A DNA stretch of 64,000 nucleotides from NCBI GenBank assembly GCA_029210125.1, contig JARGPR010000009.1:1-64000 (forward strand). Direction: 5' to 3'. Under the pieces are notes generated by a model. That model had not been told where the DNA came from, did no database searches, and saw only the letters and a list, made by a program, of their open reading frames with translations. Shown here piece by piece: positions 1 through 64,000 of the stretch. The position numbers and the translations under genes are program-made. This DNA is from Pseudomonadales bacterium. Lineage in GTDB: Bacteria; Pseudomonadota; Gammaproteobacteria; Pseudomonadales; JAHRWD01. Within the stretch, counting starts at the first letter, position 1. Every line of letters starts with the position of its first letter.

Positions 1-45
1 GTGGCTCGCTGATGACGTAAAGCATAGCCGCGACGCTTGATAGAG

Positions 46-135
46 TGCTAACGCCTTTGTAACGGGCAGCGTTGTGGCGAAGCCACGCTTTTAGCTGTCC
101 AGCCCGAAGGGCGATCGTTGACAAACTTGTTAAGC
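46..135 (-). repeat. attC site A of integron array
   Basis: On the plus strand the region is bounded by TGCTAAC (46-52) and GTTAAGC (129-135), the complementary core sites of an attC recombination site, with partly self-complementary sequence between. Two small stems with GAA loops (GTGGC-GAA-GCCAC and GCCC-GAA-GGGC) lie inside. It is almost the same as attC B at 549-638, as expected for homogeneous attC sites of a chromosomal integron. It belongs to the cassette carrying the ORF at 143-544. The leftmost core is slightly degenerate. The cassette beyond it leaves the window: bases 1-45 hold no recognisable gene. Confidence 0.8.
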
Positions 136-142
136 ATTTTCT

Positions 143-544
143 CTACCACAGTACGTACTTGTATTTTACTTGGCCAGACTCAATATTTATTGAGCAATTA
201 GCCAAGACCTTTCCCACAACAAATTTTTCAAAGTAACCATTGCTCAAGGTGTATTCACTATTGCCGTTTAGCTTGCTATATATTTCAGCGGCAACCTCTG
301 GAGAAACCACTACTTCCCCGCTTTCATCATACCAAACACCTTGTGGTGCAATTGAGTATGAATGAGGTCGCTCACCAACAACATATTCTGAACTAAATTC
401 TTCATCACAAGCTCCTAAAAATACTTCTTCGATCGGCAGTGGAGTGGTTGGCCAGACCAGGGCAATAACAAGCAACACTGCAATCAGCAATGGCGGGAGA
501 ATTAATACTCCTAGAATAATCCTTACTGGCCGATTCAATTTCAT
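143..544 (-). CDS. Integron cassette protein, membrane-anchored, unknown function
   Basis: This 133-residue protein is not recognised. Residues 9-31 form one strongly hydrophobic segment after a positively charged start, so it is probably anchored in the inner membrane with the rest outside the cytoplasm; it could also be a long signal peptide. The remainder is soluble with two cysteines. The ORF lies exactly between two attC sites and its stop codon is next to the core site of attC A, so it is the whole gene of one integron cassette. It reads away from the integrase, as normal cassette genes do, and was probably acquired horizontally. Confidence 0.75.
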   Translation of the reverse strand: MKLNRPVRIILGVLILPPLLIAVLLVIALVWPTTPLPIEEVFLGACDEEFSSEYVVGERPHSYSIAPQGVWYDESGEVVVSPEVAAEIYSKLNGNSEYTLSNGYFEKFVVGKVLANCSINIESGQVKYKYVLW

Positions 545-548
545 AGAT

Positions 549-638
549 GCTTAACGCCTAGTGAATGGGCAGCCTTGTGGCGAAGCCACGCTTAAGGCTG
601 TCCAGCCCGAAGGGCGATCATTGCACGCCTTGTTAAAG
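549..638 (-). repeat. attC site B of integron array
   Basis: The site is bounded by GCTTAAC (549-555) and GTTAAAG (632-638). The inside matches attC A over most of its length, including the stems GTGGC-GAA-GCCAC and GCCC-GAA-GGGC and the outer pair AGCCTT/AAGGCT. This attC ends the cassette of the 633-1022 gene, whose stop codon TAA overlaps the core site. The near identity of A and B shows both cassettes share one attC family. Confidence 0.85.
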
Positions 639-1022
639 GTTACCTGCCGCGATGCCCACTATTATTAAAATTGCTATACCTAACATGAACCAATTGCCGA
701 ATTTACGACTAGCAATAGATTCTTGAGTGCTGATTGGTTGCAGTGGAAGTGACGCTAATTCACCGAAACGACCTGCAAGCCAAATAAATGGTATGGCTAC
801 TAAAACATAAATATTATTGCTGACAAAGAATACAAGAATTGTCAGTGCTATTACCAGCCAAGAAACTAGAAATGGCCAGGCTGATTGAAAACCAAGCCGA
901 TACTTTGAGTGAACATAACTCAACTCACCGCAGCTACTACATTTTGCAGGTGTATCGGACCCGCACCAGAACTTGGTCCATATTCCTATTCCATTATTCT
1001 TGCAGTGTGGACACTGAAACAT
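633..1022 (-). CDS. Integron cassette protein with zinc ribbon and membrane segments
   Basis: This 129-residue protein is not recognised by name. It starts with a CPHC pair (C4, C7) followed by CSSC (C28, C31), a classic four-cysteine zinc ribbon of about 30 residues. Hydrophobic segments follow at about 47-67, 69-86 and 113-128, so a small metal-binding head is tethered to the membrane. The ORF fills the cassette between attC B and attC C. The start codon lies a few bases after the core of attC C, which is usual in cassettes. Function is unknown. Confidence 0.75.
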   Translation of the reverse strand: MFQCPHCKNNGIGIWTKFWCGSDTPAKCSSCGELSYVHSKYRLGFQSAWPFLVSWLVIALTILVFFVSNNIYVLVAIPFIWLAGRFGELASLPLQPISTQESIASRKFGNWFMLGIAILIIVGIAAGNL

Positions 1023-1029
1023 GAAAGAC

Positions 1030-1134
1030 CTTTAACGCTCAGCTCACCGCGCAAATTTTAGATGGCGCTTTTTTTGCGTCTTTTTGCAAAAAAGGTGACA
1101 GCTAAAATTTGTCCGGTGGAGCTGCTTGTTAAGG
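1030..1134 (-). repeat. attC site C of integron array (long stem)
   Basis: Core sites CTTTAAC (1030-1036) and GTTAAGG (1128-1134) bound about 105 bp that fold back on themselves. CAGCTCACC near the left pairs with GGTGGAGCTG near the right, AAATTTTAG pairs with CTAAAATTT, and a T/A-rich centre closes the hairpin. The family differs from attC A and B, so this cassette came from another source. It ends the cassette carrying the lipoprotein gene at 1129-1665. Confidence 0.85.
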
Positions 1135-1665
1135 CTTTGATAACTTGAAGGTATCACGTTCATTTTTAAGATTGCTGACTACGACTAGTTCTACTGGAAA
1201 TTCAATTGGGGCATTTATATCTAAAACATCAATGTTCCACCAAAATCCTACACCTCCCGAGTAAGATATAGGTCTGTTGGCAATAGAATCACGACCTTTT
1301 CTTCGGTAAATTTCTTTGCCGTCTTTAAGAAGCACATATTCGAGCCATTTAGGGTTGGCAGCATCAATAGTTAGCGCCTCATAATGGATTTGTATTCTGC
1401 CACCTTGAGGTAAATTTTCTAATGCTTCTTTAAGTTCACTCTCTGAAGACATTCGATTATTCATTGTTTTAGTAACTTCAGTTCTTAGGAAATTATTGTC
1501 TTTATATTCTATAGTGACCCCACCGCCATAAATTTGTTTATCATGTTCGATGGAATATCCATTGCCTTCATTATAAGGCAATCCTGTTATCTTATTTAAT
1601 GCTGCGCAGCCAGAAAGCACCAATAATAAGCAAAGAACAATATAGGCTTTTTTATACGTAAACAT
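1129..1665 (-). CDS. Integron cassette lipoprotein, unknown function
   Basis: This 178-residue protein has a clear lipoprotein signal: basic start, hydrophobic stretch and lipobox LSGC with the modified cysteine at residue 20. The mature part is hydrophilic and probably beta-rich, and it is exported to the periplasm or outer membrane. No family is recognised. The stop codon lies in the core site of attC C, so the gene fills one cassette. It reads in the normal cassette direction, away from attI, and could be transcribed from a cassette promoter near attI. Confidence 0.8.
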   Translation of the reverse strand: MFTYKKAYIVLCLLLVLSGCAALNKITGLPYNEGNGYSIEHDKQIYGGGVTIEYKDNNFLRTEVTKTMNNRMSSESELKEALENLPQGGRIQIHYEALTIDAANPKWLEYVLLKDGKEIYRRKGRDSIANRPISYSGGVGFWWNIDVLDINAPIEFPVELVVVSNLKNERDTFKLSKP

Positions 1666-1694
1666 TTAATTTTCCTTCTAGTTGTTGTTTTATG

Positions 1695-1749
1695 CCTTAA
1701 CGCCAAAAGTAACCGGCGGCGTAGCCGTCCGATTGACGACTTGTTATAC
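1695..1749 (-). repeat. attC site D of integron array (short)
   Basis: CCTTAAC (1695-1701) and GTTATAC (1743-1749) are the two outer core sites, about 55 bp apart. The interior contains the stem CGGCGGC-GTA-GCCGTCCG. This is the shortest attC of the array, near the minimum for the class. It belongs to the cassette nearest the integrase, which runs to the attI core at 1992-1998. Confidence 0.75.
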
Positions 1750-1769
1750 GAATTAAGAGGAGCGATATA

Positions 1770-1997
1770 ATGCTTGCAATAGTGAACGTAACAGAATGCG
1801 AAGGCCAGGAACTTGACGACTACGAGATTAGAATTAACTCCCGCGTGATTGGTAGATTCCAGCACGAACGGAGTTACAACGGGGCTGCACAGTGTTTACG
1901 TGATGCCGCTGATTGCATGGATAAAAAAGGGCGAGATATTGATACAGATGCACTAGAAGCGTTGCTGCCACTCTTTAAGAGAATTGATGCCGTATAA
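1770..1997 (+). CDS. Small protein of first cassette, inverted relative to the array
   Basis: This 75-residue acidic soluble protein is not assigned to a family; its general look (short, cysteine-containing, hydrophilic) is common among integron cassette products. The start ATG is preceded by AAGAGGAG at a good spacing, so it has its own ribosome binding site. The stop codon TAA overlaps the attI core GTATAAC at 1992-1998. It runs toward the integrase, opposite to the other cassette genes, and so cannot use a cassette promoter in attI. It must have its own promoter or be silent. It sits in the first position, normally the best expressed and most recently inserted. Confidence 0.7.
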   Translation: MLAIVNVTECEGQELDDYEIRINSRVIGRFQHERSYNGAAQCLRDAADCMDKKGRDIDTDALEALLPLFKRIDAV

Positions 1998-2103
1998 CAG
2001 TGTTAATAAGCGGAACCCATTTTCCACGTATTGGTTGTATATAGGTGGATAGGTTTTCCATGTATTATGATATTAAGATATAAAACATGGAAAATTACAA
2101 CTT
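1992..2103 (-). other. attI recombination site and integrase leader
   Basis: This is the region between the first cassette and the integrase start. GTATAAC at 1992-1998 is the complement of the crossover core GTTATAC. It contains TTTTCCACGTATT (2020-2032) and TTTTCCATGTATT (2054-2066) as direct repeats, plus ACATGGAAAA (2085-2094) as an inverted copy, a pattern like the integrase-binding repeats of attI sites. No LexA-type CTGT-N8-ACAG box is visible, so SOS control of the integrase is not supported. A closely related sequence lies at 27055-27136. The limits are inferred from position. Confidence 0.7.
2054..2094. promoter_or_regulatory. Inverted repeat upstream of the integrase gene
   Basis: TTTTCCATGT (2054-2063) and ACATGGAAAA (2085-2094) are perfect 10-base inverted repeats around an A/T-rich 21-base centre, ending 9 bases before the integrase start codon. 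The centre holds several -10-like sequences in both directions. It could be integrase binding sites, an operator, or a hairpin in the integrase leader. The sequence does not decide between these. Confidence 0.5.
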
Positions 2104-3117
2104 ATGCGATCTCGCCGAGAGAATATACCCGATAAGCCTCTTTTTCGTCCTCAACCGGGTAAGCTGCTTGAGCAGGTATCTGAGGTGATGCGTTACTATC
2201 ACTACAGTAAGAGGTCGGAAGAGTCGTACCGACGTTGGATCAAGCAATTTATTTTGTTCAATGATAAGCGCCATCCATCTGAGTTGGGGAAACCGGAAAT
2301 CGAACGTTTTTTGAGCCATTTGGCGGTTAATCGTAACGTCGCGAGCTCAACACAATCACAGGCTTTAAACGCGATTGTATTTCTCTACAAAAAGGTGCTG
2401 GATCTACCGATCGCTGATGACTTAGCACCGATACGTTCCAAAAAACCTGTGCGCTTGCCGGTTGTGCTGTCTACCGAGGAGATGTCTAGATTACTTGCGC
2501 AGATGTCGGGTGATAATTTGCTGATGGCGCGTTTGATGTACGGAGGTGGTCTTCGTTTGATGGAGTTGGTGAGGCTGCGTGTTAAGGATATCGATTTTGA
2601 TAACGGATATATCGTGGTGCGGGACGGCAAGGGTGGGGGCGACCGCACTACTCTGCTGGGCGAGTCTGTAGTGGATGATTTGAAAGCGCACCTGGCGCAG
2701 GTCAGGCAGATTTATGATCAGGATTTTTCGGATGGGAATGCCAATGTCTATATGCCGAATGCACTGGCTCAAAAATTCCGCAATGCACCGTCATCCTGGG
2801 ATTGGCAGTATGCTTTTCCATCTAAAAAGTTGTCGAAAGATCCGCGTAGTGATGCGATTAGACGCCACCATGTGAGCGAGTCTAATTTACAAAAAGCGAT
2901 TCGAGTAGCGAAAAATCGGGCGGGCATTACTAAACCGACTACGCCCCATACGTTACGGCATTCTTTTGCGACTCATTTATTGGAGGCGGGTACTAATATT
3001 CGTGTGGTACAAAAATTACTGGGTCATAAAGATGTTAAGACCACGGAGATTTATACCCATGTATTACAGCAGCAATTGCATAATGTGGTGAGTCCTCTGG
3101 AGCGGCTTAAGTTTTAG
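2104..3117 (+). CDS. intI: Integron integrase IntI (tyrosine recombinase)
   Basis: This 337-residue tyrosine recombinase recombines attI with attC sites to capture or excise cassettes. Catalytic residues are visible: R151 (GGLRLMEL), K176, H282 and R285 (PHTLRHSF), H308 (LLGHKD) and Y317 (EIYTH). Residues about 227-256 (around WDWQYAFPS to RRHH) form the extra segment that separates IntI from other tyrosine recombinases. The length is normal and no frameshift or stop is seen, so it is probably active. The gene is divergent from the cassette array, with attI on its 5' side, the standard integron layout. Confidence 0.95.
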   Translation: MRSRRENIPDKPLFRPQPGKLLEQVSEVMRYYHYSKRSEESYRRWIKQFILFNDKRHPSELGKPEIERFLSHLAVNRNVASSTQSQALNAIVFLYKKVLDLPIADDLAPIRSKKPVRLPVVLSTEEMSRLLAQMSGDNLLMARLMYGGGLRLMELVRLRVKDIDFDNGYIVVRDGKGGGDRTTLLGESVVDDLKAHLAQVRQIYDQDFSDGNANVYMPNALAQKFRNAPSSWDWQYAFPSKKLSKDPRSDAIRRHHVSESNLQKAIRVAKNRAGITKPTTPHTLRHSFATHLLEAGTNIRVVQKLLGHKDVKTTEIYTHVLQQQLHNVVSPLERLKF

Positions 3118-3140
3118 TGGTTTTGTGTCGATAAGTTGCA

Positions 3141-3770
3141 CTAAGAAAGTAGCCGTTTAAGCCAGCCTTCGTCAAGATGCTCTTTACATTGGCCATACTG
3201 TGCGCTGTAATTTTTTGATCTTTTCTCCACTTTTTTTGCAACACCTTTTAACCACGCTTTGTTTTTGTATGAGCCTCTGGCATAGCCGCCGTGACCTTCG
3301 TGGTAGTTTAGGTACTGGTGGTATGCATCCCACTTTGAAATTTTATTTTGTTTGTTGGTTTTATTCATATACCAAAAAATAAAATCGATCGCGTCGTCAA
3401 AGTCATCCCTGTCGCTGAATATAGAGCCCGCGTCTTTTTGGTATTCGTCCCAGGTTCCTGTTTGTGCCTGTGCGTAGCCGTAGGCTGAGCTGGCTCTGCC
3501 GTAGGGGATAAAACCCAGGAAGTAGCGCATGGGTGGTTTTGCATCGCTTACAAATCTGGATTCCTGATACATGATGGCCATAGGTATGGTTACCGGCCCG
3601 CCCCAGCGTTTACTTGATGATTTTGCGGCTTTATACCAGTCACGTTTTTCGCTGAACATGTCGCAAATGTTGTCAAGTTTTTTTGGTGCGGATGTGCAGC
3701 CTGCCACGAACAAAATGGAAATAGCCAACCACGCAACGCAAATTGTTTTTATGTTTCGGGCGTTTTTCAT
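3141..3770 (-). CDS. Lipoprotein with lytic transglycosylase-like (SLT) domain
   Basis: The lipobox FVAGC lies at about residues 21-25 from the chosen start; an alternative start five codons upstream exists. MAIMYQESRF holds the glutamate that would be catalytic in SLT-type lytic transglycosylases, followed by SSAYGYAQAQTGTW, the usual second motif of the fold. The protein would be anchored to the outer membrane and cut peptidoglycan glycan strands. About 210 residues is a single-domain length. It is convergent with the integrase gene and upstream of lnt's far end, so it marks the return to chromosomal core genes. Substrate and role are inferred from family only. Confidence 0.75.
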   Translation of the reverse strand: MKNARNIKTICVAWLAISILFVAGCTSAPKKLDNICDMFSEKRDWYKAAKSSSKRWGGPVTIPMAIMYQESRFVSDAKPPMRYFLGFIPYGRASSAYGYAQAQTGTWDEYQKDAGSIFSDRDDFDDAIDFIFWYMNKTNKQNKISKWDAYHQYLNYHEGHGGYARGSYKNKAWLKGVAKKVEKRSKNYSAQYGQCKEHLDEGWLKRLLS

Positions 3771-3824
3771 TCCTGTGATATTCAAGATAGGTGACTATTT
3801 TGGTGGCTGCTGAGGCTTTTGGGT

Positions 3825-5435
3825 TCAGGTTTTGATGGCTAATATAACTCGGCTGGATACTATTGCTAGTAATATAGCAGCACAAAATAGCAATAGGGGC
3901 GACGAGCCATAACGGAAGTAGGGTGTCTCTCCAGTCATTTTTTTGGCCTGCCCGGTTAAGACTTGAAGTTTAAATTGTTCGGTCTTTTGCAGGATGTGGC
4001 CTTTGTGATCAACAATGGCTGACACGCCGTTGTTGGTGGCACGAATCAGATAACGACCCACTTCCAGTGCGCGAAACTGCGCCATTTGTAAATGTTGTAA
4101 GGGGCCAATGGAGCTGCCAAACCAGGAGTCGTTGCTGATGGTGATGATCAGGTCGTTGCTTTTTTCTAACACTAGTTTGGGGTAGGCAATTTCATAACAT
4201 ATTAACGGCAGTAGGGTTAGCTCGCCGGCGTTTAGTAGCGGTTGCTCTGGGTTGCCGACGGAAAGTTTGGACATGGGCAGATCAAAAAACTCGATAAGGC
4301 CACGGAGGTAATTCTCAAACGGTACAAATTCCCCAAAGGGGACTAACTTACGCTTGTGGTATATCTGGTGTGGTTGGTTGGGGTGTTGCTGTTGCAGGGC
4401 TAACATTGAGTTGTATATTTGGTAGCCCTGTTTATCGGTGGGGATGGCTTCCAGTAATCCGGTGATCAGTGTGCTGTTTTTCGGGAGCTGTTGGCGCATT
4501 TTTTCTAGAAATGGTTCAACGTTGTGTACAAATTGTGGGACCGCGCTTTCAGGCCAAAGGATGATGTCATGTGGCGGAAGTTCAAGGGTGGCTTGTTGGT
4601 AGCGTTGTAGAATCGCGGGTAAATTGTGGGGCTTCCATTTTTCCAGCTGGGCGATATTACCCTGAACCAAAGCTACTTTGATCTCGCTTGATTCTGGCGC
4701 GCTTTTGACCCATTGAACCTGTTGCAGTGCAAATCCACTTGCCCAGGGGAGAATAGCGACGAGTAACCAGGTAAGTTGGTGGGTTGGGTTGCGGAGAGTA
4801 GCCTTGTCGGAATCTGCAGTGCCTGCGGTTGCGGCTTTGGGGGCGGATATGAACTGGGAAAATGATTGCGGTAACAGGTTGGACAGTGCTGCCGCACTGA
4901 ATACGATCAACAGGCTGCAACCGTACACACCAATCACAGGTGCCCAACCTGCCAGCGGGCTTTCTAGTCCGGCATAGCCTACATATAACCAGGGAAAGCC
5001 GGATAGTAGCCAACTGCGTAACCATTCAAACAATACCCATAGAGTAGGGAATACTGCGAATTTGAGGGTGGCAGAAGGGCCGGTTAGTCGCGCAAATAGA
5101 TAATTTTGAACAGCAAACAGTAATGCTAACCCTGCCGAAAAAATTAGCGTTAAAAATCCTGCGAGCAGCGGGCTTGCGCCGCCAAACTGGTTAATGCTGA
5201 CGTATACCCATGATACTCCGGCACCGAAAAACCCCAGGCCGTACATGAACCCTAATTGTGATGCTTTGAATGGCGAGTCTGTTTTAGAAAGCTGGAATAG
5301 TAGCCCCACGGAAATTAATGCGGTGGGCCAGAAATTAAACGGCGCGAGAGACAGGGGGAATATAGCACCGGCGATCAGCGCTAACAGGGTTGGTTTGTGG
5401 CGGATAGCATTGAGGGCTGCGCGGAAAAAGTTCAT
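3825..5435 (-). CDS. lnt: Apolipoprotein N-acyltransferase
   Basis: Lnt adds the third acyl chain to the N-terminal cysteine of lipoproteins at the inner membrane. The 536 residues start with about six membrane segments (to about residue 210) and continue with a nitrilase-like domain. The family's catalytic Glu, Lys and Cys are in WPESAVPQ, HKRKLVPFGEF and LICYEIAYP; a final hydrophobic segment closes the protein. It lies downstream of corC on the same strand, the usual ybeY-corC-lnt order of gammaproteobacteria. Several lipoproteins in this window would be its substrates. Confidence 0.96.
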   Translation of the reverse strand: MNFFRAALNAIRHKPTLLALIAGAIFPLSLAPFNFWPTALISVGLLFQLSKTDSPFKASQLGFMYGLGFFGAGVSWVYVSINQFGGASPLLAGFLTLIFSAGLALLFAVQNYLFARLTGPSATLKFAVFPTLWVLFEWLRSWLLSGFPWLYVGYAGLESPLAGWAPVIGVYGCSLLIVFSAAALSNLLPQSFSQFISAPKAATAGTADSDKATLRNPTHQLTWLLVAILPWASGFALQQVQWVKSAPESSEIKVALVQGNIAQLEKWKPHNLPAILQRYQQATLELPPHDIILWPESAVPQFVHNVEPFLEKMRQQLPKNSTLITGLLEAIPTDKQGYQIYNSMLALQQQHPNQPHQIYHKRKLVPFGEFVPFENYLRGLIEFFDLPMSKLSVGNPEQPLLNAGELTLLPLICYEIAYPKLVLEKSNDLIITISNDSWFGSSIGPLQHLQMAQFRALEVGRYLIRATNNGVSAIVDHKGHILQKTEQFKLQVLTGQAKKMTGETPYFRYGSSPLLLFCAAILLAIVSSRVILAIKT

Positions 5436-5513
5436 AGCTGATTCTACAGGTTTGTTCGGCGGGATTTATTTAACCGAAATATTCGGTAGCTTTATTGGCG
5501 CTGGGAAGGCTGC

Positions 5514-6371
5514 TTACAGGTCGTCGTTCTCTACGTTTTCGGTGACCCGTAAAAGATGGATGCGTCGATTGTCGGCATTAAGAACCCTGAAGTTGAGCGA
5601 GCCAATAGTGATGCTGTCATCCCTTTTTGGCAGGCGGCCAAAGCTTTGCAGCACAATACCACCGATAGTATCGAACTCATCAAGACTAAAGTTGGTTTTG
5701 AAGTAGTCATTAAACTCTTCGATTTCTGTGAGTGCTTTTACTACAAAGGTGTTGTCGTCAAATTTCTTGATGTAGCTGTCATCGTCAACATCGTACTCAT
5801 CTTCAATTTCACCGACGATCTGTTCCAGCACATCTTCAATGGTTACAGCGCCACCGAAGTGTCCATATTCATCAAACACGATGGCCATGTGGTTGTGGGT
5901 AGTGCGAAATTCACGCAGTAATACGTTGAGTGCTTTGCTTTCTGGTACTGCCGTAGCGGCACGCAGATGGTCTTTGATCTGGAATTCGTCCAGCTTACCG
6001 TCCAGGGAAAGCGGTAATAGATCCTTGGCGAGCAATATACCCACTACCTCGTCGGGCCCTTCGCCGAGCACAGGAAAACGCGAATGGCCTGACTCTATGA
6101 TGATGGGAAGAAATTCTCCTGGCTCGGTACTGGCGTTGACGGTTACCAGTTGGCTTCGCGGAATCATAATGTCCCGTACCTGCATATTGGATACCTGCAT
6201 CGCTCCTTCGATAATACTTAGGGCTTCGGTATCAATGACCTGATCTTTTTCTGCTTCGCGCAGAACGGTTTTAAGTTGTTGCCTGGCGCTGGATCGATCG
6301 CCACTAAAAAAGCTCAGCACTCGGCTGAGCCAGCTCGAGTCAGGTTCTGGGGGTTTGGGTTTCCGGGTCAT
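5514..6371 (-). CDS. corC: CorC-type CBS domain protein
   Basis: This 285-residue protein has a CBS pair at about residues 65-190 (around VRDIMIPRSQLVTV and IVFDEYGHFGGAVTIEDVLEQIVGEIEDEYD) and a CorC/HlyC transporter-associated domain at about 205-282. It lacks the membrane DUF21 domain of larger paralogs, matching the short CorC encoded next to lnt. It has been linked to magnesium and cobalt efflux with CorA, but the biochemical role is not settled. It lies between ybeY and lnt and is probably cotranscribed. Confidence 0.93.
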   Translation of the reverse strand: MTRKPKPPEPDSSWLSRVLSFFSGDRSSARQQLKTVLREAEKDQVIDTEALSIIEGAMQVSNMQVRDIMIPRSQLVTVNASTEPGEFLPIIIESGHSRFPVLGEGPDEVVGILLAKDLLPLSLDGKLDEFQIKDHLRAATAVPESKALNVLLREFRTTHNHMAIVFDEYGHFGGAVTIEDVLEQIVGEIEDEYDVDDDSYIKKFDDNTFVVKALTEIEEFNDYFKTNFSLDEFDTIGGIVLQSFGRLPKRDDSITIGSLNFRVLNADNRRIHLLRVTENVENDDL

Positions 6372-6406
6372 CTGTATGCCTATGTTGCGTAGGTTGTCTG
6401 GTTTAG

Positions 6407-6856
6407 TTAATAAGGATTTGGAATGCCGAGTTGTGCAAGCAATTCAATTTCCTGTTGTTCCATCTGTTCTGCATCTTCGCTTTCGATATGATCAAAGCCT
6501 AGCAGGTGCAGGGTTCCATGCATTATAAGGTGAGCCCAATGATGCTCGACGGGTTTGTTTTGCTGGTTGGCCTCAGCCACTACCACCGGGGCACAGACTG
6601 CGAGATCTCCTAGCAGTGGTTCCGGGTCATCAGTGGTTGGATGATAGGCGAAGGCCAAAACGTTGGTGGGTTTATCTTTATCGCGATACTGTCCGTTTAA
6701 CTGGATCATCTCATCGTTTTCGACGATACGAATATTGACGTCACCATCTTCTCTAAAAGGCAGTAGGGCCGTTTCGACCCATTTACGAAATTGCTGCTCC
6801 TTCGGAAGCTCGAAGTGGCTTGTACAGCCACTTTCTATATGAACCTGAAAACTCAT
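6407..6856 (-). CDS. ybeY: Endoribonuclease YbeY (rRNA maturation)
   Basis: YbeY is a zinc metalloendonuclease that acts in 16S rRNA 3' end maturation and ribosome quality control. The signature HGTLHLLGFDH at residues 113-123 gives the three zinc histidines (H113, H117, H123). The 149 residues match the normal length. Its start overlaps the end of phoH by four bases, indicating translational coupling, and corC follows. Confidence 0.96.
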   Translation of the reverse strand: MSFQVHIESGCTSHFELPKEQQFRKWVETALLPFREDGDVNIRIVENDEMIQLNGQYRDKDKPTNVLAFAYHPTTDDPEPLLGDLAVCAPVVVAEANQQNKPVEHHWAHLIMHGTLHLLGFDHIESEDAEQMEQQEIELLAQLGIPNPY

Positions 6857-7869
6857 CGTCGGTTGTTGGTTTCATTTTCATCGTGATGGCTTTCGTAGGC
6901 CTCGACAATCCGCTGCACCAGCGGGTGCCGCACCACATCGGTAGAACGAAAGTGGGTAAAGCCGATGCCTTTGACGTCCGCGAGAATTCTGCTGGCTTCA
7001 ATCAGGCCAGAGGCCGTGCCGCGGGGCAGATCTATCTGGGTGGTATCGCCGGTAATGACTGCGGAGGTGCCAAAACCGATGCGGGTCAGAAACATTTTCA
7101 TCTGTTCTGCGGTGGTGTTCTGGGATTCGTCAAGAATCACAAATGCATTGTTGATGGTGCGCCCTCGCATGTAGGCAAGGGGCGCCACTTCGATGATATT
7201 TCGTTCGATCATTTTGTCGACCTTTTCGAAGCCGATCATCTCATAGAGCGCATCGTAGAGTGGTCGTAGGTAGGGATCGATTTTTTGCGCCAAATCCCCA
7301 GGTAGAAACCCTAGTTTTTCGCCCGCTTCAACCGCTGGTCGTACCAATAAAATTCGGTCTACCTGCTCTTTTTCAAGCGCTTCTACTGCACAGGCTACCG
7401 CCAGATAAGTTTTGCCGGTGCCGGCGGGGCCAATACCAAAATGGATATCCTGATCGCGGATTGACTGCACATATCCACGCTGGCTATTACCTTTGGGTTT
7501 GATGGTGATCCGTTTGGTGCGAATCAACAGGGATGCGTTTTCAGTATCGGGCTGGGTTTGAGTATTTTGGGATTGCTTTAAGTCGGCAGTTTCGATGGCG
7601 TTTCCCTGAATCAACAGATGTACATTCTCAGCGCTGAGGGGCTGGTCATTGAGGGTTTCCTGATACATTTTGTGTAGTACACGGCATGCGGAATCGACCT
7701 GCGCCGGGTCGCCGGCAAGCTCGAAATCGTTTCCGTGGTTGTGAATGCGGATACCAAGACGTGTTTCAACCTGTTTGATATTTTGGTTGAACTGCCCACA
7801 TAGGTTTGTCAGGCGTTTAGTATCATAGGGTTCCAGCGACAGTTGCTGGGTTTGTGGTTGTGTATTCAA
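6853..7869 (-). CDS. ybeZ: PhoH-like ATPase (YbeZ)
   Basis: This 338-residue P-loop ATPase has Walker A GPAGTGKTY at about residue 145 and Walker B-like FVILDESQN at about 240. An N-terminal KH-like region precedes it. YbeZ works with YbeY in RNA handling and ribosome maturation. The end overlaps ybeY, and miaB lies about 100 bases upstream on the same strand, the conserved miaB-ybeZ-ybeY-corC-lnt order. Confidence 0.95.
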   Translation of the reverse strand: MNTQPQTQQLSLEPYDTKRLTNLCGQFNQNIKQVETRLGIRIHNHGNDFELAGDPAQVDSACRVLHKMYQETLNDQPLSAENVHLLIQGNAIETADLKQSQNTQTQPDTENASLLIRTKRITIKPKGNSQRGYVQSIRDQDIHFGIGPAGTGKTYLAVACAVEALEKEQVDRILLVRPAVEAGEKLGFLPGDLAQKIDPYLRPLYDALYEMIGFEKVDKMIERNIIEVAPLAYMRGRTINNAFVILDESQNTTAEQMKMFLTRIGFGTSAVITGDTTQIDLPRGTASGLIEASRILADVKGIGFTHFRSTDVVRHPLVQRIVEAYESHHDENETNNRR

Positions 7870-7970
7870 TCTGTGGGAAACCGGCTGCGCGGTTGTACAT
7901 TTGGGTTAGAGCATATACCGGATCTTCAAGACTGTGAAGAATAATTAGAGGTTTTTTGGACAGCGTTGCT

Positions 7971-9296
7971 CTAGGTCACTGTACCCCGCAATGAATTGGG
8001 CAGTGCCTGCAGGATTTCCAGGTTCACAAATTGGCCGATTAGTGAGGCATCGCTGCTAACGAAATTCACCACGCGGTTATTTTCAGTGCGGCTTTGCAGC
8101 TGGCCTGGGTCTTTTTTGGAATACCCGGTCACCAGCACATTTTGTATGGTGCCAACCATCGCTTGACTGATCTCCATTGCCTGCTGTGTGATTCTGGATT
8201 GTAAAATGTTGAGGCGCTGCTTTTTGGTTTCTTCATCAATCGTGTCGACGAGCTCCGCTGCAGGTGTGCCGGGGCGGGCGCTGTATACAAAGCTGAAGGA
8301 GTGATCAAATTTAATCTCCTCGATTAGCTTCATGGTGTCGGCAAACTGTTGTTCAGTTTCACCGGGGAAGCCAATGATAAAGTCGCTGGAAATGCTGATG
8401 TTTGGGCGGATTGCTCGTATTCTGCGAATGATCGATTTATATTCAATAGCCGTATGACCACGTTTCATGGCCGCTAAAATTCGGTCAGAACCACTTTGAA
8501 CAGGCAGGTGTAAATGGTCCACCAATTCTGGAGTGGTTGCGTAAACCTCAATCAGTCGATCGCTGAATTCGATGGGGTGCGAGGTGGTGAAGCGAATTCG
8601 ATCAATACCCTCTATCGCAGCAACCGCTGGTATTAACTCTGCTAAATCAGCCTGATCGCCATCACTGGTTTCACCAAGGTAGGCGTTGACATTTTGACCT
8701 AGCAAATTGACTTCTCGTACGCCCTGCGCTGCCAGTTGCTCTATTTCAGTCATCACATCGTCAAACGGACGGCTAACTTCTTCGCCACGGGTATAAGGCA
8801 CTACACAAAAGGTGCAATATTTGCTGCAGCCCTCCATGATCGAAACAAAGGCGCTGGGGCCATCCACTTTTGGTGCGGGCAAATTGTCGAATTTTTCAAT
8901 CTCTGGAAAGCTGATATCGACGATAGCTTTTTCGCCGGCATGTATCTGGCTGATCATTTCTGGCAGTCGATGCAGGGTCTGGGGGCCAAATACCAGATCT
9001 ACGTAGGGCGCACGCTGGCGAATGGCTTCTCCTTCCTGGCTGGCCACGCAGCCGCCCACACCAATTAGTAGTTTTGGATTGTTTTTCTTGAGTGCCTGCC
9101 AGCGCCCTAACTGATGGAATACTTTTTCTTGGGCTTTTTCCCGAATCGAACAGGTGTTCAGTAGTAATAAATCTGCTTCGTCAGCATTGTCGGTGGGCTG
9201 TAGCTGATGTGATTCACGCAGAAGGTCAGCGATGCGGGATGAATCGTACACATTCATCTGACAGCCGTGGGTTTTAATGTGGAATTTTCCGGTCAT
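7971..9296 (-). CDS. miaB: tRNA-2-methylthio-N6-dimethylallyladenosine synthase
   Basis: MiaB adds a methylthio group to i6A37 of tRNAs reading UNN codons. Cysteines C12, C49 and C83 form the auxiliary cluster site, and CSKYCTFC (C157, C161, C164) is the radical-SAM cluster motif. The C-terminal TRAM domain covers about residues 375-438. The length of 441 is normal. It is the first gene of the minus-strand block that runs to lnt; DUF1820 is divergent upstream. Confidence 0.97.
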
Positions 9297-9529
9297 AGCG
9301 TACCCGATTGGCAGGTGTTCAAAAAAGGCCGCTGATTTTACCGTGAACCCGTCACCAATCCTAGGGTCACTGGTTGTTCGCTCAGGGTGATTTTTTTGGG
9401 TTTAGGCATGGTTAATGCGCATATCCGCTCGAAATCATGGTTGATGGTCTGCAGCGCTTGAAAAGTAACCGTCGAAGCACCATATTGGTTCTCTTATTAT
9501 TGATTTCCAACCTGGGGTTAGAGTTATAG

Positions 9530-9862
9530 ATGGCTAGTCAACCGGTATACAAAGTGGTGTTTTACAATCAAAACAACGTTTTCGAGGTGTATGCGCGGCA
9601 TATATATCAGAGTGATCTGTACGGATTTATCGAAATTGAAGAGCTGGTTTTTGGTGAACGCAGTCAGCTATTAGTGGACCCGAGTGAAGAAAAGCTAAAA
9701 AGTGAATTTGATGGGGTTAAGCGCACCTATATTCCGATGCACTCTATTGTTCGAATTGATGAGGTTGAGCGAGAAGGTGCCTGTAAAATTCATGAAACCA
9801 AAGGCGAGAAGGTAACGCAATTTCCATCATCTATCATGACACCAAAAGGGAACAACGAGTAA
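9530..9862 (+). CDS. DUF1820 family protein
   Basis: This 110-residue soluble protein begins PVYKVVFYNQNNVFEVYARHI and continues with FIEIEELVFG and a proline-rich SSIMTPKG tail, a match to the DUF1820 family of gammaproteobacteria. No biochemical role is known. It stands alone, divergent from miaB with 230 bases between, and convergent with the aminotransferase. The family is often beside miaB or ybeZ-type genes, which gives no clear function. Confidence 0.8.
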   Translation: MASQPVYKVVFYNQNNVFEVYARHIYQSDLYGFIEIEELVFGERSQLLVDPSEEKLKSEFDGVKRTYIPMHSIVRIDEVEREGACKIHETKGEKVTQFPSSIMTPKGNNE

Positions 9863-9927
9863 GGTATCTTTATTCCCACTTTTATCTGGTATCGGGGCAC
9901 TGAGTTGCCTTTGCTGAGGTGTCCTTA

Positions 9928-11202
9928 TTAGTGGGATGATCGGGCGGTTGCGAGTTTTACGCAAACCACAAAAACTCGGATCGCCTGGTCCAGTTCATCA
10001 ATCGTAGGAAGAGTTGGGGCCAGTCGAATATTGCTGTTCTTGGGGTCCTTACCGTAGGGGAAAGATGCCCCCGCTGGCGTTAATTTTACACCGGCTTCCG
10101 CACAAAGTTTTACCACTTCTTTGGCCAGCCCTGGTCGCGTATTAAAGGAAATAAAATAGCCGCCTTCGGGGCGTGTCCAGGTTGATCCTGTTTGATCTCC
10201 GAGCTCTGAATCCAACAGCTCTAGAACCCTGGTAAATTTGGGTTTTATGATCGCTGCGTGTTTTTTCATGTGTGAGGTTAGCTGCTGTTGCTGGGTGAAA
10301 AACCTCGCATGCCTGAGCTGATTGACCTTGTCCGGACCAATTGAGCGGTAGCTCAAATGATCGGTAAAGATTTTTAAGTTTTCTTTGGTGCTGGAAAGGA
10401 ATGATATGCCTGCACCCGCAAAGGTGATTTTCGAGGTGGAGGCAAATTGTACCAGGTTGCTTTCAGTCCCAGCTTGTAGGCTTAGGTGTCGAATGTCGGC
10501 AATATTGGCCGGCTGGTCGGTCAGGTCGTGAACGCTGTAGGCATTATCCCAGAAAATACGGAAATCAGATGCGGCGAGTTTGCCAAGGTTCGCAATCCTC
10601 TGAATGGTTTCATCGGAGTAGATGTCTCCGGTTGGATTTGAGTATTTAGGGACGCACCATAATCCGCGAATAGATGGATCCGCCTGTAGCAGCGCTTCTA
10701 TCTGATCCATATCGGGCCCAGTACCGGTCATACCGACTGGAATCATCTCTATTCCAAGGTGTTCACAGATCGAGAAATGGCGATCGTACCCCGGTGTTGG
10801 GCACAAAAACCTTACACCACCTTCTAGTTGGTTCCATGCGGAATGATCACCCTCTAACCCATGGTGATGGGCCTGGGAAATATATTGGTACATAAAGGTC
10901 AGGCTGCTATTGCTACCAACGATGATTTCTTCGGTGGGTGCATCGAGCAACCAGGAGCCAATCTCTCGGGCTTCTTGAAGGCCATCTAGGCCCCCATAGT
11001 TTCGGCAGTCGATACCCTGCCGGCTTGTATAGTTGCCGGCCAGGATACCATCAAGTTCAACGGATAGGTCGAGTTGATCGGAACAGGGTTTGCCTCGGGT
11101 AATATCAAGATTTAGATTTAATGATTTTAACCCTTCATATACCTGGGATAGTGATTCTTCCTGAGCTTTAAGTGGATTTAAGGGCGACTCTTTATGGCTC
11201 AA
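9928..11202 (-). CDS. PLP-dependent aminotransferase (aspartate/alanine type, PF12897-like)
   Basis: This fold-type I aminotransferase has the PLP lysine in STSKITFAGAGISF and the ring-stacking region NPTGDIY. The GKPCSDQLDLS and NYGGLDGL motifs fit the unusual bacterial aspartate aminotransferase subgroup rather than AspC. The reading frame is open back to an ATG at 11292, but the extra 30 residues look unconserved. A TTG at 11202 preceded by GAGGAA is the better start in my view (424 residues). A likely role is transamination with glutamate, aspartate or alanine; the true substrate cannot be told. Confidence 0.8.
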   Translation of the reverse strand: MSHKESPLNPLKAQEESLSQVYEGLKSLNLNLDITRGKPCSDQLDLSVELDGILAGNYTSRQGIDCRNYGGLDGLQEAREIGSWLLDAPTEEIIVGSNSSLTFMYQYISQAHHHGLEGDHSAWNQLEGGVRFLCPTPGYDRHFSICEHLGIEMIPVGMTGTGPDMDQIEALLQADPSIRGLWCVPKYSNPTGDIYSDETIQRIANLGKLAASDFRIFWDNAYSVHDLTDQPANIADIRHLSLQAGTESNLVQFASTSKITFAGAGISFLSSTKENLKIFTDHLSYRSIGPDKVNQLRHARFFTQQQQLTSHMKKHAAIIKPKFTRVLELLDSELGDQTGSTWTRPEGGYFISFNTRPGLAKEVVKLCAEAGVKLTPAGASFPYGKDPKNSNIRLAPTLPTIDELDQAIRVFVVCVKLATARSSH

Positions 11203-11384
11203 ACTAAATTCCTCATGGTGTTGACAGTTTTGGCTATGGTTTCTGGAAGCGGGCTGGTGGCGAAAAGTAAAATCCGAGCGCTCTAAGAACAAGTTCTGCG
11301 CGCGAAGTGCTATACGTGTTCCTGTATGTATAGTGTAGCGATACCCAATCGAACAGACATCTGAATCTTAGGATTACCGTTATT

Positions 11385-11441
11385 TTGCGGAGTGGGTTAG
11401 CAGTAACCCATACTAGCTGAGTGATACATCACCCTCCGCAA
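11385..11441. other. Nested inverted repeats, possible structured RNA
   Basis: TTGCGGAG (11385-11392) pairs with CTCCGCAA (11434-11441). Inside lie two complete hairpins: TGGGTTA-GCAG-TAACCCA (11393-11410) and GTGAT-AC-ATCAC (11421-11432). Together they would give a three-way junction of 57 bases. It sits in the gene-free 11293-11760 between the aminotransferase and the DUF6316 gene. The rest of that interval shows only a small stem (AACCTTATCAGGTT near 11480) and no gene I can support. No known riboswitch or ribozyme class is recognised. Confidence 0.5.
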
Positions 11442-11760
11442 TCCCTAACGGAACGTAGAAAAATGGGAAAATACCACAAAACCTTATCAGGTTGGAAATT
11501 AAGTGTGTTTGCAAAAAAGTACGCATCTAACATGCCTGGCGGTGGGAGGCGCTATACCGTTTTATATTTTAGTAGCTTACCTATATTCAAAATCACTCTA
11601 ATGGGTCGGGGATTTATCAACTAGTATAAAGTTGCGCTTGTTTAATAATTTCGACGGGTTTATGCATTGTGTCGGAGTTAGAAGAGTTTTGCAGCTAGCA
11701 ATTATTACATAGATGCAAAATCGTGTGAGTGTTTTGGTACTTTCACAGGAGGGCTAAAGT

Positions 11761-11979
11761 ATGTATGTCAATCGAGACGGTGAGCAGGGGCTACAGGGCG
11801 ATAGATCTGAACGTTTTTTCCAGATGGATGCTACCTGGTATTTTGCAGTCAGGGGAGGGCGCCAAATGGGACCTTATCAGACCAAACGCGATGCTATTCG
11901 AGCTTCTGGTGAGTATATTCGCGGTCAATCCAAATTAAACATGGTGAGGGCGGCCGCTGGTAACAGAGCAATGAGCTAA
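11761..11979 (+). CDS. DUF6316-like small protein
   Basis: This 72-residue protein has the core WYFAVRGGRQMGPYQTKRDA, typical of the small DUF6316 family. The start is supported by AGGAGGGC seven bases upstream. The gene ends with a strong terminator at 12011-12033, so it is monocistronic. It has no signal peptide and no cysteines. Function is unknown; the long untranslated interval upstream suggests regulated expression. The longer overlapping frame starting at 11729 is a shadow. Confidence 0.7.
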   Translation: MYVNRDGEQGLQGDRSERFFQMDATWYFAVRGGRQMGPYQTKRDAIRASGEYIRGQSKLNMVRAAAGNRAMS

Positions 11980-12010
11980 TGAAATGTGGTTGATTGTTCG
12001 CTATTGAGAA

Positions 12011-12036
12011 GGGAGGCTCAGCCTCCCTTTTTTATG
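12011..12036 (+). terminator. Intrinsic terminator after DUF6316 gene
   Basis: The stem GGGAGGC-TCA-GCCTCCC is followed directly by TTTTTT, a textbook Rho-independent terminator. It separates the plus-strand small gene from the minus-strand zapE that ends 15 bases further on. Confidence 0.92.
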
Positions 12037-12049
12037 ACTGTTTGATCCG

Positions 12050-13147
12050 TCAGGGTTTGTGTTCACGAGCCAGATATTCTTCCGACTGCATCTCCAGCAG
12101 CCTGCTACAGGTCCGCTCAAACTCAAACTCGAGTATTTTTCCGGCGTATAGGTGTTCAATAGCTACCTCAGCCGACACAATCAGTTTGACACTCCTGTCG
12201 TAAAATTCATCGATTAGATTGATAAAGCGTCGTGCTAAATCTTCTGTTTCAATATTGAATTGTGGTACGTTACTGATCAATACAGTGTGAAATATACGTG
12301 CCAATTCGATGTAATCATTTTGGCTGCGCGGGCCATTGCAGAGTTCGTCGAACTCAAACCAGACTACATCTTCAATGCTGTGTCGGGGTGTCATTTCTCT
12401 ACCCTCAATAATCAGCGGTTCGGAGTCCTCAAGGTCGGAGCAGCTTAGAAGCTGGAAACTCTTGTTTAAACTGGTTTCCGCCGGGCCGTCCAGTGGGCTG
12501 TGATAAAGTTCAGCGCTCTGTAAAGCGCGCAGTCGATGGTCTGTGCCTCCATCGACCTGTACGGATTTAGTATGCTGGTTCAGTAACGCAATGGCCGGCA
12601 AAAACTGTGAACGCTGTAGACCGTTTTCATAGAGGCGATCTGGAGCGATATTGGATGTGGTTACTAGGCACATACCATTGGCAAACATGTGCTCCAGTAG
12701 TCGGCCAAGAATCATGGCGTCGGTGATGTCGGATACAAAAAATTCGTCGAAACAGATCACTCGCGCTCGCGTTGCCAAGTCCGCACCGATGCTTTTGAGC
12801 GGGTCTTCTGCGCCCTCTAACTCCTTAAGTCGGTGGTGGACTTTTTGCATAAATCGGTGGAAATGAATCCGGGTTTTATTCTCAAACGGCAGGCATTCAT
12901 AAAACAGATCCATTAAATAGGTTTTGCCGCGCCCGACGCCACCCCAAAAATAGAGACCGCGTTCAGGTTGCGCGGTTTGTTCCTCAAAGCGGCGCCTAAA
13001 GCGCTGCAACAAGCCGGTAGGTGCGGCAGCCGGCGCAGTCAGTCGTTCGTAGAGGTCTTGAAGTTGCTTGACAGCCGCTTCCTGAGCCGGGTCAAAATTA
13101 AAACCTTCTTGCTGTAAGTCTTTGCGGTATTTCTCGATGGGTGTCAT
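12050..13147 (-). CDS. zapE: Cell division ATPase ZapE (AFG1-like)
   Basis: This 365-residue AAA-type ATPase has Walker A GGVGRGKTYLMD at about residue 69 and Walker B VICFDEFFV at about residue 134. The family includes mitochondrial AFG1; bacterial ZapE interacts with FtsZ and affects the Z ring late in division. It lies upstream of the DUF6316 terminator and downstream of the alpha/beta hydrolase on the same strand. The gap of 29 bases suggests a two-gene operon. Confidence 0.94.
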   Translation of the reverse strand: MTPIEKYRKDLQQEGFNFDPAQEAAVKQLQDLYERLTAPAAAPTGLLQRFRRRFEEQTAQPERGLYFWGGVGRGKTYLMDLFYECLPFENKTRIHFHRFMQKVHHRLKELEGAEDPLKSIGADLATRARVICFDEFFVSDITDAMILGRLLEHMFANGMCLVTTSNIAPDRLYENGLQRSQFLPAIALLNQHTKSVQVDGGTDHRLRALQSAELYHSPLDGPAETSLNKSFQLLSCSDLEDSEPLIIEGREMTPRHSIEDVVWFEFDELCNGPRSQNDYIELARIFHTVLISNVPQFNIETEDLARRFINLIDEFYDRSVKLIVSAEVAIEHLYAGKILEFEFERTCSRLLEMQSEEYLAREHKP

Positions 13148-13176
13148 ATGGGGCTTTGAGGTCTTACGGTTGTTAG

Positions 13177-13812
13177 TTATAGGGTGGTAGCGTCAAGTAA
13201 TCGTTGCTTGAGTGTAACGAGCTGTCCATGGAAAAAGTGGCTGGTATTGTCCATTTGGATCAAGTGAATAGCCGATTCATTGTTCGTCACCCAAGCAATG
13301 ACCTTGTCAGCAGGCACTACCTCATCCTCCATGCCTTGAACCACTATGGTTGGGCAGTTGTGGTTGGCGTAATTTTGAAAGTCAAAGTGATGTACCGGCG
13401 GAGCTACCAGGATAACGCGTTTTAGTCTGGGGTCATTTTGTAGACGCATGGCACCTGCAGCAGCGATGTAGGAGCCAAATGAGAAGCCCGCCAGCTCTAT
13501 TTCCGTCGGTTGTACATTAAGCATAAGCCAGTCGATGATTGTGGTCAGGTCATCAACTTCACCAACTCCTTCATCATAGCTTCCTTCGCTAGCACCGACC
13601 CCGCGAAAATTAAACCGGATGACCGGAATAGACAGATCTCGATAAAAACGGGCCAGAGTATGCACTACTTTGTTGTGCATATTGCCACCGAACATGGGGT
13701 GAGGGTGGCAGATTACCGCAACCCTTTTGGGCGGTTTGGCGCTCTGTTCGATGGCTTCGGATAACAGGCATTCGATCGATCCAGAGGGCCCGTCAATTAA
13801 AATTGGGTGCAA
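13177..13812 (-). CDS. Alpha/beta hydrolase
   Basis: This 211-residue single-domain hydrolase has HPHPMFGGNMHNKVV (oxyanion region), RFNFRGVGASEG, the nucleophile elbow GFSFGS, and a C-terminal HFFHGQL with the catalytic His. The acid is probably the Asp in GMEDEVVPADKV. The family belongs to small dienelactone hydrolase-like esterases with unknown substrates. No signal peptide is present, so it is cytoplasmic. It precedes zapE on the same strand. Confidence 0.82.
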   Translation of the reverse strand: MHPILIDGPSGSIECLLSEAIEQSAKPPKRVAVICHPHPMFGGNMHNKVVHTLARFYRDLSIPVIRFNFRGVGASEGSYDEGVGEVDDLTTIIDWLMLNVQPTEIELAGFSFGSYIAAAGAMRLQNDPRLKRVILVAPPVHHFDFQNYANHNCPTIVVQGMEDEVVPADKVIAWVTNNESAIHLIQMDNTSHFFHGQLVTLKQRLLDATTL

Positions 13813-14044
13813 AATAATGTGCTCTAAAACAGTTTTGAATATGAAAATTATAGACTTAGTATTGGTGTCGAATGTTTTTGTTCACGGGCCTGAAATGCTT
13901 GTTGCAGCGCCGGTATTATCTCGAAATGCGCTTCAGAAGGGTAGGGTAATCGTACAGGTAGTGATTATGGCTGATGGCTAGATATTCATTGTCCACCAGC
14001 TGGTGTTACCATAACAATTTTGATGACTGAGTGAATTGGAGTCT

Positions 14045-15271
14045 ATGCAAGTATATTTGGTAGGCGGGGCTGTTCGGGATCGAATACTTGGGTTGCCGGT
14101 GCGCGAGCGCGACTGGGTTGTGGTGGGTGCAACGCCTGAAGAGCTGACTGGGCAAGGTTACCAGCAAGTTGGAAAAGGGTTTCCTGTGTTTCTTCACCCT
14201 GATAGCAAAGAGGAGTATGCACTGGCGCGATCCGAAAAAAAAATCGGTAAGGGCTATTTGGGGTTTGAAACCGCTTTTGATCCAAATATTACCCTTGAGG
14301 AAGATTTGCTGCGCCGCGACTTAACCGTCAATGCAATTGCGGAATGTAGCGATGGCAGATTGATCGACCCCTATGGTGGCCAGCAAGATCTTGAAAACCG
14401 CATCTTGCGGCATGTTTCAGATGCTTTTGTGGAAGACCCACTGAGGGTTCTGCGTGTCGCCAGATTTGCTGCTCGATTCGCTCACCTTGGTTTCCGTATT
14501 GCGGATTCGACTATGGATTTGCTGCGAGAAATCAGTAGTTCAGGGGAGCTAGCAGAGTTAACTGCTGAAAGAGTCTGGAGGGAGATGGATCGGGCATTGG
14601 GGGAACCTGGTGCAGTGGTGTTTTTTGAGGTGTTGCGAGAGTGTGGCGCACTTGTGGAAATTCTACCTGAATTAGATCAGCTATTCGGTGTGCCGCAGCC
14701 AGAAAAATACCACCCCGAAATAGATACCGGTATTCATAGCTTAATGGTGCTGGGTCGGGCTGTTGAATTAACAAACGATAGAGCTGTACGTTTTGCTGCT
14801 TTGTTACACGATTTAGGCAAGGGCGTGACGGATCCAGCACTTTGGCCAAGACATATAGGGCATGAACAAAAGGGCAAGCCATTGGTCGAGCAGCTATGTG
14901 CTCGTTTGACGGTTCCCAAAGATTATCGCCAGCTCGCAGTATCGGTCGCTGAGCATCATGGGCGTTGCCATCAGGCGGGGGAGATGCGGCCAGATACCTT
15001 ATTGAGATTACTAGAATCGCTGGATCTGTTTCGTCGGCCGGAGCGGCTGGAGCCTTTTTTGATCGCGTGTACTGCTGATTCGCAGGGGCGTCCCGGCTGG
15101 GAGTGTGTGGAATACCCTCAGGCAGAAGTAGTGCGCAGAGCTTATAGAGCCGCGATCATTCCGAATGCGAAAACGTTAATTGAAACGGGTATCAAAGGAG
15201 AGCAGGTGGGGGCGGAACTCAGGCACCTTCGTGTTGATGCAATTGCATCAGAATTTTTGCAGCTTGGCTGA
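14045..15271 (+). CDS. cca: CCA tRNA nucleotidyltransferase with HD domain
   Basis: The enzyme adds or repairs the 3' CCA end of tRNA. The class II signature is at the start (MQVYLVGGAVRD, then RERDWVVVG), followed by RRDLTVNAIA and the HD phosphohydrolase motif LHDLGKGVTD at about residue 255. The start ATG at 14045 is preceded by GGAG and matches the usual N-terminus. The frame can be extended to a TTG nine bases upstream, which I do not prefer. It is about 408 residues, normal for the HD-containing gammaproteobacterial form. It is divergent from the hydrolase and is followed by a small perfect inverted repeat (GGTTAAAA-T-TTTTAACC) at 15272-15288. Confidence 0.95.
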   Translation: MQVYLVGGAVRDRILGLPVRERDWVVVGATPEELTGQGYQQVGKGFPVFLHPDSKEEYALARSEKKIGKGYLGFETAFDPNITLEEDLLRRDLTVNAIAECSDGRLIDPYGGQQDLENRILRHVSDAFVEDPLRVLRVARFAARFAHLGFRIADSTMDLLREISSSGELAELTAERVWREMDRALGEPGAVVFFEVLRECGALVEILPELDQLFGVPQPEKYHPEIDTGIHSLMVLGRAVELTNDRAVRFAALLHDLGKGVTDPALWPRHIGHEQKGKPLVEQLCARLTVPKDYRQLAVSVAEHHGRCHQAGEMRPDTLLRLLESLDLFRRPERLEPFLIACTADSQGRPGWECVEYPQAEVVRRAYRAAIIPNAKTLIETGIKGEQVGAELRHLRVDAIASEFLQLG

Positions 15272-15388
15272 GGTTAAAATTTTTAACCTGATGGCCGAGG
15301 GACAGCCATTAAGAATGACAGGCGCGATGAGATGCCGATTGCATGAACCGTGCGTACCCATAGGCTGCGTGCCGGATGTAACTAACAA

Positions 15389-15425
15389 CAATCGGCAGGC
15401 CCATTTTATTAGGCCGCCGATTGCT
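15389..15425 (-). terminator. Terminator-like hairpin of the cold shock gene
   Basis: CAATCGGC-A-GGCC and GGCC-GCCGATTG form a stem of about 12 pairs around CATTTTATTA. Read on the minus strand the stem is followed by TTGTTGTTAG, a moderate U tract. It is 30 bases after the stop of the cold shock gene, so it probably ends that transcript. Confidence 0.75.
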
Positions 15426-15453
15426 AGAAGGTATTTCTAGCCAGGATTAAGGC

Positions 15454-15663
15454 TTAAGCAGGTGTTACGTTTTCTGCTTGAAGTCCTTTTTGTCCCTGGG
15501 TTACTTCCATTGTTACTTTTTGGCCTTCATAAAGGGTCTTACGACCGCTGCCATTGATGGCGCTATGATGAACAAAAACATCCTTGCCGCTTTCTTGTTC
15601 AATGAAGCCGAAACCTTTTTCGTCATTGAACCACTTAACGGTACCTTCGATTATATCTGACAT
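15454..15663 (-). CDS. Cold shock protein (CspA family)
   Basis: This 69-residue single OB-fold protein carries the RNA-binding motifs KGFGFIE (RNP1) and VFVHHSAI (RNP2), with TVKWFNDE near the start. It binds single-stranded RNA or DNA and acts as an RNA chaperone. Length is typical. Its leader contains two palindromes (see 15695-15742), which could take part in temperature- or stress-dependent control as in other csp genes. Which paralog it is cannot be told. Confidence 0.95.
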
Positions 15664-15694
15664 ATCTCTCTCACTCTTACACTTAAGTATTGCG

Positions 15695-15742
15695 CCAAAA
15701 AATTTGGCATTATGTTAATAGCAATCTTCAAAATTGAAGATT
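15695..15742 (-). promoter_or_regulatory. Two palindromes in the cold shock gene leader/promoter
   Basis: GCCAAAAAATTTGGC lies at about 15695-15709, about 30 bases upstream of the csp start codon, and AATCTTCAA-AA-TTGAAGATT at 15723-15742 has perfect 9-base arms. The first could be a hairpin in the 5' leader. The second has almost no loop and looks more like a dimeric regulator's operator. No regulator is identified. Confidence 0.45.
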
Positions 15743-15778
15743 AACTCATTGTTTAGGGTAGTTAATCCGTTGACTGGA

Positions 15779-15952
15779 TCAATCCTCGCGAAATGCATTG
15801 GATTTACGCACATCAAACTTTAGTCGCAAACGTTCAGAAATGGCCGAACGCCAGTCAATCGCCGAGGATTGTCCGGGAAGGTTACTTCTAGGGTCGTTAT
15901 TGCCTGTAGGAAGGGCAAGCTGCTCGGTGAGCCCGAGTGCAAGATATCTCAT
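15779..15952 (-). CDS. Possible small ORF of 57 residues
   Basis: An ATG frame on the minus strand runs for 57 codons between tsaD and the cold shock gene, with a mixed, protein-like composition beginning MRYLALGLTEQ. No clear ribosome binding site precedes the ATG and no family is recognised. It fills a gap of almost 400 bases that otherwise holds nothing but the csp leader. It may be a small gene or chance. Confidence 0.25.
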   Translation of the reverse strand: MRYLALGLTEQLALPTGNNDPRSNLPGQSSAIDWRSAISERLRLKFDVRKSNAFRED

Positions 15953-16060
15953 TTCTAGTTTGGAGGGTGCGCTAGCTACTCTGTTTTTTATGGTGCTGGT
16001 ACTACGCCTTTACTATACAATGCGTTTTTCAAAATGGCTAGGGATATTCCAAATTAAATT

Positions 16061-17086
16061 TCAAACATTGGCTGCGGGTTTTAGTTCGTCTATCGGCCAG
16101 CGCGGCTGCGCGCTGAATTGTAACCCCGAGGTTTCACCAGCCAGCAGGCGTTGACAGCCTGCGAAGGCAATCATTACGCCGTTATCGGTGCAATATTCGG
16201 GGCGAGGGAAATAGAGCCTGGCATTTTCATCTACGACCATTTCTTCAAGTTTTTTGCGTAGCGATCGGTTTGCACTAACCCCGCCTGCAATAATTAGTGA
16301 TGAAATGCCGGTCTGTTGGATTGCGCGCCGGCATTTGATGGCGAGAGTATCCACGACCGCCTCTTCAAAAGCATAGGCAATGTCGGCCCGAGTCTGTCCG
16401 TCGAGATTATCTTTGTCGCGCTCCGAGGCGATGGTATTCAGCGTAAAGGTTTTAAGCCCACTAAAGCTGAAATCAAGACCTGGGCGATTGGTCATGGGGC
16501 GTGGAAACTTGAACCTGCCTGGGGTTCCCTTGCTAGCTAGTTTTGCTACCTGCGGCCCTCCCGGGTAGGATAATCCAAGCATTTTCGCCGCTTTGTCAAA
16601 GGCTTCACCTGCGGCGTCGTCAAGGGAGTCGCCGAGTAATCGGTATTTCCCGATCCCCTGTACATCGACTAACTGAGTGTGCCCTCCGGAAACCAGCAGA
16701 GCAATAAAGGGAAATTCTGGCGCAGGGTTTTCAAGCATTGGCGCGAGCAGATGACCTTCCATATGATGTATCCCCAGGGCGGGTACACCCCAGGCCATTG
16801 CTAATGAGCGCCCGATAGCGGCACCTACCATTAAGGCACCCATCAGGCCGGGCCCCTGGGTGTAAGCAATGGCATCAATAGGCTTTTTCGAATCGACTAG
16901 AACTTGCTTGATCAGAGGGATTGTTTTGCGGATATGATCGCGGGAAGCGAGTTCTGGAACCACCCCACCATATTCGATATGCAGATCGATTTGGCTATAC
17001 AGTGCTTCGGATATCAGGCCTTCTTCGCTGTCATAAATGGCGACACCAGTTTCATCGCACGAGGTTTCGATTCCTAATACTCTCAT
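16061..17086 (-). CDS. tsaD: tRNA threonylcarbamoyladenosine transferase TsaD
   Basis: TsaD transfers the threonylcarbamoyl group to A37 of ANN-decoding tRNAs. The metal site HHMEGH lies at residues 107-112 (H108, H112), with GVSANRSLR and [10 protein letters not shown] nearer the C-terminus. The 341 residues match the normal length. It works with TsaB, TsaC and TsaE; tsaE is in this window at 30911. tsaD is often divergent from rpsU in gammaproteobacteria, but here rpsU is about 4.6 kb away behind other genes, a rearranged arrangement. Confidence 0.97.
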
Positions 17087-17149
17087 AGTTCACTTTTGGT
17101 TTTTTTTTGGTCCGCAGATGTCTTGGTCTGAACGTGGATGTGGCCTGTG

Positions 17150-18313
17150 TCAGGCCTGGTAGATGCCGCCCAGTATACGGGGTCCAGCGGCCCCCGTAAC
17201 CGCGGGCAAATTGCCGGCGAGGCCATCAAGGGTTTGTTTGGCAAGCCACGCGAATGCGGTAGCCTCTACCCATAGCGGTTCGAGGCCCGCATTTGAGCTG
17301 GTGCGCACATCAAAGCTCTTGAGGTGTATTTGCAGTCTATCTAATAACCGGGAGTTGAGCGCGCCACCACCACAAACCAGAACTTCACCGCTGGGGAACG
17401 ATCGATTGATGTCAGTAGCGATGGATCGAGCGGTTAACTCCAGTAGCGTTGCCTGCACATCTACCGCTTTGATGTCAGGTTCTGACATCAGATGAGAGTT
17501 CAACCAATTGAGGTTGAATAGCTCTCGCCCTGTGCTTTTGGGTGCTACCCGCAGGAAGTAGTCATCGGATAGTAGTCGCTCTAACAGGCTTGTATTGATT
17601 TGGCCTGATTGGGCCCATTGTCCATCATGATCGTATGGTTTGTTTTTGTGCTGCCTGATCCAGCCATCCATTAAAGTATTACCTGGCCCTGTATCGAAAC
17701 CGCTGCCAGGTTGTGAGTTGTCTGCTGGCAAGAGAGTGATATTAGCGATACCACCAATATTGAGCACGACCCGGTCAATCGAGTTGTCTGTAAAGATATC
17801 TTGATGAAAGGCGGGAACCAGCGGTGCGCCCTGACCACCGCTCGCGATATCTCTACGTCTAAAGTCCGCAATCGTGGTAATGCCCGTTAGTTCGGCGATT
17901 AAGTTGGGGTCTCCCAGCTGCAGGCTGTGAGCGCAGGCATGTTCCGGAAAGTGCCGGATGGTTTGGCCATGGCTGCCAATCGCGCGGATCTGGGCAGGAT
18001 CAATGGTTAACTGTTCTAGCAGTTGATTTACTGCTGAGGCGCTTAGTTTCGCAAATTGATGGTCCAGTTCCGCCCAGCTCAGTAATTCTCCCGTTTGCTG
18101 CTTTTCTGTATAGCCACCTTCGCATAGCTGTAGCATTTTTTTTCGCATTTTATCGGGAAAAGGCAGGCTCACGGTGCCGAGTAAAACGACCTGTTTTGCG
18201 TCGGCTGGCGAATTGTTTTTTTGCGGTTCATCAAATTGCACCACAACACAGTCCAGAGCATCCATGCTGGTGCCCGACATCAGACCAACATATAGATTAG
18301 AACCCGGCGGCAT
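17150..18313 (-). CDS. anmK: Anhydro-N-acetylmuramic acid kinase
   Basis: AnmK phosphorylates and opens 1,6-anhydroMurNAc to MurNAc-6-phosphate in peptidoglycan recycling. The start GLMSGTSMDALD and the mid-section GFDTGPGNTLMD are family signatures. Length 387 is in the usual range. It lies just downstream of the M23 peptidase gene (20 bases), the same anmK-M23 neighbourhood known from Pseudomonas, so hydrolysis and recycling of wall material are encoded together. Confidence 0.95.
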   Translation of the reverse strand: MPPGSNLYVGLMSGTSMDALDCVVVQFDEPQKNNSPADAKQVVLLGTVSLPFPDKMRKKMLQLCEGGYTEKQQTGELLSWAELDHQFAKLSASAVNQLLEQLTIDPAQIRAIGSHGQTIRHFPEHACAHSLQLGDPNLIAELTGITTIADFRRRDIASGGQGAPLVPAFHQDIFTDNSIDRVVLNIGGIANITLLPADNSQPGSGFDTGPGNTLMDGWIRQHKNKPYDHDGQWAQSGQINTSLLERLLSDDYFLRVAPKSTGRELFNLNWLNSHLMSEPDIKAVDVQATLLELTARSIATDINRSFPSGEVLVCGGGALNSRLLDRLQIHLKSFDVRTSSNAGLEPLWVEATAFAWLAKQTLDGLAGNLPAVTGAAGPRILGGIYQA

Positions 18314-18333
18314 AAATCTGCTTATACTGTTTA

Positions 18334-19665
18334 TCAGGGGTTAAGTGCGATGCTGTTGCGGTAGCCAGCAAGTTGCGAGAGCATACTATTGCTGTGTTGT
18401 TTGAAGCGTGATTTTTCCGCCGCAGCAATTGGCAGCGCATGGGGTAATTTTACCTTTAGCGGGTCACGATGGTTGTTATGGACGCGAAATTCATAATGGA
18501 GGTGTGGTCCTGTTGCGAGACCGCTGCTGCCAACATAGCCAATAATTTGGCCCTGTTTGACTTTTTTTCCAGACCGGATGCCCTTGGCGAAATGTTTCAA
18601 ATGGGCATAAAGGGTGGTGTATTTAACTCGATGCTTAATAACCACTGTATTGCCGTATCCACCTTTCTTGCCGGCTAAAATAATTTTTCCGTCACTGGTG
18701 GCTTTCACAGGTGTGCCGTAGGGGGCGGCATAATCTACACCGTGGTGGGCGCGGATTTTGTGTAATATCGGGTGCTTGCGGGCGAGGGTGAAACGAGAGC
18801 TGATACGGGTGAAATCAACAGGGTAACGAGTGAATGCTTTCTTTAAACTGGCTCCCTCGGGGTTATAGTAGCTGGAGCGGCCTTTGGTGTCGGTGTATAA
18901 AACAGCCATATGCTCGTTGCCTCGATTAACAAACCGCGCCGCAAGAACCCGCCCCTCACCGATTTTTTCTCCGTCAAGGTACTTTTCTTCATAGATCAGG
19001 CTGAACTGATCGCCGGCTCGTATATCCTGGATAAAATCGATTTCCCAGGCGAAAATTTCAGCAAGTTGCATCGTGATGTTGTCAGACAGTGCAGCTCGTT
19101 GGCTTGAGAGGTAGAGCGATTGCTCAATAACACTTTCACGGTAAGTAGTTTTGATTTCCGGCTCTTTAACCTGCTCCGAAAACAGGAACTGATCGTCCTG
19201 ATATTGCCATAATTGCGTTACAAAAATATCTTTATGGTATTTAAGCTTAAGTAGCTTGTTGTCCTCTGAGCGAACCAATCCTAGTTGATCACCTGGTTTG
19301 ATATATTTCAAGTCAGCGGCTTGCTTGCCCGAATTGGCAAATCTGTATAATTCAGTAGCGCTCAGCTGATTGCGAGAGAATATGCTTGAGAGGCTATCGC
19401 CTTTCCGGACGATAATCTCTTCCCAGCTTTCCGTATCAGTACTGGCAGGAAAAGTTTCTTCGGCGGAGTCGGACTGAGTTAGATTGGCATCCGGTTTCAG
19501 AGGCAACGAAAGAGGTAACGAAAAATTTTGTCGTTTGGCTGATAACTGCTGGGACGGTGACCATAGCGAGATTACAGCCAATGACATCACAACAGCAATC
19601 GCCAGCACCATGTGGCGCTTAGGGAAGTGTTTGGCTCGATGCAGTGATTGGATTCGCTTGATCAT
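18334..19665 (-). CDS. M23 murein endopeptidase (MepM-like)
   Basis: An N-terminal membrane anchor lies at about residues 19-37. A LysM-like region follows (IIVRKGDSLSSIFSRNQLS to IKPGDQLGLV), then a linker, then the M23 metallopeptidase domain. Zinc ligands are in HHGVDYAAPYG and HLHYEFRVH, and YGNTVVIKH and YAHL are also present. It would cut peptide cross-links of peptidoglycan to allow wall growth. The 443 residues and the neighbour anmK match the MepM/YebA group. Confidence 0.93.
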   Translation of the reverse strand: MIKRIQSLHRAKHFPKRHMVLAIAVVMSLAVISLWSPSQQLSAKRQNFSLPLSLPLKPDANLTQSDSAEETFPASTDTESWEEIIVRKGDSLSSIFSRNQLSATELYRFANSGKQAADLKYIKPGDQLGLVRSEDNKLLKLKYHKDIFVTQLWQYQDDQFLFSEQVKEPEIKTTYRESVIEQSLYLSSQRAALSDNITMQLAEIFAWEIDFIQDIRAGDQFSLIYEEKYLDGEKIGEGRVLAARFVNRGNEHMAVLYTDTKGRSSYYNPEGASLKKAFTRYPVDFTRISSRFTLARKHPILHKIRAHHGVDYAAPYGTPVKATSDGKIILAGKKGGYGNTVVIKHRVKYTTLYAHLKHFAKGIRSGKKVKQGQIIGYVGSSGLATGPHLHYEFRVHNNHRDPLKVKLPHALPIAAAEKSRFKQHSNSMLSQLAGYRNSIALNP

Positions 19666-19982
19666 GTTTAAGCGCGTATTGAATTTCGCAAATATTCTAA
19701 GGCTGTAACTTTAAAGTATATCAAAGGATTTGAAAATCAAAAGCTTAAGTCAGAAGCAAGCGCATTTACTGAAAGTAACAGTGAGTTTGTTTGTTGGAGA
19801 GTAAGGTTGTTCGAGTGATTCTTTGAATTGAAGCCTCCTGTTATCTAGTCGTGTGTACGAGTTACCTGACGGTTTTGCGGGTTCAGCCTTTGCGGGTCCT
19901 TATATGGCGTGGAACAGAGCTGTTTGAAGAGCCAGTGCTATCCTAATATGATGCACGGCTACAACTAGCAAACGGTTTAGAT
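19666..19982. other. Divergent intergenic region between M23 peptidase and HU genes
   Basis: This 317-base gap between divergent genes holds no ORF I can support. It must carry both promoters. I see no strong repeat, operator or terminator in it. tyrS, which often sits here in related bacteria, is absent. Confidence 0.6.
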
Positions 19983-20267
19983 ATGAAGAAACAAGACGTA
20001 GCAAAAAAAATTGCGCTTGAAGCAGAGTTTTCCGCTGAGCTAGGCAGCGAAGTACTTAATCATATAATCGATGAAATTACCCTTGCGCTGAGTCGTGATA
20101 ATAGCGTCTCACTACCTAATTTCGGGTCGTTTCAGGTGAGTGAACGTAAAGCAAGAACTGGTAGGAATCCAAAAACCGGCGAACCCCTGCAGATTGCAGC
20201 GTCTCGATCAGTTCGCTTCAAGGCAGGCAAAGCGCTCAAAGAAGCGGCAATGGGAGCGAGTTCATGA
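19983..20267 (+). CDS. HU-family DNA-binding protein
   Basis: This 94-residue member of the HU/IHF fold has the arm motif GRNPKTGEPLQI and the flanking RKARTG and ASRSVRFKAGKALKEA. It binds DNA as a dimer and bends it. The N-terminal half is acidic and less like standard HupA/HupB, so it is a divergent paralog rather than the main HU. It overlaps the symporter start by four bases, so the two are translationally coupled, an odd pairing of a nucleoid protein and a transporter. Confidence 0.88.
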   Translation: MKKQDVAKKIALEAEFSAELGSEVLNHIIDEITLALSRDNSVSLPNFGSFQVSERKARTGRNPKTGEPLQIAASRSVRFKAGKALKEAAMGASS

Positions 20268-21553
20268 ATTTAACCGTTAGGATTTTATGGGGGATGGGCG
20301 CAGGCCTGGCGCTAGGTGCATTGATTAAATGGATGGGGCAATCCCAGCTATTGGCGCCAGTATTTATGCAGGTAATCGATACCTATTTCGTGGAAGGCAT
20401 ATTTTTGCTGGTGGGTAAGATATTTGTTGCATCCCTGAAATTGCTGGTGGTGCCGTTGGTGTTCGTATCGCTAGTCTGCGGTGCTGGAGCTCTTGGCGAT
20501 AACTCCAAACTTGGCCGAATCGGCCTGAAAACCGTTGGGCTTTACCTGGTTACAACAGCAATAGCGATTGTGGTTGCGTTATTTGTGGCAAACCTGGTCG
20601 ACCCTGGTATGGGTGTTAATATGGCTGCGGGTACCACCTTTGTTGCCAAGGAGTCCCCGCCCTTTATTAACGTACTGATTAATATATTCCCGTCAAATCC
20701 CGTAAAGGCGATGGCTGAAGGCAATATGCTGCAGGTTATCGTGTTCGCCATATTGTTGGGTATAGCCGTAGCGCGTAGTGGCGAGCCCGGTGCCAGAGTT
20801 ATTCAGTTCTTTACAGACCTGAATGAAGTAATCATGAAATTGGTCACTATGCTGATGGCGCTCGCGCCGTACGGTGTTTTTTGTTTGATGGCTCAGTTAT
20901 TTGCCCACCAGGGCATTGGCGTAATCGGAGATCTCGCCTGGTACTTCTTCACCGTAATTGTGGTTCTGCTTCTGCACGGTTTGGGTACCTATGCAATTCT
21001 TCTAAAAATCATTGGTCGTCTTAATCCACAACATTTTTATAGGAAAATGCGGGCAACCATGCTGTTTGCGTTTAGTACCGCCTCCAGCAATGCAACAATG
21101 CCGGTAACGTTGCGGACCGTTGAATATCGGTTGGGGGTGAAAAACTCGATCGCTTCCTTCACCGTTCCCCTTGGCGCGACCATCAATATGGATGGCACCG
21201 CTATTATGCAAGGTGTCGCAACGGTTTTTATTGCGCAGGCATATAACATTGATATCGGCCTCACTGGTTATTTGATGGTGATTATTACCGCTACACTGGC
21301 CTCAATCGGCACCGCCGGTGTGCCCGGTGTAGGTCTGATAACCCTGGCTATGGTTCTACAACAAGTGGGTCTGCCGGTTGAGGGCATCGCGCTCATTATT
21401 GGTGTTGATCGATTGCTGGACATGGTGCGTACCGCAGTAAATGTAACCGGCGATGCGACGGTTTCCTGCCTGGTGGCGGCCAGCGAAGGCCAACTCGAGC
21501 AGGAAACCTTTGATGATCCCGAAGCTGGAGAAGTAATTCCAGAACATAGTTAG
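20264..21553 (+). CDS. Dicarboxylate/amino acid:cation symporter (GltP/DctA family)
   Basis: This 429-residue membrane protein has about eight hydrophobic segments and two hairpin regions. Family motifs are TASSNATMPVTL (serine-rich hairpin) and NMDGTAIMQGVA (the cation/substrate motif), followed by GTAGVPG and VDRLLDMVRTAVNVTGD. It imports glutamate, aspartate or C4-dicarboxylates with Na+ or H+. The sequence does not separate these substrates. It is cotranscribed with the HU-like gene. Confidence 0.92.
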   Translation: MNLTVRILWGMGAGLALGALIKWMGQSQLLAPVFMQVIDTYFVEGIFLLVGKIFVASLKLLVVPLVFVSLVCGAGALGDNSKLGRIGLKTVGLYLVTTAIAIVVALFVANLVDPGMGVNMAAGTTFVAKESPPFINVLINIFPSNPVKAMAEGNMLQVIVFAILLGIAVARSGEPGARVIQFFTDLNEVIMKLVTMLMALAPYGVFCLMAQLFAHQGIGVIGDLAWYFFTVIVVLLLHGLGTYAILLKIIGRLNPQHFYRKMRATMLFAFSTASSNATMPVTLRTVEYRLGVKNSIASFTVPLGATINMDGTAIMQGVATVFIAQAYNIDIGLTGYLMVIITATLASIGTAGVPGVGLITLAMVLQQVGLPVEGIALIIGVDRLLDMVRTAVNVTGDATVSCLVAASEGQLEQETFDDPEAGEVIPEHS

Positions 21554-21739
21554 GTAAGCGTTGAGCATATTCATTCCGCTGGATTGGTTGGTATCGTCCA
21601 TAATCACTTTGCAACGATCTATCGGAACAGGTAGAATACGCCGCCCCGATCCAGCGTTATGGATCAATTGCACTCCCGCATGGATACTAAAATCCTCAGG
21701 GAACGAATTTTCAGACAAACAGGCTGTTAGGAAACACTG

Positions 21740-21955
21740 ATGCCCGAAGTTAAAATTAGAGAGAATGAACAGTTCGACTTTGCACTACGTCGCTTCAAGC
21801 GTGCCTGCGAAAAAGCTGGTGTACTTGCTGAAGTAAGACGTCGTGAATTCTACGAAAAACCTACTTCAGTGCGTAAGCGTAAAGCGGCTGCTGCCGTTAA
21901 GCGTAACGCTAAAAAAGTTTCTCGCGAAAGCAGAAGAACCAAACGCCTCTACTAG
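21740..21955 (+). CDS. rpsU: 30S ribosomal protein S21
   Basis: This 71-residue, strongly basic protein has the S21 signature [13 protein letters not shown] and [12 protein letters not shown]. It is part of the small subunit platform and helps initiation. It heads the classical rpsU-dnaG-rpoD macromolecular synthesis operon, here with yqeY between. A terminator-like stem with a T tract (22015-22036) follows it, separating its high expression from dnaG. Confidence 0.97.
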
Positions 21956-21967
21956 AGCGTTTGGTGC

Positions 21968-21989
21968 GGCGCAGTTCCTGAGCTGCGCC
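21968..21989 (+). other. Stem-loop after rpsU
   Basis: GGCGCAG (21968-21974) and CTGCGCC (21983-21989) form a 7-pair stem just after the rpsU stop, 26 bases before the real terminator. Such a stem may act as a processing or stability element of the rpsU message. Confidence 0.5.
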
Positions 21990-22014
21990 ATACAGTTTAA
22001 GCAGTAATTTATTT

Positions 22015-22036
22015 GCCCTTTTCGAAGGGCTTTTTT
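22015..22036 (+). terminator. Intrinsic terminator between rpsU and yqeY
   Basis: GCCCTT-TTCG-AAGGGC is followed by TTTTTT. The UUCG-type tetraloop is especially stable. It should reduce read-through from rpsU into yqeY and dnaG, the known way to keep S21 abundant and primase rare. Confidence 0.92.
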
Positions 22037-22073
22037 GTTGTTAAAAATCTAACAGAGCAAAGAAGGTTACGAT

Positions 22074-22523
22074 ATGGCTTCAGCGATTAAAGAGCAGCTT
22101 ACCGAGTCGATGAAAGATGCGATGCGCGCCAAAGACAAGCCACGCCTCGGTGTCATTCGATTAGCCCTTGCGGAACTGAAGCGTGTCGAAGTCGACGAGC
22201 GAATAGAGCTTGAAGATGACCGGGTGCTGGCCATTCTCGATAAAATGCTCAAACAGCGAAAAGACTCCGTCACCCAATTTACCGACGCAGGTAGAACCGA
22301 TCTGGCGGATCAGGAATCTTACGAGATCACAGTGCTCAAAGATTTCATGCCAGACTCACTGAGCGAAGCAGAGATCGTTACATTGATTGATCAGGCAATC
22401 CAGCAAACCGGTGCCGCATCAATGAAAGAGATGGGCAAAGTGATGGGTATTCTGAAGCCACAAATGCAAGGCCGTGCCGATATGGCAGAGGTCAGCAAAG
22501 TGATCAAATCCCGTTTGAGTTAG
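22074..22523 (+). CDS. yqeY: GatB/YqeY domain protein
   Basis: This 149-residue helical protein has MKEMGKVMGILKPQMQGRADMAEVSKVIKS, the YqeY tail related to the tRNA-binding end of GatB. It may influence tRNA-dependent amidation, but its role is not proven. It lies between rpsU and dnaG, its common place in Pseudomonas-like genomes. A stem GCGCTGC-TTTCC-GCAGCGC at 22542-22560 follows without a T tract. Confidence 0.93.
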   Translation: MASAIKEQLTESMKDAMRAKDKPRLGVIRLALAELKRVEVDERIELEDDRVLAILDKMLKQRKDSVTQFTDAGRTDLADQESYEITVLKDFMPDSLSEAEIVTLIDQAIQQTGAASMKEMGKVMGILKPQMQGRADMAEVSKVIKSRLS

Positions 22524-22639
22524 AAACCATATCATTGGGTCGCGCTGCTTTCCGCAGCGCACTACCCATATTCGATATCAGCTGTCGATCCACAGCAAAC
22601 ATCGTAAAGACCTCCCAGGTTTTCCTGTATATTATCTAA

Positions 22640-24451
22640 ATGTCAGGTTTGATCCCCCAAAGTTTTATCGAAGATCTGCTCACCCGAGTCGATATTATCG
22701 AAATCATCGATAGCCGCACGCCAATAAAACGTGCCGGAAAAAACTACAGCGGTCTCTGCCCCTTTCATAACGAAAAAACCCCCTCCTTTTCAGTCTCGCC
22801 GGATAAACAGGTATACCACTGCTTTGGCTGCGGCGCGGGCGGCAATGCCATTAGCTTTTTAATGGATTATGAGAGTCTTGAATTCACAGAAGTAATCGAG
22901 CAACTCGCATCCCAGGCTGGGTTAGTTGTGCCCCGTGAAGGCCAGCGGGATGATCAAAAAACCAAACAACGCGCTACCATCTATGAACTCCTGCAAAAGG
23001 TAGATGACTACTACCAGGAGCAACTGCGAAATCACAACGAGGCCGAAGCAGCCAAGCAGTATTTAAAAGATCGTGGATTATCAGGCAAACTCGCCAAACA
23101 ATATGGTTTGGGTTTTGCACCCCCGGGCTGGCAAAACCTGCTTCATCGTTTTCCCGATGAAGAGCAGCGCAAAATGTTACAACAGTGCGGCCTATTGGTA
23201 GATAAAGAAGATGGCGGTCGATACGACCGTTTTCGCCACCGCATCACCTTTCCAATTCGTGACCAGCGCGGCCGGGTAATCGCCTTTGGAGGGCGAGTGA
23301 TGGGTGATGACAAGCCCAAATATATCAACTCACCAGAGTCACCTGTTTTCCATAAAAGCCAGGAACTTTACGGATTATACGAAGCACGTAAAGCCAACCG
23401 AGACCTCAAACGTATCATCGTGGTTGAAGGTTATATGGACGTTATTATGCTCGCCCAGCATGGTTTTACCGAAGCGGTCGCCACCCTTGGCACCGCCATC
23501 AATACTGCGCACCTAGAACGAGTATTCCGTAACTGCTCCGAAGTCATATTCTGCTTTGATGGCGACAGGGCAGGTAAAGCCGCGGCCTGGCGAGCACTGG
23601 AAGCCGTAACCCCAGTGATGACCGATGGCCGGCGGGCACGTTTCTTGATGTTGCCCGAAGGCGAAGACCCGGACAGCCTGGTGCAAAAAGATGGGCCAGA
23701 CCGTTTTGCTCAAAGGCTCGAGCAAGCACAACCCTTATCGGACTATCTGTTCCAACAACTAACCCAAAATATCGATATGAACGGTCTGGATGGCCGCGCC
23801 CAACTGGCCGCTGAAGCACGGCCCCTGATTCAGCGTTTCCCGCGGGGCGTATTCTATCAATTGATGGTGGATAAACTGGCGGAAAGCACCGGGATGAACA
23901 AACAGGATATGGCCGCATATCTGAACACCGGTAAAAAGAATGACGCCGGGCGACAACTGCAGCAGCAGTCACCCCAACGTGGTTCCGCCTCTCGACCAGC
24001 CAATGCAAAGCCCATAAGTGCCGCGCCCGTCAACAAAGGCTTCCGCCAGCACCAGCTTCCCTCGTTAGATTCCGCAACCATGCTATTACTGCACAGTCCA
24101 TCGCTGGCAAAGGTAGCACCGGATTTAAGTGATATGGATCTGGACAACAACCCCGAACTAGCCCTATTGATTGAACTGATCGCTCGTTTCAAGCAAGAAC
24201 CCCAGCTGAATATTGGAGTCCTGATGAGCCATTGGCAGGGCACCCCAAAAGGCGCGCGGGTAGTACAGTTAGCCAGCCGCCAAACCCTGCTGGAAGAGGA
24301 ACAGTTTGAACCAGAGTTTCTTGGGGCTATTCAAAGGTTACGAGAAAACGAAGGGGAATCACGCTTTAAAGCACTATCACAACGACCGCTCAAATCACTT
24401 TCTCCCGAGGAAAAGGTCGAGCTCCGCGAATGGTTGGCACGTCGCTCTTGA
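22640..24451 (+). CDS. dnaG: DNA primase
   Basis: This 603-residue primase makes RNA primers for replication. The CHC2 zinc finger is CPFH...CFGC at about residues 40-64. The TOPRIM catalytic core has VVEGYMDVIMLAQHG and FCFDGDRAGKAA, and the C-terminal helicase-binding domain is at about 450-603. A variable Q/P-rich linker (about 430-460) precedes the last domain. The last 70 codons are repeated at 25677-25885, so its 3' end may have been exchanged. rpoD, which normally follows, is missing. Confidence 0.97.
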   Translation: MSGLIPQSFIEDLLTRVDIIEIIDSRTPIKRAGKNYSGLCPFHNEKTPSFSVSPDKQVYHCFGCGAGGNAISFLMDYESLEFTEVIEQLASQAGLVVPREGQRDDQKTKQRATIYELLQKVDDYYQEQLRNHNEAEAAKQYLKDRGLSGKLAKQYGLGFAPPGWQNLLHRFPDEEQRKMLQQCGLLVDKEDGGRYDRFRHRITFPIRDQRGRVIAFGGRVMGDDKPKYINSPESPVFHKSQELYGLYEARKANRDLKRIIVVEGYMDVIMLAQHGFTEAVATLGTAINTAHLERVFRNCSEVIFCFDGDRAGKAAAWRALEAVTPVMTDGRRARFLMLPEGEDPDSLVQKDGPDRFAQRLEQAQPLSDYLFQQLTQNIDMNGLDGRAQLAAEARPLIQRFPRGVFYQLMVDKLAESTGMNKQDMAAYLNTGKKNDAGRQLQQQSPQRGSASRPANAKPISAAPVNKGFRQHQLPSLDSATMLLLHSPSLAKVAPDLSDMDLDNNPELALLIELIARFKQEPQLNIGVLMSHWQGTPKGARVVQLASRQTLLEEEQFEPEFLGAIQRLRENEGESRFKALSQRPLKSLSPEEKVELREWLARRS

Positions 24452-24509
24452 GCTAGCCCTTCAGGTTACAGCAGGAAATCAGATATTAGATTTAACTCAG
24501 CCTGTTAGA
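24243..24509 (+). repeat. Direct repeat, copy 1 (dnaG 3' end and downstream)
   Basis: 267 bases from inside dnaG to GTTAGA are repeated at 25677-25943 with a constant offset of 1434 bases and no gaps. I count about 33 differences by eye (about 88% identity), most of them silent in the dnaG frame. The similarity stops sharply after GTTAGA at 24504-24509. The segment between the copies carries fic. This looks like a gene-end replacement by an inserted element or a recombination between related strains. Confidence 0.9.
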
Positions 24510-25620
24510 AATATGTGTTCACAGCAAATTCAAACTGCTCTATAAATATTTTCTTAAATGCCGAAATATTGTTTTGCTCATAGAAAAGCAGCATCGCTTT
24601 TTTATAATCAATGGAGCTGACAGTGCGAAATGAAATAGGGCAGTGTTGGTGATCAATAAGCACCGTATTGCTAATAATTCTGGCGGTGCGTTTATTGCCA
24701 TCATCAAAGGCTTGAATATAGGAAAGCAACACCAATACCAGCAGCGCCTTCTCAAAAACATTGCTTTTTAAGTTCACCAGCTCGCAAACTAGTTGAAGGG
24801 CTTCACGAATCTGAAACTCATTATCCAGCGGCGCATAGTTGGTGCCAGTAATACCCACCTTGCGGCGGCGAATGTTCTGCTCCACCCCCAGCTCCGTCAT
24901 CAACAAACTGTGAACATACTCAATACCTGCCACTTGTAGCGGGCGGGACAATCCTTCATGAGAAAAGATAAAGTCGAGCGTCGCCTTATGATTAAGCAGC
25001 ATGGTCGCATCGTCTCGAGGTTTGCCTTCTGCTGTTTGTTGCTCCTTTAATAAACGCTCTGTTTCTAACAAAGAATAGGTATTCCCCTCAATTTGTGACG
25101 ATTTCCAGCTCAAATCAATGGCTAAGCGTTCCAGTTCTTTCCTATACGCGGCTTCACTCAATTGCGCGATATTATTGCGGTAGCGGTTTTGTAATGTATC
25201 TAAATGCGCCATTTCGGTTTGTGTGAACAGATCCGTTTGCGGCAAACGGTCTCGTAGCAGCGTCCAGTTGAAACTCGACCTAACGACTCGTTCATCAATC
25301 TCTTTGAGAAAATAATCTTCAATATCAATGGGGTAAAACAATTCAAAGCCAGAATCCACTATGTAGCGTGTGGCTCTGCCTTTCCCGGTGGTCTGCAGCA
25401 AGCCTTCGGAAACCAGCTGTGCTAGTAGCCGTTTTACCGTTGCATAGCCAACATCTAAACCTGCCTCTTCATATAAGGCCTTGGATGATAATGATGGGTT
25501 GGCGTGGATATATTCAGCCAGTTTTGCAGCATTAGCCGATAGCTTCACTGTTGCTGTTCCTTTTTTACACTCAACTGCCGTTTCTAGATTTAAGCTCACG
25601 CTAAAATAAATATAGCTCAA
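24505..25620 (-). CDS. Fic family protein with winged-helix domain and altered active site
   Basis: The 371 residues hold an N-terminal winged helix-turn-helix (about 20-90; LAQLVSEGLLQTTGKGRATRY) and a Fic fold. SSQIEGN at about 173-179 fits the inhibitory motif (S/T)xxxE(G/N). The active-site loop reads QAFDDGNKR where HxFx(D/E)GN(K/G)R is expected: the catalytic His is Gln (codon CAA, complement at 24712-24714). Fic enzymes AMPylate or otherwise modify proteins, and without His this activity should be lost or changed. The gene is flanked by dnaG-end repeats, and its stop lies in the GTTAGA junction. Confidence 0.88.
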   Translation of the reverse strand: MSYIYFSVSLNLETAVECKKGTATVKLSANAAKLAEYIHANPSLSSKALYEEAGLDVGYATVKRLLAQLVSEGLLQTTGKGRATRYIVDSGFELFYPIDIEDYFLKEIDERVVRSSFNWTLLRDRLPQTDLFTQTEMAHLDTLQNRYRNNIAQLSEAAYRKELERLAIDLSWKSSQIEGNTYSLLETERLLKEQQTAEGKPRDDATMLLNHKATLDFIFSHEGLSRPLQVAGIEYVHSLLMTELGVEQNIRRRKVGITGTNYAPLDNEFQIREALQLVCELVNLKSNVFEKALLVLVLLSYIQAFDDGNKRTARIISNTVLIDHQHCPISFRTVSSIDYKKAMLLFYEQNNISAFKKIFIEQFEFAVNTYF

Positions 25621-25676
25621 ACCTTAGCATAAATGAGCTTTAAAACCCTACCCAATGAGCTTAAAACCACTTGTCG

Positions 25677-25943
25677 CCCCAAAGGGCGCACGGGTAGTGC
25701 AGCTAGCCAGCCGTCAAACCCTGCTGGAAGAGGAGCAGTTTGAGCCAGAGTTTCTCGGCGCTATTCAAAGACCGCGGGAAAATGAAGGAGAATCACGTTT
25801 TAAAGCCCTATCACAATGGCCGCTCAAATCACTTTCTCCCGAGGAAAAAGTCGAACTCCGTGAGTGGTTGGCACGTCGCACTTGAGTTAGCCTTTCAGGT
25901 TATGGCAGGAAATTAGGTATTAGATTTAACTCAGTTTGTTAGA
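25677..25943 (+). pseudogene. Direct repeat, copy 2: dnaG C-terminal fragment
   Basis: This second copy of the dnaG 3' end encodes the last 69 residues of primase in frame. It differs from DnaG at three sites (Leu to Pro, Arg to Trp, Ser to Thr) among many silent changes. An accidental ATG at 25655 opens a 76-residue frame, but no ribosome binding site of note precedes it. The fragment could not act as a primase; it holds only part of the helicase-binding domain. The dominance of silent changes means the copy diverged under selection in a complete dnaG before it came here. Confidence 0.88.
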
Positions 25944-26001
25944 TATTGGTGCCCGTTAAAGCGGGGGGAAATCACAAGTCTTTAGCAGCGCTTTGTTATA
26001 C
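25938..26001 (-). repeat. Degenerate attC-like site of the DUF2971 cassette
   Basis: GTTATAC at 25995-26001 is identical to the outer core of attC D, and the stop codon of the DUF2971 gene lies in it, as in true cassettes. On the minus strand AAAGCG next to it pairs with CGCTTT at about 25956-25961. The other core is not the expected GTTRRRY but AACGGGC, so the site appears damaged or formed by an atypical insertion. The left edge meets GTTAGAT (25938-25944) at the end of the dnaG repeat. Confidence 0.55.
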
Positions 26002-27054
26002 ATATTCAAGTTCCGCACTCAAGTCTGATATTTTTGAGTACCTTTCATCGATTTCCTTTGGCGTGAGGTATAAATTTTCGTGTCTAGATTTAGATCTTTG
26101 ATACTGCCCAAAAAACACTGGCTTCCCTAGTTTGCTCTTATCAAAGCTTACTTCGACCATTTGAACCTCATTGCAGTATGGCTCACGCCTTACTATCTCC
26201 GCCATTTTATGTAGGTATGGAGAAAACTCAGACCACTTCTCATTTAAGGCGTCTGGATCAACTGCGTATTCGGCTATAGGTGCAATTGAATACATGTATT
26301 TCTTATCTGTTGGGTATAAGTCTTCGAGCGGTTCAGTAGTGAATTTGTAAGAATTATCTTTAAGGCTGATATGATAATATTTGATGTCTCTACCACACAG
26401 CCTTTTCATTACTTCCTGTCTTTTTTCGTTTGGCATTCTTAGGCCAAAGTAAATAGATTTTACAGCTCTGTAGTCATAATTTTGTAAACCAGATTCAGAC
26501 GTAATTACTCTTGTTTCTTTTTCATAATCCCATTTTGTAGATTTGACGCCAATTAACTTCTGAATGAAGCCAACCTTGTCTTCAATTGCAAGCATATCAT
26601 TGATATTTAGCTTTGGCGGATGATCGCTATATGTTACGTTGAAATTGAAGTAGTCATTACGCCCAAAATAAACCAAAGTATCTAAATCATACTCGATACA
26701 GAAGCCCTTATGGCTATTTGCATAGTGTGCCCATAGCAACTCGTTAGTACAATTTTTGCTGAGAGAGTAAACACCTGCCGAGTCTTTCTTCTCAATAAGA
26801 TCATTAAGAGATTGCTTTACGGAATCTACAGAACTGCTTATCCCTTTAATTCCCTTTCCTAATACCCCCGCCGTCAAATCAATTTGACTAAGAAGAACTT
26901 CTGACGAGACCAACCCTTCACACGGGTCGTTTAATGCATCCCTAGTAGGAGCCCAGAAAGTATCTTTTTCAAGAGACTCTAGATCTCTAATAAAGATACT
27001 TTCATTTCCGCCCCTATATTTAAAAACTCTCACGAACTCGGTTATCCTCTGCAT
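25996..27054 (-). CDS. DUF2971 family protein, cassette-like
   Basis: This 352-residue soluble protein has LESLEKDTFWAPTRDALNDPCEG near the start and LLWAHYANSHKGFCIEYDL in the middle, the hallmarks of DUF2971. Function is unknown; the family is common in integron cassettes and accessory regions. The start codon lies within eight bases of an attI-like core (27055-27061) and the stop within an attC-like core. The gene therefore has the exact outline of a cassette inserted at attI, but no integrase is next to it. No good ribosome binding site precedes the ATG inside the cassette itself. Confidence 0.82.
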   Translation of the reverse strand: MQRITEFVRVFKYRGGNESIFIRDLESLEKDTFWAPTRDALNDPCEGLVSSEVLLSQIDLTAGVLGKGIKGISSSVDSVKQSLNDLIEKKDSAGVYSLSKNCTNELLWAHYANSHKGFCIEYDLDTLVYFGRNDYFNFNVTYSDHPPKLNINDMLAIEDKVGFIQKLIGVKSTKWDYEKETRVITSESGLQNYDYRAVKSIYFGLRMPNEKRQEVMKRLCGRDIKYYHISLKDNSYKFTTEPLEDLYPTDKKYMYSIAPIAEYAVDPDALNEKWSEFSPYLHKMAEIVRREPYCNEVQMVEVSFDKSKLGKPVFFGQYQRSKSRHENLYLTPKEIDERYSKISDLSAELEYV

Positions 27055-27136
27055 GTGTAACAGCGTTATCTAAGCGGAGCCCATCCTCCACGTATTACAT
27101 GTATTGTGATATTAACATGGATGATTCTAGGTAATG
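27055..27136 (-). other. Second attI-like site without an integrase
   Basis: It matches the attI region beside intI: core GTGTAAC (27055-27061), TAAGCGGA-CCCAT (27071-27084), TCCACGTATT (27087-27096) and ATGTATT-TGATATTAA to ACATGG (27099-27120). In both copies ACATGG is followed 13 bases later by ATGCG, which at the first site is the intI start. It is shorter by about 25 bases in the direct-repeat part. After ATGCG there is no integrase sequence, so this is an attI remnant or a displaced leader. The following 27137-27284 holds no gene. Confidence 0.7.
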
Positions 27137-27284
27137 CGCATTCCATCCTCATAAAATGAAAATGAGGTCGGATCTTTCCGCGCCTTAATGCCTATGCGAG
27201 CGAACGGGAAAAAATACACGAGCTTTGTTGGTAAGGGTATTTACTGCTGTGTTTAATGGGCGCACAAATGTATAAATGGTGCTA

Positions 27285-28010
27285 TCAGGCACGGTTGTAG
27301 ATGACGGGCATTTTGCCTTTCCATTGATTCCACAAAAAATCTTCACAAACCAGGCGTGACATAAAATTGGCTACATTAATTCGGCTTGTGGCGGCCGCAT
27401 TAAATATTGCATTTTGAGCTGGCGAAATACATAGATTATATTCAGAAACGCTATCGTCATCGGTAAGGGCGTCAGGGCGAACCGCTGCCCACTCAATCTG
27501 TTTGTGATTTTGCCCTATGTTTAGACGCAAAAAGTTAGCTGCTTTTTCGTTGTCAGCGTGCGGAGGTAGCAACCATCTCAAGATAGAGATAACAACTCGT
27601 TGCGAGAGGGGTGGCTTTTCAGGTATGTCATGGTTGCAGTTACCCGTGGTATTCATAAGTATTACTTTTATTTTTTGATCACTATCAATACGCTCAACCG
27701 CCCGACATATTTTTTTTATGGTATCGGTCACCAGTAACCTGGGTTCTCCAAACATCCCCTTTAGCGTTAAGTTGTGGCCCAGGCAAGAGATTACGCCGGT
27801 ACAATCCTGTAGATAATTGGCCAGATCCTGTTCTTGTAAATCTGTAATGTCTGCTCGAACCAGATGTAGCTTTGTATGACTGGAGATTTCCTCGGGCAGG
27901 CTACTGGTTGAACGTAAGATCGCAACCACATTAACGTTTTGTTCGAGTAGTTGAGCTACTACGAGTTTTCCTGTTGCTCCGCTGGAGCCAAGTACCAAAA
28001 TTTTTTTCAT
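27285..28010 (-). CDS. NAD(P)-binding atypical short-chain dehydrogenase
   Basis: This Rossmann protein of about 241 residues has GSSGATGKLV at the start, the TGxxGxxG-like binding loop of atypical SDR/NmrA proteins. It lacks the usual YxxxK pair in a clear position, so it may bind nucleotides for regulation rather than catalysis. The start at 28010 (MKKILVLG) has AAGGA upstream; the frame extends 18 codons further without support. It stands alone between the accessory insertion and queG. The substrate is unknown. Confidence 0.8.
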   Translation of the reverse strand: MKKILVLGSSGATGKLVVAQLLEQNVNVVAILRSTSSLPEEISSHTKLHLVRADITDLQEQDLANYLQDCTGVISCLGHNLTLKGMFGEPRLLVTDTIKKICRAVERIDSDQKIKVILMNTTGNCNHDIPEKPPLSQRVVISILRWLLPPHADNEKAANFLRLNIGQNHKQIEWAAVRPDALTDDDSVSEYNLCISPAQNAIFNAAATSRINVANFMSRLVCEDFLWNQWKGKMPVIYNRA

Positions 28011-28093
28011 GGTTTCATCCTTGTTGTGGCGCTGAGGTATATTAGCTGTAACTGCCGATACCATTTTTGCTGGTTTCTATATCTAACTATACG

Positions 28094-29227
28094 TTACTGG
28101 CTTTCACCTAAGCCAGACGCTGTTTTTGATGGCTGGTTATACTGCTGTAAAGCCCATTCGATATGTTCACGAACCAGTTCGGAATCGCAATTCTGTCGGC
28201 CTTTTAAGGCGTCAATAGCCTGTTGTTTATCTTGTTCGCTGGCATTACTCGCGAGCAAATTGCCAAGTGCTACGGCGATATTTCTTAGCCAGCTTTGGTA
28301 TCCGGCTCGTCGTATCGGAGAGCCTTCGGTATTTTTTAAAAACTGCTGTTTATTCCATTCAAACAGTTGGATTAATTTAATATTGTCGAGCTGGTGGCGT
28401 GGTGAAAAATCGGTTTCTGATGTGGTTTTTGCGAACCGGTTCCATGGGCAAATCAGTTGGCAATCATCGCAACCAAATATTCGGTTACCCATTTTTGAAC
28501 GTAGTTCAACGGGAATAGGGGCTTTGCTTTCAATGGTTAAGTAGGAGATACAGCGTCGAGCATCTAGTTGATAGGGGTTGGTGAATGCATCGGTGGGGCA
28601 AATATCAAGGCAGGCGGTGCAGCTGCCGCAGTGGTTTTTTTGCTCTGGCGGGTCAATGGGTAGTGGTAGGTCGGTAAACAGTTCTGCGATAAAAAACCAT
28701 GACCCCGCAGTGCGGTTAAGCAGCATGGTGTTTTTACCGATCCAGCCTAATCCCGATTGATTGGCGTAGGCTCTTTCAAGCACCGGAGCGCTGTCTACAA
28801 ATACGCGGTATTGGTGCTCTGTTTGCAATGCGGATGCCGCCGCAGTGATTTGATCCGCCAGTTTTTGCAAGCGTTTGCGGATCAGTTTGTGGTAATCACG
28901 GCCTAGCGCGTAGCGGCTTAAATAGGCTTTGTCGGGCTCTTTTAATAGTTTGACGGGTTGGGTGTCACCCACCAGATAGTCCATTCGCAATGAGATAATA
29001 CGGGTTGCGCCGGGCACTAACGTTTGTGGTTCGGCCCGCAGATCCCGGCGTGTTGCCATATATTCCATATCGCCGTGAAAGCCATCGTCCAGCCATCGGT
29101 CGAGATGCTGAATGTGTTGCTGATCCAGATCGAGCGCACTGATGCCGGCTTGCTGAAACCCCAGTTGTGCTGCCCAATCTCGAATTTGTTGGGCGAGCTG
29201 ATCCATGTCAGATTTGGAGGTGGTCAT
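28094..29227 (-). CDS. queG: Epoxyqueuosine reductase
   Basis: QueG carries out the last step of queuosine synthesis in tRNA, with cobalamin and two 4Fe-4S clusters. CGSCTACLDICPTDAF at about 195-210 and the later CDDCQLICPWN are the cluster motifs. The 377 residues match. It is divergent from nnrDE, as in E. coli and Pseudomonas. The other queuosine genes are outside the window. Confidence 0.96.
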   Translation of the reverse strand: MTTSKSDMDQLAQQIRDWAAQLGFQQAGISALDLDQQHIQHLDRWLDDGFHGDMEYMATRRDLRAEPQTLVPGATRIISLRMDYLVGDTQPVKLLKEPDKAYLSRYALGRDYHKLIRKRLQKLADQITAAASALQTEHQYRVFVDSAPVLERAYANQSGLGWIGKNTMLLNRTAGSWFFIAELFTDLPLPIDPPEQKNHCGSCTACLDICPTDAFTNPYQLDARRCISYLTIESKAPIPVELRSKMGNRIFGCDDCQLICPWNRFAKTTSETDFSPRHQLDNIKLIQLFEWNKQQFLKNTEGSPIRRAGYQSWLRNIAVALGNLLASNASEQDKQQAIDALKGRQNCDSELVREHIEWALQQYNQPSKTASGLGESQ

Positions 29228-29297
29228 AGCGTATAATCAGAAGATTGCTATCGGTTTTTAAAGTCAGGTTTAAGCGTGGGAAAAGTGGATCGAGATC

Positions 29298-30854
29298 ATG
29301 TCACACTCAATTGAAAATTGCAGTTATCTGTATTGCTCTGAACAGGTGCGCGAGCTTGAGCGCGGCTATCTCGATAAGACAGGTATCGCCAGTTTTGCTT
29401 TGATGCGCAGGGCGGGTCAGGCTGCATTTAAAATACTGCGTCAGCATTGGCCCGATGCAAATCGTATCCGGATCTATTGTGGCCCCGGTAACAATGGCGG
29501 CGATGGCTATATAGTAGCGGTTGAGGCAAAGAAGGCAGGCATGCAGGTGGAACTGGTGTCTACTGTTGATACCGCGCAATTAAAGGGTGATGCGGAAGCT
29601 GCCTGCCAGTTGGCGAAGGAATGGGGGCTGAAGATCATTGATCTGTCTGAATCCCAGGAAAAAAAACAGGACAAAAATAACCCGGCTCCCGATCTTATCG
29701 TCGATGCGCTATTGGGGATTGGTCTGGGGGGTGATGTGCGCGGCACGGTTGCGGATGCAATTGCTGAGATCAATCAGACGAATTGCCCAGTATTGGCTAT
29801 CGATATCCCCTCCGGTGTTTGCAGTGATACTGGCTGGATATTGGGTGATGCGGTTCGGGCCGATGCAACGGTCACTTTTGTCGGCGTAAAACAGGGTTTG
29901 CTGAGTGGCCGTGGCCCTGGTTGTGTGGGTGAGCTGTATTTTGAGTCTATCGGTATTTCAGTTGATGAGTTGCCATCGATACCTGGCCTGACTGAACATC
30001 TGGCTAAAGCGGATTTAATAAAGGCATTACCCCCTCGATCACGGGATGCCCACAAGGGCGATTTTGGTCATCTGCTGATGGTTGGTGGTAACTACGGAAT
30101 GGCGGGGGCGATTACCCTGTCTACCGAGGCCGCATTACGCAGTGGTTGTGGGTTGCTGAGTATCGCCACCCAGCCTGAGCATCTGCCTGGACTTCAGGCT
30201 AGATTACCCGAAGCGATGGCCCACGGAGTAACGGCTGTGGCTGAGCTTGAGGCGATGCTGGAAAAAGCCACCTGCGCAGCGATTGGCCCCGGTCTTGGCG
30301 CTACCCAGTGGTCTGAGCATATGCTGAAACGGACACTAAGCAGTGATCTTGATTTGGTGCTGGATGCGGATGCACTGAACCTATTGTCCAGCGGCGTGGT
30401 CGAAACAGCGGATTTACAGACACGGTTACAGACTCAAAAAAAACAATGGATATTAACGCCCCATCCCGGTGAAGCAGCTCGTTTATTATCGGCTAGCGTT
30501 CAACAGGTTGAAGCGGATCGCTGGGCCGCAGTGAAGGCTCTTCAGAAAAAATACTCGGCAGTCGTCGTGCTCAAAGGAGCGGGCAGTTTGATCTGCCATT
30601 GGGATGCTGAGCGAGAAGAACAGCGGGTAGCACTTTGCTCCGCCGGTAACCCCGGAATGGCCAGCGGCGGCATGGGTGATGTGCTAACTGGCGTGATTGC
30701 AGGTTTGTTGGCCCAGGGTTTGGAGGCGCACGAAGCGGCGCGAATGGGTGTGTTGGTTCATGCACTAAGTGCAGATCAAGCAGCAATAGACGGAGAAAGA
30801 GGAATGGTGGCAACGGATTTAATGCCATTTATACGACAGCAGGTAAATTCCTGA
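29298..30854 (+). CDS. nnr: Bifunctional NAD(P)H-hydrate epimerase/dehydratase
   Basis: This enzyme repairs damaged NADHX and NADPHX. The N-terminal epimerase domain (about 1-215) has CGPGNNGGDGYIVA. The C-terminal ADP-dependent dehydratase (about 235-515) has KGDFGHLLMVGG, DADALN, LTPHPGEAARLL and GNPGMASGGMGDVLTGV. It begins the plus-strand run nnr-tsaE-amidase-mutL, a conserved gammaproteobacterial order. Confidence 0.96.
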   Translation: MSHSIENCSYLYCSEQVRELERGYLDKTGIASFALMRRAGQAAFKILRQHWPDANRIRIYCGPGNNGGDGYIVAVEAKKAGMQVELVSTVDTAQLKGDAEAACQLAKEWGLKIIDLSESQEKKQDKNNPAPDLIVDALLGIGLGGDVRGTVADAIAEINQTNCPVLAIDIPSGVCSDTGWILGDAVRADATVTFVGVKQGLLSGRGPGCVGELYFESIGISVDELPSIPGLTEHLAKADLIKALPPRSRDAHKGDFGHLLMVGGNYGMAGAITLSTEAALRSGCGLLSIATQPEHLPGLQARLPEAMAHGVTAVAELEAMLEKATCAAIGPGLGATQWSEHMLKRTLSSDLDLVLDADALNLLSSGVVETADLQTRLQTQKKQWILTPHPGEAARLLSASVQQVEADRWAAVKALQKKYSAVVVLKGAGSLICHWDAEREEQRVALCSAGNPGMASGGMGDVLTGVIAGLLAQGLEAHEAARMGVLVHALSADQAAIDGERGMVATDLMPFIRQQVNS

Positions 30855-30910
30855 ATCTCCACCGAACATTATTAAAACGAAACCAAAACGAATTATTTGA
30901 AAGCAAGCGC

Positions 30911-31372
30911 ATGGAAATTTACTTAAAAGACTCTCAGGCTACTGCAGAAGCCGGCCTCGCATTAGGTAAAGCGATCGCAAATCAGCGCCTGGTGGTTTAT
31001 TTGCGGGGTGATCTTGGTGCAGGGAAGACCTCACTATGTCAGGCTATTATTAAGGCCTATGGTTATCACGATAGAGTCAAAAGCCCGACCTACACATTGC
31101 TTGAACCCTACGAGTTGCCAAACGCGCTGATCTACCATTTTGATCTTTATCGGCTGGCGGACCCGGAGGAGCTGGAATTTATCGGTATTCGTGACCTTGA
31201 TTCGGATCATGCGCTATTTTTAGTGGAGTGGCCTGATAAAGGTTTGGGTTTTCTTCCCGAGCCTGATCTGGAGCTCAATATGACGGTACAAAGCCCCGGT
31301 AGAATGTTGTATATTCAGGGGATTAGCCGTTGTGGAGAGGCTGTTGTTGAGTCACTTCAAACGGATATTTAG
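30911..31372 (+). CDS. tsaE: tRNA threonylcarbamoylation ATPase TsaE
   Basis: This 153-residue P-loop ATPase has Walker A GDLGAGKTSL and the loop KSPTYTLLEPYE; VEWPDKG follows. It supports TsaD/TsaB in forming t6A in tRNA. Its stop lies 46 bases before the amidase start, within one operon. Confidence 0.96.
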   Translation: MEIYLKDSQATAEAGLALGKAIANQRLVVYLRGDLGAGKTSLCQAIIKAYGYHDRVKSPTYTLLEPYELPNALIYHFDLYRLADPEELEFIGIRDLDSDHALFLVEWPDKGLGFLPEPDLELNMTVQSPGRMLYIQGISRCGEAVVESLQTDI

Positions 31373-31418
31373 CCGACTGTTTTGCAGCGGTGTTAAGCCT
31401 GTAAAGAAAGGAGCTGTT

Positions 31419-32735
31419 ATGCAAAAAAGAATATTTTCTTTGCTCTTTTTAGGGCTGGCCAGTTTGATGGTCGGTTCAGCATTTGCGGCCGAATTAAATG
31501 GTGTACGTTTGTGGCGTGCGCCCGACCATACCCGAATAGTACTCGACCTTTCTGAAATCAATAACTACAAAATTTTTCCGCTTGCCAACCCTCATCGTGT
31601 CGTGGTCGACATTGATAACACTCGATTGAAAACCGATGTCAGCAAGTTAGAGCTTTCCAAAACACCGATTCGTAATATACGTAGTTCTGCGGATAAGAAT
31701 GGACGAATGAGATTGGTGTTTGATCTGGCACAACTGGTAAAACCCAATAGCTTCACATTAAAAAAAGATGCAGGCCACGGCAACCGGCTGGTCATTGATT
31801 TACATGATTTGCAAAAACGCAAAAACACGATTAAAACCGCAAGTAAAGTTCAGAGTCAGCGTCGGGATGTAGTGGTGGTTATTGATGCTGGCCATGGAGG
31901 AGAAGATCCCGGCGCGGTTGGCGACCGCAATCTGTTGGAGAAACATGTTGTGCTCGATATCTCCAAACGTTTACAACGATTGCTAAAAAAAGAAACCGGG
32001 TTTCGGGCTGAGTTGACCCGCACCGGTGACTATTCTATCCAGCTGCGCAAACGAAGTGAGATGGCACGGGATAAGGGCGCTGACCTGCTGGTTTCTATTC
32101 ACGCGGACTCCTTTAAAAACCGTACAGCTCATGGCGCATCTGTATTTACCCTTTCATCCAATGGCGCCTCAAGCGAGTCGGCCCGTTGGTTGGCAAGTCG
32201 TGAAAACAATGCCGACCTAGTGGGCGGTGTCGAGCTGATTGATAAGGGCTGGATGCTAAAAAAAACCCTGATCGATTTGACCATGAATGCCTCTCTTGAT
32301 GTTAGTCAAAATGCAGCGAGTCAGGTTTTAGACTCGATAGGCACGATGGCTGACTTACATAAAAATGAGGTGGAGCAAGCAGGTTTTTTGGTTTTGAAAT
32401 CTCCGGATATTCCTTCAATATTGGTTGAGACCGGTTTTATTTCAAACCGAAAAGAGGCAGGGAAATTAAGCAAGCCTGCTTATCGGCAAAAAATGGCACA
32501 AAAAATTTTTCTGGGAATCAAGAACTATTTCCAGCAGTCTCCACCGGATGGAACTTACCTTGCCTGGCGCAAAAGAACGGCACCAGTTATTGCTGAACAT
32601 GTGATAAAGCGAGGCGATACACTTTCAGAGATCGCCATCCGTTATCGAGTTAGCATTGCGCTGCTAAAGAAATTTAATCGTATCAATGGCAACAACATCC
32701 ACGTTGGCCAACGGTTGCGAATTCCATTGTCATAA
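31419..32735 (+). CDS. amiB: N-acetylmuramoyl-L-alanine amidase with AMIN and LysM domains
   Basis: The amidase cleaves the MurNAc-L-Ala bond during cell separation. The start at 31419 is supported by AAAGGAG and a signal peptide ending at SAFA; the frame continues upstream into tsaE but is not translated there in my view. Domains are AMIN (about 25-125), Amidase_3 (about 145-365) with IDAGHGGEDPG, SIHADSF and ILVETGF holding zinc ligands and the catalytic Glu, and a C-terminal LysM of about 44 residues. Domain order matches AmiB/AmiC. The symbol is a best guess based on the LysM. Confidence 0.92.
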   Translation: MQKRIFSLLFLGLASLMVGSAFAAELNGVRLWRAPDHTRIVLDLSEINNYKIFPLANPHRVVVDIDNTRLKTDVSKLELSKTPIRNIRSSADKNGRMRLVFDLAQLVKPNSFTLKKDAGHGNRLVIDLHDLQKRKNTIKTASKVQSQRRDVVVVIDAGHGGEDPGAVGDRNLLEKHVVLDISKRLQRLLKKETGFRAELTRTGDYSIQLRKRSEMARDKGADLLVSIHADSFKNRTAHGASVFTLSSNGASSESARWLASRENNADLVGGVELIDKGWMLKKTLIDLTMNASLDVSQNAASQVLDSIGTMADLHKNEVEQAGFLVLKSPDIPSILVETGFISNRKEAGKLSKPAYRQKMAQKIFLGIKNYFQQSPPDGTYLAWRKRTAPVIAEHVIKRGDTLSEIAIRYRVSIALLKKFNRINGNNIHVGQRLRIPLS

Positions 32736-32759
32736 ATTATTCGATGGTTTGTTGGTTTA

Positions 32760-32780
32760 AATCCGTTTTAAAAACGGATT
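32760..32780. other. Perfect hairpin between amidase and mutL
   Basis: AATCCGTTTT-A-AAAACGGATT is a perfect 10-base inverted repeat, 25 bases after the amidase stop. It has no T tract, so it may be a weak terminator, an mRNA stability element or an operator for mutL. Confidence 0.5.
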
Positions 32781-32858
32781 CGTTTGGACGGCTCAGTCAT
32801 TGGCATGCTGTTTTCAATTTCCTTGCTAGATACTGATACTACACGTTATAAATTCCCT

Positions 32859-34730
32859 ATGAATGAACCATCTATTTCTCATCGTATTAAACCGATGTCT
32901 GCCACATTGGCGAACCAGATTGCAGCGGGTGAGGTGGTCGAACGTCCCGCATCGGTCGTTAAAGAATTGGTTGAAAACAGCCTTGATGCGGGAGCTACCC
33001 ATATCGATATCGAAATTGAGAAAGGTGGCGCTAAGCGGATTTTGGTCAGTGACAATGGTGGCGGAATAGAAAAACAGGATCTGCTGCTTGCGGTAAGTCG
33101 TCATGCGTCCAGCAAAGTGATTGAGTTGCAGGACCTTGAAGGGATATCCAGCCTTGGGTTTCGTGGGGAGGCTTTGGCCAGTATTCAATCTGTTTCACAT
33201 CTGAAACTGGAATCAAAAGCGGCGGATGCGGAGCTGGCCTGGAGTCTCGACTGCAGCATGTTGTATTCGGCCCTTGAGCAAGCAGTGGAGAGCGGTCAGA
33301 GTCCGCAACTGTTGCCCGCTACACTGCCCGCAGGAACCCGTATTGAAATCATCGATCTGTTTTTTAATACACCCGCGAGACGACGATTTTTACGCACAGA
33401 ACGAACTGAGTTCAAACGCGTTGAAGAGGTATTTAAACGGTTGGCGCTGGCGGGTTTTAATAGTGCATTTTCATTGAAGCATAATAGACGGCAGCTCTAT
33501 CAACTACCGGCTGCATCCTCACCGGAGGATCGTGAACGACGTATCGGCGCAGTTTGCGGAAAACCCTTTGTAGAAAACGCGATCTATTTTGATCGCGAAG
33601 TAAACGGCATGCGATTGTGGGGCTGGATTGCACGACCAACCTTTTCACGCAGTCAGGCCGATATGCAATATTTTTTCGTCAATGGTCGGGTGATTCGTGA
33701 CAAATTAGTAAGCCACGCGCTGCGTCGAGCTTATCAGGATGTGTTGTATCACGGCCGTCATCCAGCTTACGTGTTGTATCTTGAGCTGAACCCGACATTA
33801 GTAGATGTGAATGTCCACCCTACTAAACATGAGGTGCGGTTTCATGACAGCCGTTCAGTTCACAACTTTGTATATCACTGTGTGCATCAGGCCATTGCGG
33901 AGGATAGCCCCGCTGGATCAGTCAACCAGCTTGAAGGCAGCATTGCGGCGCACAATTTTGGCAGCCGAGTGGCCCGTGATACGGCAAATTTAAACGGTAC
34001 GGCCCCAATGCAAGGCTATATGCCATTGGCTCAACCTCAATCCCTGTATCAATCCCAGTCTGGTGATCTTAGCGCAGGTGTTGGGGAGCATGTCCGAATC
34101 TATCAAAGCTTATCAACACCCGCTGCGCCGGTAGCTTCGGAGGATTTGCCACCCCTTGGTTATGCAATTGCTCAACTAAAAGCGATCTATGTACTGGCAG
34201 AAAACGCTGAAGGCATGGTACTGGTTGATATGCATGCAGCCCACGAGCGTATTGTTTACGAACAGATCAAAAATGCCCGCCAGCAAAATCAGCTTCAGTT
34301 ACAGCGTTTATTGATTCCGTTATCAATTGAAGTGAGCCAGCAGCAGGCTGATTTTGTTGAGTCCAATCGACAGCTTTTTGAAGAGCTGGGGGTATGGTTG
34401 GTGCGGACTGATGCGGAACGCATTCAATTACGCCAGGTACCGGCATTGCTGGCCGAGGGGGATCACCAACAATTGGTGGAAGATATGTTGGCGGATCTGA
34501 TGGCTCAGGGCAGCAGCGACAGAGTCACAGAACAGGTGAATGACGTCATCTCAACCATGGCATGTCATGGTTCTGTACGAGCTAGTCGTGTGCTTAGCCT
34601 GCCGGAAATGAACCAGCTACTGCGCGATATTGAAGTCACTGAGCGCAGTGGCCAATGCAATCACGGCCGGCCAACCTGGATTCAGATTACACTGGATAAT
34701 TTAGATAAACTGTTTATGCGAGGGCAGTAA
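32859..34730 (+). CDS. mutL: DNA mismatch repair protein MutL
   Basis: This GHKL ATPase of about 623 residues links MutS recognition to strand cutting. The N-terminal motifs are NSLDAGAT, DNGGGI and GFRGEALASI. The C-terminal domain holds DMHAAHERIVYE, which fits the DxHA(x)2E(x)4E endonuclease motif, and metal motifs ACHGSVRA and CNHGRPTW. The protein should nick DNA itself, unlike E. coli MutL. The start at 32859 matches the family; 25 codons upstream in frame are not conserved. Confidence 0.96.
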   Translation: MNEPSISHRIKPMSATLANQIAAGEVVERPASVVKELVENSLDAGATHIDIEIEKGGAKRILVSDNGGGIEKQDLLLAVSRHASSKVIELQDLEGISSLGFRGEALASIQSVSHLKLESKAADAELAWSLDCSMLYSALEQAVESGQSPQLLPATLPAGTRIEIIDLFFNTPARRRFLRTERTEFKRVEEVFKRLALAGFNSAFSLKHNRRQLYQLPAASSPEDRERRIGAVCGKPFVENAIYFDREVNGMRLWGWIARPTFSRSQADMQYFFVNGRVIRDKLVSHALRRAYQDVLYHGRHPAYVLYLELNPTLVDVNVHPTKHEVRFHDSRSVHNFVYHCVHQAIAEDSPAGSVNQLEGSIAAHNFGSRVARDTANLNGTAPMQGYMPLAQPQSLYQSQSGDLSAGVGEHVRIYQSLSTPAAPVASEDLPPLGYAIAQLKAIYVLAENAEGMVLVDMHAAHERIVYEQIKNARQQNQLQLQRLLIPLSIEVSQQQADFVESNRQLFEELGVWLVRTDAERIQLRQVPALLAEGDHQQLVEDMLADLMAQGSSDRVTEQVNDVISTMACHGSVRASRVLSLPEMNQLLRDIEVTERSGQCNHGRPTWIQITLDNLDKLFMRGQ

Positions 34731-34840
34731 AAATAGTTGATGCGAACTCTCATAAAGAAAAAATAGAGGAAGTTAAGGTAGAGGCGTAATATTGGAAGCA
34801 TGAATTGTAAAAATTAACCGTTAGCTAAAGGCGACGAGCA

Positions 34841-35275
34841 ATGAAAAACAATCCATTAATCAAGTCCGTGATGACACCCTTTCCCCACTCGATCGATATT
34901 GATGCATCAATCATCGATGCGCGTAAGTTTATGATGAGCCATCATATTCGTCACTTACCGGTTACCGACAATACCGAGCTGGTGGGGATACTAACCGACC
35001 GTGATATCAAACTGATACTGGGGCCAGATTTTGACTATCCATCACAACAGGAGCTCAGTGTTCGGGATGTCTATATCGACACGCCCTATATTGTCAGCCT
35101 AGATGAGCCCTTAACCAATGTGCTGGCCCATATGGTAGAAAAACATATTGGTTCGGCGCTGGTGACACGCAAAGGTAAATTGGCGGGGGTTTTTACCTCG
35201 ACCGATGTATGCCGCAGCTTTTACCAATTTCTCACCGAAAAACTCTCCTCAAACGATGGCAACGACGCGGCCTGA
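34841..35275 (+). CDS. CBS domain pair protein
   Basis: This 144-residue protein is two CBS motifs only (VKSVMTPFPHSIDID to GILTDRDIKLILG, then PYIVSLDEP to GVFTSTDVCRSF). Such proteins bind adenosine nucleotides and signal energy state, but the target is unknown. It lies alone between mutL and dxs, with 110 bases upstream and 93 downstream. Confidence 0.85.
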   Translation: MKNNPLIKSVMTPFPHSIDIDASIIDARKFMMSHHIRHLPVTDNTELVGILTDRDIKLILGPDFDYPSQQELSVRDVYIDTPYIVSLDEPLTNVLAHMVEKHIGSALVTRKGKLAGVFTSTDVCRSFYQFLTEKLSSNDGNDAA

Positions 35276-35368
35276 CCATCGGTTTTTGCCGCTTAGTTTC
35301 AAAGTGATACCGTGAATCTATGGTGCGCTTGCTGTAGAATCGCCGGTTTTACTCAGTATTGATAAAAC

Positions 35369-37273
35369 GTGATCGATAAATCTGCCAAATTTCAGGAAAT
35401 TCCTGAAACCCGCCCTGATACACTGCTGCTTGATTCTGTTCAGGAACCAGCGGATATGCGTGGATTTTCTGAAGTTGAACTGCAGGTTTTAGTGGATGAG
35501 CTAAGAGAGTTTATGCTTTACAGCGTAGGCCAGACCGGTGGTCACTTCGCCTCTGGGCTGGGTGTGGTTGAGCTTACCGCTGCGCTCCATTACGTGTTTG
35601 ATACGCCTGAAGACCGGTTAATCTGGGATGTTGGCCATCAGGCCTACCCGCATAAAATTTTGACTGGAAGGCGTGAACAGATGGAATCGATCCGCCTGCG
35701 TGGAGGCCTGTCCGGTTTTCCAAAACGTTCTGAAAGCCCCTACGATACGTTTGGTGTTGGTCATTCGAGTACTTCGATCAGCGCAGCCTTAGGTATGGCG
35801 CTAGCGGCTCGTCAGCAGCATAGTGATCGTCGTGCAGTGGCGGTAATTGGTGATGGTGCCATGACCGCGGGTATGGCCTTTGAAGCCCTGAACCACGCCG
35901 GTCACAATGATGCCAATTTGCTGGTGGTCCTGAACGATAATGATATGTCGATCTCGAAAAACGTCGGCGGTTTGTCACAATACCTCGCGCGAATTTGGGC
36001 AGGAAAACCCTACACCCTGATGCGCGAAGGCAGCAAAAAAGTGCTCAGTCAGCTGCCCCACGCATTGGAGTTGGCACGCCGTACCGAGGAGCACGTTAAA
36101 GGTATGGTTGCTCCGGGCACCATGTTTGAAGAGCTTGGATTCAACTATATTGGCCCTATCGATGGCCATGATCTGCGCACGTTGGTTGCGGTTCTAAAGG
36201 ATATTCGGTCCCTCAAGGGGCCTCAGCTTCTGCATGTGATCACCCAGAAGGGCAAGGGTTTTGAGCCTGCCGAAAAGGATCCGATTAAGTATCATGCGAT
36301 AACAGCTAAACCAAATAGTGCGACACCTAAGGTAGCGTCGGCTGACGCGCCCAAAGTGAAGTATTCTGCAGTGTTTGGTCGTTGGTTATGCGATACCGCG
36401 GAACAGGATGAGCGACTTGAAGGAATTACCCCGGCGATGTGCGAAGGTTCTGACATGGTTGAGTTTTCTCAGCGCTTTCCGGACCGATATCACGATGTAG
36501 GTATTGCTGAGCAGCATTCGGTAACGCTTGCAGCAGGCATGGCCTGTGAGGGAGCGAAACCGGTAGTGGCGATCTATTCAACTTTTTTACAGCGTGCTTA
36601 CGGGCAGTTGATTCACGATGTGGCGATTCAAAATCTAGATCTGCTATTCGCTCTTGATCGTGCTGGACTAGTAGGAGAAGACGGTCCAACCCACGCTGGG
36701 GTTTTTGATCATAGTTATTTGCGGCTAGTTCCAAACCTGGTGGTGATGGCACCCTCCGACGAGAATGAACTCTACCGAATGTTATCGACCGGCTATCAAT
36801 ATAAAGGCCCGGCTTTGGTACGGTACCCTCGTGGCACTGGCCCCGGTGCCGAAATTGATCCCTCTTCTGATCTGCTGGAGCTGGGCAAAGGTCGACAGAT
36901 ACGAGGCGGTGAAAAGATCGCGATCCTGGCCTTCGGTTCGATGTTAGCGCCTGCATCTGTTGCGGCTGCAGAGTTGAACGCAACCCTGGTGGATATGCGA
37001 TTTGTTAAGCCGTTAGATCGTGAGCTTGTGTTAAACCTTTGCAAATCCCATGAGTTGTTGGTCACCATCGAAGAAAACGTGGTGATGGGTGGTGCTGGTT
37101 CGGGGGTGAATGAGTTGTTGATGGCAGAAAACCAGCAGATTTCAGTGTTGAACCTTGGGTTACCTGATCGTTTCATTGAGCATGGAAGTCATGCGCAGTT
37201 GCTGGAATCCTGTGGTCTGGATAGCTCAGGTATAGTTCAGTCAATCAGGAATAAGCTAGAGCAGATTAAATAA
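35369..37273 (+). CDS. dxs: 1-deoxy-D-xylulose-5-phosphate synthase
   Basis: Dxs condenses pyruvate and glyceraldehyde-3-phosphate, the first step of the MEP isoprenoid pathway and the entry to thiamine and pyridoxal precursors. The thiamine diphosphate motif is [19 protein letters not shown] to LNDNDMSIS. The transketolase-like region has [17 protein letters not shown], with [11 protein letters not shown]-like [11 protein letters not shown]. It starts with GTG and has 634 residues. The extra N-terminal 15 residues are not typical but the start is the only reasonable one. Confidence 0.96.
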
Positions 37274-37301
37274 CCCTTTAGCCAACGGCTATTTCAATAT
37301 G

Positions 37302-37883
37302 TTAGTCGAACATATGGCCCATCTTTTTGGCCTTGGTATCCAGGTAATTATCATTGTGGGGGTTTCGCCCTTCCTGGATAGAAACCCGTTCAACCACAGT
37401 AATACCGCATTGCTCCAGCGCTTTTACTTTTCGTGGGTTGTTGGTCATCAAGCGTACTTCTGAAATACCCAGGCTATCCAGCATAGTTTTGCAGATGTCA
37501 TATTCCCGCTGATCGGCCTCAAACCCGAGCTGTTCGTTCGCTTCAACCGTGTCGGCTCCGGTATCCTGTAATTCGTAGGCTTTGAGTTTATTCAGTAGAC
37601 CAATGCCTCGGCCCTCCTGACGCAGATACATCAAAATGCCACGACCCTGTTTTGCGATTGCCTCAAGGGCGGCCTCTAACTGCGCGCCACAGTCGCAGCG
37701 CATGCTGAACAAAGCATCGCCGGTCAGGCACTCGGAGTGAATACGCGCAAGTACGGGTTCACCGGAGTTGACATCACCCATGGTGAGTGCGATGTGCTCT
37801 TTGCCAGTGCGGCTTTCGCTAAAACCGTGAATGGCGAATTCACCCCAGGGGGTGGGTAGCTTGGAGGAAACGACTAGTTCCAC
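37302..37883 (-). CDS. ribA: GTP cyclohydrolase II
   Basis: RibA opens GTP to start riboflavin synthesis. Zinc cysteines C52, C63 and C65 ([17 protein letters not shown]) and the motif [15 protein letters not shown] are intact. This matters because the RibBX at 45073 has lost them, so this is the working enzyme. At 193 residues the length is normal. It is convergent with dxs and separate from the other rib genes. Confidence 0.96.
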
Positions 37884-37994
37884 GTTGAAATAAAACTCCG
37901 GGATAAAAGCGGGGCCGAAATTCTATCAGGAGTTAGGTGAATCTGCGAGTTTGCTGGGTGTTAACGATGGCGAATATAAACGCCTTGGTATCCA

Positions 37995-38669
37995 CTAGCG
38001 TTTTTCCAGCAGGTTAAGCATTCCCTGTTTTTCATTAAGTTCGACGTTGCGCAGATAGGACATGCCTAGCAGAATTTTTGAAGGTAATTCCCCCAGAAGT
38101 ACCACTGCCTGGACGTTGTAAGCTTTTAAACCACCGATATCGACCTGGTCGAGGGTGACCTGGTATGAGCTGACCTTGGCGCTGGCGGTCTCAACGAACC
38201 CCGGAATACCTTTAGTGGCGTATTCTATGCCGAGCTGATTAGCTTGCAGTTCGCTCATGGCTACCACCGAAGCACCTGTATCTACCAGTAGTTCAGCACC
38301 CTGGCCGTTGATCAGGCCATGGGTCAGATATTGTCCATATGAGTTGAGAGGTATGGTGACGCTATGGCGTGTTGCTTCGGAGTACTGAGAGCGAATTTGC
38401 CCACTTAGAGTCAGGGTTTGTTGTTGACCATTAACTGAAATTACCGCGGTACGGCTATTCGCAGTGATCAGTTTAACTCCTTCAGGCGAGACAGCACCTT
38501 GGCGCAGCAGGCGTTGTTGTCCATTAACGGTTAGAATCGCTGACTTACTGAATAGTCCTTTTACCCGTATGTCCGGGTTCGATGCTAACGCCAGGGAGGG
38601 GGTGTGAAGGGAAAATAGAGCCAGCAATAAGCTCGCCCATGGGCTGAAGCGTATTTTAAGTAGAGTCAT
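37995..38669 (-). CDS. Retropepsin-like aspartic protease, exported
   Basis: A signal peptide (to about residue 28) is followed by an SH3-like region and the motif LLVDTGASVVAMS at about residues 130-142, the Asp-Thr-Gly site of clan AA aspartic proteases, with ILLGMSYL near the C-terminus. These bacterial single-domain forms act as homodimers in the periplasm. The family has TIGR02281-type members in proteobacteria. Its substrate is unknown. Confidence 0.82.
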   Translation of the reverse strand: MTLLKIRFSPWASLLLALFSLHTPSLALASNPDIRVKGLFSKSAILTVNGQQRLLRQGAVSPEGVKLITANSRTAVISVNGQQQTLTLSGQIRSQYSEATRHSVTIPLNSYGQYLTHGLINGQGAELLVDTGASVVAMSELQANQLGIEYATKGIPGFVETASAKVSSYQVTLDQVDIGGLKAYNVQAVVLLGELPSKILLGMSYLRNVELNEKQGMLNLLEKR

Positions 38670-38796
38670 GGGCGGAGATGTCCTGCGACCAATAAATGAT
38701 CTATTAAATATAGTAGATCGATCACAAAGTTGAGGAGCATGGCGATTAAAAATTGAGATTTAGCACTCAACCCCGTGGTTTCGCTATACTGATCCG

Positions 38797-39480
38797 ATGC
38801 TTTATATCCTACTGATTTTGTTGCTGTTAACTATTTTGTTAGGCCCAAACCTGTGGGCTCAACATGTGATTAAAAAATATTCCGTTGATCAGACAGATAT
38901 CCAGGGAACCGGCGCTGAGCTTGCCAGGCACTTAATTGCTAAATTTGAATTGCGCGGCGTTGAAGTAGAACCAACCGAGATGGGTGATCATTACGACCCC
39001 GGTTCGAAAAAGATCAGGTTGAGTCAGCCTGTGTTCGAGGGGCGATCACTCACCGCCGTTGCGGTTGCCTGTCATGAGTTCGGCCATGCCATTCAGGATG
39101 AAATGGATGATTCACTGCTGGTTCTTCGAGGTCGTCTGGTAAAAGTGGCGGCTATAGCGGAAAAAATTGGCTCTGGTGCATTTTTACTGGCGCCTTTAGC
39201 AGGTCTATTGCTGCGTGCCCCGGCACCACCTATGCTGATGTTGGTGATCGCGGCGTTAAGTATGTCGATATTATCCCTTGTGCATCTCGTCACGTTGCCG
39301 GTAGAAATTGACGCCAGCTTTAAAAAAGCGCTGCCAATTTTGGTCCAGGGAGAGTACGTTAAAGGTGAGGATCTACGCGTTGTTAAGAAAATATTAAGCG
39401 CCTGTGCGCTCACCTATCTGGCGGCGTCTATGGCAAGTCTGTTTAATCTGTGGCGCTGGCTACGATTGATTCGAAGGTGA
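38797..39480 (+). CDS. Zinc-dependent membrane peptidase (YugP-like)
   Basis: This 227-residue protein has an N-terminal membrane segment, the zinc motif HEFGHAIQ at about residue 92 and two further hydrophobic segments at about 125-165. It matches the neutral zinc metallopeptidase family related to YugP. The role is probably membrane protein turnover, but this is not known. It overlaps the next gene's frame at its end. Confidence 0.85.
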   Translation: MLYILLILLLLTILLGPNLWAQHVIKKYSVDQTDIQGTGAELARHLIAKFELRGVEVEPTEMGDHYDPGSKKIRLSQPVFEGRSLTAVAVACHEFGHAIQDEMDDSLLVLRGRLVKVAAIAEKIGSGAFLLAPLAGLLLRAPAPPMLMLVIAALSMSILSLVHLVTLPVEIDASFKKALPILVQGEYVKGEDLRVVKKILSACALTYLAASMASLFNLWRWLRLIRR

Positions 39481-39485
39481 TTCGA

Positions 39486-40166
39486 ATGATCATCAAACGG
39501 CTGTTGAAAATGTCGCTAATTCCGGTATCGGTATTGTGCGTATCGGCGGTGATGCTGTCGATATCCATTTATGGATATTCAAGGTTGAGCAATGAAACGC
39601 TGATCGCAGAAATCACCTTCGATAAGCTCGTCAATAATGCTCATATTGCACATGTAACGACCGTAGATCACTGCCAGACGGTAGATTACCACCCCATCTA
39701 TGGTGACCAGTGGCGTATCGATGCCCGGTTTTTGAAATGGAAACCCTGGGCAAATTTGATGGGGCTGGATTCCAATTATCGGCTTGACCGACTGGAGGGT
39801 CGATACAGGAATATTGTCGAGGAAAATCGCGGTCCCCATCAGGCTCATGATCTTGCGGTTGAAAATGTTATGGATATTGCAAAATTGAATGATTACCTGG
39901 GCGAATCCAATAGGTTGCTAGACACTATTTATGGCAGCTCCGCATATCACGGCATTGATGTGGATATGCGTTATCTGGTCTATCACTCGCAAAGTGGACT
40001 ATTTGCTCGAGCCATGACAAGAGAGAGAAATGTGCTGGTGCAAGATGCACCCAGCTCGGAAATCATCAAAGCGTGTGGTGCCCAGGTTGGGTATTGGCAA
40101 GCGCTGATTAATTCTGTTTTCCAGGCTGATGACGGCGCGGCCGACCGAGTAAACGATTTATTTTAG
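39486..40166 (+). CDS. Membrane-anchored protein of unknown function
   Basis: This protein of 226 residues has one N-terminal membrane segment (about 9-29) and a soluble domain with DEWQ-like GDQWRIDARFLKWKPWANLMGL and YRLDRLEGRY. I have seen similar proteins labelled as efflux-related, without evidence. The start at 39486 lies five bases after the YugP-like stop; the frame could begin at 39450 but then overlaps. The two genes form a pair and may work together. Confidence 0.6.
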   Translation: MIIKRLLKMSLIPVSVLCVSAVMLSISIYGYSRLSNETLIAEITFDKLVNNAHIAHVTTVDHCQTVDYHPIYGDQWRIDARFLKWKPWANLMGLDSNYRLDRLEGRYRNIVEENRGPHQAHDLAVENVMDIAKLNDYLGESNRLLDTIYGSSAYHGIDVDMRYLVYHSQSGLFARAMTRERNVLVQDAPSSEIIKACGAQVGYWQALINSVFQADDGAADRVNDLF

Positions 40167-40239
40167 TAAAAGATATGCAAATCGCCGGTAAACCTGCTAT
40201 AAAGTCCGGCTCAAAAAATCACCATCTAACGAGAATATT

Positions 40240-41451
40240 ATGACGAGCAAATATGATCAATTGTCCCTCAAGCTACACCAACAGCTTCGTGGCAAATGGG
40301 AAACCAGCTCGCGTTTTCCACTGCATGATCGGGAAGATCTTGCAGTTGCCTATACACCAGGGGTGGCAGCGGTTTCATCGCATATTGCGGAAGATCCGGA
40401 TTCAGCTTATCGGATGACCATGAAAGGTAATACGGTTGCGATAATCTCGGATGGTTCAGCGGTATTGGGTCTTGGCAATATTGGTCCTTTGGCGGCGCTA
40501 CCGGTAATGGAAGGTAAGGCAATCCTGTTTAAGTCATTTGCAGATATCGATGGTATTCCATTAGTGGTCGATAGCCAGGATCCCCAGGAAATTATTACTA
40601 TGGTTAAAACGATTGCACCGACCTTTGGTGGGATCAACCTGGAAGATATTACCGCTCCAAAATGCTTTGAAATTGAAAATGCCCTACAGGATATCGGTAT
40701 CCCTGTTTTTCATGATGACCAGCACGGTACCGCCATTGTATTGCTGGCTGCATTGATGAACGCCAGTAAAGTGGTTGGCAAACCCCTTGAAGAGATGAAG
40801 GTGGTTATCAACGGCGCGGGCGCAGCCGGTACTGCTATTGCGCGATTATTGCGATGTGTGGGCCACGATCCTGCGATTTGTGTTCCAGTTCGAAAGGTAC
40901 TGGTGTGTGATTCAAAAGGCATTGTTTGCCGTCGTCGAGACGATCTCAATGAATATAAAAAAGAACTTTTGGGTTATACCAACCAGGAAGATCTTAGCGG
41001 TTCATTGCAGGATGCCATGAAGGGAGCTGATGCTTTTATAGGTGTATCCATGGGTAACCTGCTAAATTCCGCCGACATTCAAAACATGAACCCTGATGCT
41101 ATTGTGCTGGCAATGGCTAATCCAATCCCAGAAATTATGCCGGACGTTGCACTAGCAGCAGGCGCCAAAGTGGTGGGAACAGGCCGTAGTGATTTCCCTA
41201 ATCAAGTAAATAATGTGCTGGCCTTTCCTGGTATCTTTAAGGGGGCATTGGAAGCCCATGCTACCCGTATTACTGAATCGATGAAAATCGCAGCAGCCCA
41301 TGCACTTGCTGATGTAGTGTTAGAGCCCACTGCAGATAAAATACTACCTGACCCATTGGACCGTACGGTTGTTCCTGTAATTGCTAAAGCAGTAAGAGAT
41401 ACTGCCTTAGAAGAGGGTGTTGGGGTGCTCTCTAAAGGTAAACTCGTATAA
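40240..41451 (+). CDS. Malic enzyme (oxaloacetate-decarboxylating malate dehydrogenase)
   Basis: This 403-residue enzyme turns malate to pyruvate and CO2 with NAD(P)+. Motifs are AYTPGVAAVSS, the Lys/Asp region VFHDDQHGTAIV, and the dinucleotide fold VINGAGAAGTAIARLL. It lacks the C-terminal phosphotransacetylase-like domain of MaeB, so it is the short bacterial type. Cofactor preference is not certain. It stands alone, 73 bases after the membrane protein gene. Confidence 0.9.
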   Translation: MTSKYDQLSLKLHQQLRGKWETSSRFPLHDREDLAVAYTPGVAAVSSHIAEDPDSAYRMTMKGNTVAIISDGSAVLGLGNIGPLAALPVMEGKAILFKSFADIDGIPLVVDSQDPQEIITMVKTIAPTFGGINLEDITAPKCFEIENALQDIGIPVFHDDQHGTAIVLLAALMNASKVVGKPLEEMKVVINGAGAAGTAIARLLRCVGHDPAICVPVRKVLVCDSKGIVCRRRDDLNEYKKELLGYTNQEDLSGSLQDAMKGADAFIGVSMGNLLNSADIQNMNPDAIVLAMANPIPEIMPDVALAAGAKVVGTGRSDFPNQVNNVLAFPGIFKGALEAHATRITESMKIAAAHALADVVLEPTADKILPDPLDRTVVPVIAKAVRDTALEEGVGVLSKGKLV

Positions 41452-41638
41452 CCGTTTAAAAAGCGTAGCCTGCAACCGCAGCGGTTATCATCTCGTTTTT
41501 ATAACATTTTGTAAACTAGTGGCACAGTTTGTGATTACGAAACCCTACGGGTTCTGCTTTTTGTGAATCAGGCGTTATAGCTTGCGGAAAAGGTATCGAA
41601 ACTCTTTTTTTGAGTAATGGTGATGCGGAGTAGGGTCT

Positions 41639-42280
41639 GTGATGAGCGATATTGATGCACTGGTGAGTGGTTTTGGCGATTTTAAACAGGAGTATACCGA
41701 GGATCGAACCGGTAAATACCGTGAGCTGATCGACGAAGGTGCTCGACCCAAAATAATGATGGTCGCATGTTGTGACTCACGGGTTGATCCAGCAATTATT
41801 ACTAACTCTAAAGCCGGCGATATATTCGTGGTTCGCAATGTCGCCAATTTGGTGCCTAGATATGATGCGGATATCGCCCATAGCGAAACCCAGGCCGCGT
41901 TAGAATACGGTGTCTGTTTCCTCGATGTTGATCATCTGATTGTAATGGGCCATTCACGATGTGGCGGCATTCGTTCGCTGCTAACGAGAATGATTGATGG
42001 CTATGACGCAGATCACCCGTTGGCACATTGGACGGGTATCGCCCAGGGGGTTGCTGAGCAGGTAGTGGCCGAATTGGGGTCAGCAGACCTTGATGAGCTG
42101 TCCTGTGAGTGCAGCCGCCGAGCATTGTCGGTTTCCCTTCAAAATTTGATGAGCTACCCCTGGTTGCGGGACAAAGTTGAAGCGGGCGAGCTGGATCTTC
42201 GTGGTTGGTACTTTAATTTAGCTCTTGGTGAACTTGACGAACTGAACCAGGAAACAGGTCAGTTTCAGGCCTTATGTTGA
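41639..42280 (+). CDS. Beta-carbonic anhydrase
   Basis: This 213-residue enzyme interconverts CO2 and bicarbonate. The zinc site is C44, H104 and C107, with the D45-R47 pair in ACCDSRVDP and VMGHSRCGGI. It belongs to the plant-type beta class. A weak hairpin (AACCC-TAC-GGGTT, 41541-41553) lies upstream. It is convergent with pgpA; 60 bases between the two hold the palindrome CTTTACGTAAAG. Confidence 0.95.
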   Translation: MMSDIDALVSGFGDFKQEYTEDRTGKYRELIDEGARPKIMMVACCDSRVDPAIITNSKAGDIFVVRNVANLVPRYDADIAHSETQAALEYGVCFLDVDHLIVMGHSRCGGIRSLLTRMIDGYDADHPLAHWTGIAQGVAEQVVAELGSADLDELSCECSRRALSVSLQNLMSYPWLRDKVEAGELDLRGWYFNLALGELDELNQETGQFQALC

Positions 42281-42342
42281 GCTTTTGCCTTAATGCTGTT
42301 CCCTGCTTTACGTAAAGTCGGTTCGGGGGCATCGTTAGATAG

Positions 42343-42834
42343 TTAGATAAAGTGCGCTGCTAAATACAGTATGACACCGGCAATAACACCGGCAATTAGA
42401 TCGTCCAGCATAATACCTAACCCACCGTGGATATTACGATCAACCCAACTGATCGGCCAGGGTTTAGTGATATCAAATAAGCGAAATAGCACAAAGCCTG
42501 CGGCAATCCATGCCCAACCCATTGGCGGAAAGGCCGGTACAAAGGACATAGTCACCCAAAATCCAACAAACTCATCCCAGACAATTCCGGAATGATCCTT
42601 CACCCCTAATGCTTTAGCACTGGCTCCGCAGATTGGAATACCCACTGCAAAGGTTAATAGGCATACCCCAAAATAGATCGTCTCAGGCAAGAGACTCAGG
42701 ACTAAAAAAAATGGTATCGCAGCTAATGTGCCTGCGGTGCCAGGTGCCTTTGGAGCCAGGCCGCTGCCAAAACCAAAGGCCAGCAGATGAATAGGGTTGC
42801 GAAGTAGTTGTTTGAAGGTGAAGGTAGGTTGCAA
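42343..42834 (-). CDS. pgpA: Phosphatidylglycerophosphatase A
   Basis: PgpA removes phosphate from phosphatidylglycerol phosphate in membrane lipid synthesis. The 163 residues have several membrane segments and the family motifs GFGSGLAPKAPGTAGTL and KDHSGIVWDEFVGFW. It follows thiL on the same strand, the usual nusB-thiL-pgpA order. Confidence 0.94.
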   Translation of the reverse strand: MQPTFTFKQLLRNPIHLLAFGFGSGLAPKAPGTAGTLAAIPFFLVLSLLPETIYFGVCLLTFAVGIPICGASAKALGVKDHSGIVWDEFVGFWVTMSFVPAFPPMGWAWIAAGFVLFRLFDITKPWPISWVDRNIHGGLGIMLDDLIAGVIAGVILYLAAHFI

Positions 42835-42876
42835 GGGAGTGTCTCTAGGCTGGCATTGATGGTTTGTTTGTTGGTG

Positions 42877-43851
42877 TTAGCTAAAGTGTTGGTATCCCGT
42901 CGAGCGATCACTGACCTGCGTACCGTTCTCTCCTAGAACGGATACGCCAGTACCGGGTTTCATCTCTCCAATTCGACTGTAATTTAGCTGAAGTTTTTCG
43001 AAAACTCCCGGTAGTTGTTGCTCTTTTTCCGAGCTAACAGTAAAGCATATCTCGTAATCATCCCCAGCGGAAAGTGCGAGCTGTTGGGCGGTGCCTCTGC
43101 TCAATAATTCAATCAGCGGGTTAGAAACCGGTATTTTATCGAGTTGTAATTGGGCGGATAACTGGCTGGCCTTGGCGATATGTCCCAGATCTGCGACCAG
43201 ACCGTCGGAGATGTCGATAGCGGCGCTAGCGAGCCTGGACAGGGCCAAACCTGCTTCAATCCGTGGGGTTGGTTTCATAAATCGATTGAGCAAATATTCG
43301 CGCTGAGTTCCGCCGGCGGAATAGCGATTCTGCATGATACCGAGTCCAGCCATCGCATCGCCAATATGCCCCGTCAGGTAAACGGAATCACCTTCACGAG
43401 CTCCGCTGCGAGTTAGATAGTTTCCATCTGCTACCTCGCCCACCACCTGAACAGAGAGTGTCAGTGGCCCAGCGGTGGTGTCCCCTCCGACCAGTTTTAT
43501 ATTGTAATCCTGGGCGCAACCAAATAATCCTGCCGAAAAAGCCTGTAACCAGTCTTTGTTGATAGAGGGAATCGTTAGTGCCAGGGTGAACCAGCGTGGC
43601 ACCGCCCCCATTGCTGCCAGATCACTCAGGTTTACCGCAAGGGAGCGCCAGCCAATATCGTAGGCCGATGCATTTTCAGGGAAGTGCACGCCGGATACCA
43701 GCGTATCGACAGCAACTACGGTTTGACAACCAAGTGTGGGTTGCAGAACAGCGGCATCATCGCCGATCCCCAGCGAAATGCCAGAAGCGCTACCTGCAGC
43801 GTCGGAATAACGCTGCTTGAAGTAATGATGGATCAGTTCAAATTCATTCAA
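42877..43851 (-). CDS. thiL: Thiamine-monophosphate kinase
   Basis: ThiL makes thiamine diphosphate from thiamine phosphate. GIGDDAAVL near residue 29 and VAVDTLVSGVHF, AINLSDLAAMGA-like AVNLSDLAAMGAVP, and ISDGLVADLGHI are family motifs. Length 324 is normal. It lies between nusB and pgpA. Confidence 0.95.
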   Translation of the reverse strand: MNEFELIHHYFKQRYSDAAGSASGISLGIGDDAAVLQPTLGCQTVVAVDTLVSGVHFPENASAYDIGWRSLAVNLSDLAAMGAVPRWFTLALTIPSINKDWLQAFSAGLFGCAQDYNIKLVGGDTTAGPLTLSVQVVGEVADGNYLTRSGAREGDSVYLTGHIGDAMAGLGIMQNRYSAGGTQREYLLNRFMKPTPRIEAGLALSRLASAAIDISDGLVADLGHIAKASQLSAQLQLDKIPVSNPLIELLSRGTAQQLALSAGDDYEICFTVSSEKEQQLPGVFEKLQLNYSRIGEMKPGTGVSVLGENGTQVSDRSTGYQHFS

Positions 43852-43885
43852 TCTGAAACCTTCAAATCAAGCGTTGTAAGGGGGG

Positions 43886-44344
43886 TTATTTACGGGCGGA
43901 TTTTTCTGTTGCGCGCAATTGGTTAGAGAGTTTATCGAGGATGCCGTTGACGTATTTATGACTATCGGTTGCACCAAACTTTTTCGCCAACTCAATTCCC
44001 TCGTTGATCACAACCCGATAGGGGGTGGAGATATTGTGTTTGAGTTCGTGGGTGCTGATGTAGAGCACCGCTTTTTCAATAGCATCGATCTGCTCAAAGG
44101 GACGGTCCAGTAACGGATTGATCAAAACCTCATACTCTTTATGATCGCTGATCACACTAAAAAGCAGTTCATGAAAAAAATCCAGATCTGCATTTTTTGT
44201 GGGGCTTTCGTTCACATATTGCCGCTCGATAGCGCGAGCCGTACCACCGGACATGAGCCATTGGTAAACGGCCTGCAGGGCCATTTTCCGTGCCTGATGA
44301 CGGGATGAGGGAGTTGATTTCGGTTTTTCTGCATCACCGCTCAT
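43886..44344 (-). CDS. nusB: Transcription antitermination factor NusB
   Basis: NusB binds BoxA RNA with S10 to stop early termination in rRNA operons. The core RHQARKMALQAVYQW and YRVVINEGIELAKKFG to KYVNGILDKL are clear. The start at 44344 (MSGDAEKP) leaves a normal length; the frame is open 35 codons further to 44449, and neither start has a strong ribosome binding site. It follows ribH, as in many proteobacteria. Confidence 0.92.
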   Translation of the reverse strand: MSGDAEKPKSTPSSRHQARKMALQAVYQWLMSGGTARAIERQYVNESPTKNADLDFFHELLFSVISDHKEYEVLINPLLDRPFEQIDAIEKAVLYISTHELKHNISTPYRVVINEGIELAKKFGATDSHKYVNGILDKLSNQLRATEKSARK

Positions 44345-44539
44345 GGTGAAGCCGATAGGGGGATTTTCCTGGCTCAATAGCTTTTTTCCGTTAATCAGTT
44401 GTATGAGTAGCGTACGGGTAAACAGACGCTCGGTATCTATCAGTTTCATGATCTATGCCGAGCAGCACTTCAACTCGGTTGAACTACTAAGCTGTACTAC
44501 CGTTTTCCTTTCTTTTGACGTAGGTGAATGGCGTGCCGA

Positions 44540-45010
44540 TTAAAGGTTGCGTAACAAACTAACCATCTCAAAAGCTGATATAGCTGCTTCAGCACCCTTG
44601 TTACCGGCTTTGGTGCCCGCTCGTTCGATCGCCTGTTCGATGGTATCGACGGTTAACACGCCAAACGCGATGGGCAGATTTTCATTTAGCGATACCTGTG
44701 AAATACCTTTTACGCATTCGCCAGCAACATATTCAAAGTGTGGAGTGCCACCACGAATAACCGCGCCAAGTGCGATGATGGCATCGTATTTTTTTTGCTG
44801 AGCTACTTTTTGTACAACCAAAGGCAGTTCAAAGGCACCCGGTGCATTGATCAGGGTGATATTTTTTCTCGGGACACCGTGGCGCACCAGAACATCAACG
44901 GCACCGTCGATAAGAGGGTCAACAATAAAACGGTTGAATCGCCCGGCAACCAGTGCAAAGGTTGCATCGCTGGCAGAAAAGTTTCCTTCGATGGTGGTGA
45001 TGTCGCTCAT
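44540..45010 (-). CDS. ribH: 6,7-dimethyl-8-ribityllumazine synthase
   Basis: RibH joins the ribityl-diaminouracil with the butanone phosphate. Motifs [43 protein letters not shown] and [11 protein letters not shown] are present. It is 156 residues and sits between ribBX and nusB. The short VLVR-NLx tail is normal. Confidence 0.96.
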
Positions 45011-45072
45011 AATTTATTCTCGGTAACAGTCTTATAATAGGTTTTTAGCCGGTTTGATCAGGCTAGTCGTGT

Positions 45073-46191
45073 TTATGCGCAGGGAATGTAGTCGATAACC
45101 TCAAGTCCAAATCCGGACAGAGCGTTGTATTTAACTTCGCTACTTAGCAGTCGCATTTTTTGTACCCCCAGATCCCGAAGCACCTGTGAGCCGCCGCCGA
45201 CGGTTCGTACAATATGGGACTCCTGCCCAAGGCCATGCTTGCGGGGAGTTCCCGAGGATAACCATTCAATATGGGCCAGCAGCTCCGAGGGCGTTTCCTG
45301 GTGCGCAATCAGTACTAAAACGCCGCTATCCTGGTTTGCAATGTATTCTAGTGCGCTATGTATCGACCAGCTTTTTGGAGCGTTTGAGCGGACCGTGTGC
45401 AGCAGATCCCGCATGGTATCGGCCTGTTGAACTCTTACGGCTACTGGCTCATCTGGCGAAATGGTACCTTTGACAATAGCCAGGTGTAGTTCATTGCTGA
45501 TGACATCCTGGTAGCTATGTACCGTCAATTCGCCATATTCAGAAGAAATTGGATAGCTACCGGTACGATTGACGGTTTTTTCGTTGGTCATACGGTATTG
45601 AATCAGATCAGCAATGGTGCCCATCTTTAAACCATGTTTTTCAGCGAAGACCTCTAGCTCGGGTCGTCGCGCCATGCTGCCATCTTCGTTCATGATCTCT
45701 ACGATAACTGCGGAAGGTTCTAGTCCTGCTAGCATGGCTAGGTCACAACCTGCTTCAGTATGGCCTGCACGGCTTAATACGCCGCCGGGTTGTGCCATTA
45801 GAGGGAAAATATGTCCAGGTTGAATAATATCATCGGGGACCGCATTTTTTGCTACTGCAGCCTGAATAGTGGTGGCGCGATCCGCAGCAGAAATACCGGT
45901 AGTCGTGCCTACAGTGGCTTCGATGGAAAGTGTGAAGTTAGTGCCGTGGGGGGTCAGGTTGTCACTGACCATAAGCGGTAAACGTAGCTGTTCGCAACGT
46001 TCCCGGGTCATCGGCATACAGACCAGGCCGCAGGCATGACGCACCATGAAGGCGATATCCTCGGTTCTGACTTTGGAGGAAGCCATAATCAGGTCGCCTT
46101 CGTTTTCTCGGCCTTCATCATCCATAAGGATGACCATTTTGCCCTGGCGAATATCTTCAATCAGTTCTTTAACGGTATTTAATGACTGCAT
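45073..46191 (-). CDS. ribB: 3,4-dihydroxy-2-butanone-4-phosphate synthase with inactive RibA-like domain (RibBX)
   Basis: The N-terminal domain (about 1-200) is a complete RibB, with [16 protein letters not shown] and FAARTSGIICAPM-like [13 protein letters not shown] and [13 protein letters not shown]. The C-terminal domain (about 205-372) aligns with GTP cyclohydrolase II but lacks the three zinc cysteines and the REGRGIG motif, so it cannot do the GCHII step. The start at 46191 is supported by AGGA; the frame extends 44 unsupported codons further, into ribE. RibA activity comes from 37302. Confidence 0.93.
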
Positions 46192-46204
46192 GTTATGTCC
46201 TGCG

Positions 46205-46864
46205 TTAGCGTGAACCGGGTTTAACAAACCCGTATTGCTGTAATGATTCGAGAGAGACGCCCTTACTATCTTTGGAACTGATAAGCATCTGTTCCAAATA
46301 ACGTGCGATGAGATCAACTTCAAGGTTTACAAGCACACCGGGCCGGTATTGCTGGAAAATAGTTTGGTCCAGGGTATGGGGGACGATGTTGATCTCAAAG
46401 TGACCGGCGACCACGGCATTTACCGTAAGGCTGGTGCCATCAATGCAGATCGAACCCTTACGGGCAATGTACTTTTCCAGCTCTCCGGGAGCCTGGATAG
46501 AAAAACGAACCGAGCGACCATCCTGTTCACGGGACAGGATTTTACCGGTACCATCGACATGACCGCTGACCAGATGCCCGCCAAGTGGTTGGGAGAAAGT
46601 CAGGGCTTTTTCCATATTAACTCGCTGGCCGCTGGCCCAATTGCCAAGGGTGGTATTGGCAAGGGTTTCTGCGGATACATCGGCACGAAAACTCGTGTTG
46701 TCAAAAGCAACTACGGTTAGACAAACCCCATTCACAGCGATGCTGTCGCCAAGTTCGACAACGCTCATATCCAGCCCACGGCTGTCAATACGGATCCGTA
46801 GATCATTGTTGTCGCGGTGAAGCTCGGTAATCTCACCGATAGATTGAATCAGCCCTGTGAACAT
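46205..46864 (-). CDS. ribE: Riboflavin synthase alpha chain
   Basis: RibE converts two lumazine molecules to riboflavin. The 219 residues hold two similar lumazine-binding repeats, starting MFTGLIQSIGEI and then GGHLVSGHVDGTG with SICIDGTSLTVN. It is between ribD and ribBX in the same direction, gaps of 44 and 13 bases. Confidence 0.96.
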   Translation of the reverse strand: MFTGLIQSIGEITELHRDNNDLRIRIDSRGLDMSVVELGDSIAVNGVCLTVVAFDNTSFRADVSAETLANTTLGNWASGQRVNMEKALTFSQPLGGHLVSGHVDGTGKILSREQDGRSVRFSIQAPGELEKYIARKGSICIDGTSLTVNAVVAGHFEINIVPHTLDQTIFQQYRPGVLVNLEVDLIARYLEQMLISSKDSKGVSLESLQQYGFVKPGSR

Positions 46865-46908
46865 CTGTTGGTTGTCTCTTTGATCTTTCTTGGGTTTCTT
46901 TGGGGAAT

Positions 46909-48081
46909 CTATTGTTGGGTCGTAGCCATAATTCGAAGGTCTTTGCCGATCATACGGGTTTGCAAAATGTTCAGATGGATTTGCTGGTCAATATGATCGA
47001 GTCCCAGCAATTTCATCAATGGTTGAGCGTTATTTCCAAGTAAGGTTGGTGCCATATAAATAAGCAGCTCATCCACCCAACCTTGTTGGAGCGCCGAGCC
47101 AGCCAAGGTTGCACCGCATTCGAATAGTACTTCGTTGCAACCCCTTTGTGCCAGTATCTGCAGGGTTTTCTGTAGGTCGAGCTGCTTTTTGTGCTCGGGA
47201 ATGAGTAGTACTTCAGCGCCTGCATCCTGTAGCTGCTGTTTTTTATCCTGCTCCGCCGAGTTACTATTTTTTAATAGGGAGCCAATGATCAGCGCCTCTC
47301 CAGGTTGCTTGAGCGCTTTTGCATCAACCGGTGTGCGTAAGCTTGGATCCAGCACAACCCGTAATGGCTGCCGGACAAAAGCTTGCTGTTTTACCTTTAT
47401 GGCCAGATCATCACGCCGTACATTTAATTGCGGGTCATCCTTCAGCAGGCTGCCAATGCCGGTGACAATAGCAGAGCTACGACCTCGCCATTTTTGTACA
47501 TCTTGCCTTGCGTCCGGGCCGGTAATCCACTGGCTTTCACCGTTTGCCATTGCGGTACGGCCATCAAGGCTCATGGCCAATTTTAATCGAACCAGAGGTA
47601 GGCCGGTTTTGTGGCGTTTGATATATCCGGGGTTTAGCGCTTCCGCATCCGCCTGTAAAACCCCTGTGCTTACCTCAATTCCAGCCTGTTGCAGTTGTGC
47701 AAAGCCCTGGCCGCTGACTAACGGGTTGGGGTCTTCCATCGCTGCGACGACTCTGCCTACACCGGCTTTTATCAGTGCGTCACAGCAGGGTGGTGTTCGG
47801 CCCTGGTGACTGCAGGGCTCTAGAGTTACATAGGCGGTAGCACCCTTAGCATGGCTTCCAGCAGCCTTAAGGGCCTCGATTTCAGCATGGGCTTGACCTG
47901 CTTTACGGTGCCAACCTTCACCCACTATTTCCCCATCTTTTACCAGTACGCAACCAACTCGCGGGTTGGGGTCTGTGCTGTACAGGCCTTTTTGTCCGAG
48001 CTGAATAGCCTGTGCCATCCAGTGTTGATCATGGTTTTGATCATGGTTTTGATCACGGCACTGAACAAAGCGATCCATCAT
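46909..48081 (-). CDS. ribD: Bifunctional riboflavin deaminase/reductase RibD
   Basis: The N-terminal deaminase (about 20-150) has zinc motifs [11 protein letters not shown] and [16 protein letters not shown]; the C-terminal reductase follows, with [13 protein letters not shown]. The start overlaps the nrdR stop by four bases. The first 21 residues hold [11 protein letters not shown], a 12-base tandem repeat that is not part of the enzyme; the conserved protein begins near W21-M22. Confidence 0.94.
48027..48058 (-). repeat. 12-base tandem repeat in the ribD 5' end
   Basis: GATCATGGTTTT occurs twice in full (48027-48038, 48039-48050) followed by GATCACGG. It encodes the repeating NHDQ in the N-terminus of RibD. 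It is in frame, so copy changes would not break the gene but might alter translation start efficiency. Confidence 0.85.
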
Positions 48082-48560
48082 TTTTTGTTGACTGGTACAG
48101 AATCGGAGCTTTCTTTTTTGAGTTGTTCTATCTCCTTACGGAATTGATCGACCACTTCAAAGCGCCGATAAACCGAGGCAAACCGAACATAGGCAACCTC
48201 GTCTAAGCCACGCAGTTCCGCCATCACCGCTTCGCCAAGGGTATCCGACGGGATTTCGCGTTCACCAATCGCGCGCAGTTTGTGCTTGATCCGAGTTATG
48301 GCGGATTCTACATCCTCAATACTGACCGGGCGCTTTTCAATCGCGCGCAGTAGCCCTGCCCGTAATTTTTCTTCATCAAAGGGTTGCCGGTTGCCACTGT
48401 TTTTGATGATCCGGGGCATCACTAACTCGGCTACTTCAAAGCTGGTAAAGCGCTCCTGACAGCTCAGGCACTCACGCCGCCGTTTGACTTGCTCACCCTC
48501 GGCGACCAATCGAGAATCGATCACCTTGGTTTCATGGGCTTTGCAGAAAGGGCAGTACAT
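48078..48560 (-). CDS. nrdR: Transcriptional repressor NrdR
   Basis: NrdR represses ribonucleotide reductase genes depending on dATP/ATP. The zinc ribbon CPFC...CLSC covers residues 3-34, and an ATP-cone follows at about 49-139. The 160 residues are normal. It lies between glyA and ribD, as in E. coli (ybaD-ribD). Confidence 0.96.
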
Positions 48561-48577
48561 AGGTTGGCTGAATAACC

Positions 48578-49831
48578 CTAGCTATAAACCGGGAACTGTT
48601 TGCAGAGTTCCAGCGCTTCGGCTTTCACTCGATCAATGGTGTCCTGATTTTCGATATCATCCAGAATATCGCAGATCCAGTTGCCGAGCTTTTCAGTTTC
48701 ACGCAGCTTAAAGCCACGTCGGGTGATGGCCGGTGTGCCAATACGCAGGCCACTGGTAACAAAAGGTGATCTCGGGTCGTTGGGGACTGCATTTTTGTTG
48801 ACGGTGATATTCGCTCTACCAAGCGCTGCATCCGCATCTTTGCCAGTGATCTCGCGCCCCATCAGGCTTAACAAAAACAGGTGGTCATCAGTACCACCTG
48901 AGACTACATCGTAACCGCGCTTGATGAATAGGTCCGCCAGGCATTGGGCATTTTTTACGACCTGTGTTTGATACTGCTTAAACTCATCGTCCATCGCTTC
49001 TTTGAAACAGACCGCTTTTGCCGCAATGACATGCATTAACGGTCCGCCCTGACCGCCGGGAAATACTGCTGAGTTGAGTTTTTTGTGAATGGCCTCATCG
49101 TCACGTGCGAGGATCAAACCGCCCCGCGGGCCACCGATGGTTTTATGGGTGGTAGTGGTGGTGATATCGGCGATCTGAACCGGACTAGGGTACAAGCCAG
49201 TGGCAACCAGTCCAGCGATGTGAGCCATATCCACAAACAGGAACGCACCTACTTCATCGGCGATGTCGCGGAACTTTTGCCAGTCGATAATGCGCGAGTA
49301 GGCTGAAAAACCCGCTACAATCATTTTTGGTTTATGTTCCCGGGCCAGTCTGGCTACTTCGTCATAATCAATGCGGCCAGTTTCCGCATTAAGACCGTAC
49401 TGGACGGCGTTGTAAATTTTTCCAGAAAAGCTGACACCGGCACCGTGGGTAAGGTGACCACCATCCGCCAGACTCATACCCAAAAAAGTATCGCCGGGCT
49501 GTAGCAGTGCCATATAGACCGCCGCATTGGCCTGCGAGCCAGAGTGGGGCTGCACGTTGGCATAACCCGCACCAAACAGCTCTTTTGCACGGTCGATCGC
49601 TAGTTGCTCAACCACATCAACATGCTCGCAACCGCCGTAATAGCGCTTGCCGGGGTACCCTTCTGCATATTTGTTGGTCAGTACAGAGCCCTGTGCTTCC
49701 AATACTCTTGGGCTGACGTAATTCTCCGAAGCGATAAGTTCAATGTGCTCTTCCTGCCGCAGTTCTTCGCCCTGCATGGCGGCCCAAAGTTCGTCGTCAT
49801 AGCCCTGAATTTTCATCTCTTTGTTGAACAT
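48578..49831 (-). CDS. glyA: Serine hydroxymethyltransferase
   Basis: GlyA interconverts serine and glycine with tetrahydrofolate and PLP. The PLP lysine is in [14 protein letters not shown], and LIASENYVS lies near the start. The chosen start (MFNKEM) has GAGGAA upstream; eight more codons are open upstream. It is 417 residues and lies upstream of nrdR on the same strand. Confidence 0.96.
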
Positions 49832-50042
49832 GCTTTCCTCAAATAGTGCAGGCACTGGAGTTGTTTGTAACTCCCGCCGATGGGTACGTTTTAATCGGGG
49901 CGATATTTTACCTCAATAAACGTTAGACCGCTAAAACTCTTCGAAAGTAATGGCGGTGTCATAAGGTGGTCAGTTAGTTCAGCTATACTTTTTTTGATTG
50001 CATCTTTTATCGCGTCGAATTATCGAAAAAAACCGAGCAAGC

Positions 50043-50429
50043 ATGGCGAAAAGAATACCTGAAAAATTGTCTGCACTTCATTTCAATGGCCGAGAGCGAA
50101 GGCATTCCCCACGGATTCGTTATGATGTGAATACGGTGATCGAATTTGCTGCAGGGGTGATCGATGTGCAATTGATCGACATTTCCAAAAATGGCTGCTC
50201 GTTCAGAAGCGAGTACTGGCAGCCTGAAGTCGGGCAGTTGTTTGACTTGAAACTGTCATTGCCTGAATGTCGTGTTCAGCTGTCAGTTGAGGTGAAAATC
50301 TGTTCCAGGTTAGGGAATAAAAGTGGCGTCGAATTTGTTCGAATGAACGCAGACCACTCGACTCTGCTTCAGGAGGTGCTGAAACAAAATGATGAAAGCC
50401 AAAGCCCGCCTGGGTTCTTTAGCGGGTAA
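50043..50429 (+). CDS. PilZ domain protein
   Basis: This short PilZ protein (128 residues from the start at 50043) contains RRHSPRIRY, the RxxxR arm of the c-di-GMP site, and DISKNGCSF, the D/NxSxxG motif. It is likely to bind c-di-GMP. It is convergent with prsR with only 15 bases between, so it may help connect c-di-GMP to the surface polysaccharide programme next to it; that link is inferred. The frame also opens at 49998. Confidence 0.85.
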   Translation: MAKRIPEKLSALHFNGRERRHSPRIRYDVNTVIEFAAGVIDVQLIDISKNGCSFRSEYWQPEVGQLFDLKLSLPECRVQLSVEVKICSRLGNKSGVEFVRMNADHSTLLQEVLKQNDESQSPPGFFSG

Positions 50430-50444
50430 TGGCTTCTGGGAAAA

Positions 50445-51839
50445 TTACTCCGATATCGAGTATTTGTCCATCATGTTGTAGAGCGTTGGTCGAGTGATAC
50501 CCAATAAATCGGCTGCTCGCGAGATATTATGATCGGCCATTTTAATGGCTTTTATAATCACCATTTTTTCAGCGCTTTCTCTGACCTCCTTTAAATTGAG
50601 CGGCATGACGTTTTTTGATGCATCTTCAATTTCGAGATCCTCCGCAGTTACGTGGGCTCCGTCCGCCATGATTACAGCACGCTTCACTCGATTTTCCATC
50701 TCGCGTATATTGCCTGGCCAACGATAGCTATCAATCGCGGCTAATGCGTCGGGACTAAAGCCCTTTATTTTGAGTTTGTTCTGTTTGTTAAAACGATCCA
50801 GTAGTGTCTTGGCGATGACCACGGCATCGCCCTGGCGGTCCCTAAGCGGTGGTATTTCAATGCAGACTTCACTAAGCCGATAATACAGATCCTCGCGAAA
50901 GGTTCCCGTTTCGATCAGTTTGCTAAGGTTTTGATGGGTCGCGCCAATAATTCGCACATCAACCGGTATCTCTTCGCGCCCGCCGATCCGTTCGACGATA
51001 CGTTCCTGAAGAAACCTTAGTAATTTGGCCTGAAGAGCTATCGGTAGATCACCAAGCTCATCAAGGAAGAATGTACCCTTGTGGGCGTATTCAATTTTTC
51101 CTTTGGTTGTTTGGGATGCACCCGTAAATGCCCCTTTTTCATAGCCAAAAAGCTCACTTTCCAGCAGATTTTCAGGGATTGCTGCACAGTTAATCGCAAT
51201 AAAGTTACCGTCACGACGGTCACTCAGCTGGTGGAGTGCTCGAGCCAGAACCTCTTTACCGGTACCACTCTCACCTAGAAAAAGAGTGGTGATATCCGTA
51301 GGCGCGATTTTTTCAATCGTTCGGCACAGTTTGTTCATCTCTGGGCTGATGGAGATGATACCCTCCAGCGGCGACTCATCACTGAGTTGCTGGTGGAGTT
51401 TGTTGTTTTCCTTTTCCAGGCTATGCAGGTGGTGTGCACGGTCAATTACAAACCCTAGCGTTTCTGGATCGATTGGCTTCTGGAAAAAATCGTAGGCTCC
51501 CATAGCGACCGCTTTTAACGCGTTTTCGCGATCGTCATTACCCGTCACCACTATTATTTTAGTATGCGGCGCAAGTTGAAGGATTTGCTCAAGGGTGGCG
51601 AGACCCTCGGTAGCATTGGCCGGGTCTGGGGGTAGGCCAAGGTCGAGGGTTACGACCCCTGGTTCATGCCGGCGAATCTCATTGAGAGCAGTTTCGCGAT
51701 CACCTGCAATTACGACCTTATAGCGCTCAAAGCTCCATTTGAATTGCTTTTGCAAACCGGGATCATCTTCGACAACCAGCAGCACGGGCTGTGTTTCGGT
51801 GCTCTTATCTGCTTTGGTTTTTTTTTGTGCTTTTGCCAA
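50445..51839 (-). CDS. prsR: Sigma-54-dependent response regulator PrsR
   Basis: This 464-residue NtrC-type regulator has a receiver (about 18-140; Asp at TLDLGLPP), an AAA+ sigma-54 interaction domain with GESGTGKEVLARALHQ, GAFTGAS and the GPP-like region, and a C-terminal Fis-type helix-turn-helix (ADLLGITRPTLYNMMDKY). The architecture and the partner kinase match PrsR of PEP-CTERM systems. It would activate sigma-54 promoters of exopolysaccharide or sorted-protein genes. Confidence 0.9.
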   Translation of the reverse strand: MAKAQKKTKADKSTETQPVLLVVEDDPGLQKQFKWSFERYKVVIAGDRETALNEIRRHEPGVVTLDLGLPPDPANATEGLATLEQILQLAPHTKIIVVTGNDDRENALKAVAMGAYDFFQKPIDPETLGFVIDRAHHLHSLEKENNKLHQQLSDESPLEGIISISPEMNKLCRTIEKIAPTDITTLFLGESGTGKEVLARALHQLSDRRDGNFIAINCAAIPENLLESELFGYEKGAFTGASQTTKGKIEYAHKGTFFLDELGDLPIALQAKLLRFLQERIVERIGGREEIPVDVRIIGATHQNLSKLIETGTFREDLYYRLSEVCIEIPPLRDRQGDAVVIAKTLLDRFNKQNKLKIKGFSPDALAAIDSYRWPGNIREMENRVKRAVIMADGAHVTAEDLEIEDASKNVMPLNLKEVRESAEKMVIIKAIKMADHNISRAADLLGITRPTLYNMMDKYSISE

Positions 51840-51971
51840 CGCTGCCCCCAGTTTGCTTCAAAAAATAACAGATCTAATCATAGCGGATATTTTTTGAATT
51901 GCATGAGAAGTGACAGGTTTTTTTACACTAAGTGTCAGTTATTTTTACGGTTGAGGGTGGTGCTGAAGAGA

Positions 51972-54074
51972 TTAGCTGGTTTGTTGCTGTGACTGAACAG
52001 GTAGTGAAAGTGTGAATTGGCTGCCTTCACCGACGGTACTGTCAACGGTGATCGTGCCACCGTGAGATTCTACAAATTGTTGAGCTTCGAATACGCCGAT
52101 GCCCATACCGGCATTTCCTTTGGTGGTATCAAAGGGCTTGAACAGGCGGTTACGAATAAATGATTGATCCATACCGGTACCGGTATCAATGACTTTGATT
52201 TGAACGCAGTCTCCGTTTTGACGGGCTGTGATTTTTACCATGCCGTCATCTTTGGTTGCTTCCTGGGCATTCTGGATCAAATGTCCAAGTATAGCGGCGA
52301 GCTTGTCGTGATCTGTATGGAGGGACAAGTTGGGATCAGTTAGTTCGGTGATCAAAGTTGGTTTCATGGCTGACTGCTGGACGGTCACATCATCAAAAAC
52401 AGCTTTTAATGCAACCAGGCGATCAGGCTTCCGTTCGATGTCGCCTTTTTTTAGTTGGGTCAGCAGGCGACTCATTTTATCCACTGCGTGGCTCAGGGTG
52501 TCCATGGCATCGTCAATGAATTCTGGGTTCGTTTTGTGTTTTTCCGCATTGCTGACAACCAATGATAGTTGTGCAACGAGGTTTTTTAGATCGTGTACCA
52601 CGAAGGCGGACAGGCGATTGTAGGCTTCAAACTGGCGGGAACTGGCGAGCTGCTCACTGGTATTCAGTAGAGCCAAATGATTCGCGAGTTGAATGCCGAC
52701 AGTTTTTAGCAGGTCATGATCTTCCCAGTTGATCGACCTAGGTATGGGGGGGGTGTTAAGTACGATAAATCCGTACAGTTTTTCCTGGTGAAGCAGGGGT
52801 ACAACGAGCCACATTTTAGGAAAACAGGTCCGCCAGCTATCGAGGTTCAGGCCAGCATACATCTCGGGTGTTTCGAGGTACTCGGGCGCTTCAACTACCC
52901 ACTGAGTTTTATTTAAAAAATTTACTAGAGAGGGATCGTCTGGTGTTGTGACGGTTTCATTTTCGAATAGGGGAGGCCAGCTCGCAGTGTAGTTGATCTC
53001 GCCGTTTTCATTTAATTGCCAGAGGTGTCCGGATTGACTACCGACGATATCCGCCAGTGCGTGGATGCAACGATCGACGATCGGTTCATTTACCTGACTG
53101 TCGATCGACGTTAAATAACGGTTTAGTTTGATCCACTCCTCACGATATTCATATTTATAGGAAAAAAAGTGCTTGTTAAAAAATACCTTTACCGCAGCGC
53201 GAATTTGGCCCGAGGACAGTAGTACAACTAGTAATAGGATGGAGGCGGTAATAAAAGCGATCTGGCCAATCTCTCCCCAATTGCCACCGTATTCCCGAAT
53301 GTAATAACCTGTAGTCGCCATCAATAAAAGATAAATTCCTGCGCCAACCAGTGCGGTGGAGTGGAAAATTACCTTTCGGGATACGAATAGGTCCCCTGAC
53401 CATTTTGGGTTTCTAGCGATAGATATTGTGATCATCGGGATGACCGCCACGTTAACTAAACCGCGAGCATTCCATAATTGATCATCTAGCGTACCGAACA
53501 GCGCTGCTTTGGCAAACATCATAAAGTCGTAAGCAAACAGCGCACCGAGCCCAAAACAAAGGTAGCGAATAGCCCAGCGTTGTTCTGGGCGGGTATTTCT
53601 GTAGAGCTGTTCGATCAATAAGAGGCCGATGATATTTAACGCCATCATCGTGAGTACTCGGGGGTCGGTCTTTGTTATGTTTGTAACGAGAACCCCAAGG
53701 TCGGGGTATAGTGAGCATAATATAGTGATAAAACCGATAGCGATGACCGCGGGTTTTAATCGCTGAAGGGTATCTTTGGGCAGGGGTTTAGATGAATCTG
53801 TGGTGTCAGCAGTGGTGGATATATCGAGTAAACGTAATAAAAATAAGCACAGAAAAATATTTTTGGTGGCTTCTAGAGCGATCAGTTGGTACCGATAAAC
53901 AAGCTCTACCCCAAGCGAATACCCGTTGCCTGCTGCCCACAGTACCGAGGTAAGCGTCGCGCAGACCAAAAGTGCACCCTGTAGTCGACCGCGCCAGCTG
54001 GTGACGAGTAGGATGCTCAGAATTAGATAGAGCGCTGAGGCGGCAAAGTAGCCTAATACGCTGGATTCAACCAT
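51972..54074 (-). CDS. prsK: Membrane histidine kinase PrsK
   Basis: This 700-residue protein begins with eight or more membrane segments (about 5-300), then a GAF-like region (about 320-480), then the kinase core. FVVHDLKNLVAQLS holds the His of the phosphotransfer site, in the form HDLKN of the PrsK group, and HLIQNAQEATKDDG, DTGTGMD and GMGIGVFEAQQF are the N, G1 and G2 boxes. It pairs with prsR, 130 bases downstream. Confidence 0.9.
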   Translation of the reverse strand: MVESSVLGYFAASALYLILSILLVTSWRGRLQGALLVCATLTSVLWAAGNGYSLGVELVYRYQLIALEATKNIFLCLFLLRLLDISTTADTTDSSKPLPKDTLQRLKPAVIAIGFITILCSLYPDLGVLVTNITKTDPRVLTMMALNIIGLLLIEQLYRNTRPEQRWAIRYLCFGLGALFAYDFMMFAKAALFGTLDDQLWNARGLVNVAVIPMITISIARNPKWSGDLFVSRKVIFHSTALVGAGIYLLLMATTGYYIREYGGNWGEIGQIAFITASILLLVVLLSSGQIRAAVKVFFNKHFFSYKYEYREEWIKLNRYLTSIDSQVNEPIVDRCIHALADIVGSQSGHLWQLNENGEINYTASWPPLFENETVTTPDDPSLVNFLNKTQWVVEAPEYLETPEMYAGLNLDSWRTCFPKMWLVVPLLHQEKLYGFIVLNTPPIPRSINWEDHDLLKTVGIQLANHLALLNTSEQLASSRQFEAYNRLSAFVVHDLKNLVAQLSLVVSNAEKHKTNPEFIDDAMDTLSHAVDKMSRLLTQLKKGDIERKPDRLVALKAVFDDVTVQQSAMKPTLITELTDPNLSLHTDHDKLAAILGHLIQNAQEATKDDGMVKITARQNGDCVQIKVIDTGTGMDQSFIRNRLFKPFDTTKGNAGMGIGVFEAQQFVESHGGTITVDSTVGEGSQFTLSLPVQSQQQTS

Positions 54075-54145
54075 GGTTGTGTATGCTTTAGAAAGGGCCG
54101 CTCAGTGGTCGATTTAGACCGATCATCTAGGCTGTTAGGATTCTG

Positions 54146-55546
54146 TTATTCGCCATCATACAACACGGTTTCGACGGTTTGAATGATGACCAGCAGATCC
54201 ATAAATAGGCTATTGTTTTTTGCGTAATACAGATCGTACTGGAGTTTTTGTCGTGAATCCTCGTCGGATGCGCCGTAGGGGTAGTTGATCTGTGCCCAAC
54301 CGGTCACACCAGGCTTAACTTGATGACGTTTGTCGTAGTAATCAATTTTCATGCTCAGCGAATCAACAAATTCTGGGCGCTCTGGTCGCGGGCCCACTAG
54401 GCTCATCTCGCCTAACAGTACGTTTAACAATTGAGGCAGTTCGTCAATACGATATTTCCGCAATACCGCTCCGACTTTGGTGACTCGAGTGTCATTTTTT
54501 TCTGCCCACTGGGCGCCAGCTTTTTCAGCATCGGTAATCATGCTACGGAATTTATGGACTCTAAATGTTTTACCATCAAGTCCGACCCGTTCCTGACTAT
54601 AAAAAATGGGTGCGTCCCAGCCATCCTCTAACCGTATTGCAATTGCTGTGAACAGGAGTATTGGTGAAACCAATATAAACATAATCACGCTGATCGATAG
54701 ATCCAGTGTTCGCTTAGAAAACTGCCGAATGATACCCCTGTCAAAACCATCGGAAAAAACCATACTGCTTGGCTGGAACAGATCGAGTTCAATCCGCTGA
54801 ATTTCACGCTCAAAGAAGTCAACGACATCAATTACCGAGATGCCCTGTATTTTACAGTCAAGCAACTCGTCAATGGGTATGCCGCTGCGGCGGTCATTGA
54901 CGGCAACTACGATCTCATCAATTTGGTTTTTTAGTGCAAACTCGACTAATGGTTGCCCGAGGTTTGGAAAAACCGGATAGCCACTTACCTCGTCTACTTC
55001 ACCATCCCTGTGGATAAAGCCAAAAATTTCAAAACCCTTGGTGTCGACTTTACGTCGTAGTCGCTCTGCAATGGAGTTTGCTCGTTTACCCGCACCAAGG
55101 ACCAATATTTTCCGTCTTAACCGGGTTTGATCCACATTGTTGAAGTAGAGATAGCGCACCATTATGATCATTAAGAAGGCGCAAACCATTGCAAAGGCAA
55201 AAATACCTCGTCCAACAAAAAGTCCTGGAATGATATAAAAAATCAGCGTTAGTAAAATCGAGCCAAAAAGAAAACTAGCTGCGGTTCGCAGCAACATGCC
55301 AAGTTGACCTTCGCGCAAATGGCTTTGGTAAACCCCTAAAGCGATCATGCTTATCATTAAAAGCAAAGAAAAAGATAGGGCTCGAACGGTAAGAGGGAGT
55401 AATTCCTCCTCCTCAATCATCACCATTTCGCCGAATCGGATAAAAGAGCCGAAGTAAACGGCAAAAACGCAGATAGCGAACTCAATGCAACCCAACACAA
55501 CATGTGGGGTATGAATGTGATGTTTAAATATTCGGATGCTACTCAT
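54146..55546 (-). CDS. Exopolysaccharide sugar transferase (PEP-CTERM/EpsB type)
   Basis: This 466-residue polyprenyl-phosphate glycosyl-1-phosphate transferase has four to five N-terminal membrane segments, a Rossmann-like middle (VLGAGKRANSIAERLRR) and the C-terminal transferase with VHKFRSMITDAEK, RKYRIDELPQLLNVL and GPRPERPEFV. It begins repeat-unit assembly of a polysaccharide on the lipid carrier. Its place next to prsK-prsR fits the EPS locus. Other EPS genes are not in the window. Confidence 0.9.
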   Translation of the reverse strand: MSSIRIFKHHIHTPHVVLGCIEFAICVFAVYFGSFIRFGEMVMIEEEELLPLTVRALSFSLLLMISMIALGVYQSHLREGQLGMLLRTAASFLFGSILLTLIFYIIPGLFVGRGIFAFAMVCAFLMIIMVRYLYFNNVDQTRLRRKILVLGAGKRANSIAERLRRKVDTKGFEIFGFIHRDGEVDEVSGYPVFPNLGQPLVEFALKNQIDEIVVAVNDRRSGIPIDELLDCKIQGISVIDVVDFFEREIQRIELDLFQPSSMVFSDGFDRGIIRQFSKRTLDLSISVIMFILVSPILLFTAIAIRLEDGWDAPIFYSQERVGLDGKTFRVHKFRSMITDAEKAGAQWAEKNDTRVTKVGAVLRKYRIDELPQLLNVLLGEMSLVGPRPERPEFVDSLSMKIDYYDKRHQVKPGVTGWAQINYPYGASDEDSRQKLQYDLYYAKNNSLFMDLLVIIQTVETVLYDGE

Positions 55547-55705
55547 GGGGGGGTCTAAATTCCGGGGCTGGCGTATATAAGTGTTCGAAGCTATTACATG
55601 ATTTTGGTCGATGGCTTCGTAGATAGCAGTTCGAGGTCTGGTTTCTGTCTCGATTTTCTATCTTGAGACAGGCTTACGAAGCCAGTGGACGAGAAGTATA
55701 GCTAA

Positions 55706-56152
55706 TTATCTTAATGAATATGAGCTGATCGCTGTGATGGGGGCCGCAATGCTGGAATAGTTAGTGGTCCAGGGCCGTGGGTCCCGGGTTAGTGCAGCAC
55801 TTGCAATATAAGTAAACGCCGTAATAGCCAGCATTAGAAAAATCAGTCGTAATGGTTTTGTTCGCGCGCGTCTCAGCGCCATAGCACCAAAGCCAATGTA
55901 TGCGAGAAGTACTATCAGCTTGCTCATAAGCCAGGGTTGTTGGTGAGGGTACTGGTGGGTCAGAAGGATTAAGGTAATACCGCTGGTAAGCAGTACCGTA
56001 TCAATAATGTGGGGTATGATTTTTACCCATTTGATATTCAAACGCTCTGGACAGAACCACATCCAGTAACCCCTAACAAGGAAAAAACTAATACTAAGGG
56101 TGATTGAACTGAGGTGGATCAGTCGTATTGTGGAGTAATATTCAACGAGCAT
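55706..56152 (-). CDS. SirB-type membrane protein
   Basis: This 148-residue protein has four hydrophobic segments and begins LIHLSSITLSISFFLVRGYW, characteristic of SirB/YchQ. The role is unknown. It stands between the transferase and the porin, and a terminator of the porin lies upstream of it. Confidence 0.82.
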   Translation of the reverse strand: MLVEYYSTIRLIHLSSITLSISFFLVRGYWMWFCPERLNIKWVKIIPHIIDTVLLTSGITLILLTHQYPHQQPWLMSKLIVLLAYIGFGAMALRRARTKPLRLIFLMLAITAFTYIASAALTRDPRPWTTNYSSIAAPITAISSYSLR

Positions 56153-56237
56153 ATCTTTCAGGGTGACTGCTTGGTGTGTGGTTCGTTGGGCCCGCCCAAA
56201 TAGGGTTCATCTAACCGAGTTAAGTCGACGTTAAAAC

Positions 56238-56266
56238 AAAAAAGCTGGGATATCCCAGCTTTTTTG
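56238..56266 (-). terminator. Bidirectional-looking terminator after the porin gene
   Basis: AAAAAAGCTGGGATATCCCAGCTTTTTT, here split as AAAAGCTGGGA and TCCCAGCTTTT around TA, is a perfect stem with A and T tracts on either side. It lies 28 bases after the porin stop on the minus strand. Confidence 0.92.
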
Positions 56267-56293
56267 TACTTCTTTGTTAAAGAGCTTTTGAGT

Positions 56294-57256
56294 TTATTTA
56301 ATCATTGCCACAAACTCAAGAGTAAATACAGTGCCTTCGCCGGTAGTAGCTACGACGGGTCCAGCATCTGCATCTGATAATTCAGCTAGAACAAACAGGT
56401 TTTTAGCCGCTTCGTAACTGCCTGCCACAGTGAAACGGTTGCCATCACCGCCAGCCGCGAAGTTGACCATTTCGTATCGAGCTGTGACACCAAATCCACC
56501 GTCTAGGGCGTAGTTCGCAAGCAGCATAGTGGAATCATCAATCACCGCATCAGCCAACAGAATTTCAGCCGCCAGTGTGAGAGCACCCATTGAGTAGGTC
56601 GCGTTGAGATCGATAACATCACCCGCGCCTGTATCCTGGGTTACGTAACCAAACTCAAGATCAAGGCCCTTTACTGGAGACGCATTGAGTACAAGTGCAA
56701 GGGAGTTTTCTTCATTAGCCTGGCCGAGGTCGTTCAGTACTGCACCAGTTACGGTAAATGCGCCCATGTTGGCCGCTACCGCTACACCAGCGATATTATT
56801 ACCGTGTAGAGTAGTTGCTCCATCAAGGATTAGCCAGTTTGCGTTGTGGCTGGTTTGATACATGTCTGGCGCATCGTGTGCTTCCCAGCCAACTGGGTTA
56901 TTGAAAACACCACCGAGTAACGTAACCTCATCCGATAATGCTGCGGCGAAATAAGCCTGTTCGATTTCACCTGAGTCTTCACCGGCGACATTGGCGCCAC
57001 CATTGGTCACGAGCTGGAAGTCCAGGTCAACACGAACGGTTACTTTATCCGATAATGCTGCAGAAAAATCTATTTCAGCGTCCGCAAGAAATTTCCCCTC
57101 GGTTGGGTTAGTGGCTGCTGGGACATCGCTGGTTTCATCAATGCCAGTAAAAATGATATCTATAAAACCATCAATACTGACATCAGGGGCTGCCTGAGCA
57201 AATGATGATGTGGCTAATATTCCACTGGCTGCAAGGGCTAATAACTTTGTTTTCAC
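56294..57256 (-). CDS. Outer membrane porin-like protein
   Basis: The signal peptide ends at SFAQAA and the rest (about 297 residues) is rich in alternating hydrophobic residues, Gly and Asp, as in beta barrels. VSIDGFIDIIFTG and FTLEFVAMIK at the ends fit barrel strands. Acidic overall. The start is GTG with AGGAGAG upstream. It may be a general diffusion porin; no specific solute is evident. A monocistronic gene with strong terminator. Confidence 0.8.
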   Translation of the reverse strand: MKTKLLALAASGILATSSFAQAAPDVSIDGFIDIIFTGIDETSDVPAATNPTEGKFLADAEIDFSAALSDKVTVRVDLDFQLVTNGGANVAGEDSGEIEQAYFAAALSDEVTLLGGVFNNPVGWEAHDAPDMYQTSHNANWLILDGATTLHGNNIAGVAVAANMGAFTVTGAVLNDLGQANEENSLALVLNASPVKGLDLEFGYVTQDTGAGDVIDLNATYSMGALTLAAEILLADAVIDDSTMLLANYALDGGFGVTARYEMVNFAAGGDGNRFTVAGSYEAAKNLFVLAELSDADAGPVVATTGEGTVFTLEFVAMIK

Positions 57257-57496
57257 TAGAACTCTCCTACTTATAATAAATTAAACAATACTTAACTTAT
57301 TATTTATATAAGTACTGCTCGCTTGTATGGCTGTATAAAATTTGTGTTCGCTATTGCTCGGTCAACCGCTAATCGATTTCTAATTAGAGACAAGGACAAA
57401 TATTACCAACGACGCACATAAAACATGCCGGTATGCTAGCTGGCATCAGGCACAAATTTTACCGCGACAATGTTACCGTCGGTAACAAACACGCCT

Positions 57497-57545
57497 TTGA
57501 TTTGGATCAAGTAACTAGCGATAATGAGCCGATACTGTTTAAAAC
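57497..57545 (+). promoter_or_regulatory. FNR/Anr box and class II promoter of moaB
   Basis: TTGATTTGGATCAA at 57497-57510 is a perfect match to the FNR consensus TTGAT-N4-ATCAA. GATACT at 57531-57536 can be the -10 box; the start of transcription then falls near 57543-57545, which puts the box centre at about -41.5, the class II position. The moaB ATG at 57643 is about 100 bases further. The porin on the other strand begins 240 bases away, so it is a less likely target. Confidence 0.75.
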
Positions 57546-57642
57546 AGCAGTTACTTTGCCGTTTTTATGTGCAGAGGGTTTCTTATGGTTGCTTGCTGTT
57601 TCTTTGGGTGTGTGTTTATTCTCTTTTTTAGGTTGTTGGTTT

Positions 57643-58164
57643 ATGAGTCAAAAATTATTCCAGAAAGGTTTTGTGCCATTAAATATTGCCGTGTTAACCG
57701 TTTCGGATACCAGGACTGAAGAGGATGATGGCTCCGGTCGGCTACTGGTAGAGCGAGTGCAGCAGGCTGGGCATAAACTGGCTGAAAAAAAAATTAGCAA
57801 GGACGATATCTATAGGATCAGGGCTATTGTCTCGAACTGGATTGCTGAACCTGATATCCATGCGATCCTCATTACCGGAGGCACCGGATTTACACTTCGT
57901 GACTCAACACCTGAAGCGGTAAAGCCGTTACTGGATAAAGAGATCGAAGGGTTTGGTGAGTTGTTCAGGCAGATTTCTGTTAGGGATATTGGTACCTCAA
58001 CTATTCAATCCAGAGCGCTGGGTGGTTTTGCAAACCATACCGTGCTTTTTTGTATGCCGGGTTCAACGAATGCCTGTGCTACCGCATGGGATGAGCTTAT
58101 TCGGTTGCAGCTGGATAGTGAAACCTCCCCCTGCAATTTTGTGGGCGTGCTGATCAATCGCTAA
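57643..58164 (+). CDS. moaB: Molybdopterin biosynthesis protein MoaB
   Basis: The 173 residues belong to the MoaB/MogA family, with LTVSDTRTEEDDGSG and TGGTGFTLRDSTPEA. It takes part in adenylation or insertion of molybdenum cofactor. The start at 57643 (MSQKLFQ) matches the family; the open frame reaches 57433 but that region holds a hydrophobic stretch not seen in MoaB. It has an FNR-type promoter and is followed by moeA, so cofactor assembly is tuned to low oxygen. Confidence 0.92.
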   Translation: MSQKLFQKGFVPLNIAVLTVSDTRTEEDDGSGRLLVERVQQAGHKLAEKKISKDDIYRIRAIVSNWIAEPDIHAILITGGTGFTLRDSTPEAVKPLLDKEIEGFGELFRQISVRDIGTSTIQSRALGGFANHTVLFCMPGSTNACATAWDELIRLQLDSETSPCNFVGVLINR

Positions 58165-58223
58165 TCAATCAATAGGGCGTTTTTATTGATGTCCGCCATT
58201 CCAGTTAAAAAAGGCTCAGATTC

Positions 58224-59489
58224 TTGAATAAAAATTCCGCACAGTTAACGCCAGTCGATGATGCCCTGGAATATTTGCTGAGCCAGGTATCAACAACCCA
58301 GCTGGTTGAATATGTGCCTCTGCATTCTGCAACGGGTCGTGTGCTTGCGGAGGATCAAATATCTCAAATTGATGTGCCACCCTGGCCCAACAGCGCAATG
58401 GATGGTTACGCAGTGCGTTTTTCAGATCTGCAGGGCCAGCAGCCGCTACCTGTGTCGCAACGAATACCTGCGGGCGCTATGGGGGGAGCTCTCGCACCTA
58501 ATACCGCTGCCCGAATCTTTACTGGTGCGCCGGTACCGTTCGGCGCAGATACCGTGATTATGCAGGAGCAATGTGCTGTTAATGGCGGGGTGGTTCGTTT
58601 GCCCAGTAGTTCAGATGGTGTTGAAAAGGGGCAAAATATTCGTGCTAAGGCAGAAGATGTGCGGTGCGGGCAGCGGATACTATCTAGCGGCACAAGGCTA
58701 CGCGCCCAGGAGCTGGGATTACTGGCTTCGCTAGGGGTGGACCAGGTTCCGGTTTATCAAAAACTTAAAATAGCCGTGCTTTCAACCGGTGATGAATTGA
58801 TTGAGCCCGGTACTGTTGCCGGTTCTGGGCAGATATACAATTCAAATCGTTATACGTTATCAGCACTCATTGACTCCCTTGATATGGAGTGTATTCCGAT
58901 GGGGATTGTTGCAGATTCCCACGAAGCGACCGAAACAGCATTGTGCCAGGCGGCTTCGAAAGCCGATTTAATCATCTCCAGTGGCGGAGTCTCGGTTGGA
59001 GAAGAAGATCACGTTAAAGCGGTGATTGAACAACGGGGTTTCCTTCATCTTTGGAAACTAGCCATTAAACCAGGTAAACCCTTTGCGTATGGTGAATTTG
59101 ACGCTACACCGGTGCTTGGACTACCGGGAAACCCATCGGCGGTGCTGGTTACATTCTTGATGCTTGCCCGACCCTATCTGTTAAAAATGCAGAGCGTGAG
59201 ATCATTCCAAAATACGCCAGCAGTTGTAGAGGCTGATTTTGACTTGCAGAAAAAAAGTATTCGTAGGCGTTACCTCCACGGGCAGCTGAAACACCCTACG
59301 CTGCAATCTGGCTTAAATCTCACGGAGCATGAATTGGCGCTTCCGAGGGTTCAAATCTACCCAAATCAAAATTCTGGCATGTTGTCCGGGGCAAGTTGGG
59401 GTGACGGGCTTGCTATTGTGGAAGTGAACCAGACAATCTGCATAGGTGATCGAGTCCTGTTTTACACCTTTTCTGATCTGCTGGGCTAA
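58224..59489 (+). CDS. moeA: Molybdopterin molybdenumtransferase
   Basis: MoeA inserts molybdate into adenylated molybdopterin. The 421 residues contain PPWPNSAMDGYAVR, RIFTGAPVPFGADTVI, STGDELIEPG and SSGGVSVGEEDHVK, then LPGNPSAVLVTF. The start appears to be TTG at 58224, 59 bases after moaB. It is in one operon with moaB. Confidence 0.95.
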   Translation: MNKNSAQLTPVDDALEYLLSQVSTTQLVEYVPLHSATGRVLAEDQISQIDVPPWPNSAMDGYAVRFSDLQGQQPLPVSQRIPAGAMGGALAPNTAARIFTGAPVPFGADTVIMQEQCAVNGGVVRLPSSSDGVEKGQNIRAKAEDVRCGQRILSSGTRLRAQELGLLASLGVDQVPVYQKLKIAVLSTGDELIEPGTVAGSGQIYNSNRYTLSALIDSLDMECIPMGIVADSHEATETALCQAASKADLIISSGGVSVGEEDHVKAVIEQRGFLHLWKLAIKPGKPFAYGEFDATPVLGLPGNPSAVLVTFLMLARPYLLKMQSVRSFQNTPAVVEADFDLQKKSIRRRYLHGQLKHPTLQSGLNLTEHELALPRVQIYPNQNSGMLSGASWGDGLAIVEVNQTICIGDRVLFYTFSDLLG

Positions 59490-59797
59490 TACCGCGTTCA
59501 GTTAGCACCGCCGTCTATTTTGCTCCTCTTTTTGTTCGTCTATCTTATTTAGTATCCGGTACATATCTGAACTACAAATTGGCTTCTATCGCAGCTTGTG
59601 CTCAGCGGATTTGTGAATTTTATCGGTTGTCTCGCCAGAATTTATAGCCGGCATAAGTTCCGTTTGTAACCCCGCGTATCTCTGCCTTCCTTCCCCTCTA
59701 CCCCCATTAGATTTGAATTCCACCGAACCCTTACTATGGTTAGGTAGTGCAGTTATGGATTGAATTTACGCCATCGAGGATGGTTACGGAGATTTGA
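59490..59797 (+). other. Intergenic region before the signalling genes
   Basis: This 308-base stretch has no supportable ORF. It must hold the end of the moa operon and the promoter of the response regulator gene. A weak repeat (ACCCTTACTATGGTTAGG) is near 59727. No strong terminator is visible. Confidence 0.5.
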
Positions 59798-60718
59798 ATG
59801 AAAACCGCCAACATACTGATCGTTGATGATGAACCCTATAATCTCGAGATTATCAGCGAATATCTGGACGACTGCGACTATCAATTGAGTACCGCTGAAG
59901 ATGGCACTAGTGCACTAGAGTTGATGGAGCAGGAGCCGACTAAATTTGATGTCATTTTACTTGATCGAATGATGCCTGGCATGGACGGCCTGGAAGTTCT
60001 CAAGAAGATGCAAATACACTCAGTGCTTTGTCACATTCCAGTCATTTTGCAGACCGGAATGGCCAACAAACAGGACATTATTGATGGACTGAATGCAGGA
60101 GCATATTACTATCTGACCAAACCCTTTGAAGGCGAGATGTTGCTGTCGGTGGTGAAGACTGCGGTCAGGGATCGGGACGCCTACAAAGAGCTTCAGAAAA
60201 CTTTGCTTAGCGGCCAAAAAATGCTTGGCAATATGGAATCCTCGAGCTTTCGGTATCAGCTGTTAGATGAAGCCCGAGCTATCGCAACCCTGCTTGCGGG
60301 CGCGTGCCCAGATCCCGGTAAGGTAGTGACAGGGCTTTCTGAATTATTGGTTAACTCGATAGAACACGGCAACCTTGGTATTGGCTACGAAGAAAAGTCC
60401 GCTTTGCTTGCAGCGGGGGTATGGGAGAACGAGGTCAATCAACGGCTGCAGCAGCCCGGCTATCGAGACAAATATGCAACGGTCGATTTTTTGCGTACTG
60501 ACGAAGTTATCGAGATCACCGTTGTGGATCAGGGGCTTGGTTTCGACTGGCAGAAATATATGCAATTTAGCCCTGAGCGAGTGCTAGACAATCACGGCCG
60601 GGGGATCGCGCTTGCGAATGCCCTGAGCTTCTCTCGACTCGAGTACAAAGGAGTAGGGAATGAAGTAACTGCCAGAATCGAGCTTGGGCCAGCATCGGCT
60701 AACACCGCTCATAGCTGA
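59798..60718 (+). CDS. Response regulator fused to an HATPase (RsbW-like) domain
   Basis: The first 120 residues form a receiver with D10, D11 and the phosphorylated D56 (VILLDRMMP), and LTKPFEG gives the lysine. The C-terminal part (about 160-300) has LSELLVNSIEHGNLG, VVDQGLGFDW and HGRGIALANAL, the boxes of a GHKL ATPase like RsbW/anti-sigma factors. This fusion has no output DNA-binding domain. It probably controls a partner by ATP-dependent binding or phosphorylation, depending on the kinase next door. Confidence 0.88.
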   Translation: MKTANILIVDDEPYNLEIISEYLDDCDYQLSTAEDGTSALELMEQEPTKFDVILLDRMMPGMDGLEVLKKMQIHSVLCHIPVILQTGMANKQDIIDGLNAGAYYYLTKPFEGEMLLSVVKTAVRDRDAYKELQKTLLSGQKMLGNMESSSFRYQLLDEARAIATLLAGACPDPGKVVTGLSELLVNSIEHGNLGIGYEEKSALLAAGVWENEVNQRLQQPGYRDKYATVDFLRTDEVIEITVVDQGLGFDWQKYMQFSPERVLDNHGRGIALANALSFSRLEYKGVGNEVTARIELGPASANTAHS

Positions 60719-60741
60719 GTAATGATGTTAAGGAAATAAAG

Positions 60742-63700
60742 ATGCTGAACAAACTTTTTCAAAATAGCGAGATAGAGGTGCCCTGGGTTACGGAGTCGCA
60801 GCGGCAACGAATGCTGCTGCATGCGGCGCGAAATTTGGTGGGGCGCCAATTCGGCACCTACGCTTTTCCTTTAGGCGTGCTGGTTGTGCTGGTGGGATCG
60901 TTCAAACAGCTTGAATCCATCACCGCTTACGGGGCTGCGACGGTGGTGTTGGTTGCATCGGTCGTTCGTTATTTTTGTTACCGGAAGCTGTACAAGACTC
61001 CGAATACCCTCACGGTGGATGATAGTACGGTTAGTTCAGCTGCAAATGTATTTATCTATTCTGCCATTGTCGCTGCTTTCGCGGCTGGAGTATTTAGCGT
61101 TGCGATAATAGATGAGCTACCGAATTTCACCGTTACTATAGGCATGATCCTTCTTCTTGCGGGCTTAACAGGAGGATATATCGCTGGTGTGTATTGCTTC
61201 TTCCCGGCGGTAGTGGCTCTGCTAGTAGCTCAGTGGTTACCGATGGCAGTGTACGGCCTAGCGGTTATGGATTTTAAGTTTTTGAGTGTGTTGTATGCAT
61301 GTATTCCTGTTCTATATATCGTTTCAATGCTGTTTTTGGGGCGCAATATCGGAAAGCAATATTGGCAGATGCAGCTTGTGCAATTCTCTTTGGAGGCTAG
61401 TCAAAAGGAGCTGCAGGACAGCCGTGATCGTTTTGAACGATTGATCAATGCAACCAATACCGGTTTGATTTCTGTAGATGAAGAGGGTTGTGTAAAGGAG
61501 GCCAATGAACCTTATCTAAAAATGATTGGTGCCAGGGGTTTTGAAGAAATTAAAGGCCGCAGTATTCTCGAATGGACCGATGAAGAATCGGTAGAAGAGA
61601 CGAAGGATATTCTGGAAGCCCCGCTATCACCCGCGGGTACCTTTGTAAACCAGGAGAAAAAAATTCGCCGACTGGACAATGACGAGATTGTTTCGATTTC
61701 GGTCGATGCGATGATCGATGAGTCTGAGCAGGGCATCGAACATGTTGCAATGGTTCATGATATTACTGAACGAAAACGTATTGAAGATTTCATGGATAAA
61801 AACCGTGAACGTCATGAACTGATTCTGAACGCAACCGGAAGTACTATTGCGATGGTGGACCAGGATCATAGGATCACGCTGGTAAACAAAGTCTTTTGTA
61901 TTCGGCATGGATTTGAAGATGAGGTGGAGGTGCTGGGTCAAAAAATTGAGAGCATGGTAGATGAATCCATGCAGGACGTTATCGAAAAATCTATTGATGA
62001 GGCGACCGAAACCCAGACGATGGTTACCGTTGAAACCAGTATCGAGATGAAAAGTCTTGGCAGAGAATCCTGGGTAATTTGTCGGTTTTACCCGGTTGAA
62101 GATGGCGTAATGATGGTTTCTGCGGACATTACACACGTAAAACTTAAGGAGTTCGAGCTTGAAGATGTTGAAAATTTCAGCGCAGAACTTTCAGAAAGAG
62201 CACCCATTGGGGCGGTGATTGTTCAGGATCAAGTAGTGGTATACGCCAATGCCCAGGTTAGTGAGCTGGTGGGTATTTCGCATGGCGAGATGGAAGGGTT
62301 GTCAGTATTTGATCTGTTGCCAGAGTCATCACAGGAAATGGTTCGAGAGGTGCAGGCGGATAAACTGTCCGGAAAGACAACCGAAAATCACTATGAATCA
62401 GAAATATACGGGAAAGGAGGAATAATAATACCAGTTATGATCCATAGCAGCTTGATCGAGTACCATGGCAAGCCAGGCATATTGGTATGGCTTTATGACG
62501 TGACCGAGCTACACCGTGTTCAGCAAAAACTGAAGGAGAGCGAGGAACTGTACAGGGCAGTGCTGCAAGCTTCGGATGCAACTATTCTTGCGGTCAACAG
62601 CAACCATATTACCACCATGGTGAATCAGGCCTTTTGTGAACGTAACGGTGTGGTCGAGAGTGAGGCGATCGGTCAGCCGATTGAAAAAGTACTAGCTCAT
62701 GTAGCGGATCAAACCATATTTGAGCTGGTTGATCTGACCCTCGAAACAGGGCAATCCCAGTCCTATATGATGCACCTAGAGCTTGTGGGTATCGCTGAAG
62801 AAGCCTGGGTTAGTATTAAGTATTTCCCGATTGAAGATGGCGTGATGGTGCTGTCAATGGATGTGACGCCGCTTAAGAAAGCGGAAAAAGAGTTGATCAT
62901 GCACCGTGATCACCTTCAGGAGCTGGTTGAACAACAGGTTCGGGAGCTGCGGGATGCGGTTGATCAAGCCGAAGCGGCCAACCGCGCCAAATCTGAATTT
63001 CTTGCCAATATGTCCCATGAGTTGCGTACACCTATGCATGCGATTTTGAGTTTTTCAAAATTTGGGCTTGAAAAACTGACTACTGCTTCGACTGAAAAGC
63101 TGGGTATCTATTTCGAAAGAATCCAACAGAGCGGTGATCGGTTGCTGGCGCTGGTTAATGATCTACTGGATCTCGCTAAACTTGAAGCAGGGAAAATGGG
63201 GCTCGAGGTTTCAACGCACGATTTGACTGAACTGGTCATCACACGCATGGCGGAGCAAGAGGCTACCGCCAGCCGAAAAGGTGTGAGTGTCAGCCTGGAC
63301 AATGCGAATACTCCGTTTGAGGGTGATTTTGACGCCATTCGCATTGGCCAGGTGGTGACTAATCTATTGTCCAACGCGGTGAAGTTCACTCCTCCAGGCC
63401 ACGCTATAGAGCTTTCAATCAGCACCGGGGTTATGGCTGTAGAGGGTGAAAATGGCTCTTTTAGTGATTTGCCTTCTCTCCATTTCCGTATTGAGGATGA
63501 AGGTATTGGGATTCCAGATAATGAACTGGAGCAGGTGTTCGACAAATTTATCCAGAGCAGTAAAACCAATACCGGAGCCGGGGGTACGGGCCTGGGCCTG
63601 GCGATTTGTAAACAAATTATCGATGCCCATAACGGAACCATTTGGGCTGAAAACGCGGAGAGTGGCGGTGCGATATTTAATTTTACGATTCCTCGAACCT

Positions 63701-63753
63701 ATATTGCTCCCATAATCGGCATGGATCAGCCTGAAGATATGAGTGCAGCTTGA
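60742..63753 (+). CDS. Multi-PAS membrane sensor histidine kinase
   Basis: This 1003-residue kinase has six membrane segments in residues 40-200, then four PAS domains at about 231-345, 355-475, 485-600 and 605-720, a coiled coil, and a HisKA/HATPase core. The phosphorylated His is H759 (MSHELRTP). N-box and G-boxes are LLSNAVKFTPPG, DEGIGIPDNEL and GTGLGLAICKQI. The second and fourth PAS are close relatives (PVEDGVM and PIEDGVM regions). It probably phosphorylates the upstream response regulator. It lacks a C-terminal receiver. Confidence 0.92.
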   Translation: MLNKLFQNSEIEVPWVTESQRQRMLLHAARNLVGRQFGTYAFPLGVLVVLVGSFKQLESITAYGAATVVLVASVVRYFCYRKLYKTPNTLTVDDSTVSSAANVFIYSAIVAAFAAGVFSVAIIDELPNFTVTIGMILLLAGLTGGYIAGVYCFFPAVVALLVAQWLPMAVYGLAVMDFKFLSVLYACIPVLYIVSMLFLGRNIGKQYWQMQLVQFSLEASQKELQDSRDRFERLINATNTGLISVDEEGCVKEANEPYLKMIGARGFEEIKGRSILEWTDEESVEETKDILEAPLSPAGTFVNQEKKIRRLDNDEIVSISVDAMIDESEQGIEHVAMVHDITERKRIEDFMDKNRERHELILNATGSTIAMVDQDHRITLVNKVFCIRHGFEDEVEVLGQKIESMVDESMQDVIEKSIDEATETQTMVTVETSIEMKSLGRESWVICRFYPVEDGVMMVSADITHVKLKEFELEDVENFSAELSERAPIGAVIVQDQVVVYANAQVSELVGISHGEMEGLSVFDLLPESSQEMVREVQADKLSGKTTENHYESEIYGKGGIIIPVMIHSSLIEYHGKPGILVWLYDVTELHRVQQKLKESEELYRAVLQASDATILAVNSNHITTMVNQAFCERNGVVESEAIGQPIEKVLAHVADQTIFELVDLTLETGQSQSYMMHLELVGIAEEAWVSIKYFPIEDGVMVLSMDVTPLKKAEKELIMHRDHLQELVEQQVRELRDAVDQAEAANRAKSEFLANMSHELRTPMHAILSFSKFGLEKLTTASTEKLGIYFERIQQSGDRLLALVNDLLDLAKLEAGKMGLEVSTHDLTELVITRMAEQEATASRKGVSVSLDNANTPFEGDFDAIRIGQVVTNLLSNAVKFTPPGHAIELSISTGVMAVEGENGSFSDLPSLHFRIEDEGIGIPDNELEQVFDKFIQSSKTNTGAGGTGLGLAICKQIIDAHNGTIWAENAESGGAIFNFTIPRTYIAPIIGMDQPEDMSAA

Positions 63754-63791
63754 TCGCATTTTTTTGGACTAGCACAACGAAGGATTAACCA

Positions 63792-64000
63792 ATGTTCTCG
63801 AGACTGTTATATAGCCGAGCGCTGGATGCCCAACGGATCAGTGATGCTGAGAAAGAGCAATTACTGCATCAGGCAGCCCGGGATATGATGGTTCGCTTGA
63901 TGGATATTTTTACCGCGCCTGCCGTCGTAGTGTTCCTGCTGTTAACGATGTTTGATCAGCTGAAATTTACCCAGACGATCGGGTTGGTGTCGCTTATTGT
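63792..64000 (+). CDS. N-terminal part of a second, related signalling protein (incomplete)
   Basis: The ATG at 63792 follows GAAGGA and starts an open frame of 69 codons to the window edge. The start (QLLHQAARDMMVRLMDIF, then hydrophobic) matches residues 24-60 of the preceding kinase (RMLLHAARNLVGRQFGTY), so it is a tandem paralog with the same membrane input module. The gene is cut by the window. Confidence 0.75.
   Translation, partial: MFSRLLYSRALDAQRISDAEKEQLLHQAARDMMVRLMDIFTAPAVVVFLLLTMFDQLKFTQTIGLVSLI

What the first reader, a model, noticed from the sequence alone, without database searches (positions are those of the whole stretch)
24243..25943. dnaG 3' end duplicated around a fic gene with mostly silent differences
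The 267-bp copies are gap-free at an offset of 1434 bases and about 88% identical; protein changes are only three in 69 residues. That pattern shows the second copy evolved inside a working dnaG of another strain or species. The likely event is an element or donor fragment that replaced or restored the dnaG end, as many islands do at tRNA or gene 3' ends, but with no integrase and with a core gene for replication as the target.
Basis: partly seen in the sequence, partly recalled or inferred. Interest (0 to 1): 0.75.

Follow-up and report, generated by a model that had tools for sequence, protein, structure and literature searches.

The report
Primase gene tail duplicated around fic
A bacterium's essential DNA-primase gene carries two versions of its tail, one working and one stranded behind an inserted fic gene, most likely because a short piece of DNA from a related species was added rather than swapped in; three other genes in the same genome bear similar scars.

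Summary
The last 207 coding bases of dnaG plus about 60 bases after it (24243-24512) recur at 25677-25946, without gaps, offset 1434, 87% identical. The changes are overwhelmingly silent (dS 0.64, dN 0.02). Drift of a dead local copy does not give that, so the two tails diverged mostly inside two working dnaG genes of related lineages. All three amino-acid changes lie on the second copy; one puts proline where 65 of 66 aligned primases have L, I, M, V or Y. The second copy looks like a fossil.

I think it likelier that the second copy is the native, displaced tail, and the working tail plus fic the import. No integrase lies between dnaG and queG. Gene-end duplications around cargo occur at three other genes in a third of this genome; about 1.5 Mb of other bacteria gave no clear case. 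I read the structure as additive, one-sided recombination of short DNA from a congener, like prophage e14 in icd in its result but without an integrase. No genome of the same species was at hand, so donor and recipient stay inferred. Side lead: attI-like sites scattered after genes.

The parts
22640..24451 (+). dnaG, intact DNA primase (603 aa); its last 68 codons lie in copy 1
   Evidence: ORF; Pfam Zn_ribbon_DnaG, DNAG_N, Toprim, DnaB_bind, DnaG_DnaB_bind
24243..24512 (+). copy 1: working 3' end of dnaG plus about 60 nt downstream (inferred import)
   Evidence: direct repeat; codon analysis
24505..25620 (-). fic gene (371 aa); Fic motif has Gln where FICD has His (YIQAFDDGNKRTAR)
   Evidence: Pfam PF02661; alignment to FICD; same Gln in relatives L143 and L144
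25621..25676 (.). fic upstream region; TGAGCTTTAA-type repeats, perhaps autoregulatory operators, one also upstream of the fic of G045
   Evidence: sequence, compared by eye with L143; operator role inferred
25676..25677 (.). junction between fic upstream DNA and the truncated dnaG copy
   Evidence: left limit of the repeat
25677..25946 (+). copy 2: fossil dnaG 3' end, no internal stop or frameshift, three residue changes
25937..25974 (.). remnant of an IS3-type insertion-sequence end (33 of 38 nt match G000:C24:51342-51379)
   Evidence: IS3 assignment by eye from the frame beside the match in L115, recalled, no family search
25996..27054 (-). DUF2971 gene; stop codon overlaps TATAAC, which looks like the start of an attC site that is cut short
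   Evidence: Pfam PF11185, PADLOC PDC-S31, sequence
27057..27119 (-). degenerate attI-like element directly before DUF2971
   Evidence: nhmmer 25.6 bits, 25.4 bits
1989..2097 (-). attI-like element between intI and a cassette array
2104..3117 (+). integron integrase intI
   Evidence: ORF; TIGR02249, 436.7 bits against a cut-off of 265

Best explanation
A short piece of DNA from a related species of the same genus, holding the end of its dnaG, the spacer after it and a fic gene, entered the cell and was added to the chromosome at dnaG. Pairing of the two dnaG ends supplied one join. The other join was non-homologous: the far end of the fic fragment met a dnaG end about 207 coding bases before its stop. 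The working dnaG therefore has the incoming tail, and the recipient's own tail is stranded behind fic and has begun to decay. The join could be homology-facilitated illegitimate recombination (HFIR), or a single crossover with a small self-ligated circle of about 1.43 kb; the sequence does not separate these. Shown: the repeat, the silent divergence, the residue changes confined to copy 2, no integrase family among the genes of the interval, and the recurrence. Inferred: which copy is foreign, the route, and the donor.
For: Silent divergence, dS 0.64 against dN 0.023. The copies are closer to each other (silent difference 0.43 per site) than either is to the congener (0.81 and 0.78), so the source is a near but distinct lineage. 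The shared stretch runs past the stop into spacer, as chromosomal DNA would. All three residue changes are on copy 2. Three further genes in the same genome show the same layout: a COX1-like oxidase (3' end, 79%), a sulfotransferase (3' end, 81%) and a 256-aa gene (5' end, 90%), with 1.2, 1.1 and 2.7 kb between copies. The sulfotransferase pair is also silent-rich (dS 0.92, dN 0.12) and its fossil has a frameshift. HFIR inserts average about 1 kb (PMC3240628, introduction read); three of the four inserts here are 1.1-1.2 kb. ComEC, a DNA-uptake protein, is present.
Against: HFIR products generally carry a deletion, not a duplication (PMC3240628), although my scan looked only for duplications. 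No microhomology can be shown at 25676/25677 without the donor. A single crossover would have to occur within about 270 bp of 87% identity. ComEC proves little: 12 of 14 control genomes match the family, 5 above its cut-off. The oxidase pair is not silent-rich to the same degree (10 silent against 13 residue-changing differences, dS 0.29, dN 0.11), so it could be partly a local duplication that decayed. No genome of the same species was at hand.
Confidence: 0.55

Rival explanations
1. Remnant or integrase-less form of a site-specific element that inserts in the 3' end of dnaG and brings its own tail, as prophage e14 does in icd.
For: Same anatomy as e14/icd: hybrid working gene, cargo, displaced 3' end of similar length (163 bp in icd; PMC6379469 passages). 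The repeat starts sharply inside dnaG.
Against: No integrase family among the genes of the interval. No second dnaG end in any of 90 dnaG loci with the gene end in hand (few of them close relatives, and G001 is among them twice). The shared stretch runs about 60 nt past the stop. The same layout occurs at unrelated genes, one of them at a 5' end. No phage record matches the DNA, and no relative of the tail peptide was found in viral contigs.
Confidence: 0.17
2. Mirror image: dnaG with copy 1 and fic is native, and the stretch from 25677 rightwards (copy 2, IS3-type remnant, DUF2971 and on towards queG) was imported from a congener, with pairing on the queG side.
For: With one congener the two copies cannot be polarised (10 against 8 sites). 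The dnaG-queG interval differs between the two genomes.
Against: The DUF2971 side carries repeats of this genome's own families, though a congener would share them. The residue changes are all on copy 2, which either polarity allows.
Confidence: 0.15
3. Local duplication first, then replacement of the working tail by ordinary homologous exchange with a congener.
For: Gives the same pattern with common mechanisms.
Against: Needs two events, and the exchange tract would have to stop close to the fic stop codon. Simple duplication with drift alone is rejected.
Confidence: 0.09
4. Assembly chimera of two strains.
For: The genome is in 31 contigs and its origin is not stated.
Against: No repeat is seen across 25676/25677 that an assembler could have used as overlap (inference). 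Two of the three other fossils carry a frameshift or a lost start codon, which a chimera of working genes would not give.
Confidence: 0.04

Closest known systems
Prophage e14 in icd of E. coli K-12
   Same: Core gene with an imported 3' end, cargo, and the old 3' end displaced as a pseudogene (PMC6379469, passages seen)
   Different: e14 is a 15-kb prophage and integrates site-specifically. Here 1.2 kb with one gene, no integrase family found, similarity running past the stop, and the same layout at unrelated genes
Homology-facilitated illegitimate recombination (HFIR)
   Same: One homologous and one non-homologous join; inserts of about 1 kb (PMC3240628, abstract and introduction read)
   Different: Usual products carry a deletion; here sequence is duplicated. 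That the donor is another species is inferred, not observed
Single-crossover integration of a ligated, non-replicating circle
   Same: Leaves the shared stretch on both sides of the insert (mechanism named in PMC3240628; the outcome is from general knowledge)
   Different: Short and diverged shared stretch (about 270 bp, 87%)
Chromosomal integron; attG insertion of cassettes; truncated attI sites in cassettes
   Same: IntI and an array lie in the same window; DUF2971 looks like a cassette. attG sites and truncated attI sites are described in PMC12901181 (passages)
   Different: fic has no attC and its right junction shows no integron-type G/TT join (sequence). The truncated attI sites of that paper lie inside arrays of mobile integrons, not after chromosomal genes

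Membership tests
HFIR product | homologous join on one side, non-homologous on the other | tested here: inconclusive
   Repeat and abrupt left limit fit; no donor or empty site available
HFIR product | 3-10 bp microhomology at the illegitimate join (most cases) | not testable with these tools
   Needs the donor sequence
HFIR product | coupled deletion of recipient DNA (general) | tested here: not met
   Duplication instead
Single crossover of a circle | direct repeat of the shared stretch bracketing the insert | tested here: met
Single crossover of a circle | switch from native to donor inside the shared stretch | tested here: inconclusive
   10 against 8 sites relative to the only congener
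e14-like integrative element at dnaG | integrase gene within the element | tested here: not met
   Only fic lies between the copies; DUF2971 and an NAD-binding protein beyond
e14-like integrative element at dnaG | same site used in relatives | tested here: not met
   0 of 90 dnaG loci with the gene end in hand show a second end; close relatives are almost lacking
e14-like integrative element at dnaG | displaced 3' end of the target gene | tested here: met
Integron gene cassette (fic) | attC site after the gene | tested here: not met
   DNA after the fic stop is the dnaG spacer; no attC form seen by eye
Integron gene cassette (DUF2971) | attC after the gene and attI or attC before it | tested here: inconclusive
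   attI-like element before; only the first part of an attC-like site after, no significant fold (z -0.37)
Fic protein family | Pfam Fic domain above cut-off | tested here: met
   46.4 bits against 24
Fic AMP-transferase | catalytic histidine of HxFx(D/E)GNGRxxR (motif recalled) | tested here: not met
   Gln at that place here and in two relatives

The most novel reading that the evidence does not exclude
This genus runs a distributed integron. Copies of an attI site lie just after genes around the chromosome, each collecting cassettes, and short units of 'gene end plus cargo' are passed between species and added beside such genes. The dnaG-fic structure would be one of these exchange scars, and the cell's primase a hybrid of two species as a by-product.
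Probability: 0.2. Interest if true: 0.8.

Novelty: new variant of a known kind. Interest (0 to 1): 0.45.

Why it matters
If right, an essential replication gene was rebuilt with another species' end as a side effect of taking up a single accessory gene, without an integrase. The fossil end records the event. Similar scars at three more genes in a third of the genome suggest a general way in which this lineage gains short pieces of foreign DNA, and such fossils can be searched for in any genome. The scattered attI-like sites, if they work, would extend the integron from one array to many.

Tried and rejected
Local duplication with drift: rejected by silent and residue counts. dnaG spacer as an attI-like site: rejected (no nhmmer hit; alignment scores as in shuffles). 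fic as an integron cassette: no attC. Phage or plasmid origin: no phage record matches and one plasmid record matches, over fic only; no relative of the tail peptide in viral contigs and no exact match of a 29-base stretch shared by both copies; one viral contig holds a 59% fic relative. By protein, 116 plasmid records hold fic relatives below 60% identity. fic in the order: 2 of 390 genomes at E 1e-60, this one and G045 (66%). No Rfam family in the window at gathering threshold; promoter and terminator matches near the copies are no more than in shuffles. A first attC finder found nothing in the known array of the window, so its counts are void. A BLAST of the four array attC sites found one partial hit behind a scattered attI-like element and one in L181, which has none. 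Repeats that I dropped: in G000, L193 (one copy at the stretch edge), L195 (both copies inside ORFs), L208 (106-bp internal piece of an MMPL gene, ambiguous); in the controls, L209 (G044, both copies outside long ORFs, one at the stretch edge), L055 (one copy at a stretch edge, ambiguous) and 13 others with both copies in ORFs. Papers: searches; their listings show no title or abstract start reporting islands in the dnaG end or many scattered attI sites. The six papers that name dnaG were not read; the library holds open-licence papers only, so this is weak evidence of absence.

Full report
What is there. dnaG (22640-24451, +) is intact. Its last 207 coding bases and about 60 bases of spacer recur in direct orientation 1434 bases downstream, 87% identical and without gaps. 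fic lies between, on the other strand. The own genome shows no third copy at E 0.001.

More than drift. The coding parts differ at 25 of 207 sites, 20 of them third positions; dS 0.64, dN 0.023, three residue changes. Twenty-five random changes never gave three or fewer residue changes in 5000 simulations. If half the silent changes had fallen on a free copy, 33 residue changes would be expected. So most of the divergence arose while both sequences were under selection in working genes. All three residue changes are on copy 2; the congener agrees with copy 1 at all three residues. L567P hits a position that is L, I, M, V or Y in 65 of 66 aligned primases, the last being a gap; the 66 include this genome, and some genomes may be there twice. 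R582 and S603 are variable positions. Copy 2 has thus started to decay, but lightly: no internal stop and no frameshift. Its open frame has an in-frame ATG (25655), so a small surviving peptide is not excluded; I did not test for one.

Which lineage. The family has two genomes in the collection, this one and G001. G001 (MAG NORP341; L033 is the same locus) has an 85% identical DnaG. The two copies differ from each other at 0.43 of silent sites and from G001 at 0.81 and 0.78. The spacer shared by the copies is not recognisable after dnaG in G001 (by eye and BLAST). The source is therefore a lineage nearer than G001. At the 25 differing sites G001 sides with copy 1 at 10, copy 2 at 8 and neither at 7, so polarity is open.

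Surroundings. An rpoD start motif (recalled) is found in 26 of 29 same-order dnaG loci, missing in G001 and two others. In the window other genes follow dnaG, and rpoD of G000 is on another contig. Between dnaG and queG, G000 has fic, the fossil, an IS3-type remnant, DUF2971 and an NAD-binding protein. G001 has there several short ORFs, a piece of an IS3 transposase (below its cut-off) and a Phd antitoxin with a weak RelE (25.0 bits, cut-off 27.9). DUF2971 begins right after a degenerate attI-like element and ends in what looks like the start of an attC site, though that stretch does not fold better than shuffles. In G001 a copy of the same element lies right at the end of queG.

Recurrence. 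I scanned 53 stretches of G000 (1,053,543 bases) for direct repeats of 100-900 bp, up to 98% identical, 300-8000 bp apart. Of 7 found, 4 join a gene end to a truncated copy: dnaG; a COX1-like oxidase (3' end, 79%; a glyoxalase-family protein and a Phd/ParE pair between); a sulfotransferase (3' end, 81%; one reversed PEP-CTERM gene between); and a 256-aa gene without a Pfam match (5' end, 90%; LysR and a dehydrogenase between). Controls in the same call: G044, 20 stretches, 400,000 bases, 3 repeats, none of this kind; 79 loci of other bacteria, 1,146,598 bases, 12 repeats, none clear (one at a stretch edge is ambiguous); G001, 5 stretches, 72,341 bases, none. A bias must be told: 14 of the 53 G000 stretches contain an attI-like element, many of them chosen for it, and all 4 cases fall in those 14 (4 of 14 against 0 of 39, Fisher P 0.003). 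So the rate is not a genome average, and the controls, which hold no such element, were not drawn from comparable variable regions. The sulfotransferase pair is silent-rich (dS 0.92, dN 0.12), with a frameshift in the fossil; the oxidase pair is less so (dS 0.29, dN 0.11) and does not by itself call for another species; the fossil of the 256-aa gene has lost its ATG.

Mechanism. The four cases differ in gene, cargo, divergence and even gene end, and share the layout and short inserts. That speaks against an element with one fixed target and for additive, one-sided recombination of short DNA, at least in the dnaG and sulfotransferase cases from another lineage. HFIR explains one homologous and one non-homologous join and inserts of about 1 kb, but generally deletes (PMC3240628). 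A self-ligated circle with a single crossover explains the duplication directly but needs a crossover in a short, diverged stretch. I cannot choose between them. ComEC is present, which allows but does not show competence. The e14/icd case (PMC6379469, passages) is the nearest look-alike I found, with an integrase.

Verdict.

Side lead. An element of about 110 bp sits between intI and its cassette array. One search found 17 matches to G001's copy in the G000 genome at E 1, 13 of them below 1e-9. A profile found 21 copies at E 0.001 in the 725,884 bases given to, 17 in G000 and 4 in G001; the weakest two score 20.8 and 25.6 bits. In 15 of 21 an open frame of 100 or more residues ends 30-330 bp before the element's end, in the same direction; by eye and recall these include recO, dcd, ppsA and, in G001, queG. 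Of 23 gene ends examined behind such elements, 7 show by eye a TAACA...GCGTT span like attC, but only 4 of 23 fold clearly better than shuffles (z -2 or lower, best of several spans). The element was found in 2 of 390 genomes of the order, both of this genus. The stretch around G001's own intI shows none (L188), which counts against calling it simply the attI of this integrase. That most attI sites lack the direct repeats of attI1 is stated in PMC8191803 (passages).

Noticed in passing
window 1989-2097 and 27057-27119; L152, L161, L164-L166, L168, L173-L179 in G000; L033, L185-L187 in G001: An attI-like element of about 110 bp, next to intI and scattered mostly just after codirectional genes, with cassette-like genes following; 21 copies in the DNA given, found only in this genus among 390 genomes of the order.
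   Followed up: partly
window 1-2100: A cassette array with four attC-like sites and intI divergent from it; of the three sites folded, z is -4.7, -2.2 and -0.8. The window starts at a contig end, so the array is cut.
   Followed up: partly
window 24505-25620: The Fic protein and its relatives in L143 and L144 have Gln in place of the catalytic His (YIQ.F.DGNKRTAR), so this group may have lost or changed the usual activity.
   Followed up: partly
L161 10410-12155; L178 4782-6349; L179 5499-8574: Three more gene-end duplications around cargo in the same genome.
   Followed up: partly
L123, L124, L132, L134 (the same places as in L173, L174, L179, L161): A similar short sequence (TTGTTAGTCGGCGCT...CACAGTGCAGTTGTAATAAG) follows the attI-like element at four places, three of them contig ends, as if one non-coding cassette sat at several sites and broke the assembly.
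   Followed up: no
L188 (G001:C79:45000-61412): Several copies in a row of a stretch of about 1.2-1.3 kb, 74-77% identical, on the contig that carries G001's intI.
   Followed up: no
window 22640-24451: dnaG is not followed by rpoD, unlike in 26 of 29 same-order loci; rpoD lies on another contig.
   Followed up: partly
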